Assembly (NCBI GenBank): GCA_024639825.1
Contig: JAHEGH010000021.1
Location: forward strand, 1 to 43,636
From: Gammaproteobacteria bacterium
GTDB taxonomy: Bacteria > Pseudomonadota > Gammaproteobacteria > Steroidobacterales > Woeseiaceae
DNA length: 43,636 nt
Direction: 5' to 3'
The notes below the pieces were generated by a model, which had not been told where the DNA came from, searched no databases, and worked only from the letters and a program-made list of their open reading frames with translations. The position numbers and the translations under genes were made by a program. Shown here piece after piece: positions 1-43,636 of this stretch (position 1 is its first letter; every line of letters starts with the position of its first letter).

Positions 1-2
1 TG

Positions 3-629
3 GCCAGAGCGTGGGTAAGGCCGGTCGCTTGGGCTGCAACCATTGGCCTAAGTCTCGCAATCGTGCTGGAGATATCGCAGTTCAGGTATGAGACGGCACC
101 AGAATCCGATGCAGATAGTATCGAAACTCTGGAAGAGGTCCTGATCCTGGATGAAGCCCCGGCAAGGGAAAAAGACGCAAATCGCCTGCAGCGAGAATCC
201 GTAAAGCGGTCAGACGAGCCGTCCCCGCTACAACTCAGCGTGCCGGCAGTGCGGCAGGCAAGCTCGCCACCTGCCGCGGCCAAGGCGGCTCCTGCCACAG
301 ATCTCGAGCTCGACACTGACAGCGTATCGGTATCTGACGACTTTGTGACCGATGACATGAGCAAGCTGCGCGAGGCGGAGGACGAGGCACGCTCACGGTC
401 TGGATCGGAACCGGCTGCCGCGGCAGCGGTTGACGTTTTCAGTTTTGATGCAGCAACAACACTCGAGAAGAAAGAGCAGGTCCGCCATTGCGATCCGGAC
501 ATGCGGTCGTCTGCCGAAACCTGGTACACATGTATCGAGGACCTGCGTGCCCAGGGACTTTCCGACGCCGCCGACAGCGAGCTTTTGTTGCTTCTGACCG
601 AATTCCCGGATTTCGAGGAATACGACTAA
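3..629 (+). CDS. Membrane-anchored protein of unknown function, 5' end outside window
   Basis: The reading frame is open to the first base of the window, so this is the C-terminal part of a longer gene; the GTG at 63 is not a convincing start. Read from position 3, the first ~20 residues are hydrophobic (about residues 7-24) and look like one membrane-spanning helix. It is followed by a long acidic, Ala/Pro/Ser-rich, low-complexity stretch and then a compact C-terminal segment of about 45 residues with two cysteines and an amphipathic LLLLL-type helix ending FPDFEEYD. This layout (cytoplasmic part, one helix, periplasmic part) resembles anti-sigma factors or similar small regulators. No family motif is visible, so that is only a guess. 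It ends 89 bp before mdh, which has its own promoter. Confidence 0.6.
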   Translation, partial: ARAWVRPVAWAATIGLSLAIVLEISQFRYETAPESDADSIETLEEVLILDEAPAREKDANRLQRESVKRSDEPSPLQLSVPAVRQASSPPAAAKAAPATDLELDTDSVSVSDDFVTDDMSKLREAEDEARSRSGSEPAAAAAVDVFSFDAATTLEKKEQVRHCDPDMRSSAETWYTCIEDLRAQGLSDAADSELLLLLTEFPDFEEYD

Positions 630-667
630 AGCAGGTAGTTCCCGAAAGTGCCTGACAGAACTGCCGA

Positions 668-676
668 TGCTAAAAT
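668..676 (+). promoter_or_regulatory. Extended -10 promoter for mdh
   Basis: TGC-TAAAAT is an extended -10 element (TGn plus a 5/6 match to TATAAT). No good -35 is present at 16-18 bp, as is usual for extended -10 promoters. The predicted start near 683 leaves a leader of about 36 nt that contains AGGA at 707-710, 8 nt before the mdh ATG. Confidence 0.4.
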
Positions 677-718
677 CACCGTCCTGAATCCACTGATGAC
701 CTTGCCAGGACAAACACA

Positions 719-1696
719 ATGAATGCACCCGTTCGCGTCACAATCACCGGCGCTGCCGGCCAGATCGGCTACCAGCTCGCCTTCCGTATCGCCTCCGGCC
801 AGATGCTGGGCAGCGACCAGCCGGTCATACTCCAGCTTCTTGAGATCCCTCCCGCTTTGCCGGCACTGCAGGGCGTTGTGATGGAACTCGATGACTGCGC
901 CTTCAGCACCCTTGCCGGCATAGTTGCAACGGACGATCCAGACGTGGCGTTCAAGGACGCTGATTATGCATTGCTCGTAGGCGCGCGTCCTCGCGGTCCA
1001 GGCATGGAGCGCAAGGACCTGCTCGAGGCCAATGCCGCGATTTTCTCGGTGCAGGGCAAGGCAATGAATGATCACGCCAGCCGCGAAATCAAGGTGCTTG
1101 TCGTGGGCAACCCGGCCAACACGAATGCCCTGATCGCGCAGGCAAATGCACCGGATCTGAATCCAGGCAACTTCACAGCCATGACGCGCCTCGACCACAA
1201 CCGTGCGACGGCGCAGCTCGCCGCGAAGACAGGCAGCCATGTCAATGACATCAAGTGCATGAGCATTTGGGGCAACCACTCGGCGACGCAGTACCCGGAC
1301 GTGAATCATGCGAGCGTCGGTGGCAAGAACGCCACTGAGCTCGTCGACCAGACCTGGCTCACCGATGAGTTCATTCCTGTTGTTCAGCAGCGTGGCGCGG
1401 CGATCATCAAGGCGCGTGGAGCATCATCCGCCGCTTCGGCCGCTTCGGCTGCGATTGATCACATGCATGACTGGGTGCTCGGCACACCTGATGGCGACTG
1501 GGTCAGCATGGGTATCCCGGCCGATGGCAGCTACGGCATCGAAGCTGGGATCATTTATTCCTATCCGGTGCGTTGCAGCGGCGGCAATTACGAAATTGTG
1601 CAGGGTCTGGATATCGATGACTTTAGTCGCGAGCGCATGACCCAGACTGAAGCTGAACTACGTGAGGAACGTGCTGCGATTGAAGAACTCCTATAA
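719..1696 (+). CDS. mdh: Malate dehydrogenase (NAD-dependent)
   Basis: Interconverts malate and oxaloacetate with NAD in the TCA cycle; cytoplasmic. The 325-residue product has the N-terminal Rossmann glycine motif TGAAGQIG (residues 11-18), the [18 protein letters not shown] substrate-loop region with its arginines (about residues 90-107), the VGNPANTN segment, and the catalytic region [14 protein letters not shown] with the proton-relay histidine. Length and motifs fit the longer MDH type 2 family of many proteobacteria and of eukaryotic cytosol rather than the E. coli type. ATG at 719 is preceded by AGGA with 8-nt spacing. It is flanked by its own promoter and a strong terminator, so it is probably monocistronic. 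Confidence 0.96.
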
Positions 1697-1703
1697 AGTA
1701 TGA

Positions 1704-1725
1704 GGCAGCAGCTGTGCTGCCTTTT
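1704..1725 (+). terminator. Intrinsic terminator of mdh
   Basis: GGCAGCA (1704-1710), loop GCTG, TGCTGCC (1715-1721) forms a perfect 7-bp stem followed directly by TTTT, 8 nt after the mdh stop codon. It should separate mdh from fadE. Confidence 0.85.
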
Positions 1726-1748
1726 ACTCAGTACAAGGAATCTTCGTC

Positions 1749-4307
1749 GTGACCGGTTTTACCGTTAGCTTGCTTTGGGCGCTGCTGTTTGTCGGCGGTG
1801 GTATTTTTCTCGCCTACCAGCGTATAGATCTTCGCACTTCGACGATTGCCACAGGCCTTGCCGTTGCCGCATACACCGTATTTGGGAATGGCGCGTGGTG
1901 GTGGCTCATCATCCTCTGGGTAGCGTTTGGCCTCATGGTCGTGCCCAATCTCATCGAGGTACGGCGCGAGAAAATCACCAAACCCCTGCTCGCGATTTAC
2001 CGCAGGATGCTGCCGTCGATGTCCGATACAGAACGCGAGGCGCTCGAGGCGGGCAACGTCGGGTGGGACGGCGAGCTGTTCTCTGGCATGCCGGATTGGG
2101 ACAAGTTGATGTCCTTCCCACCGCCGAAGCTATCCGACGAGGAGCGGGCGTTCATCGATGGTCCGTGCGAAGAACTGTGCCGCATGGTGGACGACTGGGA
2201 AATCTGCCACGAACTCGCCGATATACCCGGGTCGGTCTGGGACTACATCATCGAACATCGTTTCTTTGCGATGATCATTCCCAAGCAATACGGTGGCCTG
2301 GAGTTCTCGGCGTATGCCACGGCCATGGTCCTGAGCAAGGTTGGCGGTCGCAGTGCGACGGTCGGCTCGACGATCGGTGTACCGAACTCACTCGGTCCTG
2401 CGGAACTTCTGCTGCACTACGGCACGGATGAGCAAAAGAACCGGTACCTTCCGGGCCTCGCCTCCGGCAAGGAAATACCGTGCTTTGCCCTGACCTCGCA
2501 ACAAGCCGGCTCGGATGCCGCATCGCTGATCGACAGTGGTGTCGTTTGCAAAGGAACGTGGAACGGCAAGACCATCACCGGCATCAGGCTCAACTGGAAC
2601 AAGCGCTACATTACGCTCGCACCGGTAGCCACCGTACTCGGGCTTGCATTCAAACTGTATGACCCCGATCACCTGATGGGTGACAAGGAAGAGTGTGGGA
2701 TTACAGCCGCACTCATTCCGACCGACACCAAGGGTGTCGAGGTCGGCCGCCGGCACTATCCCCTGACGATTGCGTTCCAGAACGGCCCGACCTCAGGCAA
2801 GGACGTCTTCGTACCCCTCGATTACATCATCGGCGGCCCCGAGATGGCGGGCAAAGGCTGGAAGATGCTGGTCGAGTTGCTTTCGGTTGGTCGCGCGATT
2901 TCGCTACCCGCCGCATCGTGTGGCGGCGGTCAGGCTGCCAGCTATGCCACAGGCGCTTACGCTACCATTCGCAAACAGTTCAATACGTCGATCGCGAATT
3001 TCGAAGGTGTGGGCGAAGCGCTGACGCGGATCGCTGGCCATACTTACATTATAAATTCTGCCCTGTCGGTGACGGCGGGGGCCATCGATCAGGGCGAGAA
3101 ACCGGCGGTACCTTCAGCCATCCTCAAGTATCACTGCACAGAGCTGGGCCGCAAGATTTCCGACGACACCATGGACGTGCATGGCGGTAAAGCTGTCATG
3201 ATGGGGCCGAACAACTACCTTGGCCGCGCGTACATGGCAACACCGATCGCGATCACCGTAGAGGGCGCCAATATCCTGACGCGCAGCCTGATTATCTACG
3301 GTCAGGGCGCGATACGCTGCCATCCATTTGTGCTGCGCGAGTTGCAGGCGGCCAGCGACGAAGATCATGACCGCGGCTTGATCGAGTTCGACGATGCGCT
3401 GTTCGGTCATATCGGCTATGCCATCAGCAACATGGCCCGCTCACTATTCCTGGCATTGACCCATGCGAAATTCAGCAAGGTTCCATTGAATACGCCAACC
3501 CGTCGCTATTACCAGAACATCAATCGCTACACCGCAGCGTTCGCCCTGGCATCTGATTTCGCCATGCTGACACTCGGCGGCGGACTCAAGAAACGCGAAC
3601 TGCTGTCGGCGCGACTGGGTGACGTCCTGAGTTCCATGTATCTTGCGTCCTGCGTTCTCAAGCACTTCGAGAATCAGGGTCGGAGAGCCACCGACCTGCC
3701 GCTCGTTGAATGGTCGGTGCGGACACTCATGTACCAGGCGCAGGAAGCACTGCATGCGTTCCTTCTGAACTTCCCGAATCGATCGGTAGCGTGGTTCCTG
3801 CGCTTTTTCATCTTCCCGCGCGGCCGTACCTACAAAACGCCGTCTGACGAGATCGGACGCAAGGTCGTCGAGCTGATTACATCTCCGGGCGAGGCACGTG
3901 AGCGACTGAGCGAGTTCGCATACACGACGCTGGAGCCGGGCAACCCGCTTGGCCAGCTGCAGGAAGCACTCGAACTGACGAAGGAACATGCACCGCTCGA
4001 AAAGCGCTTACGGCAGGCGAAAAAGGAAGGCCTGATTACCTCTGAATACATTGGCCTGCAGATCGAAGAGGCCGAGAAAGCTCAGGTCATTAGCAAGGCG
4101 GAGGCCAATAGCCTGCGTGACTATCATGAGAAGGTCGGCGCCCTGCTTGATGTTGATGACTTCGCGCCTGACGAACTGCACCGAACAGCGCCGGCCGTAA
4201 AACCTGCGACTGCGGAGCCTGCCGTAAAGAAACCGGCTGCGAAGAAAAAAGCGTCGCGCAAGAAAACCAGTAAGAAGACCAGTAAGAAGAAGATCGCTAA
4301 AACCTGA
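1749..4307 (+). CDS. fadE: Acyl-CoA dehydrogenase, FadE type
   Basis: Catalyses the first step of fatty acid beta-oxidation, converting acyl-CoA to trans-2-enoyl-CoA with FAD. The N-terminus has two or three hydrophobic segments (about residues 3-60), giving membrane association as in E. coli FadE. The dehydrogenase core runs from about 120 to 560: FALTSQQAGSDA in the FAD/substrate region, DVHGGKAVMMG, and the catalytic base in AITVEGANILTRSL (Glu505). The C-terminal DUF1974-type region follows. At 852 residues it is slightly longer than E. coli FadE because of a Lys/Ala/Pro-rich tail (about residues 815-852). The start is GTG, with AAGGAA 8 nt upstream. The DUF3667 gene follows 3 nt after the stop, so the two are probably cotranscribed. 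Confidence 0.95.
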   Translation: MTGFTVSLLWALLFVGGGIFLAYQRIDLRTSTIATGLAVAAYTVFGNGAWWWLIILWVAFGLMVVPNLIEVRREKITKPLLAIYRRMLPSMSDTEREALEAGNVGWDGELFSGMPDWDKLMSFPPPKLSDEERAFIDGPCEELCRMVDDWEICHELADIPGSVWDYIIEHRFFAMIIPKQYGGLEFSAYATAMVLSKVGGRSATVGSTIGVPNSLGPAELLLHYGTDEQKNRYLPGLASGKEIPCFALTSQQAGSDAASLIDSGVVCKGTWNGKTITGIRLNWNKRYITLAPVATVLGLAFKLYDPDHLMGDKEECGITAALIPTDTKGVEVGRRHYPLTIAFQNGPTSGKDVFVPLDYIIGGPEMAGKGWKMLVELLSVGRAISLPAASCGGGQAASYATGAYATIRKQFNTSIANFEGVGEALTRIAGHTYIINSALSVTAGAIDQGEKPAVPSAILKYHCTELGRKISDDTMDVHGGKAVMMGPNNYLGRAYMATPIAITVEGANILTRSLIIYGQGAIRCHPFVLRELQAASDEDHDRGLIEFDDALFGHIGYAISNMARSLFLALTHAKFSKVPLNTPTRRYYQNINRYTAAFALASDFAMLTLGGGLKKRELLSARLGDVLSSMYLASCVLKHFENQGRRATDLPLVEWSVRTLMYQAQEALHAFLLNFPNRSVAWFLRFFIFPRGRTYKTPSDEIGRKVVELITSPGEARERLSEFAYTTLEPGNPLGQLQEALELTKEHAPLEKRLRQAKKEGLITSEYIGLQIEEAEKAQVISKAEANSLRDYHEKVGALLDVDDFAPDELHRTAPAVKPATAEPAVKKPAAKKKASRKKTSKKTSKKKIAKT

Positions 4308-4310
4308 CCC

Positions 4311-5405
4311 ATGGCCAGGAAACGCGCACCATTACCGGACCATTCGAACTGCCTTAACTGCGGTACGGAACTCCGCGGGCAATATTGCGGAACGTGTGGT
4401 CAGCGCGCTCGAGGCCGACTCATCAGCCTGTGGGAACTACTGCAGGACGCATTCGGCGACCTTTTCGAAGTTGACTCAAGGCTGTGGCGCACGCTGATTC
4501 CACTGCTGATCCGACCGGGCAAGTTGACCCTCGACTATCTCGAGGGTCGACGCGCGCGCTACATGCCGCCATTTCGCATGTACCTTGTGCTCAGCGTCAT
4601 TTTCTTTGTGGTTGCGTTCTTCGACCCTGAAGACGATCTCAGCCTGCTATTTGAGCCCCAGCCACCACCATCGCCAGAAGAGGTAGCGGCGCAGGAGGAG
4701 GAAACGGCGGCGAAGCGGAAAGCTGCTGAGACCGAGGTCAACGAGGCTCTGCAGGGGCTCAAGGACGACGGCATTATTGGCTCGGACGATTTCGATGAAG
4801 CGCACCAGGTCGGCGACGTTGTGTTCGGTATCACCCCTGACGATCCGGATGAAGAGGGTGGGCTGAATTTCGACGTCAACCCTGAAACCGGTGAATGCAC
4901 GTTCAGCGGCACCGAGGATATGCCCGAATGGCTGCAGCGCAGGCTCACCAAGGAGCGGCTGGAAACAATCTGCGAACGTATCGATGCCGACGATGGCAAG
5001 ACGCTCACCAACCTGATCCTGGACAACATCCCCATTGCACTGATCGTGCTGATGCCGATTATGGCGCTGGTGTTGAAGGGACTGTATCCGCTGTCACGCC
5101 GCTACTTCGTCGAACACCTGCTGTTCTTCGTGCACTTTCACTCCTTCTTCTTCCTGATCCTGACGCTACAGGTTCTGTTTGCGCGCTTTGCCGAATTCGT
5201 GCATCTGCCCGAAGCCATCAAGGTCCTGACGATTGTTGCAGCCGCGTTCTACATTCCCGTGTACCTTTACAAGGCGATGCGGCGCGTTTACACGCAGGGA
5301 CACCTCATCACCCTCTTCAAATACATTATCCTGTCGGGCATCTATACGGTGGGCGCGGCCATGACGATGCTGGGTGCGTTGCTGTTCGCGCTCATTTCCG
5401 TTTGA
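4311..5405 (+). CDS. DUF3667-type zinc-ribbon membrane protein
   Basis: The 364-residue protein begins with a four-cysteine zinc ribbon (CLNCG ... CGTCGQ, about residues 14-32). A conserved segment follows in which the sequence LEGRRARYMPPFRMYLVLS leads into a first membrane helix (about 90-103). Next comes an acidic soluble stretch of roughly 120 residues, then three or four membrane helices in the C-terminal third. This is the layout of DUF3667 proteins, whose function is not established. The start lies 3 nt after the fadE stop, which suggests translation coupled to fadE and perhaps a role linked to the membrane or to lipid metabolism. That last point is inference. Confidence 0.8.
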   Translation: MARKRAPLPDHSNCLNCGTELRGQYCGTCGQRARGRLISLWELLQDAFGDLFEVDSRLWRTLIPLLIRPGKLTLDYLEGRRARYMPPFRMYLVLSVIFFVVAFFDPEDDLSLLFEPQPPPSPEEVAAQEEETAAKRKAAETEVNEALQGLKDDGIIGSDDFDEAHQVGDVVFGITPDDPDEEGGLNFDVNPETGECTFSGTEDMPEWLQRRLTKERLETICERIDADDGKTLTNLILDNIPIALIVLMPIMALVLKGLYPLSRRYFVEHLLFFVHFHSFFFLILTLQVLFARFAEFVHLPEAIKVLTIVAAAFYIPVYLYKAMRRVYTQGHLITLFKYIILSGIYTVGAAMTMLGALLFALISV

Positions 5406-5424
5406 TCTCCGCTGAGGCACGAGA

Positions 5425-5570
5425 ATGAAGAAGCAAATTCTACCTCCTGATCGACACGGGCCTGCCGGATCTGGGCCAGCACACGCTGCAAATGCTGCTG
5501 GGAAATCACCTGCATATCCCGCACGATCCACCGCTCGTTTCGGACCGGATTACGATTTTGGTTGAATAAA
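5425..5570 (+). pseudogene. Possible frameshifted small ORF
   Basis: ATG at 5425 is preceded by GAGG (5414-5417) at 7 nt, but its own frame gives a Pro/Ala-rich peptide with poor codon bias. The frame starting at 5435 reads KFYLLIDTGLPDLGQHTLQ and continues to a TAA at about 5568, with GC-ending codons and a protein-like hydrophobic pattern. It lacks a start codon and is blocked by a TGA at 5426-5428. Dropping one base (for example C5434) would join the ATG to this frame and give a protein of about 47 residues. It could be a decayed gene, a sequencing error or chance. A minus-strand ORF (5342-5584, TTG start, 80 aa, amphipathic centre) lies exactly antisense to it and competes as an explanation. 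Confidence 0.25.
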
Positions 5571-5573
5571 GTA

Positions 5574-5602
5574 TTGAGTGACAAGGCCGGGCACTCTAAA
5601 AT
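5574..5602 (+). promoter_or_regulatory. Sigma-70 type promoter for mvaS
   Basis: TTGAGT (5574-5579), 17-bp spacer, TAAAAT (5597-5602). The predicted start is near 5609, giving a leader of about 19 nt before the ATG at 5628. No Shine-Dalgarno sequence is visible in that leader. Confidence 0.6.
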
Positions 5603-5627
5603 CGCCGGGCTATAGCGAACTATTCAA

Positions 5628-7112
5628 ATGAATCAGCCCTTAAACACACGACCCATCGGTATCAGCGGCCTCGCCGCCTATATCCCTCCGTACCGCGTAT
5701 GGTTGGAGGACTGGTGTGACTGGACGGAAAACCAGTGGCCGAAGATTCGGGAAGTCGTGGGGCGCAGCTTCCGGGTGCGCGGGCCCAACCATAGCGTTTA
5801 TACGATGGCGGCCAATGCCGTCCTCCGCCTGATCGACCAGTACGATGTTGATCCAACACGGGTCAAGTTCCTCGGGCTGGGCACCGAGTCCAGTACCGAC
5901 AACTCGGCTGGCGCCATCATCATCAAGGGCATGGTCGACGAGGCGCTGATCGCTCGCGGCAAACCGCCCATCTCGCGCAGTTGCGAAGTGCCGGAGTTCA
6001 AGCACGCCTGCCTCGGTGGCGTCTACGGCATGAAGGGTGCGATTCGCCATCTCGCACTGGATGGTGCCGGTAGCCAGGCAATCGTTGTCTGCGCCGATAT
6101 CGCCGAGTACGCGCGCGGCAGCTCAGGCGAACCCACTCAGGGTGCCGGTGCTGTGGCCATGCTGCTCGAGGAGAATCCCCAGCTGGCCGTTGTGGACCTG
6201 GTCGGATCCGGGTCCGCTTCTGACTACCGGATCATGGACTTCCGCAAGCCAATGGCACGCTTCTGCGGCCAGGATCGCTCGGAGTCGCACCAGGTTCAGG
6301 ACTTCCCGGTCTTCAACGGCAAGTACTCAACGACCTGCTACATCGACGAGACGCTGCACGCTTTGAACGACATGTACGAGAAGCGCAAGCTGAACCCAAG
6401 CCAGTACCTGCGTTCCTTGCGTACCGTATTCATGCATCGCCCATATCGCCGCATGCCAGAAACGGGCTGGGCCGTCTCTTATCTGTTTGCCCTGGGCCAC
6501 GGCAACAGCGAAGACAAGGCGGAACTTGCCTCCTACTGTTACGAAGCCGGCATCGATGTGACCTTGATGCTTAAGGAAATGGCGTCCAAGCCTGAAATTA
6601 CGAGCCTCGCGCAACCCGACACGTTGAACTACGAGGCGTATCCGCTGACGATGGCCGCGCTGCGCGCATTCCGCGCATCACGCCACTTCCGCCGCGAGAT
6701 TCTGGACAAGATGAAACTCGGCAGTGACACGATGCTGGATCTCGGCAACCTCTACACCGCGGCACTGCCCGCATGGATGGCTGCCGGCTTCGAGCAGGCG
6801 CTTGAAGAGAATTCGCTTGAGGCGGGCCAGGAGGTACTGACCCTCGGATACGGCAGCGGCGACGCCGCCGAGGTTATCCCGTTCTTCATGGCCGAAGGCT
6901 GGAAGGAAGCTACTCGCAAGATCCACTTTGCCGATGCGATGCAGCTTGCGGTTGATCTGACGTTTGACCAGTACAAGGCACTGCATGACGGGCGACGCGC
7001 CAGCGGTCTCGACTATGTGCCCAATAACGAGTTTGTTATTGAACGCGTTGGCGGCTCGGATGAGCGCCATTTTGCCGACCTTGGCATCGAGTACTACAAG
7101 TACATCGCCTAA
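5628..7112 (+). CDS. mvaS: Hydroxymethylglutaryl-CoA synthase
   Basis: Condenses acetyl-CoA with acetoacetyl-CoA to HMG-CoA, the committed entry to the mevalonate pathway. The thiolase-fold protein of 494 residues carries the expected catalytic triad context: Glu87 in GLGTESSTDN, the acylated Cys128 in EFKHACLGGVYG, and His270 in VFMHRPYRRMP. It is longer than Gram-positive MvaS (about 390). Strong upstream promoter; no Shine-Dalgarno sequence. Its last 4 bp overlap the 3' end of idi on the opposite strand, so the gene converges on the rest of the mevalonate operon instead of being part of it. Confidence 0.93.
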   Translation: MNQPLNTRPIGISGLAAYIPPYRVWLEDWCDWTENQWPKIREVVGRSFRVRGPNHSVYTMAANAVLRLIDQYDVDPTRVKFLGLGTESSTDNSAGAIIIKGMVDEALIARGKPPISRSCEVPEFKHACLGGVYGMKGAIRHLALDGAGSQAIVVCADIAEYARGSSGEPTQGAGAVAMLLEENPQLAVVDLVGSGSASDYRIMDFRKPMARFCGQDRSESHQVQDFPVFNGKYSTTCYIDETLHALNDMYEKRKLNPSQYLRSLRTVFMHRPYRRMPETGWAVSYLFALGHGNSEDKAELASYCYEAGIDVTLMLKEMASKPEITSLAQPDTLNYEAYPLTMAALRAFRASRHFRREILDKMKLGSDTMLDLGNLYTAALPAWMAAGFEQALEENSLEAGQEVLTLGYGSGDAAEVIPFFMAEGWKEATRKIHFADAMQLAVDLTFDQYKALHDGRRASGLDYVPNNEFVIERVGGSDERHFADLGIEYYKYIA

Positions 7113-7681
7113 ACAGCGCAGTAGCTCGACAGCTGCTCCGCATAGTTCCGGTTTAACTCCCGCCATTCCTGTTTAAACCAGGGCGTATAGCTGTCCGGGT
7201 GCTGCTCCAGCGCTTTGGCAAGATCGTCAGCAGCAATATAGCGAATGCCTGAGATCTCACTTTCGTTCGGCTGAACATTGTTAGCCGCCCTGCCCAGGAA
7301 GACGTGGCAAAGCTCGTTCTCTGAGCCTGCGCTACCAAAGTCCGCCTCGTAGCAAAACCGGTAAACATATTCGAGTTCAGTATCGAAATTAAGCTCATCC
7401 AGCAGCCGACGGGACGTCGCCACCGAGAGCGATTCACCGCGTCGCGGATGGCTGCAACAACTGTTCGACCAGTAGCCGCCCCACAGCCGCTTCGATGGCG
7501 CGCGCTGCTGCAGCAGCAATTCGCCCGCCTCGTTGAAAAGGAAAAGAGAAAAAGCGCGGTGCAGGATACCGTCACCGTCGTGGGCATCCGCTTTTGAGGC
7601 GTAGCCAATTTCGTTGTCGTCCCGATCGACCAGGATGAGTTCTTCGCTCTCGGACGAGACAATTCTGTGTTGGTTATTCAC
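7109..7681 (-). CDS. idi: Isopentenyl-diphosphate delta-isomerase, type I
   Basis: Interconverts isopentenyl and dimethylallyl diphosphate. The 190-residue Nudix-fold protein has the type I signatures: LHRAFSLFLFN, the catalytic cysteine in WSNSCCSHPRRGE, and the second active-site region around YEADFGSAGSENELCHVFLG with its glutamates. The ATG overlaps the stop of the HMG-CoA reductase/mevalonate kinase gene by 4 bp, making it the last gene of the leftward mevalonate operon. It supplies both C5 units for IspA, which is encoded just beyond the operon promoter. Confidence 0.94.
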   Translation of the reverse strand: MNNQHRIVSSESEELILVDRDDNEIGYASKADAHDGDGILHRAFSLFLFNEAGELLLQQRAPSKRLWGGYWSNSCCSHPRRGESLSVATSRRLLDELNFDTELEYVYRFCYEADFGSAGSENELCHVFLGRAANNVQPNESEISGIRYIAADDLAKALEQHPDSYTPWFKQEWRELNRNYAEQLSSYCAV

Positions 7682-9816
7682 GACGATTCACCGGCGGCGA
7701 GCACCAGCGCACTGTAACCCGCCTGTTCCATTGCATCCCGTACCGCTTCAATGCAACCGGGGCACAGCGCGACGATCGATCCGCCCCCGCCCGCACCGGT
7801 CAACTTGGCGCCAACGGCACCGCTTTGCCGGGCCAACCTGACCATGTGCTCGAGGTTCGGCGTGGAAACACCAATAGCGTTAAGCAGACCATGACAGATG
7901 TTCATGGCGGCACCCAGTTCGTTCCAGGCGCCGGCGCGCAGGTAGTCAGCGCCCTCCCGGCTCAACCTGTCCATCTGATCGAACACGGCATCGAAGTGCT
8001 CCGGCGCCTGTTCCCGACGCGCGCGAACGCCAGCCACCATCTCGCTGGTCCTCCCGGTTTCGTCTCCCCAGGCAATAAGCAGCGGTGGCGGTATATCCAG
8101 GGCAAGCGTTTCGATCTGCAGACCGTCATTCCTGCAGAACAGCATCGGCCGCGCGTACGTGGACAGCGTGTTATCGATACCGGACGGCGTTCCGTGTGCA
8201 AGCTTCTCACTCTCGAAGGCAATCGCATTGATCCGCTCGTCACCCAGCCCGAGACCCAGGTGCTCATCGAACGCTCTGACAATACCAACGGCGATGGCGG
8301 CTGAAGAGCCGAGGCCTTTGCCGAAAGGAAGCCGCGAGTCGACACTGATACGTACATTTGTATTCTCGACACCCAGCTCTCGCAGGAGGACTGCGACAAA
8401 CTCGTCGGGTAAATCATGTGACAGCGTTTGTGCTGCAGAGATCGAAACACTCACTGCGCCCGGAATGGGCAATGCCAGCGCATGGCGGCCATATACAACC
8501 CCATGCTCGCCCAACAATATGACCTTTCCGGCAGCCGATGCAGCCTGTCCAAGCGTGTCGCTACCCTGCAATGCGCCCAGGATCTCCCGGACCTTCCATT
8601 CCTTGATCTCCCCGCTCTCGATCAACTGCTCGACAACGGTATCGAACACATCATCGGGCGTACCAGCGGAGGCAACGACGCTACGCGCGTGGAGTTTCAT
8701 ATGGCCGGCCTGGATGCCGCTGGTCGCAAGCGCTCGCAGCGCGGCAAAATTCTGCGCCAAACCAACAGCGGCCATCAGCTCCGCGAGCTCGCGCGCATTA
8801 TTCGTCCCGGCCAAAGCCAGCCCCAGGCGAGCAGCGGGGTTGTTTGCCAACGTACCGCCGACGGTGCCAACCTTCAGCGGCATTTTGAGCTCGCCGACAA
8901 GGTCGCCATTGTCGGCAGTGCTCCAGCGCGTCAATGACTGGTACCTGCCCATTGCCGCGGCGTAGGCATGCGCACCCGCTTCAATGGCCCGCCAATCGTT
9001 GCCCGTCGCTATTGCGAGTGCATCAACGCCGTTCATGACGCCCTTGTTGTGAGTGGTTGCCCTGTATGGGTCGACCAGCGCGATATCACTTGCCATCACA
9101 ATGGCGTCACGCACATCGTCGGGCAATGAGTACCGCACGCGCGCGGTGAAGAGCGAACGGTCAGCCAGGTTCGACAATATTCGAAGAGCAACCTGTCCTG
9201 CGCACAGCGCTGCAATGTCCGGGGCCACCGCTTCGCAGATCGTATTGACCAGATTGGCGCCCATGGCGTCGCAGGTATCGACAAGCACGTGCACGGCGAT
9301 CAATGGGCCGCCATCGGGCAGCGCAAAAAGGCGTACTTCGATATCGCGCACACCGCCGCCACGCTCTGTCAGTCGCGGGTGTACTGCGTTGGCTGCATCG
9401 AGCAACTCCGCTTTTGCGTCCCCGATGGCCGCGATGGCGTGGTCGACATCGCCCACTCCGGTCACGTGCACCTGGCCGATCAGCAACGAGCTTTCGTTCT
9501 CCACCTCAAAGCCACCTGCGGGGCGCGCCATTGCCGCGGCACTGCTCAATCCGGCAACAATGGACGGCTCTTCAACCACAAGGGGCACGACATGCTCTCG
9601 ACCGTTGACGATAAAGTTCGGAGCGATCGCGAACGGCAGGCCGAATACACCAACCACGTTCTCGATCATGCGATCGGCAGCGGCGGACGCCAGTACGTGG
9701 CGGCCATCGCGCAGGCGCGCCGCATCGGCGGGCGACAAGCAACCCAGTTCCTCGAGCCTGGCAATGCGCTCAGGAACGCTCAGTCGGTAGAATCCGGCGA
9801 TACGGGAGTCCTTCAT
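7678..9816 (-). CDS. HMG-CoA reductase (class II) fused to mevalonate kinase
   Basis: A two-domain enzyme of 712 residues predicted to run two consecutive steps, HMG-CoA to mevalonate to 5-phosphomevalonate. Residues 1-~425 are a full-length class II HMG-CoA reductase. The four catalytic residues line up with a near-constant offset to the Pseudomonas mevalonii enzyme: Glu83 in VVEEPSIVAG, Lys258 in TTHNKGVMNG, Asp274 in GNDWRA and His372 in GHMKLHARSV; DAMGANLVNT and NNPAARLGL are also present. Residues ~428-712 are a GHMP kinase: motif 1 GKVILLGEHGVVYG, motif 2 LPFGKGLGSSAA, HGTPSGIDN with the catalytic Asp548, and motif 3 KLTGAGGGGS. The GEHGVVYG motif and GTPSGIDN favour mevalonate kinase. 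The linker is only a few residues long (junction near position 8535). It overlaps both neighbours by 4 bp. There is one reading frame with no internal stop, so this is not a chimeric artefact visible in the sequence. Confidence 0.92.
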   Translation of the reverse strand: MKDSRIAGFYRLSVPERIARLEELGCLSPADAARLRDGRHVLASAAADRMIENVVGVFGLPFAIAPNFIVNGREHVVPLVVEEPSIVAGLSSAAAMARPAGGFEVENESSLLIGQVHVTGVGDVDHAIAAIGDAKAELLDAANAVHPRLTERGGGVRDIEVRLFALPDGGPLIAVHVLVDTCDAMGANLVNTICEAVAPDIAALCAGQVALRILSNLADRSLFTARVRYSLPDDVRDAIVMASDIALVDPYRATTHNKGVMNGVDALAIATGNDWRAIEAGAHAYAAAMGRYQSLTRWSTADNGDLVGELKMPLKVGTVGGTLANNPAARLGLALAGTNNARELAELMAAVGLAQNFAALRALATSGIQAGHMKLHARSVVASAGTPDDVFDTVVEQLIESGEIKEWKVREILGALQGSDTLGQAASAAGKVILLGEHGVVYGRHALALPIPGAVSVSISAAQTLSHDLPDEFVAVLLRELGVENTNVRISVDSRLPFGKGLGSSAAIAVGIVRAFDEHLGLGLGDERINAIAFESEKLAHGTPSGIDNTLSTYARPMLFCRNDGLQIETLALDIPPPLLIAWGDETGRTSEMVAGVRARREQAPEHFDAVFDQMDRLSREGADYLRAGAWNELGAAMNICHGLLNAIGVSTPNLEHMVRLARQSGAVGAKLTGAGGGGSIVALCPGCIEAVRDAMEQAGYSALVLAAGESS

Positions 9817-10718
9817 GACGGCTCCAGTCGCACCCCGTCCGGATCCAGGCCGCAGGATACGACGCCTTGAATACGGTCCGCATGTTTCGCGACAAACGCA
9901 TCGAACTCCGTCTCATCGCGACCGAAGAGTACGCCAATATCGCCGCCGCCGGCGCCCGCTGGTTTGTAGACGAGGTTGCTCACCATCGCTGCGTCCGTCA
10001 GTTGATCGTGGCCAGCATCGAATATGCCAAGGTCGTGGTCAACACTGAACTGCCGCAGCACGCCGATATAAGCGTTGTACTCGGAAAGGATTCTGTCCGT
10101 GTCGCCGCTGCGCCACGCATCTGCCATCTGAGCGGCAGCCAGCACCAGGGCCGATCGCGACGGACGCACTGTCTGTGTCGCAAGTTTCTCAAGCATCAGG
10201 CCCGTGCTGGCCGGCACGCCTGTCCAGAGAACACGCATTAGCAAGCCGTCCGGCCAGGACAGCTTCCGCACGTTCCGCGAGGACATTTCGTATTCGATAA
10301 GCCCGCCGCAGACCGCCGCTGCTACATCAATCCCGCTGCCAGTTCCGCCCTGCAGTACAGCGTGGGCGTCCAGCGCAGCCGTAAGCACATCCACGGAAGC
10401 ACTTCTTGCAGCCGCCAACGCGACCGTCAGGGCGGCGCTGGAGCCAATGCCCACCTTCCGGCCGTCTCTTGAGAAAGCCCGGGTATCGAGATCGATATTC
10501 CTGGCAGGACGCGTACCTCCGTATACGGCATCGACCACGGCAAAAGAGCCCTCGCCGGTGAACCCAGGCGTCGTCACATGGCACTCGCCGTCGGCGCTAT
10601 CGGCCACTGTGACGATCGCACGCCGCATAACGGCCATACAGACGGCTGGTGCGCCAAAGAGCACAGCATATTCGCCCGACAACACAATCTTCCCCGGCGC
10701 GCTTGCCACGACGGTCAC
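9813..10718 (-). CDS. Phosphomevalonate kinase (GHMP family)
   Basis: Predicted to phosphorylate 5-phosphomevalonate to 5-diphosphomevalonate. At 301 residues it has GHMP motif 1 SAPGKIVLSGEYAVLFGAP (about residues 6-24), motif 2 KVGIGSSAALTVA (about 88-100), GGTGSGIDVAAAVCGG and motif 3 YKPAGAGGGDIGVLF near the C-terminus. The SGEYAVL form of motif 1 is typical of phosphomevalonate kinases, while mevalonate kinase is already supplied by the fusion next door; together these support the assignment. Mevalonate kinase activity cannot be excluded from sequence alone. It sits between mvaD and the fusion gene with 4-bp overlaps on both sides. Confidence 0.85.
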   Translation of the reverse strand: MTVVASAPGKIVLSGEYAVLFGAPAVCMAVMRRAIVTVADSADGECHVTTPGFTGEGSFAVVDAVYGGTRPARNIDLDTRAFSRDGRKVGIGSSAALTVALAAARSASVDVLTAALDAHAVLQGGTGSGIDVAAAVCGGLIEYEMSSRNVRKLSWPDGLLMRVLWTGVPASTGLMLEKLATQTVRPSRSALVLAAAQMADAWRSGDTDRILSEYNAYIGVLRQFSVDHDLGIFDAGHDQLTDAAMVSNLVYKPAGAGGGDIGVLFGRDETEFDAFVAKHADRIQGVVSCGLDPDGVRLEPS

Positions 10719-11704
10719 GAGCCGTCCTCCAGCCTCGCACCCCCACCGAGTCCCGTCGTCATGATGTCGGTCACTCCTGCGGTCGCACGCAGAGCCGCTT
10801 CGACATTATCGACATGCTCCGGCAGGCACACAGCTTTGACCTGTGGTCCAGCGTCAATCGTGAAGAACACGCCAATACCCTGTCCCTGCAGTTGCCGCAC
10901 CGTTTGCAGGCAGCGCATGGTTGCCGCATTCCAGTACACCATCGGCGGCCGCGACGCCCACATGATGGAGTGCATTTTCAGGCAATTGTGTTCGGCAATT
11001 GCCGCGAGTTTTTCGAAATCACGTGTCGCTATTGCGGTGCGCGCCGTATCAAGGTCCTGCGCCTGTTGTTCGATCCAGCTTGAGTAAAATGGCGAGGTCT
11101 GCCGACTGATCTCCATTGCCTCGGTGGAACCCACGGCCTTTGGGCCTTTCTCGGTGATCGCCACAACGACAGAGAGTGGCCAGTCATCTGGCTGCGCAAT
11201 CGTTCGGCAGTGAATATCGTCGTCGCGGTTTTGCAACTCTACGAAGCCACCGAAGAGAGAGCGCGCTGCCGAACCCGACGCCCGTCCTGCAAGCGTCGCG
11301 AGCGTGTCGACGTCGAACTCACTGCCCGCCGCCTTCGCGGCCGCCAGCGTGACTGCCGCGAACGCAGAGGCCGACGACGCGAGTCCCGCTGCGATCGGAA
11401 AATTGCAGGTACTCGCGATGCGAGCGCGCGGTCGATCGGCCCCGGCAACCTCGTCAAGACACGCCGCAAGGCGCGGCAGCATCTTGTCGTCACCGGCCCC
11501 GTTGACCACCAGCGTATCCGCCCTAAGGGACTGATCAAATTCAACGTGCATGCGCGTGAACAGCTCACGCAGGGTGATCGAAATGGAGCCCACTGCAGGC
11601 AGGTTGCGCTCGACATCTCGCTTGCCCCAGTACTTGATGAGCGCGATATTCGGCTGTGCGATCGCCGTTCCCTGCATACCTGGATGATCCTTGAATGTGT
11701 TCAC
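10715..11704 (-). CDS. mvaD: Diphosphomevalonate decarboxylase
   Basis: ATP-dependent decarboxylation of 5-diphosphomevalonate to isopentenyl diphosphate. The 329-residue protein shows the family signatures: AQPNIALIKYWGKRD near the N-terminus (residues 16-30), the ATP-binding GLASSASAFAA loop, SGSAARSLFGGFVE with the substrate-binding arginine, and FFTIDAGPQVKAVC with the catalytic aspartate. It is the first gene of the leftward operon. The start is GTG, with no Shine-Dalgarno and a predicted leader of only about 5 nt, so the message may be effectively leaderless. The stop overlaps the phosphomevalonate kinase start by 4 bp. Confidence 0.95.
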   Translation of the reverse strand: MNTFKDHPGMQGTAIAQPNIALIKYWGKRDVERNLPAVGSISITLRELFTRMHVEFDQSLRADTLVVNGAGDDKMLPRLAACLDEVAGADRPRARIASTCNFPIAAGLASSASAFAAVTLAAAKAAGSEFDVDTLATLAGRASGSAARSLFGGFVELQNRDDDIHCRTIAQPDDWPLSVVVAITEKGPKAVGSTEAMEISRQTSPFYSSWIEQQAQDLDTARTAIATRDFEKLAAIAEHNCLKMHSIMWASRPPMVYWNAATMRCLQTVRQLQGQGIGVFFTIDAGPQVKAVCLPEHVDNVEAALRATAGVTDIMTTGLGGGARLEDGS

Positions 11705-11715
11705 AAAGGACGCGA

Positions 11716-11721
11716 ATTATA
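11716..11721 (-). promoter_or_regulatory. Perfect -10 box upstream of the mevalonate operon
   Basis: TATAAT read on the minus strand, 11 nt upstream of the mvaD GTG. The predicted start is at about 11709. No recognisable -35 box lies at 16-18 bp, so an activator or unusual promoter architecture is possible. The region (11705-11794) is shared with the divergent ispA gene. Confidence 0.45.
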
Positions 11722-11794
11722 GCCCAGCAAGGCGCGCGCACAGCGACTCGTTTCGGTGTAGGCTACATGGCCCGATGCCGCAGGAACCAGCACG

Positions 11795-12685
11795 TTGCAC
11801 CAGCCGTTCAAAGACCGCATAAGGAACTACCAGCAGCGCGTGGATGGACGACTCGACGAGGCGCTGCCACCGGCAACGCTCGCACCCGTACGTCTGCACG
11901 ATGCCATGCGCTATGCCGTGTTTAATGGTGGCAAGCGAGTACGCCCGTTGCTGGTGTACGCAGCTGGCGAATGTCTTGGTATCGATCCCGAGCTCCTCGA
12001 CGGGCCAGCGGTCGCCATCGAACTCATCCATGCATTTTCCCTGGTGCACGACGACCTGCCCGCGATGGACGATGACGACCTGCGCCGTGGTAAACCGACC
12101 GTCCACATCCAGTACGGCGAGGCAACGGCCATTCTCGCCGCCGACGCTCTGCAACCGCTCGCCTTTTCGGTGCTTGCCCGCATCGAACACACCCCGGATA
12201 CGGCAAGAAACGCACTCGTGAGGCTGATCGCGGATGCGTGTGGTTCGATCGGTATGACCGGCGGCCAGTCGATCGACCTGGCGGCCGAGGGCAAAACACT
12301 GACCGTGGACGAGCTCGAGCATATGTATACGCTGAAGACAGGCGCGCTGATTCATGCGTCGATCGTATCGGCATGCCTGTTGAGCGAGGATCTTGATGCC
12401 GCCCGTGCCGCTGCGCTCGACAATTTTGGAAGGGACATCGGCATTGCCTTCCAGATCAAGGACGATATTCTCGACGTCGAGGGTGAAACGCATGTCATTG
12501 GCAAACCATCGGGATCGGACGAGAAGCTGGGCAAGGCAACCTACCCCGCGTTGTTTGGCATCGACGCATCGCGCAAGCGCTGTGACGAATTACTGCAAAG
12601 CGGCTTGACTGCTCTGGCACCCTTCGGCGACGCTGCCGCCCCACTCAAATGGCTTGCGCGGTATATCGTAGACCGCGGCCAATAG
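11795..12685 (+). CDS. ispA: Farnesyl diphosphate synthase (short-chain polyprenyl synthase)
   Basis: Head-to-tail condensation of dimethylallyl and isopentenyl diphosphates to geranyl and farnesyl diphosphate. The 296-residue all-helical prenyltransferase has both aspartate-rich motifs: LVHDDLPAMDDDDLRRGKPT (FARM) and IAFQIKDDILDVEG (SARM), plus GGKRVRP for diphosphate binding. The two-residue insertion in the first motif (DDLPAMDDD) is the bacterial FPP synthase pattern. The start is TTG at 11795, preceded by AGGAA (11782-11786) at 8 nt; neighbouring ATGs are out of frame. It is divergent from the mevalonate operon across 90 bp and followed 3 nt later by dinB. Confidence 0.94.
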   Translation: MHQPFKDRIRNYQQRVDGRLDEALPPATLAPVRLHDAMRYAVFNGGKRVRPLLVYAAGECLGIDPELLDGPAVAIELIHAFSLVHDDLPAMDDDDLRRGKPTVHIQYGEATAILAADALQPLAFSVLARIEHTPDTARNALVRLIADACGSIGMTGGQSIDLAAEGKTLTVDELEHMYTLKTGALIHASIVSACLLSEDLDAARAAALDNFGRDIGIAFQIKDDILDVEGETHVIGKPSGSDEKLGKATYPALFGIDASRKRCDELLQSGLTALAPFGDAAAPLKWLARYIVDRGQ

Positions 12686-12688
12686 ACC

Positions 12689-13855
12689 ATGACCTCGTCA
12701 GCGCGCAGCATACTGCATGTTGATATGGACGCTTTCTATGCGTCAGTCGAGCAGCGTGACAACCCGGTACTTCGCAACAAGCCGCTCGTCGTCGGCGGCA
12801 GTACCAACCGTGGCGTGGTCGCGGCGGCCAGCTACGAAGCGAGGAGGTTTGGTATTCGATCGGCCATGCCGATGCGCGACGCATACCGGCGATGCCCTGA
12901 ACTGCAGCGCGTGCAGCCGCGCATGGCTCACTACCAGGCCGTCTCGAAGCAGATCTTCGGGGTGTTTCGCAGTTTCACGCCACTGGTTGAAGGTCTTTCT
13001 CTCGACGAGGCGTTTCTCGATGTGACAGCCAGCATGGCGCTGTTCGGCGCACCTGTCGAAATCGCGAAGGCGATCAAGCGAAAAATCCTGGAGGAAACCC
13101 GGCTTACTGCGTCCGTTGGTGTCGCACAGAACAAGCTTGTCGCGAAGATCGCCTCCGATCTCGACAAACCCGACGGACTCACAGTAATCCTGCCAGCCGA
13201 CTATGAGGCGAAACTCGATCCTCTAGCGGTGTCTGTCATTCCAGGGATCGGCCGCGAGACACTGAAACGGCTGTCAGGCACGGGAATCGCCACGGTACGC
13301 GACCTGCGGCTGGCCGACGACCGGATTCTCGAGCCCGTCTTCGGTCGTTACACGCAAAAGACGCGCGATCGAGCGGCCGGTATTGATAACCGGCCCGTTG
13401 TGTCGTCTCGTGCCGAAAAATCGATCAGCGCAGAAGAAACCTACGATACCGATCTCGCCACCCGCGAAGAGATGGAGCGCGAGCTCCTCCGATTGACAGA
13501 ACGAACGGCGACACGCTTACGCAGAGCTGACCTCGCCGCCAATACTGTGCACATCAAGATTCGCCAGTCAGACTTCAAGACCTACACGCGGCAGCGCCGG
13601 GTTCGACCGCCAGCGAACGGTACCGAGCAGATTTATGCGATTGCCTGTGACCTGCTCGGCATCTGGCTTGGTCGCAATCCGGACGCGAAGATCCGGCTGC
13701 TCGGTGTGGGCGGCAGCGACCTCGCACCGGCGGCACAACCCGACCTGTTTGCGGCCGGTGAAACCGAAACAGTCGTGGACAAGACCGTGGACGAGATCCG
13801 GGATCGATTTGGCAAGGACGTCCTCGCCCGCGCACGAACACTCGACCGACACTGA
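12689..13855 (+). CDS. dinB: DNA polymerase IV (Y family)
   Basis: Error-prone translesion polymerase. The 388-residue protein has the Y-family catalytic motifs: ILHVDMDAFYASVEQRDN at the N-terminus (first Asp metal ligands), VVAAASYEARRFGIRSAMP, and LSLDEAFLDVT with the conserved Asp-Glu pair. It also has a helix-hairpin-helix-like region (VIPGIGRETLKRLSGTGI) and a little-finger domain. The C-terminal PDLFAAGETE segment resembles a sliding-clamp binding peptide (QxDLF-like). It starts 3 nt after ispA, so the two are probably cotranscribed. No LexA box was seen in the ispA-mvaD gap. Confidence 0.95.
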   Translation: MTSSARSILHVDMDAFYASVEQRDNPVLRNKPLVVGGSTNRGVVAAASYEARRFGIRSAMPMRDAYRRCPELQRVQPRMAHYQAVSKQIFGVFRSFTPLVEGLSLDEAFLDVTASMALFGAPVEIAKAIKRKILEETRLTASVGVAQNKLVAKIASDLDKPDGLTVILPADYEAKLDPLAVSVIPGIGRETLKRLSGTGIATVRDLRLADDRILEPVFGRYTQKTRDRAAGIDNRPVVSSRAEKSISAEETYDTDLATREEMERELLRLTERTATRLRRADLAANTVHIKIRQSDFKTYTRQRRVRPPANGTEQIYAIACDLLGIWLGRNPDAKIRLLGVGGSDLAPAAQPDLFAAGETETVVDKTVDEIRDRFGKDVLARARTLDRH

Positions 13856-13912
13856 TTATGAGATGGCTTCTAGGGTAGAATCCCGAGTTCGCCTGGCTTC
13901 CGGCAAGGAACC

Positions 13913-15592
13913 ATGTACACCAGCTTCTTCGGACTAAACGACAAACCGTTTTCGATAACGCCTGACCCGCGTTACCTCTTCCTGAGCGAGCGGCACGGGG
14001 AGGCCCTCGCGCATCTCGTCTATGGCGTAACCGAAAGTGGCGGGTTCATCCAGCTGACCGGCGAAGTCGGAACCGGCAAGACGACCCTGGTTCGATCCTT
14101 GCTGCTCAATCGTATGCCAAACAATGCCGATGTGGCAGTCGTTCTGAACCCGCAACTATCCGTGATCGAGTTTCTCGCCACGATTTGTGAAGAACTCCAT
14201 ATCGAGGTACCGCACAACAGGGGAAGCGCCAAGGCGTTGACCGACGCACTGAATCGACACCTGCTTAAGGCGCATGCAGAAGGCCGACGCACCATCCTGG
14301 TGGTGGACGAAGCACAAAACCTGACGCCCGCCGTTCTGGAGCAGGTACGCCTGCTCACCAACCTCGAAACAGCCAAACAAAAGCTGTTGCAGATAATCCT
14401 GATTGGCCAGGAAGAACTCCGGGACCTACTGGCCCGCAATGACCTGCGCCAGCTCGCGCAGCGCATAACGGGACGCTATCACCTCGAACCCCTGTCGCGT
14501 GAGGAAACCTCGAGCTACATTGAACACCGACTCAAGGTGGCCGGCGCGCTGGGTGAGGTATTTGACTCGGGCGCCAAGCGCGAAATATTCCGTCTGTCTC
14601 AGGGTGTCCCGCGTCTGATTAACGTTATCTGCGACCGGGCGTTGCTGGGAGGCTATGCACAGGAATCACGACGCGTTAACGCGCGCCTTATCCGGCAAGC
14701 TGCAGCAGAAGTCAAAGGTCAGCTTGAATACTCGCCCTGGATTCGGCGTACCGCCATAGCCGCCGGTATCGTCGGCATGGCGATCATCGCCGCCGGCGTC
14801 TGGTCGGTACTGCAAGAGGAACGTGTCTCGCCACCGGAAATTGTCGCTGCAACCGTCGCAGAAGAGCTCCCTGCCGCTGAACCCGAGCCGGCACCGGAAC
14901 CTGTTGTGGAATCCCTTGTGGAGACCCCACCGCCCGAAGAGCCGGAGCCCAGCCCAACTCTCGACGAACAGCTACAGCTGGCGGCCGACCTGACAAACAC
15001 CGATTTCGCTCTGGCCGCGCTGTTTGAAACCTGGGGCCTGGAGTATCGCGCCGGTGGACGTAGTGGCTGCGCGCAGGCCAGCGATGCAGGGCTAACCTGC
15101 CTCTACCAGCGCGGTTCCTGGGCAGGGCTGCAACAAATGGATCGCCCAGCCATGCTGACCCTTGTCGACGAGAGCGGTGCGAGTCACTCGGTCGTGCTAA
15201 CTGCCATCATAGGTGACAGTGCCGAGCTTTCGATAGGCGGCGTCCGAGTGATGCACTCGGTGGCTGATATCACCAGGGTCTGGTTTGGTAATTTCATGCT
15301 TCTGTGGCGCCCGCCGACCGGCGAAGCCACATCGCTGGGCCGCGGCTCCCAGGGCGCCGATGTTGCGTGGCTGCGAAACAGTCTGGCGACCATCGACGAA
15401 CGCTATGCCAGTACGGACCCCGATTCGGAGTTATTTGACGCCGAACTTGAGGCGCTCGTGCGCCTCTTTCAGCGCGAACACCGGCTCGATGTCGACGGAC
15501 TGGCCGGACAACAAACCCAGATCATTATCAATTCGCTGCTCGCGGCTGAAGGAACGCCGCGACTATCGACACCGCAGCTGGCACAGGAATAA
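13913..15592 (+). CDS. gspA: GspA/ExeA-type ATPase with peptidoglycan-binding domain
   Basis: Inner-membrane ATPase that, with GspB, helps type II secretin assembly through the cell wall. Domains in order: AAA+ ATPase (about residues 1-270) with Walker A GEVGTGKTTLVR and Walker B ILVVDEAQNLT; one membrane helix (about 281-300); an acidic Pro/Glu-rich periplasmic linker; a C39-peptidase-like degenerate domain (about 360-465); and a C-terminal peptidoglycan-binding domain (about 470-545, LGRGSQGADVAWLRNSL ... RLDVDGLAGQQT). The 559 residues match ExeA. AAGGAA lies 2-3 nt before the ATG, which is close. GspB follows after 3 nt. No other type II secretion gene is in the window. Confidence 0.92.
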   Translation: MYTSFFGLNDKPFSITPDPRYLFLSERHGEALAHLVYGVTESGGFIQLTGEVGTGKTTLVRSLLLNRMPNNADVAVVLNPQLSVIEFLATICEELHIEVPHNRGSAKALTDALNRHLLKAHAEGRRTILVVDEAQNLTPAVLEQVRLLTNLETAKQKLLQIILIGQEELRDLLARNDLRQLAQRITGRYHLEPLSREETSSYIEHRLKVAGALGEVFDSGAKREIFRLSQGVPRLINVICDRALLGGYAQESRRVNARLIRQAAAEVKGQLEYSPWIRRTAIAAGIVGMAIIAAGVWSVLQEERVSPPEIVAATVAEELPAAEPEPAPEPVVESLVETPPPEEPEPSPTLDEQLQLAADLTNTDFALAALFETWGLEYRAGGRSGCAQASDAGLTCLYQRGSWAGLQQMDRPAMLTLVDESGASHSVVLTAIIGDSAELSIGGVRVMHSVADITRVWFGNFMLLWRPPTGEATSLGRGSQGADVAWLRNSLATIDERYASTDPDSELFDAELEALVRLFQREHRLDVDGLAGQQTQIIINSLLAAEGTPRLSTPQLAQE

Positions 15593-15595
15593 GCG

Positions 15596-16225
15596 ATGTC
15601 ATTCATACTCGATGCCTTGAAAAAGTCGGAATCGGATCGCCAGCAGAAGGGCTCGGCCGAGTTCACTGGTGTACCAACGAGTAACCGTCGCGAAAAACCG
15701 CCGCGATGGTTATGGGTCCTGGGGCTGCTGCTCGCTGTAAATGTGGTCGTGCTACTCAGCGTGCTACTGCGACCCGATGCGCAACCTGAGGTCTCCATCC
15801 CCCCTGCTGCACAACCAGTACAGACTACCCAGGCTGCCCCCGCCGAGATCAAGGATTTTGCGAGTCAGGTTGCAGCTGCAAGGGAAAGCGCACCGCCACG
15901 CGAAGAACCTCGACCGGCCGTTCGGGAATCGACGCCAGAAGCATCAGAGACTCCTGCAGCGATGATCGTCCCTGAGGCAGCTTTAATTTCGAATGCGCTG
16001 CCGTCAATTCACGAGCTAGTCGCTAACGGCACGATCGCGCTGCCCGAATTGCACGTCGATGTTCATGTATACAGCGAGGTGAGCGAGGACCGCTTTGTAT
16101 TTATAAATATGAATAAACACATGGAAGGATCGCGACTGCCTGAAGGCCCGCTGGTAAAAGAAATAACCCGCGACGGTGTGGTGCTCGAACAAAATGGCAT
16201 AAACTTCCTGCTGCCTCGCGACTAG
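15596..16225 (+). CDS. gspB: GspB-type secretion assembly protein
   Basis: Partner of GspA in placing the type II secretin. The 209-residue protein begins with the family signature MSFILDALKKSESDRQ, then a membrane helix (about residues 39-59), a Pro/Ala/Glu-rich periplasmic linker, and a C-terminal folded domain that is the typical GspB region (LPELHVDVHVYSEVSEDRF ... GVVLEQNGINFLLPR). It starts 3 nt after gspA, and both ends fit a two-gene unit, although the DhaL-DegV gene follows closely and may share the transcript. Confidence 0.92.
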   Translation: MSFILDALKKSESDRQQKGSAEFTGVPTSNRREKPPRWLWVLGLLLAVNVVVLLSVLLRPDAQPEVSIPPAAQPVQTTQAAPAEIKDFASQVAAARESAPPREEPRPAVRESTPEASETPAAMIVPEAALISNALPSIHELVANGTIALPELHVDVHVYSEVSEDRFVFINMNKHMEGSRLPEGPLVKEITRDGVVLEQNGINFLLPRD

Positions 16226-16237
16226 GACGCCCACCGC

Positions 16238-18076
16238 TTGTCATCTGATATTTCCAAACATATGGACGGCGAAGCGCTGGCAGCAGCGCTGACGTCAGGA
16301 ATCCACCGGGTCCTCGGCGAACAGGAACTCCTCAACCGCATCAATGTGTTTCCGGTCGCTGACAGCGATACCGGCACCAATCTGAGCCTGTCCCTGGGTT
16401 CCGCACTCGGTCCGCTGAGCAGGCCTGGAGAGAAGCATCTTGGCACGATGCTCGCCGCCGTTGCCGATGCCTTACTCGATGGTGCACGCGGCAACTCCGG
16501 CGCCATTGTCGCCCAGTTCTTCCAGGGCATGAGCGACTCGGCGGGTGAGATCACACGTTTCACTACCTACACGTTTGGCAAAGCGGTCAGCATGGGCAAC
16601 GAGTACGCGCATGACGCACTGTCGGAACCGCGTGAAGGCACGATTCTTTCCGTCATCGCCGCGTTCTCCCAGAGTATTGCGCACCAGGTAAGCAACGTTC
16701 GCGAAGGTGACTTTCCGGTCGTCATGAGCAAGGCACTGGAGCACGTCGAAGAAGCGCTGGCCAACACACCCAACCAACTGGAAGTGCTCCGCAAAGCCGG
16801 CGTCGTCGACGCTGGCGCAAAAGGATTTACCGAACTCGTTGCCGGCATCGCGGGTTATCTGCAGGACGGTACGGTCGCGCCCCTGCCCGACACATCCTTC
16901 GCCCACGAGCTGGAACCCTCACTGAATATTCTCGAGGCAGATAACGATTCGCAATTTCGTTTCTGTACGGAGTGTATTGTGACGGGCACGGACATAAACC
17001 GTCGCAAGCTGCGTGAGGCACTTGCCGAACTGGGTGACTCACTCGTACTCGCGGGGACCAAGCGCAAGGCAAAAATCCACATTCACGTGGACGAGCCTGA
17101 AATCGTATTCGATGCGGCGCGGGAATACGGCGAGGTCAGCGCACAGAAAGCGGATGACATGCATCGGCAGCAACATGCAACGCATGGCGATAAGCAGAGC
17201 TTCGCCGTGATCGTGGACTCGGCGGCGGATATCACCGACGAGGATTTTGAGCGCCACGACATTCATATGGTTCCCTGTCGCATCCAGTTTGGAGAGCACG
17301 GTTACCTTGATAAGGTCGGCATCACCATCGATGAGTTTTACAGCGAGCTCGAAAGCAACCCGCACCACCCAACGACGTCGCAGCCCTCACCCGGCGATTT
17401 CCGACGCCAATTCCAGTTCCTTGCGAGCCATTTTGACAACGTCATCTCAATCAACGTGATGAGTGGCGCGAGCGGCACTTACGACGCGGCTTGCCTGGCC
17501 GCATCACGCACGAATGCCCGCGGCAAAGTCCACGTCATCGACTCTCGGAATGGGTCACTGGGGCAGGGTCAGCTGGCGGTTCTCGCTGCCGAGTGCGCGA
17601 AGGCCGGCCTCGATGTCGATCGCACTATCGCCGCTGTTGAGGCTCAGGTACCACAGACAACCAGCTACGTGATTCTTAAAGACCTGCGATACGCGGTACG
17701 CGGCGGACGCCTGCCTGCCTGGGTCAAATCCGTGGCTGACGTGCTGCGACTGACGCCGATCATCTATACGACGCACGAGGGCAAACTCGGTCTGAGTAGC
17801 TTCCTCTTCGGCCGCGCCAACTGGATTGAAAAATTTGCGCGTCACGTGGCGCGACGAGCTCCGGCCGGACCTGTCGAAATTGGGGTCGGTCATGCAATCT
17901 GTGCCGAGGACGCGGCGGCACTGGAGGAGCATCTGCACAAGCTGATTCCGGACATCCGGAAATCACGGATCAGCGGCGTGAGTCCTGCTATCGGCGTACA
18001 CGGCGGCCCCGGCTCCCTGCTCGTCGCTGTGAAACCCTGGATCTCAGCGCAGGATATCGCCGACAGCACTGATTAG
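16238..18076 (+). CDS. DhaL-DegV fusion, candidate single-chain fatty acid kinase
   Basis: A 612-residue fusion. Residues 1-~205 are a DhaL/DAK2-type ATP-binding domain (INVFPVADSDTGTNL with its metal-binding aspartates; LLDGARGNSGAIVAQFFQG). About 230-320 is the FakA middle domain (FCTECIVTGTDINRRKL ... HIHVDEPEIVFDAA). About 325-612 is a DegV/FakB fatty-acid-binding domain (FAVIVDSAADITDE, TSQPSPGDF, SGTYDAACLA, DSRNGSLGQG, RGGRLP). In Firmicutes these are the separate proteins FakA and FakB, which phosphorylate exogenous fatty acids. Here both are one chain, so the likely reaction is fatty acid to acyl-phosphate; this is inferred from domains only. The start is TTG with AGGA (16224-16227) 10 nt upstream; the ATG at 16262 lacks a Shine-Dalgarno. 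The 3' end overlaps the opposite-strand SRAP gene by 33 bp. Confidence 0.88.
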   Translation: MSSDISKHMDGEALAAALTSGIHRVLGEQELLNRINVFPVADSDTGTNLSLSLGSALGPLSRPGEKHLGTMLAAVADALLDGARGNSGAIVAQFFQGMSDSAGEITRFTTYTFGKAVSMGNEYAHDALSEPREGTILSVIAAFSQSIAHQVSNVREGDFPVVMSKALEHVEEALANTPNQLEVLRKAGVVDAGAKGFTELVAGIAGYLQDGTVAPLPDTSFAHELEPSLNILEADNDSQFRFCTECIVTGTDINRRKLREALAELGDSLVLAGTKRKAKIHIHVDEPEIVFDAAREYGEVSAQKADDMHRQQHATHGDKQSFAVIVDSAADITDEDFERHDIHMVPCRIQFGEHGYLDKVGITIDEFYSELESNPHHPTTSQPSPGDFRRQFQFLASHFDNVISINVMSGASGTYDAACLAASRTNARGKVHVIDSRNGSLGQGQLAVLAAECAKAGLDVDRTIAAVEAQVPQTTSYVILKDLRYAVRGGRLPAWVKSVADVLRLTPIIYTTHEGKLGLSSFLFGRANWIEKFARHVARRAPAGPVEIGVGHAICAEDAAALEEHLHKLIPDIRKSRISGVSPAIGVHGGPGSLLVAVKPWISAQDIADSTD

Positions 18077-18712
18077 TTCGTCCCCCTCGTTGCGCGCGTT
18101 GTTAACGCGCCTGTCTACGGGCCACGCCTGCAATGCAGGAGTAATCGCCGCGACGTCGTCCAGCAAGTCGGTTGAACCCGCAAGCCATTCGCCAGCTGTG
18201 TTGGATTCGAGAATGACCGGCATACGATGATGCAACGGCGTCATGAAATCGTTCGCTGCCGTCGTGATCAGAGTTGTGGTCTGCAGAGACTCACCGCTTT
18301 CCTTGTCGGTCCAGTTTTCCCATAAACCTGCCAGCGCGAATGGTTCGCCGCTTGCGAGCGAAATGAAGTATGGGGTTTTGACATCACCGTCCTTGTGCCA
18401 CTCGTAAAACCCATCGGCTAGCACAATGCAGCGACGATGCCGGTAGGCGGCCCTGTACGCCGGCTTCTCTGCAACGGTCTCGGCGCGCGCATTTATCATC
18501 TTATTGCCAATCGACGGATCCTTGGCCCAGAAGGGCACAAGGCCCCAGCGCAGCATGACGAGTTCGCGTTCACGGTTGTCGCCGTCGCGGATTGCCGCAA
18601 TGAGCTGGGTCGGTGCGATGTTGTACCGCGGTTTCACCTCGACCGACGCAGACACACCGAACAGTGCTGCTGCGGCCTCGCTTGGCGAATAAAAGGCAAA
18701 GCGGCCGCACAT
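18044..18712 (-). CDS. SRAP-family abasic-site crosslinking protein (YedK/HMCES type)
   Basis: Protects abasic sites in single-stranded DNA by forming a thiazolidine crosslink through Cys2. The 222-residue protein starts MCGRF, with the catalytic Cys2 exposed after Met removal, and carries NARAETVAEKPAYR, ADGFYEWHK (catalytic Glu) and PLHHRMPVIL (active-site His). It is the standard length. It begins 2 nt after the ABC permease stop, so it is probably the third gene of that leftward operon. It overlaps the DhaL-DegV gene tail-to-tail. Confidence 0.94.
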   Translation of the reverse strand: MCGRFAFYSPSEAAAALFGVSASVEVKPRYNIAPTQLIAAIRDGDNRERELVMLRWGLVPFWAKDPSIGNKMINARAETVAEKPAYRAAYRHRRCIVLADGFYEWHKDGDVKTPYFISLASGEPFALAGLWENWTDKESGESLQTTTLITTAANDFMTPLHHRMPVILESNTAGEWLAGSTDLLDDVAAITPALQAWPVDRRVNNARNEGDELISAVGDILR

Positions 18713-18714
18713 GG

Positions 18715-19488
18715 CTATTCGCGGATACCGATGCCGCGCTGCATCAGGAACATGCAGCCAGTGAACAGCACTACGACGAAGATGAGCAGAATCGTGTAGG
18801 CATAGCCGATACTGATATCAGACGTGCCGAGGATGCCGTAGCGGAACGCGTTTACCATGTAGAGAATCGGGTTAGCTTTCGAGACGTTCTGCCAGAACTC
18901 GGGCAGCATCGAGATCGAATAGAAGACGCCGCCCAGGTAGGTTAACGGTGTCAGCACGAATGTGGGGACAATCGAGATATCGTCGAACTTCCTCGCGAAG
19001 ACAGCGTTGATGAAACCCGCCAGCGAGAACACGATCGACGACAGCAGTACAATGGAAATCATGATAAACGGGTGTGCAACCTGCAGGTCAGTGAAGAATA
19101 GTGCGACGATTGTCACCAGCGTACCGACCAGCAGACCACGCAACACGCCGCCTGCCACATGGCCGATGATGATCGTTGCATAGGACATCGGCGCAACCAG
19201 CATCTCCTCGAGATGGCGTCCAAACTTGGCACCAAAAAACGATGAGACTACGTTGCTGTAGGAGTTAGTGATGACCGACATCATGATCAGGCCCGGTGCT
19301 ATGTACTGCATGTAGTCAAAACCATCCATGACGCCGATGCGCCGGCCAATCAGGTTACCGAAGATGATGAAATACAACGTCATCGTGATGGCGGGCGGCA
19401 CGATAGTCTGTACCCAAATGCGCAGTACCCGCACCATTTCCTTGCGAATGATGGTTCTCACGGCAACGATATTCAGTGCGAGATTCAT
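18715..19488 (-). CDS. ABC-2 type transporter permease (YadH-like)
   Basis: Membrane subunit of an ABC-2 exporter. The 257-residue protein has about six hydrophobic helices (about residues 22-42, 60-80, 105-130, 140-165, 172-190, 225-247) and the conserved ABC-2 region with FGAKFGRHLEEMLVAPMS and LTPLTYLGGVFYSISMLP. It is paired with an ATPase with a 4-bp overlap, the same arrangement as yadGH of E. coli, whose substrate is unknown. The start is the ATG at 19488. Confidence 0.9.
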   Translation of the reverse strand: MNLALNIVAVRTIIRKEMVRVLRIWVQTIVPPAITMTLYFIIFGNLIGRRIGVMDGFDYMQYIAPGLIMMSVITNSYSNVVSSFFGAKFGRHLEEMLVAPMSYATIIIGHVAGGVLRGLLVGTLVTIVALFFTDLQVAHPFIMISIVLLSSIVFSLAGFINAVFARKFDDISIVPTFVLTPLTYLGGVFYSISMLPEFWQNVSKANPILYMVNAFRYGILGTSDISIGYAYTILLIFVVVLFTGCMFLMQRGIGIRE

Positions 19489-20408
19489 ACATCCGCCCCC
19501 TTATTCTCAACGAGGTGCATGAACATCTCTTCCAGGCGGTTAGCCTTGTTGCGCAGGCTGATTACTCGAATCCCTTGTGCACTTAGCTGCTCGAACAGGT
19601 CATTGAGATCGGTTTCCTGTCCTTTCTCGACCTCAAGGTCCGCGTCCTCGCGAAGGCGTGTCTCGAAACCCTTTAGCGCTGGCGCAGCGGACAATGGCTC
19701 TGCCAGGCTCAACACAAAAACTTCCCGTTGCAGTTTACGCAGCACTGAACTCATCGATGCGTCTTCAATGATCGTGCCCTCGTCGATGATCGCGATGCGC
19801 CGGCAAAGTGACTCGGCTTCCTCGAGGTAGTGTGTCGTCAGGATGATTGTCGTACCTGCCTCATTGATCTCCTGCAGGAAATCCCACATCGAGCGACGGA
19901 TCTCGATATCTACGCCAGCCGTCGGCTCATCCAGAATAAGGAGCTTCGGTTCATGAACCAGGGCACGCGCGATCATCAGGCGCCGCTTCATGCCGCCCGA
20001 CAGGCTTCGCGAGACGTCGTCGCGACGATCCCAGAGGCGCAGTGCGCGCAGGTATTTCTCCACGCGTTCTTTGCGAAGTTTGCCGCTCAACCCGTAGTAG
20101 CCGGCCTGGTGCGTCACAATGTTACCGACCGTCTCCCACAGATTCAGGTTGATCTCCTGAGGGACGATTCCGAGACAGGCTTTCGCCGCCTCGAGTTCCT
20201 GATCAAGGTTATGACCGAAGATTTCTACTTCGCCGCCGGATTTGTTGACCAGCGAGCTGATGATGCCGATAGCCGTCGTCTTACCGGCGCCGTTCGGCCC
20301 GAGCAGGGCATAAAAATCGCCGGCTTCAACGGTCAGGTCTATACCATTTAGCGCCTGCTTACCATTGGAGTAGGTCTTCGTGAGGTTTCGTATTGTCAGG
20401 GCATTCAT
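19485..20408 (-). CDS. ABC transporter ATP-binding protein (YadG-like)
   Basis: ATPase of the ABC-2 exporter. The 307-residue protein has Walker A GPNGAGKTT (about residues 37-45), Q-loop IVPQEINLNLWETV, signature SLSGGMKRRL (about 136-145), Walker B LLILDEPTAGVDIE and the switch histidine in LTTHYLEEAE. A C-terminal regulatory extension of about 80 residues follows. First gene of the leftward three-gene unit. There is no Shine-Dalgarno before the ATG, and the nearest -10 box predicts a very short leader. Confidence 0.93.
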   Translation of the reverse strand: MNALTIRNLTKTYSNGKQALNGIDLTVEAGDFYALLGPNGAGKTTAIGIISSLVNKSGGEVEIFGHNLDQELEAAKACLGIVPQEINLNLWETVGNIVTHQAGYYGLSGKLRKERVEKYLRALRLWDRRDDVSRSLSGGMKRRLMIARALVHEPKLLILDEPTAGVDIEIRRSMWDFLQEINEAGTTIILTTHYLEEAESLCRRIAIIDEGTIIEDASMSSVLRKLQREVFVLSLAEPLSAAPALKGFETRLREDADLEVEKGQETDLNDLFEQLSAQGIRVISLRNKANRLEEMFMHLVENKGADV

Positions 20409-20418
20409 GAGGCGGCGT

Positions 20419-20424
20419 ATTGTA
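20419..20424 (-). promoter_or_regulatory. -10 box for the yadGH-like operon
   Basis: TACAAT on the minus strand (5/6 match to TATAAT), 10 nt upstream of the ATG at 20408. The predicted start is about 20412, which would give a nearly leaderless message. No good -35 is seen. Confidence 0.3.
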
Positions 20425-20442
20425 ACCGCGTGCAGATGCCGA

Positions 20443-21060
20443 TCACACCTTGTCGGCTACCTGCACCGCTGGCTGCGGCATCCGGCAGGCCGCTGCAGGC
20501 ATACGTCGGCAGGGTACGAGTTCTCTGCTTGTCAGCATCGCCTGCAACGCGCCAATCTGTGCAAAAGCACGCATTTCCTTTAGGGCGCTGCCCCCGCGGC
20601 GCCACAATCTCCGGTACAGGGCTGACGCATCATCGAAGCGTGACTCGATGACCTGGCAGCGTGCTCCGCAATCCAGCACCTGCACCAGCGTCCTCGATGC
20701 GATCTGTTCGCACCAGGACAGGGGCGCGCCGCTGACGAGGCGGGCAACATAGGGATTACGCCGCGCAAGCGCCCAGAGAAACGCAAGCCCGGCCGATTGC
20801 AGGGCCATGAACTCGCTGGCGTGAATCGGGCGCTCCTCGAGGAGGTCCTGTTGCGGGCCCCCGTCGAGCAGCGACTTCCACCGCTGGTCGTCGTGCTCGC
20901 GAAACGAGAACAGCAGGAACGGCGCCGAGGCGAGTCGTTCAAGCCGTTTGCCCGAAAGGCGCGGCGGCCCCTTCGAATCCTCTGGATCCAGCCTGAGCCA
21001 GGCGCGATTCAATGCGCGAACGTTGGCCAGATCGTCGTGTGTCAGCCCTTCGTATTCCAT
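20443..21060 (-). CDS. Hypothetical protein
   Basis: The 205-residue product has no motif I recognise. It has no signal peptide or membrane helix; it is rich in Arg, Leu and Ala with several amphipathic helices (about residues 85-100 and 150-185) and five cysteines in the C-terminal two thirds. A strong Shine-Dalgarno (AAGGGGAGG, about 21064-21072) lies just before the ATG and supports real translation. It is divergent from the FlhC-like gene across a 141-bp AT-rich region, so the two may share control. It ends 34 bp upstream of the yadG-like gene on the same strand. Confidence 0.7.
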   Translation of the reverse strand: MEYEGLTHDDLANVRALNRAWLRLDPEDSKGPPRLSGKRLERLASAPFLLFSFREHDDQRWKSLLDGGPQQDLLEERPIHASEFMALQSAGLAFLWALARRNPYVARLVSGAPLSWCEQIASRTLVQVLDCGARCQVIESRFDDASALYRRLWRRGGSALKEMRAFAQIGALQAMLTSRELVPCRRMPAAACRMPQPAVQVADKV

Positions 21061-21134
21061 ACAGCCTCCCCTTGCGCACGGTTTCGGTCCTTTTTTCGTG
21101 CATTTTTGTATTTTCTATATATTTGATTGCTCGA

Positions 21135-21175
21135 CCATGTATGGATGATATAGGGTATCTTAATACCATATATGG
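21135..21175. promoter_or_regulatory. Paired palindromic operator-like sites before the FlhC-like gene
   Basis: Two near-identical palindromes, CCATGTATGG (21135-21144) and CCATATATGG (21166-21175; ACCATATATGGT is a perfect 12-mer), start 31 bp apart, close to three helical turns. Between them GGTAT-CTTA-ATACC (21154-21167) is a further inverted repeat. TTGATT at 21123-21128 could be a -35, with the first palindrome in the spacer. A binding site for a dimeric regulator is likely; which protein is unknown. Confidence 0.5.
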
Positions 21176-21201
21176 TCATAATCTATCACAAAGAGCAAAA
21201 A

Positions 21202-21792
21202 ATGAGACTAACCGACGATCGCTATGCAGGGGAACGCAGCCAGTTTGAGCTGGCCCTCAGGATGATTCGGCACGAAGCCCGCACGCGCACCATCCGCGAG
21301 TGCACGGGCCTCTCTGACGACCGGATTCGCAAATTGTATTCCACCTATTTCCGCAACAGCGGGCGGGCAGAAATCAAGCGGCGGCGGGGTAAATCACCGC
21401 GCCAGGTGCAGCGCTTCGTAAAGAACCCGCAGAATAAACTGCAGGCAACAACCCTCGTTGCGCTCTTCTGCGCCGGTCTTTTGGTGCGGATCGATAAAAA
21501 TAACCGGGTCCACCCACGCTGGCCGCGGCCCGATGTCGAATTCGGGCACCGCCTGTGTCGCGCTTATGAGACCTATTTGCTGCTCCACGACAATGCGAAG
21601 CTGAATTTCGAGTGGGCATGGAACCTGTTGCACTGTATCGGCTACAACGACGAGCTGTATCTGGCAGTGTGCGCCCAGTGCAACGCACGCTACGTTCAGG
21701 ATGCCTATGCGCTCGACAACAGGACCTGTCCTACCTGCGAGATCAGCACGACTTCCGGTACACTGTCGGCGCGCGTTTCAGACGCGCAATAA
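21202..21792 (+). CDS. FlhC-like transcriptional regulator without FlhD
   Basis: A 196-residue protein that follows E. coli FlhC over most of its length. The N-terminal helical region is [17 protein letters not shown] then [15 protein letters not shown]. The core is [10 protein letters not shown] ... [10 protein letters not shown] ... [10 protein letters not shown], and the zinc-binding tail is [11 protein letters not shown] ... RTCPTC with the four cysteines of FlhC. FlhC normally works as FlhD4C2 to activate flagellar genes, but no flhD or flagellar gene is present here. Start chosen at ATG 21202 (AAGAG 6 nt upstream). The in-frame ATG at 21172 lacks a ribosome site and lies inside a palindrome. 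Function beyond DNA-binding regulation is not known. Confidence 0.8.
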
Positions 21793-21823
21793 CAAAAATC
21801 GACACTTAAGGGAGTTAGACCAG

Positions 21824-22210
21824 ATGTTAAAAGAATTCAAAGACTTCGCGATGCGGGGCAACGTCGTCGACATGGCCGTCGGAATCATTATCGGCGCAGC
21901 CTTCGGTAAGATCGTTTCGTCATTGGTTTCCGACGTGATCATGCCGCCCATCGGTATGATTATGGGCAGCGTGAGTTTCAGCGATCTCGCCATAGCGCTC
22001 GGCGAAGGCGAAGGCGCTGCCACACTTAACTACGGCGTGTTCATCGATACCGTTATCAACTTCGTGATTGTGGCACTCGCCGTCTTCATGTTGATCAAGG
22101 GCATCAACTCGATGAAGAAGAAGGAAGAAGCAAAGCCCGCAGAGCCTCCCAAGCCATCGGCAGAAGAGACCCTGTTGACAGAAATTCGCGACCTTCTCGC
22201 CAAGCAATGA
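21824..22210 (+). CDS. mscL: Large-conductance mechanosensitive channel
   Basis: Tension-gated inner-membrane channel that releases solutes on osmotic downshock. The 128-residue protein has the N-terminal amphipathic helix [18 protein letters not shown], the pore helix [17 protein letters not shown] (about residues 18-45), second membrane helix [20 protein letters not shown] (about 74-95), and a charged C-terminal bundle ending [17 protein letters not shown] lies about 10 nt before the ATG. It follows the FlhC-like gene by 31 bp with no terminator seen. Confidence 0.96.
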
Positions 22211-22241
22211 TCAAAGCCCGTCCGGGCTGAAAGTAGCCGCT

Positions 22242-23126
22242 ATGGAAGACCATAACGTCTTTGCGGGGGCCTTTGTCGACCGTAGCGGTGAGCGCCGCAA
22301 GGATTCTGACTGGCTGGCCGAAGCGATGTCGGCCAGTGCCACGCGCTTCGTGCCGGTGTGGGGCGATCGCTGCCTGGTAGGCGGCGATCCGCCCGGCGCC
22401 GTCCTGCTTGAGCGATCGCAAATTGACGCGTTCATCGACGAACAGAACGTAATATTCCTCGGACTGTTCCGCAACCAGCCGGCCTTTGCCGTGTCGATCA
22501 GCAGCGACCTGGATCCGCCGTTCGCGGAACTCGGTGAGTTCAAGGACCTGCGCTTTCTCGGGACGGTGCTCCCCGCCGACGAAGCCAACCTCGCCGCCCA
22601 TGCTCGGGCCATCGTGCTCTGGCATGAAGCGACGCTTTACTGCGGCAAATGCGGATCGGCGTCACAGCCGGAAGCCGGGGGCAATATGCGGCGGTGCTGT
22701 AATCCGGACTGCGACCAGCAGATATTCCCGCGCACAGACCCCGCGATCATCGTGCTCGTCGCTGATGGCGACCGCTGCCTGCTAGGCCGTCAGGCGAGCT
22801 GGCCGGAAGGGCGCTACTCCACCATTGCCGGTTTCGTGGAGCCTGGCGAAAGTCTCGAAGATGCCGTTCGCCGCGAAGTCTTTGAAGAGACCAACATCCG
22901 CGTGGGCGCGGTAAGCTACCACAGCTCGCAACCCTGGCCCTTCCCATCGGCCCTCATGCTCGGCTTTGTAGCCGAAGCGACAACTGACGACATCAACCTC
23001 AACGATGGAGAACTCGAGGACGCGCAGTGGTTCACGCGCGATCAACTGAGGTCGGGTGACGTTGGCTTGCCTTTCAAGATCTCGATCGCAAGACGGCTTG
23101 TCGATCACTATATCCACGGCGACTGA
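22242..23126 (+). CDS. nudC: NAD(H) pyrophosphatase / RNA deNADding Nudix hydrolase
   Basis: Hydrolyses NADH to NMNH and AMP and removes NAD caps from RNA. The 294-residue protein has an N-terminal domain and a four-cysteine zinc site (CGKCG ... CCNPDC, about residues 131-151). The Nudix box GFVEPGESLEDAVRREVFEE (about 198-217) follows, then the NudC-specific SQPWPFPSALMLGF motif. All key features are intact. The NRDE gene follows after 2 nt. Confidence 0.95.
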   Translation: MEDHNVFAGAFVDRSGERRKDSDWLAEAMSASATRFVPVWGDRCLVGGDPPGAVLLERSQIDAFIDEQNVIFLGLFRNQPAFAVSISSDLDPPFAELGEFKDLRFLGTVLPADEANLAAHARAIVLWHEATLYCGKCGSASQPEAGGNMRRCCNPDCDQQIFPRTDPAIIVLVADGDRCLLGRQASWPEGRYSTIAGFVEPGESLEDAVRREVFEETNIRVGAVSYHSSQPWPFPSALMLGFVAEATTDDINLNDGELEDAQWFTRDQLRSGDVGLPFKISIARRLVDHYIHGD

Positions 23127-23128
23127 CC

Positions 23129-23884
23129 ATGTGTCTTATCGCGCTCAGTTTCGGCCAGCACCCCGACTACCCCCTTATACTCGCCGCCAACCGTGATGAG
23201 TTTCATGCGCGTCCCACGAAGGAAGCACACTGGTGGCCGGATAAACCGGATGTTGTCGGGGGCCGCGACCTGCAGGCGGGTGGCACATGGCTGGCATTGC
23301 ATCGGAATGGTCGTTTCGCCACAGTCACCAACTATCGCGACGCGATGGCTCCGAAGCCGGGCAATCGATCACGCGGCCATCTCGTAACCGGATTCCTGGA
23401 CAGCAATTTGTCGCCTGGGGACTACCTGGCGACCATTGAGGAAGACCGGTACGCGGGTTTTAACCTGATTGTCGGGACGAGCGATGATGTCGCCTATTTA
23501 TCAAACCGCGAGGAAGGGACACGCAGACTCGAGCCCGGCACCTACGGTCTGAGTAATGCACTCCTCGATGGACCCTGGCACAAGGTCGAAAGCAGCAAAG
23601 AAAAGCTGCTGGCATTGCTCGAAACGAACGCCGCCAACGAATCATCCTTGCTGCGCCTCATGAATGACCGGACAAAGGGCCCTGTATCGGAGGTCAGGAC
23701 GGACCAGCTCAAGTTCGACAAGGCACATGCGATTACTGCGCCATTCATTGTCATGCCGGATTACGGCACTCGCTGCACGACCATCGTAATGGCAGACACG
23801 AGCGGCAAGTGGCGCTTCACCGAGAGACGCTTCGATCCCGCCGGTCAAAAGACCGGCGAGTCGAAGTTCTCATTCTCAGCATAA
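23129..23884 (+). CDS. NRDE/TANGO2-family protein
   Basis: The 251-residue protein begins MCLIALSF and carries LILAANRDEFHARPT (residues ~17-31), the motif that names the NRDE family, then WWPDKPDVVGGRDLQAGGTWLAL and FATVTNYRD. The family is related to eukaryotic TANGO2; an Ntn-hydrolase-like fold with a Cys2 nucleophile has been suggested. Its substrate is not settled. The conserved Cys2 is present. It lies 2 nt after nudC and is probably cotranscribed. The end meets the ABC permease tail-to-tail with 3 nt between them. Confidence 0.9.
   Translation: MCLIALSFGQHPDYPLILAANRDEFHARPTKEAHWWPDKPDVVGGRDLQAGGTWLALHRNGRFATVTNYRDAMAPKPGNRSRGHLVTGFLDSNLSPGDYLATIEEDRYAGFNLIVGTSDDVAYLSNREEGTRRLEPGTYGLSNALLDGPWHKVESSKEKLLALLETNAANESSLLRLMNDRTKGPVSEVRTDQLKFDKAHAITAPFIVMPDYGTRCTTIVMADTSGKWRFTERRFDPAGQKTGESKFSFSA
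23831..23865. other. Strong stem-loop at the 3' end of the NRDE gene
   Basis: CGCCGGTC-AAAA-GACCGGCG (23839-23858) is a perfect 8-bp stem with a 4-nt loop, extended by flanking TTCGA/TCGAA. It lies inside the coding sequence, 20 nt before the NRDE stop and close to the converging permease stop. There is no T-tract on either side, so a simple intrinsic terminator is unlikely. It may protect the mRNA 3' end. Confidence 0.4.
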
Positions 23885-23887
23885 ACT

Positions 23888-26314
23888 TTATTCGTAGCGC
23901 AACGCCATGATCGGATTCGATCGGGCAATGCGAATAGCGTGCCCGGCTACCGTGCTCCAGGCCAGGGTCACAGCCAGTGCCCCGGCGACAATGAGTACCA
24001 GCACCGGTGACTCAATGCGCTCGGCAAAAAAGTTCAGGTATGTGGTCGATGCAAAATAGGCAGCCGGCAGGGCGATAGCGAGAGCCCACAGGACCGGCAT
24101 CGAGAACTGCCATACCAGGAGTCGCGCTATCTGAGAAGTACTCGCTCCTAATACCTTGCGCATACCGATCTCCTTGGTGCGCTGTGCGGCCATGAATGCT
24201 GCGAGACCGAACAGGCCGACCGAGGCCAGGGCGAGCGCGATGAACGCAAATCCTGCTAGCGCCATGTTCATGTACTTGAGGATGTTATAGACGTCATCAA
24301 AAACCTCATCGAGGAATCGTCCCTGGAGTGGATACTCTGGAACCACGCGTTTCCATGCAGCCTCAATCTCCTCGACGGTATCCATGATATTGCCGCCCTC
24401 GATACGGATCGAACCAATCCGGAGTGCTGAGGTATCGTAGGCAAACATCCAGGGCTTAACCTCGTTAAACAGGCCGACAATATTCTGCGTCGGGACCACG
24501 CCCACAACAATGTACTCGGTGCTATTACCATCATCATCAAGCCGATAGAAACGCTGATTGATTGCGTCATTCGGCGTGCCGAACTGCAGGTTGGTAACAG
24601 CGAGTTCGTTAATAAGAACATTAATTGTCGTTGAGTCTTCCTTCTCAATGTCCTGCGAAATATTCCTGTCCAGTCCACGGCCGGCGAGGAGCGGGATGTC
24701 ATACGTCTTCAGGAAGTCTGGCGACATATCCATCGTATGCAGGTTGACCTGTCCCGCCTCGTCTCCAGGCTTCAACGATACACTGCGCTGGGAGTTGTTT
24801 TGTTCGTAAGGGACCTGCGAGGAGAATGAGACCGTAGAAACATTCGGTATAGCCTCCAGCTCATACTTAAGCGTATCGAGTCGATCCCGGATTCCCTCAA
24901 CGAACAGGCGATCCATCGTATAGATTTCGGAACGCGGGAATACGTAACTGGACTCTTTTACCTTTTCGTTCTGCATGAAGACGATCGACACGATCGCCAA
25001 CATGAAGGCCGAGATTGCAAATTGTGCGCCAATCATGACCGCACGCATGCGGGCGCCCTTCTTACCTTTCCTTGCCAGGTCCCGAAGCGCATCGATGGGA
25101 CTCGCACGCGTAATCAGCCAGGCCGGGTACATTCCCGCAATCAGACCTACCAGCACGGTTGTAAGGACCAGCCATGGCAGCGTTTTCAGATAGTCGAGTG
25201 TGAGACTCTTGTTGGCCACGTTGTTGAACAACGGAATTACGAGCTCAAGTGCTGCAATCGCGACAATCATGGCCAGTGATGCAATAACAAGACTCTCAAT
25301 GAGGAACTGGGCGAGAAGTTGCATCTGGCTGGCGCCCATCGTCTTGCGCATACCGACTTCGCGGCTCCGGCCAAGCGACTGCGCGGTAGCCAGATTTGTG
25401 TAGTTAACGCAGGCCACCAGCAAAACCAGGAAACTGAGCAGGGATACTACGGCGATTACCGGCATGCCGATCATGTCCCAGACTGCCAGGTTGGCGCGTT
25501 GCAGCGGTGAGACTGTCAGTCCTGCCAGAACCTTTTTCTGTTCATCCGGAACGGCCCGTTCATAGATCGCGTCAATCTGTGTAGTAAGCCACTGCTCATC
25601 AAGCGATTCAGGCAGCAACACGTAGGTCATGTTACCAATCGAGAGATTCCTCCAGTTGCCTGCGAGGTCCCAGTCGCGCATGCGGTTGAGTCCTGTGATC
25701 GGGGCAATGAAGCCGAGTCCGGAATCAGCAATCACTGATGACGAGAAGTGCGAGTTAAGGGGCACATCTTCAATCACACCCGTGACATGAAAATCGAATT
25801 CGTTGTCGAATGTAATAGTCTCGTTCACGACATCCGTACGTCCGAAGTACTTGATCGCAGACGACTCCGTCAGGACAAGGCCCGACGGATCCTGCAATGC
25901 CGTTGCATCGCCGTAGATGTAGGTGAAATCGAAAATCTCCAGGAGCGCCGTATCAGAGAAGTTAACCCCCTCATAGAAGCTCTTGTCACCGACCGACAGC
26001 AGGTACCCCGCTGCCACGGTTCGCGCTACTTTACGAACGTCCTGGAGTTCTGCCTCGATGATTGGCCCGACAGCCGTGAATGTTGCATTGAACCTGTCAA
26101 CGCCAACATCAAGATCGGGAGCCGCAATAGAACCAATTGTGTACGTGTTCGGCGCGTTCTCAAAGAACATGTCGTGAGTACTTTCGTATTTGACCAGCAA
26201 GCCGCCAAACACGTAGATCGTGAGACCCAGCGCGAGACCCAGGATGTTAACAAGCGCAAACACCTTGTTCTTGCGAAGGTTTCTCAGAGCAATTTTTACG
26301 TTATTCCAAAACAT
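23888..26314 (-). CDS. MacB/FtsX-type ABC transporter permease, duplicated
   Basis: The 808-residue inner-membrane subunit has two repeats of the MacB/FtsX module. Repeat 1: helix about residues 20-43, a periplasmic domain, then a three-helix FtsX block (about 280-400). Repeat 2: helix about 427-447, a second periplasmic domain, and a final FtsX block (about 675-800). The conserved FtsX segment occurs twice, as SREVGMRKTMGASQMQLLAQFL and TKEIGMRKVLGASTSQIARLLV. A single chain thus replaces the usual permease dimer. It follows the ATPase by 32 nt in the leftward exporter operon. Likely cargo is a peptide, lipid or antimicrobial compound, but nothing in the sequence fixes it. Confidence 0.9.
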   Translation of the reverse strand: MFWNNVKIALRNLRKNKVFALVNILGLALGLTIYVFGGLLVKYESTHDMFFENAPNTYTIGSIAAPDLDVGVDRFNATFTAVGPIIEAELQDVRKVARTVAAGYLLSVGDKSFYEGVNFSDTALLEIFDFTYIYGDATALQDPSGLVLTESSAIKYFGRTDVVNETITFDNEFDFHVTGVIEDVPLNSHFSSSVIADSGLGFIAPITGLNRMRDWDLAGNWRNLSIGNMTYVLLPESLDEQWLTTQIDAIYERAVPDEQKKVLAGLTVSPLQRANLAVWDMIGMPVIAVVSLLSFLVLLVACVNYTNLATAQSLGRSREVGMRKTMGASQMQLLAQFLIESLVIASLAMIVAIAALELVIPLFNNVANKSLTLDYLKTLPWLVLTTVLVGLIAGMYPAWLITRASPIDALRDLARKGKKGARMRAVMIGAQFAISAFMLAIVSIVFMQNEKVKESSYVFPRSEIYTMDRLFVEGIRDRLDTLKYELEAIPNVSTVSFSSQVPYEQNNSQRSVSLKPGDEAGQVNLHTMDMSPDFLKTYDIPLLAGRGLDRNISQDIEKEDSTTINVLINELAVTNLQFGTPNDAINQRFYRLDDDGNSTEYIVVGVVPTQNIVGLFNEVKPWMFAYDTSALRIGSIRIEGGNIMDTVEEIEAAWKRVVPEYPLQGRFLDEVFDDVYNILKYMNMALAGFAFIALALASVGLFGLAAFMAAQRTKEIGMRKVLGASTSQIARLLVWQFSMPVLWALAIALPAAYFASTTYLNFFAERIESPVLVLIVAGALAVTLAWSTVAGHAIRIARSNPIMALRYE

Positions 26315-26346
26315 GGTTTTCCCCGTTGGAAGGCGTGCGATGCGCT

Positions 26347-27027
26347 CTAGGCTGCGCGCGTGTTTTCGGTGACGATATGGCCGTCAAACAGGTTGACGGT
26401 CCGATGCGCATAGTCAGCGTGTGACGGTGAATGCGTCACCATCACGATCGTTGTGCCTTCCTTGTTCAAGGAGCGCAGCAGCTCCATAACCTCCTGGCCA
26501 TGTACCGAATCGAGGTTACCGGTAGGCTCATCCGCAAGAATGAGCGGCTGGTCTCCAACCACGGCACGAGCTACAGCAACACGCTGTTGCTGGCCGCCTG
26601 ACAGCTGGCCCGGCATGTGACCGGCGCGATGCGCTATGCCCATGCGATCCATAACGTCAGCCACGCGGCGCTTGCGCTCGGAGGCTGGCATGTTGTGATA
26701 CAACAATGCGAGCTCGATGTTTTCGGCAACGTTAAGCTCGTCGATCAGGTTAAAACTCTGAAAGATGAAGCCGATGTTCTGCTTGCGAATGTGACTGCGA
26801 CCAGACTCGTTGTAAGGCGCCACGTTCTCGTCAAAGAAGAAATAGTCGCCGTCCGATGGGTTATCCAGCATGCCGATGATATTCAGAAGCGTGGACTTCC
26901 CGCAGCCGGAAGGGCCCATGATCGCGACGAAGTCACCCTGGGCAATTTCGAGATTAACACCGTTAAGCGCAACTGTTTCGACTTCGTCGGTGCGGTATAC
27001 CTTGTACATGTTATGCAGTTTCAGCAT
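26347..27027 (-). CDS. ABC transporter ATPase (MacB/LolD type)
   Basis: The 226-residue ATPase has Walker A GPSGCGKSTLL (about residues 38-48), Q-loop FIFQSFNLIDELNV, signature LSGGQQQRVAVARA (about 139-152), Walker B LILADEPTGNLDS and the switch region VTHSPSHADYAHR. It is the standalone ATPase of a MacAB-like system and pairs with the downstream permease. It lies 25 nt downstream of the adaptor gene in the same operon. Confidence 0.94.
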   Translation of the reverse strand: MLKLHNMYKVYRTDEVETVALNGVNLEIAQGDFVAIMGPSGCGKSTLLNIIGMLDNPSDGDYFFFDENVAPYNESGRSHIRKQNIGFIFQSFNLIDELNVAENIELALLYHNMPASERKRRVADVMDRMGIAHRAGHMPGQLSGGQQQRVAVARAVVGDQPLILADEPTGNLDSVHGQEVMELLRSLNKEGTTIVMVTHSPSHADYAHRTVNLFDGHIVTENTRAA

Positions 27028-27052
27028 GGCTGGATCCCCTGATCAGAATTCG

Positions 27053-28372
27053 TTAGTGGTCGTTGAGGCTCAATCGGTCCATGCCGACGAAACTCGTATA
27101 CGGTGAGGTGATTACTGTCTCTCCGGGCTCCAGCCCGTCGAGCACTTCGATAAAGTTCTGGTTACGGCGGCCGAGACGAACGTTACGCTTGATCGCCTCG
27201 CTGCCATCCGGTGATACAACGAACACCCAGCTGCCGCCCGTGTCCTGGTAAAAGGAGCCGTTCGGAATCAGCGTGGCATCCGTGTTGTCGCCAAGAGTGA
27301 GACGTACCTGCAAGGTCTGCCCGCGCCGTAAACCAACAGGTTCTTCATCAAAGAGCATATCGACTTCGAATTGCCCCTCATTGACCTGCGGATAGATCTT
27401 TGAGACACGGAGATCAAGGTCACGGCCGTTGTGCTCGGCGTTGCCTGCGAGCTGCAGGTCGACCCGGCCAAGGTAGTATTCGTCAATCCTGACGTTCAGT
27501 TTGTAGCCATCAGGATCGTCAATCTGTCCGAGCCGCCCGCCGCGCGCGATCGACTGGCCAATCTCAATATTAAATCCGGACAGCTTGCCGGCGACCGGCG
27601 CACGCACGCTGAGATCGTCGAGATTCTTGCGCGCGAAACCGAGCCCGGCCTGCAGCTGATCCCCCGCATCGCGCAGCTGCCGCAGCTGCTGCTCCTGCAT
27701 GCGGGCATCCGTCGCCTGGCTCTCAAGCGTCACATCGCGACGGTTGTTGTAGTAGATCAGCTCATCCTCGAGCTGATCGACGGTCGACTGAGACACCAGG
27801 TTCTTGGTAATCAGCTCACGTTGTCGATCTATTTCGCGAGTCAGTCGCTTGATCTGGTAATCGATCTCGACGAGGTTGCGCTTGTGGGCGAGTCGATTTT
27901 GTTCAAGCTGCAGCTCAATGGTACGCATGTTGTTAAGCTGCTCGGTTACAGCAGCTTCGCGGCCGAGAACCTCCAGCTGCAGATTCGTATTCGAGAGCAC
28001 GGCGATCGGATCACCGGCTTCCACAATGGCGCCGTCTTCCACGAGAATCTGCTCGACACGGCCACCCTCGATGGCGTCGAGGAAAACGGTGCTGCGTGGC
28101 ACCAGCCGACCGCGGAGAGGGATGAAGTCCTCGTAGGTACCCGTTGTTACGGGTGAGGCCGTAATGCGCTGCGCGTTCACGCTCAGGCTGCGGCCCCCGG
28201 CGAGCATGTCGATAAACCACCAGGCAAACAGCAAGACGGCGATACCTCCTGCCGCGTAGAGAACGTAGCGCCCGTACGACATCTTCCTTTCGACGCGCCG
28301 ATCCATACCCTGGCCGGAGACACCCATGCCGGCAGGCTGGCTGGCTTCCCGAATTTTCCTGATCTTATCCAC
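27053..28372 (-). CDS. HlyD/MacA-type periplasmic adaptor
   Basis: Membrane-fusion protein linking the ABC permease to an outer-membrane channel (TolC-like, not in this window). The 439-residue protein has a cytoplasmic N-terminus and a membrane helix (about residues 36-57). A barrel-sandwich half (VEQILVEDGAIVEAGDPIAVLSN) leads into a coiled-coil hairpin (about 125-235), the returning lipoyl half and a beta-barrel. It starts at GTG 28372 with GAGGAAG about 11 nt upstream, slightly long spacing; no better start is near. First gene of the exporter operon, under the sigma-54 promoter at 28420-28435. Confidence 0.92.
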   Translation of the reverse strand: MDKIRKIREASQPAGMGVSGQGMDRRVERKMSYGRYVLYAAGGIAVLLFAWWFIDMLAGGRSLSVNAQRITASPVTTGTYEDFIPLRGRLVPRSTVFLDAIEGGRVEQILVEDGAIVEAGDPIAVLSNTNLQLEVLGREAAVTEQLNNMRTIELQLEQNRLAHKRNLVEIDYQIKRLTREIDRQRELITKNLVSQSTVDQLEDELIYYNNRRDVTLESQATDARMQEQQLRQLRDAGDQLQAGLGFARKNLDDLSVRAPVAGKLSGFNIEIGQSIARGGRLGQIDDPDGYKLNVRIDEYYLGRVDLQLAGNAEHNGRDLDLRVSKIYPQVNEGQFEVDMLFDEEPVGLRRGQTLQVRLTLGDNTDATLIPNGSFYQDTGGSWVFVVSPDGSEAIKRNVRLGRRNQNFIEVLDGLEPGETVITSPYTSFVGMDRLSLNDH

Positions 28373-28419
28373 GATGTCGTTGTCTTCCTCGCTCGGTCAT
28401 TGCGTCTACCTGAATAGAT

Positions 28420-28435
28420 AGCAAGTAGCATGCCA
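28420..28435 (-). promoter_or_regulatory. Sigma-54 (-24/-12) promoter of the exporter operon
   Basis: On the minus strand TGGCATG-CTAC-TTGCT matches the consensus TGGCACG-N4-TTGCW at all but one of the defined positions. It keeps the essential GG (-24) and GC (-12) at the right spacing. The predicted start is about 28409, 37 nt before the adaptor GTG. The divergent regulator is a sigma-54 activator, which fits. Confidence 0.85.
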
Positions 28436-28485
28436 AATTGTAAGTTGTTGTTTTAATTAGAAATGGCAACAAGCGAGCGGCAGAA

Positions 28486-28525
28486 ACTGTACGCATGCGA
28501 ACAGTGAGTGTACGATTTCGAACAC
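28486..28525. promoter_or_regulatory. Twin enhancer sites TGTACG-N4-CGAACA
   Basis: Two inverted-repeat sites, 28488-28503 (inside the near-perfect 20-bp palindrome 28486-28505) and 28509-28524 (arms GTGTACG/CGAACAC). They share the half-site TGTWCG and have centres exactly 21 bp apart, two helical turns. They lie about 79-115 bp upstream of the predicted sigma-54 start, the usual place for an activator enhancer. They also sit just 17-56 bp before the regulator's own ATG, so autoregulation is possible. Confidence 0.8.
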
Positions 28526-28541
28526 ATCGGCGGGAACCATC

Positions 28542-29924
28542 ATGAGCAAGACCGAGCACATTCTGATCGTCGACGACGACAACGACATCCTGACGGCGGG
28601 CCGGCTGCTCCTCCGACGCCAGTTCGGCCATGTGACAACCTGCCCGAATCCGGAACAGCTCCCCGATTTGCTCGATAAAGGCGACATTGACGTCATCCTG
28701 CTGGATATGAACTTCGGCCCGGGCGAATCCTCGGGTGAACAGGGTTTGTACTGGCTTAAGCGGATTCTTGAAATCGATCCCCAGGCGGTCGTCGTGATGA
28801 TCACGGCACACGGGAGCGTCAATACCGCGGTTGACGCCATGAAGTACGGAGCGACGGACTTCATAGCCAAGCCCTGGCAAAACGAAAAAGTGGTTGCGAC
28901 GATCTCGGCGGCCCTCAAATTGCGACAAAGTCGATTTGAGACCGTGGCGCTCCGGCAAACCAATGAAGAGTTGATCCGCGACGCGGTAACGCTCGACAAC
29001 GTTATCATCGGCGAGTCGTCGCAACTGGAAGACGTCCTCGACATTGTTCGCCGGGCAGGTCCGACCGATGCGAATGTCCTGATCCTCGGCGAAAACGGCA
29101 CGGGTAAGGAACTCATCGCCCACGAACTGCATCGCCAGTCGGCGCGATCCCACCAGGTGTTCCTGTCGATCGATATGGGTGCGATCAGCGAGTCTCTGTT
29201 TGAATCGGAGCTGTTCGGACACCGCAAGGGATCATTCACCAACGCCAATGAAGATCGCATCGGCCGCATACTGGCAGCGAATGGTGGCACCCTGTTTCTC
29301 GACGAAATAGGCAACCTGCCACTGCACCTGCAGGCGAAACTGCTGAGCGTACTTGAACAGCGCGAAGTCACAGCCGTCGGTGCCAACCACGCGCAAGCAT
29401 TTGACGTACGTATCATCGCGGCAACCAATTTGCCGGCGAACCAGTTGCGAAATCCGGAACACTTCCGCACCGATCTGCTGTTCCGGCTCAATACCGTCGA
29501 AATCTCTATTCCGCCGCTGCGCGAGCGAGTCGATGACGTAATGCCCCTGGCGGAGCACTACCTCGCGCGCTTCTCGCGCAAGTACGGGGGCAAGACCCGG
29601 AAGTTTTCCCCTGCAGCTGAAGCGGCGCTGATCGATTACAGCTGGCCCGGCAACGTGCGCGCTCTTCGCCACGCCGTCGAACGGGCAGTGATTCTTGCCG
29701 AGGGCGAGCAAATTGGCCCACACGACCTGCAACTCGACTACACCGGGGAGATGGTACAAGCGGCCACCCAGGTCATGCCGACGATCTTCAATCTGGATCA
29801 CCTTGAGAAAGAGACGATTTCGAAAGCGCTGCGCAAACACGGTTTCAATATTTCACGAGCTGCCGCCGAACTCGGCCTGACACGAGCATCGCTGTATCGG
29901 CGCATGGAAAAACATGATCTTTAG
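28542..29924 (+). CDS. Sigma-54-dependent response regulator (NtrC family)
   Basis: The 460-residue protein has an N-terminal receiver (about residues 1-125, phosphoacceptor Asp55 in VILLDMNFG, Lys110 in FIAKPW). The AAA+ sigma-54 interaction domain follows (about 155-390): Walker A GENGTGKE, Walker B GGTLFLDEIGNLPL, arginine region FRTDLLFRLN. The C-terminal Fis-type helix-turn-helix is NISRAAAELGLTRASLYRRMEKH. The sigma-54 contact loop reads GSFTNA (residues 230-235) instead of GAFTGA; the key Phe-Thr pair is kept. GGGA lies 6 nt before the ATG. It overlaps the kinase gene by 11 bp and faces the exporter operon it very likely activates. Confidence 0.95.
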   Translation: MSKTEHILIVDDDNDILTAGRLLLRRQFGHVTTCPNPEQLPDLLDKGDIDVILLDMNFGPGESSGEQGLYWLKRILEIDPQAVVVMITAHGSVNTAVDAMKYGATDFIAKPWQNEKVVATISAALKLRQSRFETVALRQTNEELIRDAVTLDNVIIGESSQLEDVLDIVRRAGPTDANVLILGENGTGKELIAHELHRQSARSHQVFLSIDMGAISESLFESELFGHRKGSFTNANEDRIGRILAANGGTLFLDEIGNLPLHLQAKLLSVLEQREVTAVGANHAQAFDVRIIAATNLPANQLRNPEHFRTDLLFRLNTVEISIPPLRERVDDVMPLAEHYLARFSRKYGGKTRKFSPAAEAALIDYSWPGNVRALRHAVERAVILAEGEQIGPHDLQLDYTGEMVQAATQVMPTIFNLDHLEKETISKALRKHGFNISRAAAELGLTRASLYRRMEKHDL

Positions 29925-31266
29925 GCGCTTCGTTGTCGCGCTGATTGCACGGCTGGTACTGACCGGTGCGGCGATGGCCCTGGTGGTCTGGTTGTTCCTG
30001 ATCCCGCAGTACCATATTTCGATGGCGATCGCGGCGGCGGTACTGATACTCATTGTCGCCGAGTTGTGGCGCTACGTAAGCCGCACCAATCGCGAAGTCG
30101 CCAGGTTCCTCGACGCCGCACGCTATGCCGATTACTCGCAGCGCTTCGATTTCGAAGGGCAGGGCTCCGGCTATCGTGCGTTGGGCCAGGCCTTCTCGGA
30201 TATCCTGGAACGCATGCGGGAGCGTGGCACCGAGCAGGAATCGGCATTGCGCCGGACGACAGCGCTGATTGAGCATATCCCGGTCCCGCTCATGACGGTG
30301 CATGCCGACGAGTCCATCACGTTGCAGAACAATTCTGCTCGCCGCCTGTTCGGGGCGGAGCACGTAACCCAGCTGAAGGACCTGCGCCGTTTCGGAATCA
30401 GTTTTGCCGAGTCGGTTGCGACAGCGGTACCCGGCGTACGCCAACTCGTGACGTTCTCCGTGGAAGGTATCGAGTACAAGCTGACGCTGGCAACGACCGA
30501 ACTGGTCATCGCAGGCAAGAGCGAGCGACTCGTTTCACTGCAAGACATTCAGTCGGAACTGGACGCGACTCAATCTGAAGCCTGGGAGGATCTTGTTCGC
30601 GTCCTGACTCACGAGATCATGAACTCAATTACGCCGGTGACGTCACTGGCAAAGACCGCCACGGATGTCGTCGGTGATATAGCGGACAAGGTTCATGCGG
30701 GCGAAGCTATCGACGAAGATCTCCAGGACCTGCAGGATGCGATCGGCACGGTCGCGCGTCGGTCTGACAGCCTGATGCAATTCGTCGACAGCTATCGGCA
30801 GATCACGCGACTGGCACCGCCGGAGAAGAAGCGCATCCGACTGGCTGACCTGTTCGAGACTGTTGTGCGACTTGCCAAAGCAGAGTGCCCGCGCGACGAC
30901 GTCGAATTCTCGATCGAGGTTAGCCCGGGTGAGCTGGACGTCTACGCGGACCGTGACCTGCTTGAACCGGTCCTGATCAATCTGCTGCGCAACGCCTGGC
31001 AGGCGACGGAGTCGGCCGAAAAAGCGAAGGTCTCCGTAAAAGGACGCTTCAATCGCAGACACAACATCGTTATTGAGGTTGCCGACAACGGCAAGGGCGT
31101 ACCGGCGAATATCGCCAGCAAGATCTTCGTCCCGTTCTTCACGACCAAGGACGGCGGCTCGGGTGTAGGTCTGGCATTGGCGCGCCAGGTGATGATCGCG
31201 CACGGCGGTTTCGTCCGGGTCGGTAGCAACGAGGCCGGCGGCGCAACGTTCAGCCTTACTTTCTAG
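29914..31266 (+). CDS. Sensor histidine kinase
   Basis: Partner kinase of the sigma-54 regulator. The 450-residue protein has two N-terminal membrane helices (about residues 8-30 and 36-53) with almost no periplasmic loop, so it probably senses a membrane or internal signal. A PAS-like domain follows (about 105-215). The H-box is VLTHEIMNSITPV with phosphoacceptor His233. The catalytic domain has N-box LINLLRNAWQA, G1 VADNGKGVP and G2 GGSGVGLALARQ. The ATG lies inside the regulator's 3' end. Its stop meets the esterase stop on the other strand with one base between. Confidence 0.94.
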   Translation: MIFRRFVVALIARLVLTGAAMALVVWLFLIPQYHISMAIAAAVLILIVAELWRYVSRTNREVARFLDAARYADYSQRFDFEGQGSGYRALGQAFSDILERMRERGTEQESALRRTTALIEHIPVPLMTVHADESITLQNNSARRLFGAEHVTQLKDLRRFGISFAESVATAVPGVRQLVTFSVEGIEYKLTLATTELVIAGKSERLVSLQDIQSELDATQSEAWEDLVRVLTHEIMNSITPVTSLAKTATDVVGDIADKVHAGEAIDEDLQDLQDAIGTVARRSDSLMQFVDSYRQITRLAPPEKKRIRLADLFETVVRLAKAECPRDDVEFSIEVSPGELDVYADRDLLEPVLINLLRNAWQATESAEKAKVSVKGRFNRRHNIVIEVADNGKGVPANIASKIFVPFFTTKDGGSGVGLALARQVMIAHGGFVRVGSNEAGGATFSLTF

Positions 31267-31267
31267 C

Positions 31268-31927
31268 TCAGACGTAGACCTTCAGCAGCCACTCGCGAAT
31301 ATCCCGAATCTCCTCCGGACAAACGGCATGCGCCATCGGGTAATCGTGCCACTCAACTGTGAATCCGGCCTCTTTGAGCCTCTCTGCCGATAGCTGACCC
31401 CATTGCATCGGCAACATCGGATCGAAGCTCCCGTGCGCCATGAATACCGGCAGGTCGCGATAGCTGCTGGACGCATCGACTTCGCCGGGCAGGGGCAGAT
31501 AGGTCGATAACGCCATCAACCCTGCCAGCTTTTCCGACGTATGCAATGCCGTGTTAATGGCCACCGCCCCGCCCATCGAGAATCCGGCGATCACGATATT
31601 TCCCGCATCGATACCCCGCTCTTTCTCACGGGCTATGAGCGCTTCCAGGATAGCTGTGCTCTCGTGCACGCCAGCCGCATCCGCACGCCCCTCAGCATCG
31701 AGGCTGATGATGTCGTACCAGGCGCGCATCGCCATTCCGCCATTAATCGTCACAGGTCGTACCGGTGCATGCGGGAACACGAATCGCAGCGGTACCTTGT
31801 CCGGCAGGTGCAGTTCGGGAACGATCGGTTCGAAATCATGGCCATCGGCACCCAGCCCATGCAGCCAGATGACGCTGCCGACCGGGTCGTTTCCGGTCGT
31901 GACTTCGACGCATTCAGGTAAGGCCAT
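31268..31927 (-). CDS. Carboxylesterase / phospholipase, alpha/beta hydrolase
   Basis: The 219-residue alpha/beta hydrolase of the EstB/YpfH-like carboxylesterase group has oxyanion-region WLHGLGADGHDF, nucleophile elbow GFSMGGAVA (Ser), catalytic Asp in MAHGSFDPMLP and His in PMAHAVCPEE. The start was set at ATG 31927, where MALPECVEV begins the conserved fold and GGAGC lies about 7 nt upstream. An ORF extension to 32014 would run through the argR promoter and lacks a ribosome site. Natural substrates (short acyl esters or lysophospholipids) cannot be told from sequence. Confidence 0.9.
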   Translation of the reverse strand: MALPECVEVTTGNDPVGSVIWLHGLGADGHDFEPIVPELHLPDKVPLRFVFPHAPVRPVTINGGMAMRAWYDIISLDAEGRADAAGVHESTAILEALIAREKERGIDAGNIVIAGFSMGGAVAINTALHTSEKLAGLMALSTYLPLPGEVDASSSYRDLPVFMAHGSFDPMLPMQWGQLSAERLKEAGFTVEWHDYPMAHAVCPEEIRDIREWLLKVYV

Positions 31928-31996
31928 ATTGAGCTCCAATGGTCGGAAAGCGGCGCAGTGTAACCCATTCGGCCGAAAAATAAGTGGGTCCGGGGG

Positions 31997-32034
31997 TTGA
32001 CTATTTATGCGCATTAGTAATCTAATATGCGCAT
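31997..32034 (+). promoter_or_regulatory. argR promoter with two ATGCGCAT operator-like palindromes
   Basis: TTGACT (31997-32002), 18-bp spacer, TCTAAT (32021-32026). The palindrome ATGCGCAT occurs at 32007-32014, in the spacer, and at 32027-32034, over the predicted start. They are 20 bp apart, close to the 21-bp spacing of paired ARG boxes. The flanks (TTTATGCGCATTAG) only partly match the E. coli ARG box, so binding by ArgR is an inference from position and from known argR autoregulation. Confidence 0.6.
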
Positions 32035-32063
32035 ATTTATTCAGTACGCGTGGTTAGCCTCAC

Positions 32064-32516
32064 ATGCCCCCGACAACGGAAGACCAGATCCAGCGCCGCT
32101 CGGCCATTCGCGAGTTGCTGCAACAAGGCCCTGCCGCAACGCAGGCATCGCTGGTCAGCGCACTGCAGAATCGCGGCTACATCGCGACCCAGTCGAGCGT
32201 CAGTCGTGATCTGAGGGAAATCGGCGCAATCAAGACGGTCCACGGCTACCAGTTGCCCGCCGCCAACGACTCGGACGACGACCACGTTGCACGGGTTGCC
32301 GACCTGCTCCGTACAATCACGCCAGCGGGCCCGAACCTGCTCGTTATTCACAGCGCCGTCGGCGCAGCGCAGCGCGTCGGCCTGGCGTTCGATCGCTGCG
32401 ACTGGCCCGGCATCATCGGCACGATCGCCGGAGACGACACTGTATTCATCGCCACGGAATCCGCGGCGGCCCAGAAAAACCTGATTACCCGGATCGAGCG
32501 TTCAGCTCGGTCCTGA
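32064..32516 (+). CDS. argR: Arginine repressor
   Basis: Arginine-dependent repressor of the following biosynthetic genes. The 150-residue protein has the winged-helix N-terminal domain (RRSAIRELLQQGPAATQASLVSAL, then SSVSRDLREIGAIKT) and the C-terminal oligomerisation/arginine-binding domain (LVIHSAVGAAQRVGLAFDRCDWPGIIGTIAGDDTVF, with the GTIAGDDT aspartates). It is the first gene of the arginine cluster; argG follows after 14 nt. The Shine-Dalgarno is weak. Confidence 0.95.
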   Translation: MPPTTEDQIQRRSAIRELLQQGPAATQASLVSALQNRGYIATQSSVSRDLREIGAIKTVHGYQLPAANDSDDDHVARVADLLRTITPAGPNLLVIHSAVGAAQRVGLAFDRCDWPGIIGTIAGDDTVFIATESAAAQKNLITRIERSARS

Positions 32517-32530
32517 TCCCGGAGATACCA

Positions 32531-33745
32531 GTGAACAAGGACAAGTCCCCCATCATCCTCGCCTTTTCCGGCGGCCTCGATACTTCGTTTTGCGTGCCGT
32601 GGCTCAAGGAAAACTATGGCCGCGACGTGATCACCGCCTGTGTGGACACGGGCGGCATCAATGCCGAGGCAGCCGTAGCGCTCGAGGAGCGGTCAAAGGC
32701 CCTCGGCGCGATCGAGCACCTGCTGATCGATGCCAAGCAGGAGTTCTTCGAGACCGTCATCCGGCATCTGATCGCCGGTAACGTGCTGCGCGGCAATGCC
32801 TATCCCCTTTGCGTTGGCGCAGAGCGTGGCCTGCAGGCGGAAAAGCTGGCGCTGCTGGCGAAAGAGCGCGGCGCAACAACGGTAGCGCATGGTTGCACGG
32901 CGGCCGGCAATGACCAGGTCCGTTTCGAGGTCGCGCTGAGCACGCTGAATCCCGGACTGGAGGTGCTCGCGCCGGTGCGGGACAACAGCTGGGTACGCGA
33001 CGAGCAACTGGCCTACCTCGAACAACACGATATGCCGCTGCCGGCGCAGGGCTCGGCCTACTCGATCAACCGCGGACTCTGGGGCATCACCATCGGTGGC
33101 CAGGAAACACTGACATCCGCAAACTCCATTCCCGAGTCCGCCTGGGTGTTGTCTGCCAATGCGTTCTCGGCGCCACAGGAACCTTCCTCACACGTGCTCC
33201 GCTTCAACAAAGGCGTTCCAGCGGCGCTGGACGGCAAGGCGATGCCGCCGGTTAGGTTGATCGAAGCCCTGGAAGAACTCGCGGGCGGCTATGGCATTGG
33301 CCGGGGAATTCACCTGGGTGACACAGTGCTCGGGACCAAAGGTCGGGTCGCGTTCGAAGCGCCGGCAGCCATCACGCTGATCACCGCGCACCGCGAACTG
33401 GAAAAACTCGTATTGAGTGCGCAACAGATGCGTATCAAGGACAGTGTTGCCGCGATCTACGGCGACCTCGTGCATGAAGGCAAACAGCTCGACCTTGCCT
33501 GTGACGATGTCGAGGCACTGCTTGCATCCTCCCAGCGGCGCGTTAGCGGCGAGGTCAATTTCACGCTGCGGCCGGGCCAGCTGTTTATCGATGGCGTCGA
33601 GTCCGACTACTCGCTTCTCGCGGCGACGAAAGGCGTGTACGGCGAAGCGGCCGGCGAATGGACGCCGGCTGATGCGCTTGGCTACGCGCGCATACTGTCA
33701 CTGCCTGGATCCTTGCAGACCCGGGCCGGCAGCAACGCATCATGA
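32531..33745 (+). CDS. argG: Argininosuccinate synthase
   Basis: Joins citrulline and aspartate using ATP. The 404-residue protein has the N-type PP-loop AFSGGLDTSF (residues ~11-20), ACVDTGG, GCTAAGNDQVRFEVA and INRGLWG. The sequence differs noticeably from the E. coli enzyme and resembles the divergent type found with N-acetylornithine carbamoyltransferase pathways. The start is GTG with GGAGA (32521-32525) upstream. Its end overlaps the next gene by 4 bp. Confidence 0.93.
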   Translation: MNKDKSPIILAFSGGLDTSFCVPWLKENYGRDVITACVDTGGINAEAAVALEERSKALGAIEHLLIDAKQEFFETVIRHLIAGNVLRGNAYPLCVGAERGLQAEKLALLAKERGATTVAHGCTAAGNDQVRFEVALSTLNPGLEVLAPVRDNSWVRDEQLAYLEQHDMPLPAQGSAYSINRGLWGITIGGQETLTSANSIPESAWVLSANAFSAPQEPSSHVLRFNKGVPAALDGKAMPPVRLIEALEELAGGYGIGRGIHLGDTVLGTKGRVAFEAPAAITLITAHRELEKLVLSAQQMRIKDSVAAIYGDLVHEGKQLDLACDDVEALLASSQRRVSGEVNFTLRPGQLFIDGVESDYSLLAATKGVYGEAAGEWTPADALGYARILSLPGSLQTRAGSNAS

Positions 33746-34797
33746 AAAGCGTCGTCGTCGACAAGATCGCATCGGTGGCACAGCACAATGAGCTTGCGTC
33801 GGAGCTGCGCCTGTCGAAAGACATTCCCTGCGAGGAAGGCGTACTCGTTGCCGCACGTGTACTGAACAACAAGTCTCGTTACAACCAGCTCGAATTGACC
33901 TCCGGGCGCATGGCCACGGTGAACCAGGGTGACGTGATCGTGGGTGCCCTGGGCCACCGCAAGGCGTTGCGCGGCTATTCAGGGCACCTGCCGACATCGT
34001 TAAAACGCGGCGACATCATCCAGATTCTGAACATCGGTGGCGTGCTTGGCCTATGCGACTCAGCCAATCCTGACGTCGGCCCGCCGTTCGATTGCGAAGT
34101 CCTCGGCACGGTACTCAGCTTTCCTTATCTGGGTGAACGCATCGGCGTACCCGCAAGGGCAGGTCTTGAATCGCTTGGCGAGGACACCGTACTCGATACC
34201 CAGGGTGTACCCGTCGTCGCACTGGCCGGCACCTGTATGGACTCGGGCAAGACCGCCGCCGCCTGCGCAATCGTCGGGCGACTGCGGCACCTGGGATTTC
34301 ATGTGGCCGCCTGTAAAGCGACGGGCGTGTCGCTGCGACGCGATGTGCTGGCTATGGAGGATGCGGGTGCGAGCGAGACGATGATCTTCTCCGACTTCGG
34401 TATCGTGACGACAACGGCAGCCAACGGTCCGGAACTGACCCGCGCCCTGCTATCCCGACTGGCGAAGCACAAGCCCGACGTCATTGTGCTGGAACTTGGC
34501 GACGGACTGCTCGGCGCCTACGGCGTGGGTGCGATCCTGTCCGATCCCGCCATTCGCGAAGCGCTGACCTCCGTTGTCCTGTGCGCTAATGACCCGGTGT
34601 CCGCATGGGGAGGCACCGAACTGCTGCGCAAGGAGTTCAGGATTGAACCCGCCCTGGTAACAGGCCCCGCAACCGATAATGACGTCGGCATTCAGCAGAT
34701 TAATGAGCGCTGCGACCTCCCCGCCGTGAACGCCTTGTCCAACGGCGTGGCACTCGGTGATATGGTCGCCGACCTGTTGAAGAAGGAACGTTCATGA
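33742..34797 (+). CDS. P-loop NTPase of unknown function inside the arginine operon
   Basis: 351 residues, soluble. The N-terminal half (about residues 20-130) looks like a beta-rich domain (LNNKSRYNQLELTSGRMATV, RGDIIQILNIGGVLGLCDSA). The C-terminal half starts with a clear Walker A, AGTCMDSGKTAAA (about residues 162-174). It continues VAACKATGVSLRRDVLAMEDAGA and LELGDGLLGAYG, reminiscent of the dethiobiotin synthetase/MobB or DUF1611 kind of P-loop fold. I do not recognise a specific family. It overlaps argG by 4 bp upstream and argC by 4 bp downstream, so it is tightly coupled to arginine synthesis. It is not argA, argE, argJ or a carbamoyl-phosphate synthetase subunit by any visible motif. 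Confidence 0.85.
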   Translation: MKSVVVDKIASVAQHNELASELRLSKDIPCEEGVLVAARVLNNKSRYNQLELTSGRMATVNQGDVIVGALGHRKALRGYSGHLPTSLKRGDIIQILNIGGVLGLCDSANPDVGPPFDCEVLGTVLSFPYLGERIGVPARAGLESLGEDTVLDTQGVPVVALAGTCMDSGKTAAACAIVGRLRHLGFHVAACKATGVSLRRDVLAMEDAGASETMIFSDFGIVTTTAANGPELTRALLSRLAKHKPDVIVLELGDGLLGAYGVGAILSDPAIREALTSVVLCANDPVSAWGGTELLRKEFRIEPALVTGPATDNDVGIQQINERCDLPAVNALSNGVALGDMVADLLKKERS

Positions 34798-35855
34798 GTT
34801 CGCGGATACCGGCCGTCATCATCGGTGCAAGCGGCTATGTCGGCGGCGAACTGCTGCGGCTGATCGCGGGGCATTCGAACTTCGATCTCGCGGCGGCTGT
34901 CTCTGACAGTGTCGCGGGCAAAAAAATCGGCGAGGTATTCGGCCATCTTGCCACGGCGTATCCCGAAACTGCGTTCGTTGGACAAAGTGACTGGCTGGAT
35001 CAGGTAGATGCTGACAGCAACCTCGCGCTGTTTTCAGCCGCACCACACGGTGCTTCCGCAGCGGTCATCGCAGCGGCCATCGATGCCTGCGAACAGAAGA
35101 ACATCAGCGTGCATGTTGTGGACTCCTCGGCTGACTTCCGCTTCGCCAGGCAGCACGACTGGGAGGCCGTGTACAAGGCGAAGCATGGAGCGCCCCAACT
35201 TCTCGACAAGTTCATCTGTGCCCTGCCCGAACATGCTGATGATATTCATGTCGCTCACGTCGGCCACCCCGGCTGTTTCGCCACGGCCTCGACGCTCGCA
35301 ACAGTGCCACTCATCGCGTCGGGCCTCACCGAAGCGGAAGTGTTTATCAGCGGCGTAACTGGCAGCACGGGGTCCGGGAAGTCGCCATCCGCGGGAACGC
35401 ACCATCCCGTAAGGAATAGCAACTTCTACGCCTACAAGCCACTGGCGCACCGGCACGCACCGGAAGTCGCCGCACTTGCCGAAGCCGCGAGTGGCCGAAA
35501 AACAAACGTGCATTTCGTGCCACATTCAGGTCCCTTCGCGCGCGGCATTCATGTGACGCTTCAGGCGAAGACCCTAAAGCCTGTGACTGAAGAGCAGGTG
35601 CGGAAGGTCTATGAGGATGCCTATGCCGACGCGCCGTTTGTGCAGATCGTCCGCGATACGCCACGCCTGAAGGACGTGGTCGCCAGCAACCAGTGCCATA
35701 TCAGTGTTGCGACCGACGGTGACACGGTCGTCGTCATGGCCGTGATCGACAACCTGGTCAAAGGTGCGGCGGGCGGTGCCATGCAGTGGATGAATCGTCT
35801 CTGGGATCTGCCGCAAACGTCTGGCCTTGATGCCCCTGCGCCGGGATGGACGTAA
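34794..35855 (+). CDS. argC: N-acetyl-gamma-glutamyl-phosphate reductase
   Basis: NADPH-dependent reduction of N-acylglutamyl phosphate to the semialdehyde. The 353-residue protein has the nucleotide-binding IIGASGYVGGELLRL (residues 9-23), catalytic Cys161 in VGHPGCFATAS, and the histidine region FVPHSGPFARGIHVT. The segment SGVTGSTGSGKSPSAGTHHP replaces the usual SGVSGAGR form, like ArgC proteins of organisms using N-acyl (acetyl or succinyl) citrulline routes. It overlaps both neighbours. Confidence 0.93.
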   Translation: MSSRIPAVIIGASGYVGGELLRLIAGHSNFDLAAAVSDSVAGKKIGEVFGHLATAYPETAFVGQSDWLDQVDADSNLALFSAAPHGASAAVIAAAIDACEQKNISVHVVDSSADFRFARQHDWEAVYKAKHGAPQLLDKFICALPEHADDIHVAHVGHPGCFATASTLATVPLIASGLTEAEVFISGVTGSTGSGKSPSAGTHHPVRNSNFYAYKPLAHRHAPEVAALAEAASGRKTNVHFVPHSGPFARGIHVTLQAKTLKPVTEEQVRKVYEDAYADAPFVQIVRDTPRLKDVVASNQCHISVATDGDTVVVMAVIDNLVKGAAGGAMQWMNRLWDLPQTSGLDAPAPGWT

Positions 35856-37039
35856 TGGCAACGATTAACGAATTCATCGATGACCCGCGCGTACGTGAAG
35901 CAGCGCTCACGATTCCGGTTTATGGGCAGCTACCGTTCGTGCCGGAGCGCGCCAGCGGTTGCGATATTTTTACGCGGGACGGCCGGCGTATCCTGGACCT
36001 CTATGGCGGGCATGCCGTTGCCGCACTCGGTTACGGCCACCCGCGACTCGTGCAGGCTATCCACGAGCAAAGCAGCAAGCTTCTGTTCCAGAGCAATGCC
36101 GTCGCACTCGATGTCCGTGCCGATGCGGCCGAGCAGCTGACACGTATTTCACCCCCGGGCCTCGAGCGTGTGTTTTTTGTCAACTCGGGTGCAGAGGCCA
36201 ACGAGAATGCCCTGCGCATGGCCTTGATGGCGACGGGTCGTAAAAAGGTACTCGCCATCACCCACGGATTTCATGGCAGGACGGCCGCGGCCGCCGCGGT
36301 GACCTGGAACTCGGACAAGTGGTATGGCTTCCCGGAGAAGCCGTTTGATGTCGATTTCATTCCACGTGACGACATCGCAGCCGCAAAATCCATGATCGAC
36401 GACAGCATCGCCGCCGTGATCTTTGAACCCGTACAGGGTGTCGCCGGCGCGTATGACCTGACCACCGACTTTATCGAGACGCTGCGTTCTGCTACCAGCA
36501 AGAACGGCGTGATGCTTATTGCCGACGAAGTACAGTCCGGTATGGGGCGCTGCGGCCAGTTCTTCGCGGTGAAAGCTCATGGGATCACACCCGACATCAT
36601 CACCAGCGCCAAGGCGCTGGGCGGGGGCATACCCTGTGGTGCCGTGATATGCACCGAGTCAATTTCTGCGAACTTCGGTGCGGGCGACCTGGGAACAACT
36701 TTCGGCGGCGGTCCGATCGCTGCCGCTGCCATAACTGCGACCATTCAAGGCATCCTGGCCGAGCACCTGCTCGCAAACGTGCGCGCCCGCGAGGCGCAGA
36801 TCCGCGAAGAATGCGTTGTTGGACCTGTACTCAAAATCCAGGGCATGGGACTGCTGCTCGGCCTGGTCTGCGATCGCCCGGCCACCGAAGTGCGGGACGC
36901 GCTCCTCGAACACGACATTCTTACCGGCACCAGCGCCGACCCCAACGTACTCAGAATCCTCGCACCACTCGTACTCCAGGAAAGTCACGTACACCACCTC
37001 GCACAGGCTCTCAGCAAACTGGTACCGGACACCATATAA
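35846..37039 (+). CDS. argD: Acetylornithine aminotransferase
   Basis: PLP-dependent transamination of N-acylglutamate semialdehyde to N-acylornithine. The 397-residue class III aminotransferase has GGHAVAALGYGHP, FVNSGAEANENALRMA, ITHGFHGRT, the PLP-binding aspartate in LIADEVQSGMGR and the Schiff-base lysine in TSAKALGGGIP. Two in-frame starts are possible: ATG 35846, and ATG 35855, which overlaps the argC stop as TAATG. The second is the more likely coupled start. The stop codon lies in the loop of a 13-bp inverted repeat. Confidence 0.93.
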   Translation: MDVMATINEFIDDPRVREAALTIPVYGQLPFVPERASGCDIFTRDGRRILDLYGGHAVAALGYGHPRLVQAIHEQSSKLLFQSNAVALDVRADAAEQLTRISPPGLERVFFVNSGAEANENALRMALMATGRKKVLAITHGFHGRTAAAAAVTWNSDKWYGFPEKPFDVDFIPRDDIAAAKSMIDDSIAAVIFEPVQGVAGAYDLTTDFIETLRSATSKNGVMLIADEVQSGMGRCGQFFAVKAHGITPDIITSAKALGGGIPCGAVICTESISANFGAGDLGTTFGGGPIAAAAITATIQGILAEHLLANVRAREAQIREECVVGPVLKIQGMGLLLGLVCDRPATEVRDALLEHDILTGTSADPNVLRILAPLVLQESHVHHLAQALSKLVPDTI

Positions 37040-37061
37040 CCAGTCTAAGGTGTCCGGTACC
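37021..37061 (+). repeat. Perfect 13-bp inverted repeat spanning the argD stop
   Basis: GGTACCGGACACC (37021-37033) and GGTGTCCGGTACC (37049-37061) are exact reverse complements separated by 15 nt that contain the argD TAA. The left arm encodes the last argD residues. No T-tract follows; the purine-rich ribosome site of the next gene comes instead. It should form a strong stem-loop in the operon mRNA, probably affecting stability or relative expression. Confidence 0.7.
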
Positions 37062-37087
37062 GATTAAAGGAAGGAAAGGAAACAGGA

Positions 37088-38095
37088 ATGAAAGCATTTA
37101 ATGATTTGGCCGATTTTTCCATTGAGGAAATCAAGGCTCTTGTCGAACTGGCCGGGCGCCTCGATGCGCAGCCGGAGCCGGACGCACTCAAGGGCAAGGT
37201 TTTGTCCCTGCTGTTCCTGAGTCCGTCACTGCGCACCCTCGCATCCTTCCAGGCAGCGATGGTTCGCCTTGGCGGCGGGTCTTTCGTTATCTCTCCCGAC
37301 ATGTCGATTCACGGGCTTGAGGTTCGCGACGGTATCGTCATGGACGGCGTGGCGGCCGAACATATCCGCGAGGCCGTGCCGGTGATCGCCTCCTACGGTG
37401 ACGCTATTGGCATCCGTGCATTCGCCGATCGCAAAAAAATAGAAGAGGACCTCGCCGAAACTCGCTTTACAGCCCTGACCGACCTGATTGATACCCCGTA
37501 CATCAACATGGAATCGGCGATGAACCACCCCTGCCAGAGCCTCGCGGACTGGAAGACCATGGATGACCTGGAGATGCCTGCGAACGGCGGCAAGTTTGTC
37601 CTGAGCTGGGCCTATCACCCAAAGGCACTGCCGCTGGCCGTACCGTCATCGACTCTGCATATGGCCGCCATGCGCGGCATGGATGTGACCGTCCTGCGAC
37701 CCGAGGGCTTTGAACTCCCCGCCCCGGTCATGCAGAAAGCCATCTTCGCCGCAGAGGAGGCCGGTGGCTCCGTCGTCGAAACCAGCGATCGCAAGGAGGC
37801 AATGGAAGGCGCCCACGTTATCTATGCCAAGTCCTGGTCGTCCACCCGACACTACGGCGATCGGCTCGCCGACCAGAAGTTGCGGGAACAGCATCTCGAC
37901 TGGTGCGTCGATGAACCCTGGTTTGAAAACGCAAAAGACGACTGCCGCTTCATGCATTGCCTGCCTGTGCGCCGTGGCGTCGTTGTCGCGGACGGAATTC
38001 TCGACGGACCACGCAGTGTGGTGATTGCCGAAGCACGCAACCGCATGCTTGCGCAGATGGCGGTTCTTCACCAGATGCTCGGGGGGCAGAAATGA
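37088..38095 (+). CDS. argF': N-acylornithine carbamoyltransferase (acetyl- or succinyl-ornithine)
   Basis: Transfers carbamoyl from carbamoyl phosphate to N-acylornithine, giving N-acylcitrulline. At 335 residues it has the carbamoyl-phosphate loop LSPSLRTLASF (residues ~44-54), HPCQSLADWKTM, LSWAYHPKALPLAVPSSTLHMA and MHCLPVRRGVVVADGILD. The SxRT loop, HPKALPLAVP and HCLPVRRG forms fit acetyl/succinylornithine transcarbamylases, not ornithine carbamoyltransferase. The residue preceding the conserved EHI triad, which I recall as Glu in N-acetyl and Pro in N-succinyl enzymes, is Ala90 here, so the acyl group is uncertain. Ribosome site AGGAAGGAAAGGAAACAGG is very strong. It ends 4 bp into argB. 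Confidence 0.9.
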   Translation: MKAFNDLADFSIEEIKALVELAGRLDAQPEPDALKGKVLSLLFLSPSLRTLASFQAAMVRLGGGSFVISPDMSIHGLEVRDGIVMDGVAAEHIREAVPVIASYGDAIGIRAFADRKKIEEDLAETRFTALTDLIDTPYINMESAMNHPCQSLADWKTMDDLEMPANGGKFVLSWAYHPKALPLAVPSSTLHMAAMRGMDVTVLRPEGFELPAPVMQKAIFAAEEAGGSVVETSDRKEAMEGAHVIYAKSWSSTRHYGDRLADQKLREQHLDWCVDEPWFENAKDDCRFMHCLPVRRGVVVADGILDGPRSVVIAEARNRMLAQMAVLHQMLGGQK

Positions 38096-39021
38096 CCACG
38101 AATCGAGATCGCGCGATTGTCGTATCGGCACTCAAGCATGCCGCACCCTACATCCGCCTGTTCAAAGGCAAGGTGTTCGTCATCAAGGTGGGCGGTGAGG
38201 TGTTTGCCGATCAGGCACTGGCGACCGCGCTGATCGAACAGGTCGGCATTCTTCACCAGGTTGGTATTAGAACTGTGCTGATTCACGGTGGCGGCCCGCA
38301 GTCGACCAAGCTTGCCGCGGAACTTGGGTTCAGTACACAGTTCGTGGAGGGGCGGCGCGTTACTGACAGCGACTCACTCGACGTCGCGACGATGATTCTC
38401 AACGGCCAGATCAATACCCGTATCCTCGCCCGCTGCCGCGACCTGCAGATACCGGCAGTCGGCATCAGTGGCGTCGATGCAGGACTGATTCGTGCCCACA
38501 AGCGCCCTCCCGTGGAGCGCAAGGGTGAAGCTTCGATCGACTACGGTTTCGTTGGCGATATCGACTCCGTCGATGCAGACATCCTCAGGAAGCAACTCGA
38601 CAATGGCCTCATGCCGGTTGTGAGCCCACTATCGTGCGACGAATCAGGCACTCTGCTTAACATCAATGCCGACACGGTCGCGGCCGCGATCGCCGCCGAG
38701 CTCGATGCCGAAAAGCTGATTCTTGTCACGGGAGCAACGGGGATCCTGGAAGATATCGACGATCCCAGTTCGCTGATCAGCTACATTGACCGCAAGCGCC
38801 TCCAGCAGCTAAAGGACGACGGCATCCTCGCCGACGGCATGCTGCCGAAGGCAGCGGCCATCGATGCGGCGATCAAGAACGGCGTTCAACGAGTACACGT
38901 GATCTCGTACAAATTGCCCGACAGCATCCTGCTTGAAGTCTTTACCAACGAAGGCACAGGCACGCTCGTCGTCGATGACATTACCGCACTCACACCCGAA
39001 GAACAGGGCAGCGAATCATGA
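38092..39021 (+). CDS. argB: Acetylglutamate kinase
   Basis: Phosphorylates N-acylglutamate with ATP. The start was set at ATG 38092, which overlaps the upstream stop as ATGA; a longer ORF to 37957 has no support. The 309-residue amino-acid-kinase-fold protein has VIKVGGEVFADQAL, IHGGGPQSTKLAAELGF, the arginine in EGRRVTDSDSLDVA, NINADTVAAAIAAEL and DGMLPKAAAIDAAI. It has no GNAT domain, so unlike xanthomonad ArgB/ArgA fusions it does not supply acetylglutamate synthase. It overlaps argH by 4 bp. Confidence 0.94.
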   Translation: MTTNRDRAIVVSALKHAAPYIRLFKGKVFVIKVGGEVFADQALATALIEQVGILHQVGIRTVLIHGGGPQSTKLAAELGFSTQFVEGRRVTDSDSLDVATMILNGQINTRILARCRDLQIPAVGISGVDAGLIRAHKRPPVERKGEASIDYGFVGDIDSVDADILRKQLDNGLMPVVSPLSCDESGTLLNINADTVAAAIAAELDAEKLILVTGATGILEDIDDPSSLISYIDRKRLQQLKDDGILADGMLPKAAAIDAAIKNGVQRVHVISYKLPDSILLEVFTNEGTGTLVVDDITALTPEEQGSES

Positions 39022-40202
39022 GCAGGCTCTGGGAAAAAGGTCTGCCGCTCGATCAGCGCGTGCTTCGCTATACGGCCGGCGAGGATCACCTGCTCGATGC
39101 ACGACTCGTCCCCTACGATGTCCGCGGCTCGATCGCACACGCAGAAATGCTGGCCGCCACAAACCTCATCAGCGGTGAGGACTGCACGGCTATCTGCGAC
39201 GGACTCAGGGCGCTCGAACAAAGCTTTGAGAATGGCGACTGGCACATCAGCCTCGAAGACGAAGATGTACACACCGCACTCGAATCACGCCTGACGGAGA
39301 ACATCGGTTCCGCAGGCGGACGCCTCCACCTCGGGCGTTCAAGAAATGACCAGGTGCTGACAGCGCTGCGCCTGTATCTGCGCGATACGGCGCTCGACCT
39401 GGCACAGCGCGTGGAAGGACTGCGCGCCTCGATCGCTAATCTCGCCACTCGGCAAGGCCATGTCGAGATTCCAGGCTACACGCACATGCAGCATGCGATG
39501 CCCTCGTCTGTGGATCTCTGGTGTGGTGGCTTTGACGAGGGCTTTGCCGACGCTGTGGCGGGCCTCAAGGCCGTGCACAAGCGCATCAACAAGAACCCGC
39601 TGGGCAGCGCTGCAGGCTATGGGACGCCGGGACTGCCGCTCGATCGCGAACTGACGACGGCGAAGCTCGAATTCGACACAACGCAGACACCCGTTACTGC
39701 GGCGCAGCTGTCCCGAGGTAAGGCGGAGAGTGCCCTGCTTTTCGAGATTGCACTCATGATGCAGGATCTTTCGCGCATGGCGAGTGATCTACTGATGTTC
39801 TACACGCAGGAGTTTGCGTACATCTCGCTGGCACCCGAGGTTACGACGGGCTCGTCGATCATGCCGCAGAAGCGCAACCCGGATGTGCTCGAGTTACTGC
39901 GCGCATCGTCGGCAACGACCCAGGCCTGCCTGGATGAGGCCCTCATGATTACCGCCAAGTTGCCGTCCGGGTATCACCGCGACCTGCAACGCCTCAAGTC
40001 GCCCGTATTTCGTTCGATCGATCTTGCCGTCGACAGCGTGGACATCATGGCCTATGTGCTTGAAGGTCTGGCGTTCCTGCCTGAGAACATCACCATGGAC
40101 GAGGGCATTTTTTCGACCGCCGAAGCGTACCGACTGGTCACCGAGGAAGGCATGCCCTTTCGCGACGCCTACCGGAAAGTCGCCAGGCGTTACGCAAAAT
40201 GA
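39018..40202 (+). CDS. argH: Argininosuccinate lyase
   Basis: Splits argininosuccinate into arginine and fumarate, the last step. The 394-residue product is shorter than the usual ~460 residues, missing mainly C-terminal sequence. It keeps the superfamily signature TTGSSIMPQKRNPDVLELLR, LHLGRSRNDQV, and GYTHMQHAMPSS with the active-site His region. The compact form resembles ArgH from xanthomonad-like arginine clusters. Last gene of the arg operon; the lptM promoter lies just downstream. Confidence 0.93.
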   Translation: MSRLWEKGLPLDQRVLRYTAGEDHLLDARLVPYDVRGSIAHAEMLAATNLISGEDCTAICDGLRALEQSFENGDWHISLEDEDVHTALESRLTENIGSAGGRLHLGRSRNDQVLTALRLYLRDTALDLAQRVEGLRASIANLATRQGHVEIPGYTHMQHAMPSSVDLWCGGFDEGFADAVAGLKAVHKRINKNPLGSAAGYGTPGLPLDRELTTAKLEFDTTQTPVTAAQLSRGKAESALLFEIALMMQDLSRMASDLLMFYTQEFAYISLAPEVTTGSSIMPQKRNPDVLELLRASSATTQACLDEALMITAKLPSGYHRDLQRLKSPVFRSIDLAVDSVDIMAYVLEGLAFLPENITMDEGIFSTAEAYRLVTEEGMPFRDAYRKVARRYAK

Positions 40203-40203
40203 T

Positions 40204-40232
40204 GTCCACAAGCGGCGACCGACCTCTATAAT
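40204..40232 (+). promoter_or_regulatory. Promoter between argH and lptM
   Basis: A perfect TATAAT (40227-40232) with a weak -35 (TGTCCA, 18-bp spacer). The predicted start near 40239 gives a leader of about 24 nt to the lptM ATG. It would let lptM-polA be expressed apart from the arginine genes. Confidence 0.5.
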
Positions 40233-40262
40233 CGGGAGATCTTCGCTGATGGCCGAAAAACT

Positions 40263-40448
40263 ATGAAACGCCTGATCCTCGCGCTTGCCGTACTCTCGTT
40301 GACCTTCCTCGCCTCTGGCTGTGGCCAGAGTGGCCCCCTGTACATTCCGGGTAGTCCGAGCAAGATTTCGAACCCGCCGCCCGCAGCCGAATCAACGGCC
40401 GAAGAGGAAGGCGAAGAAGAAAGCGAAAGCGACGCCGACAAGCAATAA
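40263..40448 (+). CDS. lptM: LPS-assembly lipoprotein LptM (YifL family)
   Basis: A small outer-membrane lipoprotein that in E. coli assists LptD oxidative maturation. The 61-residue product has a signal peptide (MKRLILALAVLSLTFLASG) with lipidation at Cys20, immediately followed by the family motif CGQSGPLYIPG, then an acidic tail rich in Glu and Ser. In many proteobacteria lptM precedes lysA-dapF; here it precedes polA by 13 bp. Confidence 0.88.
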   Translation: MKRLILALAVLSLTFLASGCGQSGPLYIPGSPSKISNPPPAAESTAEEEGEEESESDADKQ

Positions 40449-40461
40449 GACGGAATGCTGA

Positions 40462-43152
40462 ATGACTGACCTCGTCCTTATCGACGGGTCATCGTATCTC
40501 TATCGCGCCTTCCACGCGCTGCCCTCCCTGACCAACTCGCAGGGTGAACCGACGGGCGCGCTGCATGGCGTGTTGACGATGATCCTCAAGCTGCTGCGCG
40601 AAGAGCAGCCCGCCCATATCGCCGTGGTATTTGACGCACCCGGCAAGACATTTCGTGATGAGATATTCGCTGAGTACAAGGCGAATCGTCCGCCAATGCC
40701 CGACGAGCTGCGCTCTCAGGTACAGCCCATACTTGATGCCGTCGAGGCTATGGGCCTGCCGCTACTGCGTGTACCCGGTGTGGAGGCAGACGACGTCATC
40801 GGCACATTGTGCGCGCACGGTGAACAGGCCGGACTGAGTGTCCTTGTCTCGACGGGCGACAAGGATCTGGCACAGCTTGTCACTGACAGAGTGACGCTGA
40901 TCAACACGATGAACGACTCGCGGCTGGACCGCGACGCAGTCAAAGCCAAATTCGATGTGTATCCCGAACAAATCATCGACTTCCTTGGACTCGTCGGCGA
41001 TACCTCGGACAACATTCCAGGCGTGCCCAAAGTTGGCGCAAAGACCGCGGCCAAGTGGCTCAACCTGTACGACAGCGCCGATGGCATCGTCGAGCACGTT
41101 GAGGAAATCAAGGGCAAGGTTGGCGAGAGCCTGCGCGACAACGTCGAGCAGTTGCATCTGTCTCGTGAGCTCGCAACGATCAAGAGAGATGTAAAGCTTG
41201 ACGTCGGCATTGATGACCTCAACGCAACCGACCCCAACACCGAAGCGCTGCGCAAACTCTACAGCCACTTTGAGCTGCGCTCACTATTGCGTCAGCTCGA
41301 TGAAGCTGACGACACGCCGATCGAGGCACCGCGCGAGGACGAACCGACCGAATACGAGACGGTTCTGACGTGGAAGGCATTCGATGCGTGGTTGAAGAAG
41401 CTCGGCAAGGCCAGGCTCGCTGCATTCGATACAGAAACCAACAGCCTCGACTATATGAATGCAGAGATTGTCGGATTCTCGTTGTGCACCGAGCCGGGTG
41501 AGGCCTGTTACGTTCCGGTCGCGCACGACTTTCCGGGCGCACCGGACCAGCTGCCTCGCGACGAGGTACTCCAGAAACTCAAGCCATGGCTGGAAGACAA
41601 TGCGAAGAAGAAGGTCGGCCACCACCTCAAGTACGACGCCCACATTCTCGCGCGTTACGATATTTTCCTGGCGGGGATGGCGTTTGACTCGATGCTCGAG
41701 TCGTATGTCCTGAACAGCGTCGCAACACGACACGATATGGACTCGGTGGCGCGCCAATACCTCGGCAAAGAGACGATCCACTACGAGGACGTTGCCGGCA
41801 AGGGCGCCAAGCAGTTGACATTCAATCAGGTCGACCTTGAGACGGCCGCCCCCTACGCCGCCGAAGATGCCGACATTACAATGCAGCTCCACGAAACACT
41901 CTGGAATCAGTTGAGCGACGTGCCAGCGTTGAAAAAGGTCTACGAAGAAATCGAGCAACCGCTCGTTCCGGTCTTGCTCGACATGGAAGAAACGGGCGTC
42001 CTGGTCGACCGCAAGATGCTGCAAACGCAGAGCGGCGAACTTGCAAAGAAAATGGCTGAGCTTGAAGCAAAGGCCCATAAGCTGGCTGGCGGTCCGTTCA
42101 ACCTCGGATCGCCGAAACAGCTTCAACAAATCCTGTTCGAGCAGCAGGAGCTGCCCGTCATACGCAAGACGCCGAAAGGCCAGCCGTCGACAGCCGAGGA
42201 TGTGCTCGTCGAGCTGGCCAACGACTATGAGCTGCCGGCCGTCATTATCGACTACCGCAGCGTCAGCAAACTGAAGAGCACCTACACCGACAAACTGCCC
42301 TTACAGATCAACGAACGCACGGGGCGGATTCACACGTCGTATCACCAGGCCGTCGCGGCAACCGGTCGCCTGTCGTCAACCGACCCGAACCTGCAGAATA
42401 TTCCGATCCGCACCGAAGAAGGTCGCCGCATTCGCCAGGCCTTCATTGCACCAAAAGGCCAGGTTTTGATGGCTGCGGACTATTCTCAGATCGAGCTGCG
42501 CATCATGGCGCACCTGTCAGCCGACAAAGGGCTCCTCAAGGCCTTCAAGATGGAGCAGGACGTGCACCGGGCCACTGCTGCCGAGGTCTTCGGGATGGCG
42601 CTCGACGACGTAACTGACGATCAGCGCCGCTCAGCCAAGGCCATCAACTTCGGACTCATGTACGGCATGTCCGCCTTCGGGCTCGCCAAGCAGCTCGGCA
42701 TTAGCCGCGGCGAAGCCCAGGAATACACCGACCTGTACTTCGATCGCTACCCGGGCGTGAAGCAGTACATGGATGATATTCGCGCGCAAGCGAGCGAAAA
42801 AGGTTACGTGGAAACCGTCTTCGGCCGACGACTTTACCTGCCCGAAATCAACGCGCGCAACGCCCAGCGCCGCCAGTATGCGGAGCGTAGCGCCATCAAC
42901 GCGCCGATGCAGGGCACGGCGGCGGACATCATCAAACGCGCCATGATTGCCGTGCATGCGTGGTTGCAGGAAGAACGGCCCGGCGCCCGAATGATCATGC
43001 AGGTCCATGATGAACTCGTCTTCGAGGTTGAGACGGACAAGGTCGAGGCGGTAACAGCGCACGTGACGGAGCTCATGAACGGGGCGGCGGACCTCAGTGT
43101 CACTCTGAAAGTCGATGTCGGCGTGGGTGCAAACTGGGATGAGGCGCACTGA
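40462..43152 (+). CDS. polA: DNA polymerase I
   Basis: Repair and Okazaki-fragment polymerase. The 896-residue protein has three domains. The 5'-3' exonuclease is about residues 1-290 (LVLIDGSSYLYRAFHA, GVEADDVIGTL, STGDKDLAQLV, GLVGDTSDNIPGVPKVGAKTA). The 3'-5' proofreading domain is about 300-500, with its Asp/Glu pair intact (AAFDTETNSLD). The family A polymerase is about 500-896: motif A AADYSQIELRIMAHLS, motif B RRSAKAINFGLMYGMSAFG, motif C MQVHDELVFEV. All catalytic motifs look functional. It may be cotranscribed with lptM. No intrinsic terminator with a T-tract follows. Confidence 0.97.
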   Translation: MTDLVLIDGSSYLYRAFHALPSLTNSQGEPTGALHGVLTMILKLLREEQPAHIAVVFDAPGKTFRDEIFAEYKANRPPMPDELRSQVQPILDAVEAMGLPLLRVPGVEADDVIGTLCAHGEQAGLSVLVSTGDKDLAQLVTDRVTLINTMNDSRLDRDAVKAKFDVYPEQIIDFLGLVGDTSDNIPGVPKVGAKTAAKWLNLYDSADGIVEHVEEIKGKVGESLRDNVEQLHLSRELATIKRDVKLDVGIDDLNATDPNTEALRKLYSHFELRSLLRQLDEADDTPIEAPREDEPTEYETVLTWKAFDAWLKKLGKARLAAFDTETNSLDYMNAEIVGFSLCTEPGEACYVPVAHDFPGAPDQLPRDEVLQKLKPWLEDNAKKKVGHHLKYDAHILARYDIFLAGMAFDSMLESYVLNSVATRHDMDSVARQYLGKETIHYEDVAGKGAKQLTFNQVDLETAAPYAAEDADITMQLHETLWNQLSDVPALKKVYEEIEQPLVPVLLDMEETGVLVDRKMLQTQSGELAKKMAELEAKAHKLAGGPFNLGSPKQLQQILFEQQELPVIRKTPKGQPSTAEDVLVELANDYELPAVIIDYRSVSKLKSTYTDKLPLQINERTGRIHTSYHQAVAATGRLSSTDPNLQNIPIRTEEGRRIRQAFIAPKGQVLMAADYSQIELRIMAHLSADKGLLKAFKMEQDVHRATAAEVFGMALDDVTDDQRRSAKAINFGLMYGMSAFGLAKQLGISRGEAQEYTDLYFDRYPGVKQYMDDIRAQASEKGYVETVFGRRLYLPEINARNAQRRQYAERSAINAPMQGTAADIIKRAMIAVHAWLQEERPGARMIMQVHDELVFEVETDKVEAVTAHVTELMNGAADLSVTLKVDVGVGANWDEAH

Positions 43153-43167
43153 ACGACCGCGTAACGT

Positions 43168-43440
43168 CGCAGGAAAATGCACTCCCTCACACGCCTCGCG
43201 TGTTCCGTTGTCGCCACGTAGTTTTATTCACGTGCCAGCTCGGCTATGGATTCGGGAATGCATTTTCCTGCGCCGATTCAGACCCTTCAGGCCATCTCCA
43301 GGACAAATGATGGGTGGTGAATTTGAGATTGGCGATCTTGCCACCAATCCTGGCGACGGCGGGGGACAGGTAGCCGAATCCATAGCGGAGCGACTGAGGC
43401 GACCGAACTACGTGCAAGCGTGGGCGCGATGCGTGTGAGG
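43168..43440. repeat. Nested long imperfect inverted repeat downstream of polA
   Basis: Arms pair in nested order around a centre near 43312: CCTCACACGC (43185-43194) with 43431-43440; CACGTAGTT (43215-43223) with 43406-43414; the 17-mer 43239-43255 with 43374-43390 (16/17); CCAGGA (43298-43303) with TCCTGG; and an apical AGAT/ATCT hairpin (about 43326-43338). On the 5' side a second 19-bp inverted pair (43168-43186 and 43254-43272, one mismatch) competes with this fold. The whole could be a fold-back element, a structured RNA or a degenerate mobile element. It lies within the gene-free stretch after polA. Confidence 0.65.
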
Positions 43441-43636
43441 CTGCCTGTCCCGCGTCGGCGCCGCTATTGCTAATATAGATCGGGTCCAGCCTAAATTCTC
43501 TATTTTTTCAGTACCTTACGTAATTTAGGGAACTCTGATGAATGCCGCCCCTCTAATTTTTGGAGTGCGTAAGTCACTTGCCTGTTTACCTCCCTAAGCA
43601 GGCATGCAACACGGCAACCCCAAGCCTGTTGCTTCT
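43441..43636. other. AT-richer gene-free end of window
   Basis: No coding frame is convincing here. Visible structure: CCTAAATT/AATTTAGG inverted repeat (43490-43497 and 43522-43529), the palindrome TTACGTAA (43516-43523), and a hairpin CCTGTTTA-CCTCCC-TAAGCAGG around 43580-43602. Base composition is less GC-rich than the rest of the window. It may be the edge of a mobile or intergenic element that continues beyond the window. Confidence 0.35.

Follow-up and report, generated by a model that had tools for sequence, protein, structure and literature searches.

A single open reading frame in the window (the whole 43,636-nucleotide stretch of DNA that was analyzed) joins a class II HMG-CoA reductase to a GHMP mevalonate kinase. 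This raises the question of whether the frame is one genuine gene, which reactions its two halves catalyze, and what the joining could achieve. The evidence supports a bifunctional reductase-kinase encoded in a biosynthetic mevalonate operon, and the sequences make it very likely that one enzyme serves two successive steps of the biosynthetic pathway.

One frame and two complete domains

The gene runs from an ATG at 9816 to a stop at 7678–7680, with 712 codons and no internal stop (Table 1). The preliminary description had recognized this single frame without naming its strand, which is minus. A Pfam search of the fusion protein identified HMG-CoA_red (PF00368) at residues 16–377 (324.7 bits, cut-off 27), followed by GHMP_kinases_N at 474–551 and GHMP_kinases_C at 625–701, each above its cut-off. 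These were the only domains found in that search, and the thiolase domain of MvaE-type fusions was absent. The protein also exceeds the equivalog cut-offs of TIGR00532 (373.6 bits, cut-off 259.95) and of TIGR00549, mevalonate kinase (235.4 bits, cut-off 163.05). All 56 aligned fused proteins retain Glu83, Lys258, Asp274, and His372 in the reductase half, and the kinase half is equally invariant in its GAKxTGxGGGG loop and in Lys431, Glu437, Ser505, and Asp548, which we take to be the GHMP catalytic residues. Of the 75 fused named loci, 55 are in this alignment (A1), together with the window; a second alignment (A2) has 51 rows. Both halves are therefore complete, as had been proposed, with all four named reductase residues in place.

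Table 1. Positions of the fusion gene, its parts, and the neighboring genes in the window
Feature	Position	Strand	Remarks
HMG-CoA synthase, 494 aa, convergent to operon	5628..7112	+	Pfam HMG_CoA_synt_N/C above cut-off; TIGR01835 161.6 bits, under cut-off 360.35
Type I isopentenyl-diphosphate isomerase, 190 aa, last gene of operon	7109..7681	-	TIGR02150 144.8 bits, cut-off 105.8; GTGA overlap with 3' end of fusion gene
Fused class II HMG-CoA reductase/mevalonate kinase gene	7678..9816	-	712 aa and stop
Mevalonate kinase part, residues 426-712	7681..8541	-	TIGR00549, solved relatives, fold matches
Linker, residues 418-425	8542..8565	-	AlphaFold model, pLDDT <50 at 418-423
Reductase C-terminal three-helix flap, residues 367-417	8566..8718	-	Contains catalytic His372 and clade-specific Trp407
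HMG-CoA reductase part, residues 1-417	8566..9816	-	TIGR00532, invariant residues, identity to P. mevalonii HMGR
GHMP kinase, 301 aa, likely phosphomevalonate kinase	9813..10718	-	4-base ATGA overlap with fusion gene
Diphosphomevalonate decarboxylase, 329 aa, first gene of operon	10715..11704	-	TIGR01240 252.1 bits, cut-off 171.35; GTGA overlap
Farnesyl diphosphate synthase, 296 aa, divergent from operon	11795..12685	+	NF045485 330.7 bits, cut-off 275

Of 80 named related loci, 75 encode both halves in a single frame, and some of these come from records whose titles name strains of Rhodanobacter, Dyella, and Marinobacter; the remaining five, all Myxococcaceae, have separate adjacent genes. Among 247 genomes of the order there are 93 single full-length fusion matches. 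This cross-species conservation refutes the reading that two genes were merged through assembly or sequencing error, to which we assign a negligible probability even though the named carriers are mostly metagenome bins, the frame changes close to the kinase start in one relative (G089), and an internal stop occurs in 3 of the 93 full-length matches. It likewise excludes a stop or frameshift near 8535 parting two genes, the event that the preliminary description had singled out as fatal to its claim. Five pairwise comparisons gave dN/dS values of 0.05–0.13 for the reductase core and 0.09–0.16 for the kinase, which indicate purifying selection on both halves but are rough because dS is near saturation (1.5–2.2).

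Pathway context and the predicted reactions of the two halves

The genes adjoining the fusion encode further steps of the mevalonate pathway (Table 1), and HMG-CoA synthase adjoins the operon in Woeseiaceae loci too. Among the 75 fused named loci, where the contig left room, the decarboxylase is upstream in 57 of 62, a second GHMP kinase is upstream in 66 of 70, and the isomerase is downstream in 68 of 72. In Rhodanobacter, Marinobacter, and Nevskia, the genes on either side of the operon (10 frames, three of them without a Pfam match) included none specific to terpenoids.

Homologs, which the preliminary description had allowed for, are widespread. The fusion was identified in 106 of 247 genomes of the order and in 10 of 370 genomes drawn across the class. 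Order-wide, Dxr scored above its cut-off in 139 genomes, none had both Dxr and the fusion, and two had neither. A set of 40 relatives divides into 33 that carry the fusion gene (in some cases cut by a contig end) with no IspH match and seven that have IspH with no fusion. Neither Dxr nor IspH was found in the genome that holds the window, although an absent gene is little proof by itself because this genome is 90.5% complete. The argument for a sole route rests on the pattern over the 247 genomes, which are kin: as the fusion and Dxr never occur together, the fusion appears to feed the only isoprenoid route found in this order. In other bacteria, Dxr above cut-off accompanies the fusion in four of eight carriers tested (a Marinobacter, two Rhodanobacter, and a Planctomycetota MAG), and a fifth has a match below cut-off, so the fusion is not the sole isoprenoid route everywhere. 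A search of plasmids matched 58 records, none of which had a single stretch covering 80% of the query, and the ten plasmid records listed match the reductase part only.

The cofactor helix bears on the direction of the reductase. In class II enzymes, the motif Dx(V/L)xxxL corresponds to NADH and (H/Y)xSxxxR to NADPH, according to excerpts of PMC13370337. The window has His146, Arg148, and Arg152. Of 79 fused rows, 75 have His at position 146 and all have Arg at position 152; Asp occupies position 146 in 9 of 10 stand-alone rows classed as degradative-like (these tallies, like that of Trp407 below, exclude the divergent L107). The ends of the helix thus look NADPH-type rather than NADH-type, but the choice of cofactor is uncertain because just 3 of the 79 fused rows have the Ser at the center of the motif.

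Could the reductase half instead be degradative, converting mevalonate to HMG-CoA with NAD+, with the kinase competing for or sensing mevalonate? The family name of TIGR00532 says degradative, and this half is 47–48% identical to the Pseudomonas mevalonii enzyme. We nevertheless consider this extremely unlikely, since downstream pathway genes share the operon, Dxr and IspH were not found, and the NADH-type Asp146 and Leu152 are replaced by His and Arg. In addition, three genomes of the order that have Dxr (G143, G187, and G191) possess stand-alone reductases that branch apart, with no operon genes within the surrounding 5.5–6 kb. The same evidence from operon, missing Dxr and IspH, and cofactor helix upholds the biosynthetic role claimed earlier. 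The accompanying remark that class II reductases are often considered degradative proved too narrow, because Gram-positive bacteria use class II reductases in the mevalonate pathway (excerpts of PMC10070635), and the TIGR00532 label is misleading for a large, probably biosynthetic clade.

Several results point to mevalonate as the substrate of the kinase half. When its 29 solved relatives are ranked by sequence, mevalonate kinases take the first 11 places, and its matches in a fold search include 6mde, 8teb, and 2hfu, the first of which has mevalonate bound. The other GHMP matches in the genome are the second kinase of the operon, the decarboxylase, and a homoserine kinase (TIGR00191, 208.4 bits, cut-off 168.25), which leaves the 301-aa protein as the sole other GHMP kinase without another assignment. 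That protein would be the true mevalonate kinase if the fused half acted on a different substrate, such as mevalonate 5-phosphate. GHMP kinases are hard to distinguish from sequence, and the 301-aa protein scores almost equally against TIGR01220 (77.1 bits) and TIGR00549 (76.8 bits), both under cut-off. Of the two, however, the fused half alone passes the cut-off for mevalonate kinase, with 72 bits to spare; together with its solved relatives and the mevalonate-bound fold match, this makes such an exchange of roles very unlikely.

Linker, flap, and origin of the fusion

An AlphaFold model of the fusion protein predicts both folds (mean pLDDT 87.8), with an orientation of the domains that is not confident (pTM 0.61). 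The flap comprises helices at residues 368–383, 388–401, and 406–417, and the linker spans eight residues between the last of these and the first kinase strand (426–435), in agreement with the few residues described earlier. The kinase is thus attached to the mobile flap of the reductase. The last flap helix has a Trp at its beginning (Trp407) in 71 of 79 fused rows and in 0 of 25 other rows. Flap helices 2 and 3, and Trp407 with them, are missing in 4 of 93 fused rows, representing three genomes; at least five genomes enter this count in duplicate (L015/L120, L019/L121, L024/L123, L045/L109, and L065/L127), and L083, L084, L085, and L092 (frame change or cut) and the divergent L107 are excluded. 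The two helices were lost at least twice, and no such loss was found in the 24 stand-alone reductases examined.

In the mechanism we propose, the N-terminal reductase would convert HMG-CoA to mevalonate with two reducing equivalents, probably from NADPH, and the C-terminal kinase would use ATP to form mevalonate phosphate. The flap is the lid that positions the catalytic histidine and opens for mevalonate to exit, with the short, flexible linker tying the kinase to its end. The most likely benefit would be a fixed one-to-one supply of the enzymes and a local concentration effect: a kinase near the exit may draw the reversible reaction forward, with no sealed tunnel. We infer both activities, the NADPH preference, and the pull on the reductase reaction.

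Closer integration of the halves can be imagined in two ways. Mevalonate might be channeled directly from one site to the other through a fixed interface, given that the steps are consecutive, that the kinase is joined to the lid where products exit, and that Trp407 is a possible interface residue. A linker of 6–56 residues with no conserved sequence in 56 fused proteins argues against a fixed tunnel, as do its low confidence in the model, the uncertain orientation of the domains, and the three relatives that have neither helices 2 and 3 nor Trp407. We regard direct channeling as improbable. Alternatively, the kinase could be part of the lid itself, with flap closure mechanically coupled to kinase movement and the kinase body replacing helices 2 and 3. 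Their repeated loss in fused enzymes only would then reflect a kinase that does their work, and the flap would be the means by which kinase occupancy or feedback inhibition controls the rate-limiting reductase. This coupling is a rather doubtful proposal; in a fold prediction for the flap-poor relative L015, residues 382–399, between helix 1 and the kinase, have pLDDT <50, and that model lends no support to a kinase replacing the flap body. Flexible tethering is the mechanism we prefer.

Phylogenetic trees were constructed from every second fused row and named exceptions, giving 42 loci and the window out of 76 usable loci, with one genome present twice (L045 and L109) and L083, L084, L085, and L092 (frame change or cut) excluded. 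The fused reductases form one clade (43 rows, SH-aLRT 97), which suggests one joining event. In the kinase tree, fused kinases lie to one side of a branch (SH-aLRT 90), but when this tree is rooted, stand-alone kinases from Myxococcaceae and others fall among them. It neither proves nor refutes a single origin because the root is a very distant paralog and long branches were flagged. The Myxococcaceae (Corallococcus) pair has the reductase gene followed directly by the kinase gene, and its reductase is sister to the fused clade (SH-aLRT 88); it differs in having a stop codon and a short spacer between the genes and the decarboxylase downstream rather than upstream. The fusion probably arose once, from adjacent genes as still seen in this family.

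Comparison with known systems

The preliminary description knew of no characterized fusion of HMG-CoA reductase with a kinase, and no earlier report was found among the titles and abstract openings of the open-access articles searched; an earlier mention may exist elsewhere. Excerpts of PMC13001223 refer to the fusions MvaE and IspDF and not to one of reductase with kinase, and the words "fused" and "mevalonate kinase" are absent from the text of PMC13370337, which describes a reductase network of 6,924 nodes. The arrangement is of wider interest in that many genomes of one order have a kinase on the flap, and some lineages have a flap cut to the catalytic helix. With these natural variants, it becomes possible to test what the flap and the tethering of enzymes contribute, and terpenoid engineering gains from the fusion a ready-made module in one polypeptide.

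The reductase half resembles the class II enzyme of P. mevalonii (1qax, 9dcp), which a fold search matched at 47–48% identity and which has the same fold, three-helix flap, and set of four catalytic residues. The P. mevalonii reductase is a stand-alone enzyme of the NADH type, with Asp146, Leu148, and Leu152 (excerpts of PMC10070635), in contrast to the His146, Arg148, and Arg152 and the added kinase seen here. For the kinase half, the best solved sequence relative and the best kinase fold match is the mevalonate kinase of Methanosarcina mazei (6mde, 4hac), with ~30% identity and the GHMP motifs, which is also stand-alone. Enzymes for isoprenoid precursors are also naturally fused in IspDF of the MEP pathway, which is common in bacteria (excerpts of PMC13001223), but IspDF belongs to a different pathway and joins non-consecutive steps. 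MvaE of Enterococcus faecalis is, like the protein described here, a mevalonate pathway fusion that contains HMG-CoA reductase (excerpts of PMC13001223). In MvaE the partner is acetoacetyl-CoA thiolase, so that steps 1 and 3 are joined, whereas here a kinase follows the C-terminal flap and the steps are consecutive.

Fusion gene and operon

The claim in the preliminary description that a class II HMG-CoA reductase and a mevalonate kinase share one uninterrupted frame was borne out (table). Pfam searches placed HMG-CoA_red at residues 16–377 and two GHMP kinase domains at residues 474–551 and 625–701, and the translated frame exceeded the NCBIfam cut-offs for TIGR00532 (373.6 bits, cut-off 259.95) and for the mevalonate kinase model TIGR00549 (235.4 bits, cut-off 163.05). 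The fusion is the third gene in a minus-strand operon of four, with 4-base start/stop overlaps at all junctions. The HMG-CoA synthase scores below the curated cut-off of every listed NCBIfam model, as a divergent type without a model of its own. The 90-base divergent space (11704–11795) holds a TATAAT, noticed by eye, immediately ahead of where the decarboxylase begins. Elsewhere in the window's genome, a weak HMGR-like match (L002, G000:C105:14765-15037; 38.6 bits, below cut-off) lies within a 476-codon frame.

Features of the mevalonate gene cluster in the window
Feature	Coordinates	Strand	Details
Decarboxylase	11704-10715	-	Operon gene 1
GHMP kinase, 301 aa	10718-9813	-	Operon gene 2
Fusion HMG-CoA reductase/mevalonate kinase	9816-7678	-	712 codons, ATG start, zero internal stops
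Type I IPP isomerase	7681-7109	-	Operon gene 4
HMG-CoA synthase	5628-7112	+	Convergent with operon
Farnesyl diphosphate synthase	11795-12685	+	Divergent from operon

The 301-aa GHMP kinase falls below the cut-off for every listed NCBIfam model, as a divergent type without its own model, and beyond the operon the window's genome has a single GHMP match, a homoserine kinase (TIGR00191, 208.4 bits, cut-off 168.25) adjoining homoserine dehydrogenase. On these sequence matches the fused kinase is therefore assigned to the phosphorylation of mevalonate, with the phosphomevalonate step presumed, by elimination, to belong to the 301-aa protein.

An AlphaFold2 model built on 56 fused sequences (mean pLDDT 87.8, pTM 0.61) has a reductase part closed by a three-helix flap (helices 368–383, 388–401, and 406–417), pLDDT below 50 at residues 418–423, and the kinase's first strand beginning at 426. 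Foldseek hits for the first part of the model were class II reductases, among them that of Pseudomonas mevalonii; those for the second part were mevalonate kinases, among them the mevalonate-bound 6mde. The four reductase residues previously reported (E83, K258, D274, and H372) are invariant in 56/56 fused sequences, as are K431, E437, S505, D548, and the GAKxTGxGGGG loop of the kinase. The linker was described as a few residues long and has eight between residues 417 and 426 in the window (range 6–56, median 17.5 in the 56 sequences). The earlier interpretation is supported apart from the direct passing of mevalonate, which is conjectural and, in the form of rigid channelling, unlikely. Pairwise dN/dS values against five relatives were 0.05–0.13 for the reductase core and 0.09–0.16 for the kinase, which are only rough because dS was 1.5–2.2. 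A short deletion in the reductase (window 9115–9120, minus strand, between residues 233 and 234) is shared by the window and L003, L004, L005, L007, L019, and L024 among 79 fused rows.

Distribution and the MEP route

A scan of named genomes returned at least 80 loci, and both halves occur in one frame at 75 of the 80 listed; three of these run off the contig within the kinase (L018, L062, L081) and three start within the reductase (L012, L023, L073). An assembly artefact is ruled out by this recurrence, and the window's frame contains neither a stop nor a frameshift separating the halves. Fused loci occur in records titled as strains of Rhodanobacter lindaniclasticus, R. thiooxydans, Dyella dinghuensis, and Marinobacter gelidimuriae, and in bins labelled Woeseiaceae, Wenzhouxiangella, Nevskia, Salinisphaera, and others. 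At the other five loci, all Myxococcaceae, reductase and kinase are separate neighbouring genes, divided by a stop and a short spacer. Where the contig left room, fused loci have a decarboxylase (57/62) and a second GHMP kinase (66/70) upstream and an isomerase downstream (68/72).

The search of the window's order covered 247 genomes (at least 90% complete) and found the fusion in 106. It was recovered as one nearly whole-length match in 93 genomes (G013, G039, and G245 with one internal stop), as two same-frame matches in four (G001, G035, G059, G241), split over two contig ends in two (G095, G242), as a piece only in six (G006, G062, G079, G091, G237, G240), and with a frame change in one (G089). 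Contig ends at the partial copies were checked in the sequence for G006, G091, and G240 and judged from coordinates for G062 and G237. At the G089 locus (L083, G089:C50) the frame shifts near the kinase's first strand, perhaps through sequencing error or decay. A same-genus genome bearing the fusion also has a second, divergent, stand-alone reductase (L089, G239:C28). Across the class, 26 of 370 evenly drawn genomes (at least 90% complete; threshold 1e-20) gave matches: nine whole-length fusions (G294 with one internal stop), one truncated where its contig stops (G420), plus 16 reductase-only matches, with sequence fetched for 15. The architecture is thus widespread in sequence databases, at 106/247 genomes in the order and 10/370 across the class, including G420. 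No earlier description of a reductase–kinase fusion was found in the open-access literature searched, and earlier mention elsewhere is possible.

Dxr, a marker of the MEP route, was above cut-off in 139 of the 247 genomes; none had both Dxr and the fusion, and two had neither (G060, G226). A Fisher P value for this split takes no account of relatedness among the genomes and was set aside. Among 40 relatives, 33 carry the fusion gene (cut in G006, G008, G020, and G024) with zero matches to the marker IspH, and seven have IspH without the fusion. For eight fused carriers from named loci, placed outside the order by name alone, Dxr was above cut-off in four (L033, L048, L082, L058), below it in one (L051), and not found in three (L064, L027, L028); it was also not found in two Corallococcus with the unfused pair. 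Within the window's order, the fused operon therefore substitutes for the MEP route; in some other bacteria the two occur side by side. L058, from a bin labelled Planctomycetota, has a rearranged operon, and L064, from a bin labelled Myxococcales, lacks the operon partners in the stretch examined; each may reflect transfer or binning error. In other genomes of the class (L099, L102, L103, L105), unfused mevalonate genes lie close to another type of reductase, which suggests that the pathway was acquired on separate occasions.

Flap and cofactor helix

The kinase is joined to the end of the reductase's moving flap. The final flap helix has Trp407 at its beginning in 71/79 fused rows vs. 0/25 others. 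Flap helices 2 and 3 are absent in the assembled sequences of L015, L021 (both from metagenome bins), and L119 (G001), whose proteins share 58%–63% identity; the L015 protein is 99.9% identical to that of G241. In these proteins, and in L120, the catalytic-His helix is followed almost at once by the kinase. From the helix-1 His-Ala-Arg to the kinase's first Gly/Ala-Lys, 23, 19, and 20 residues (the 20 by eye) remain in L015, L021, and L119, respectively, compared with 51 in the window. The loss affects four rows from three genomes among 93 fused rows (at least five genomes entered twice) and 0/24 stand-alone rows, and each of the three genomes has one HMG-CoA reductase match. A quick-search tree built with the flap columns excluded gives three changes as the fewest for this loss, and its well-supported branches force at least two. 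A model of L015 keeps helix 1 (374–386, low confidence at its end), with pLDDT below 50 at 382–399 ahead of the kinase.

A passage in PMC13370337 gives the class II motifs as Dx(V/L)xxxL for NADH and (H/Y)xSxxxR for NADPH, and one in PMC10070635 names Asp146, Leu148, and Leu152 as determinants in the NADH-using P. mevalonii enzyme. Position 146 is His in 75/79 fused rows and 5/5 Myxococcaceae, Asp in 9/10 stand-alone rows that we classed as degradative-like, and Ala, Leu, or Ile in 10/10 rows of the other stand-alone group, which has further mevalonate genes nearby at 6/10 loci. Position 152 is Arg in all fused (79/79), Myxococcaceae (5/5), and other stand-alone (10/10) rows, and Leu in 7/10 degradative-like rows. 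The fused enzymes match the NADPH motif at its two ends but carry the middle Ser in just 3/79 rows, so NADPH use is likely, though not certain.

Origin of the fusion

A reductase tree of 69 rows was constructed by quick search without bootstrap; flags were raised for three long branches and for four rows of odd composition. It groups the 43 fused rows in a single clade (SH-aLRT 97), whose sister is the set of five unfused Myxococcaceae (88), and the 21 other stand-alone enzymes fall outside. Given this tree, one fusion of neighbouring genes would be the simplest reading. A branch of the kinase tree (90) has the fused rows on one side; when this tree is rooted with a very distant paralogue, unfused kinases land among the fused ones. 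The Myxococcaceae gene pair (L074, L075, L076, L071, L072) is likely the pre-fusion arrangement. There the decarboxylase follows the pair, whereas in the window it precedes the fusion as the first gene of the operon.
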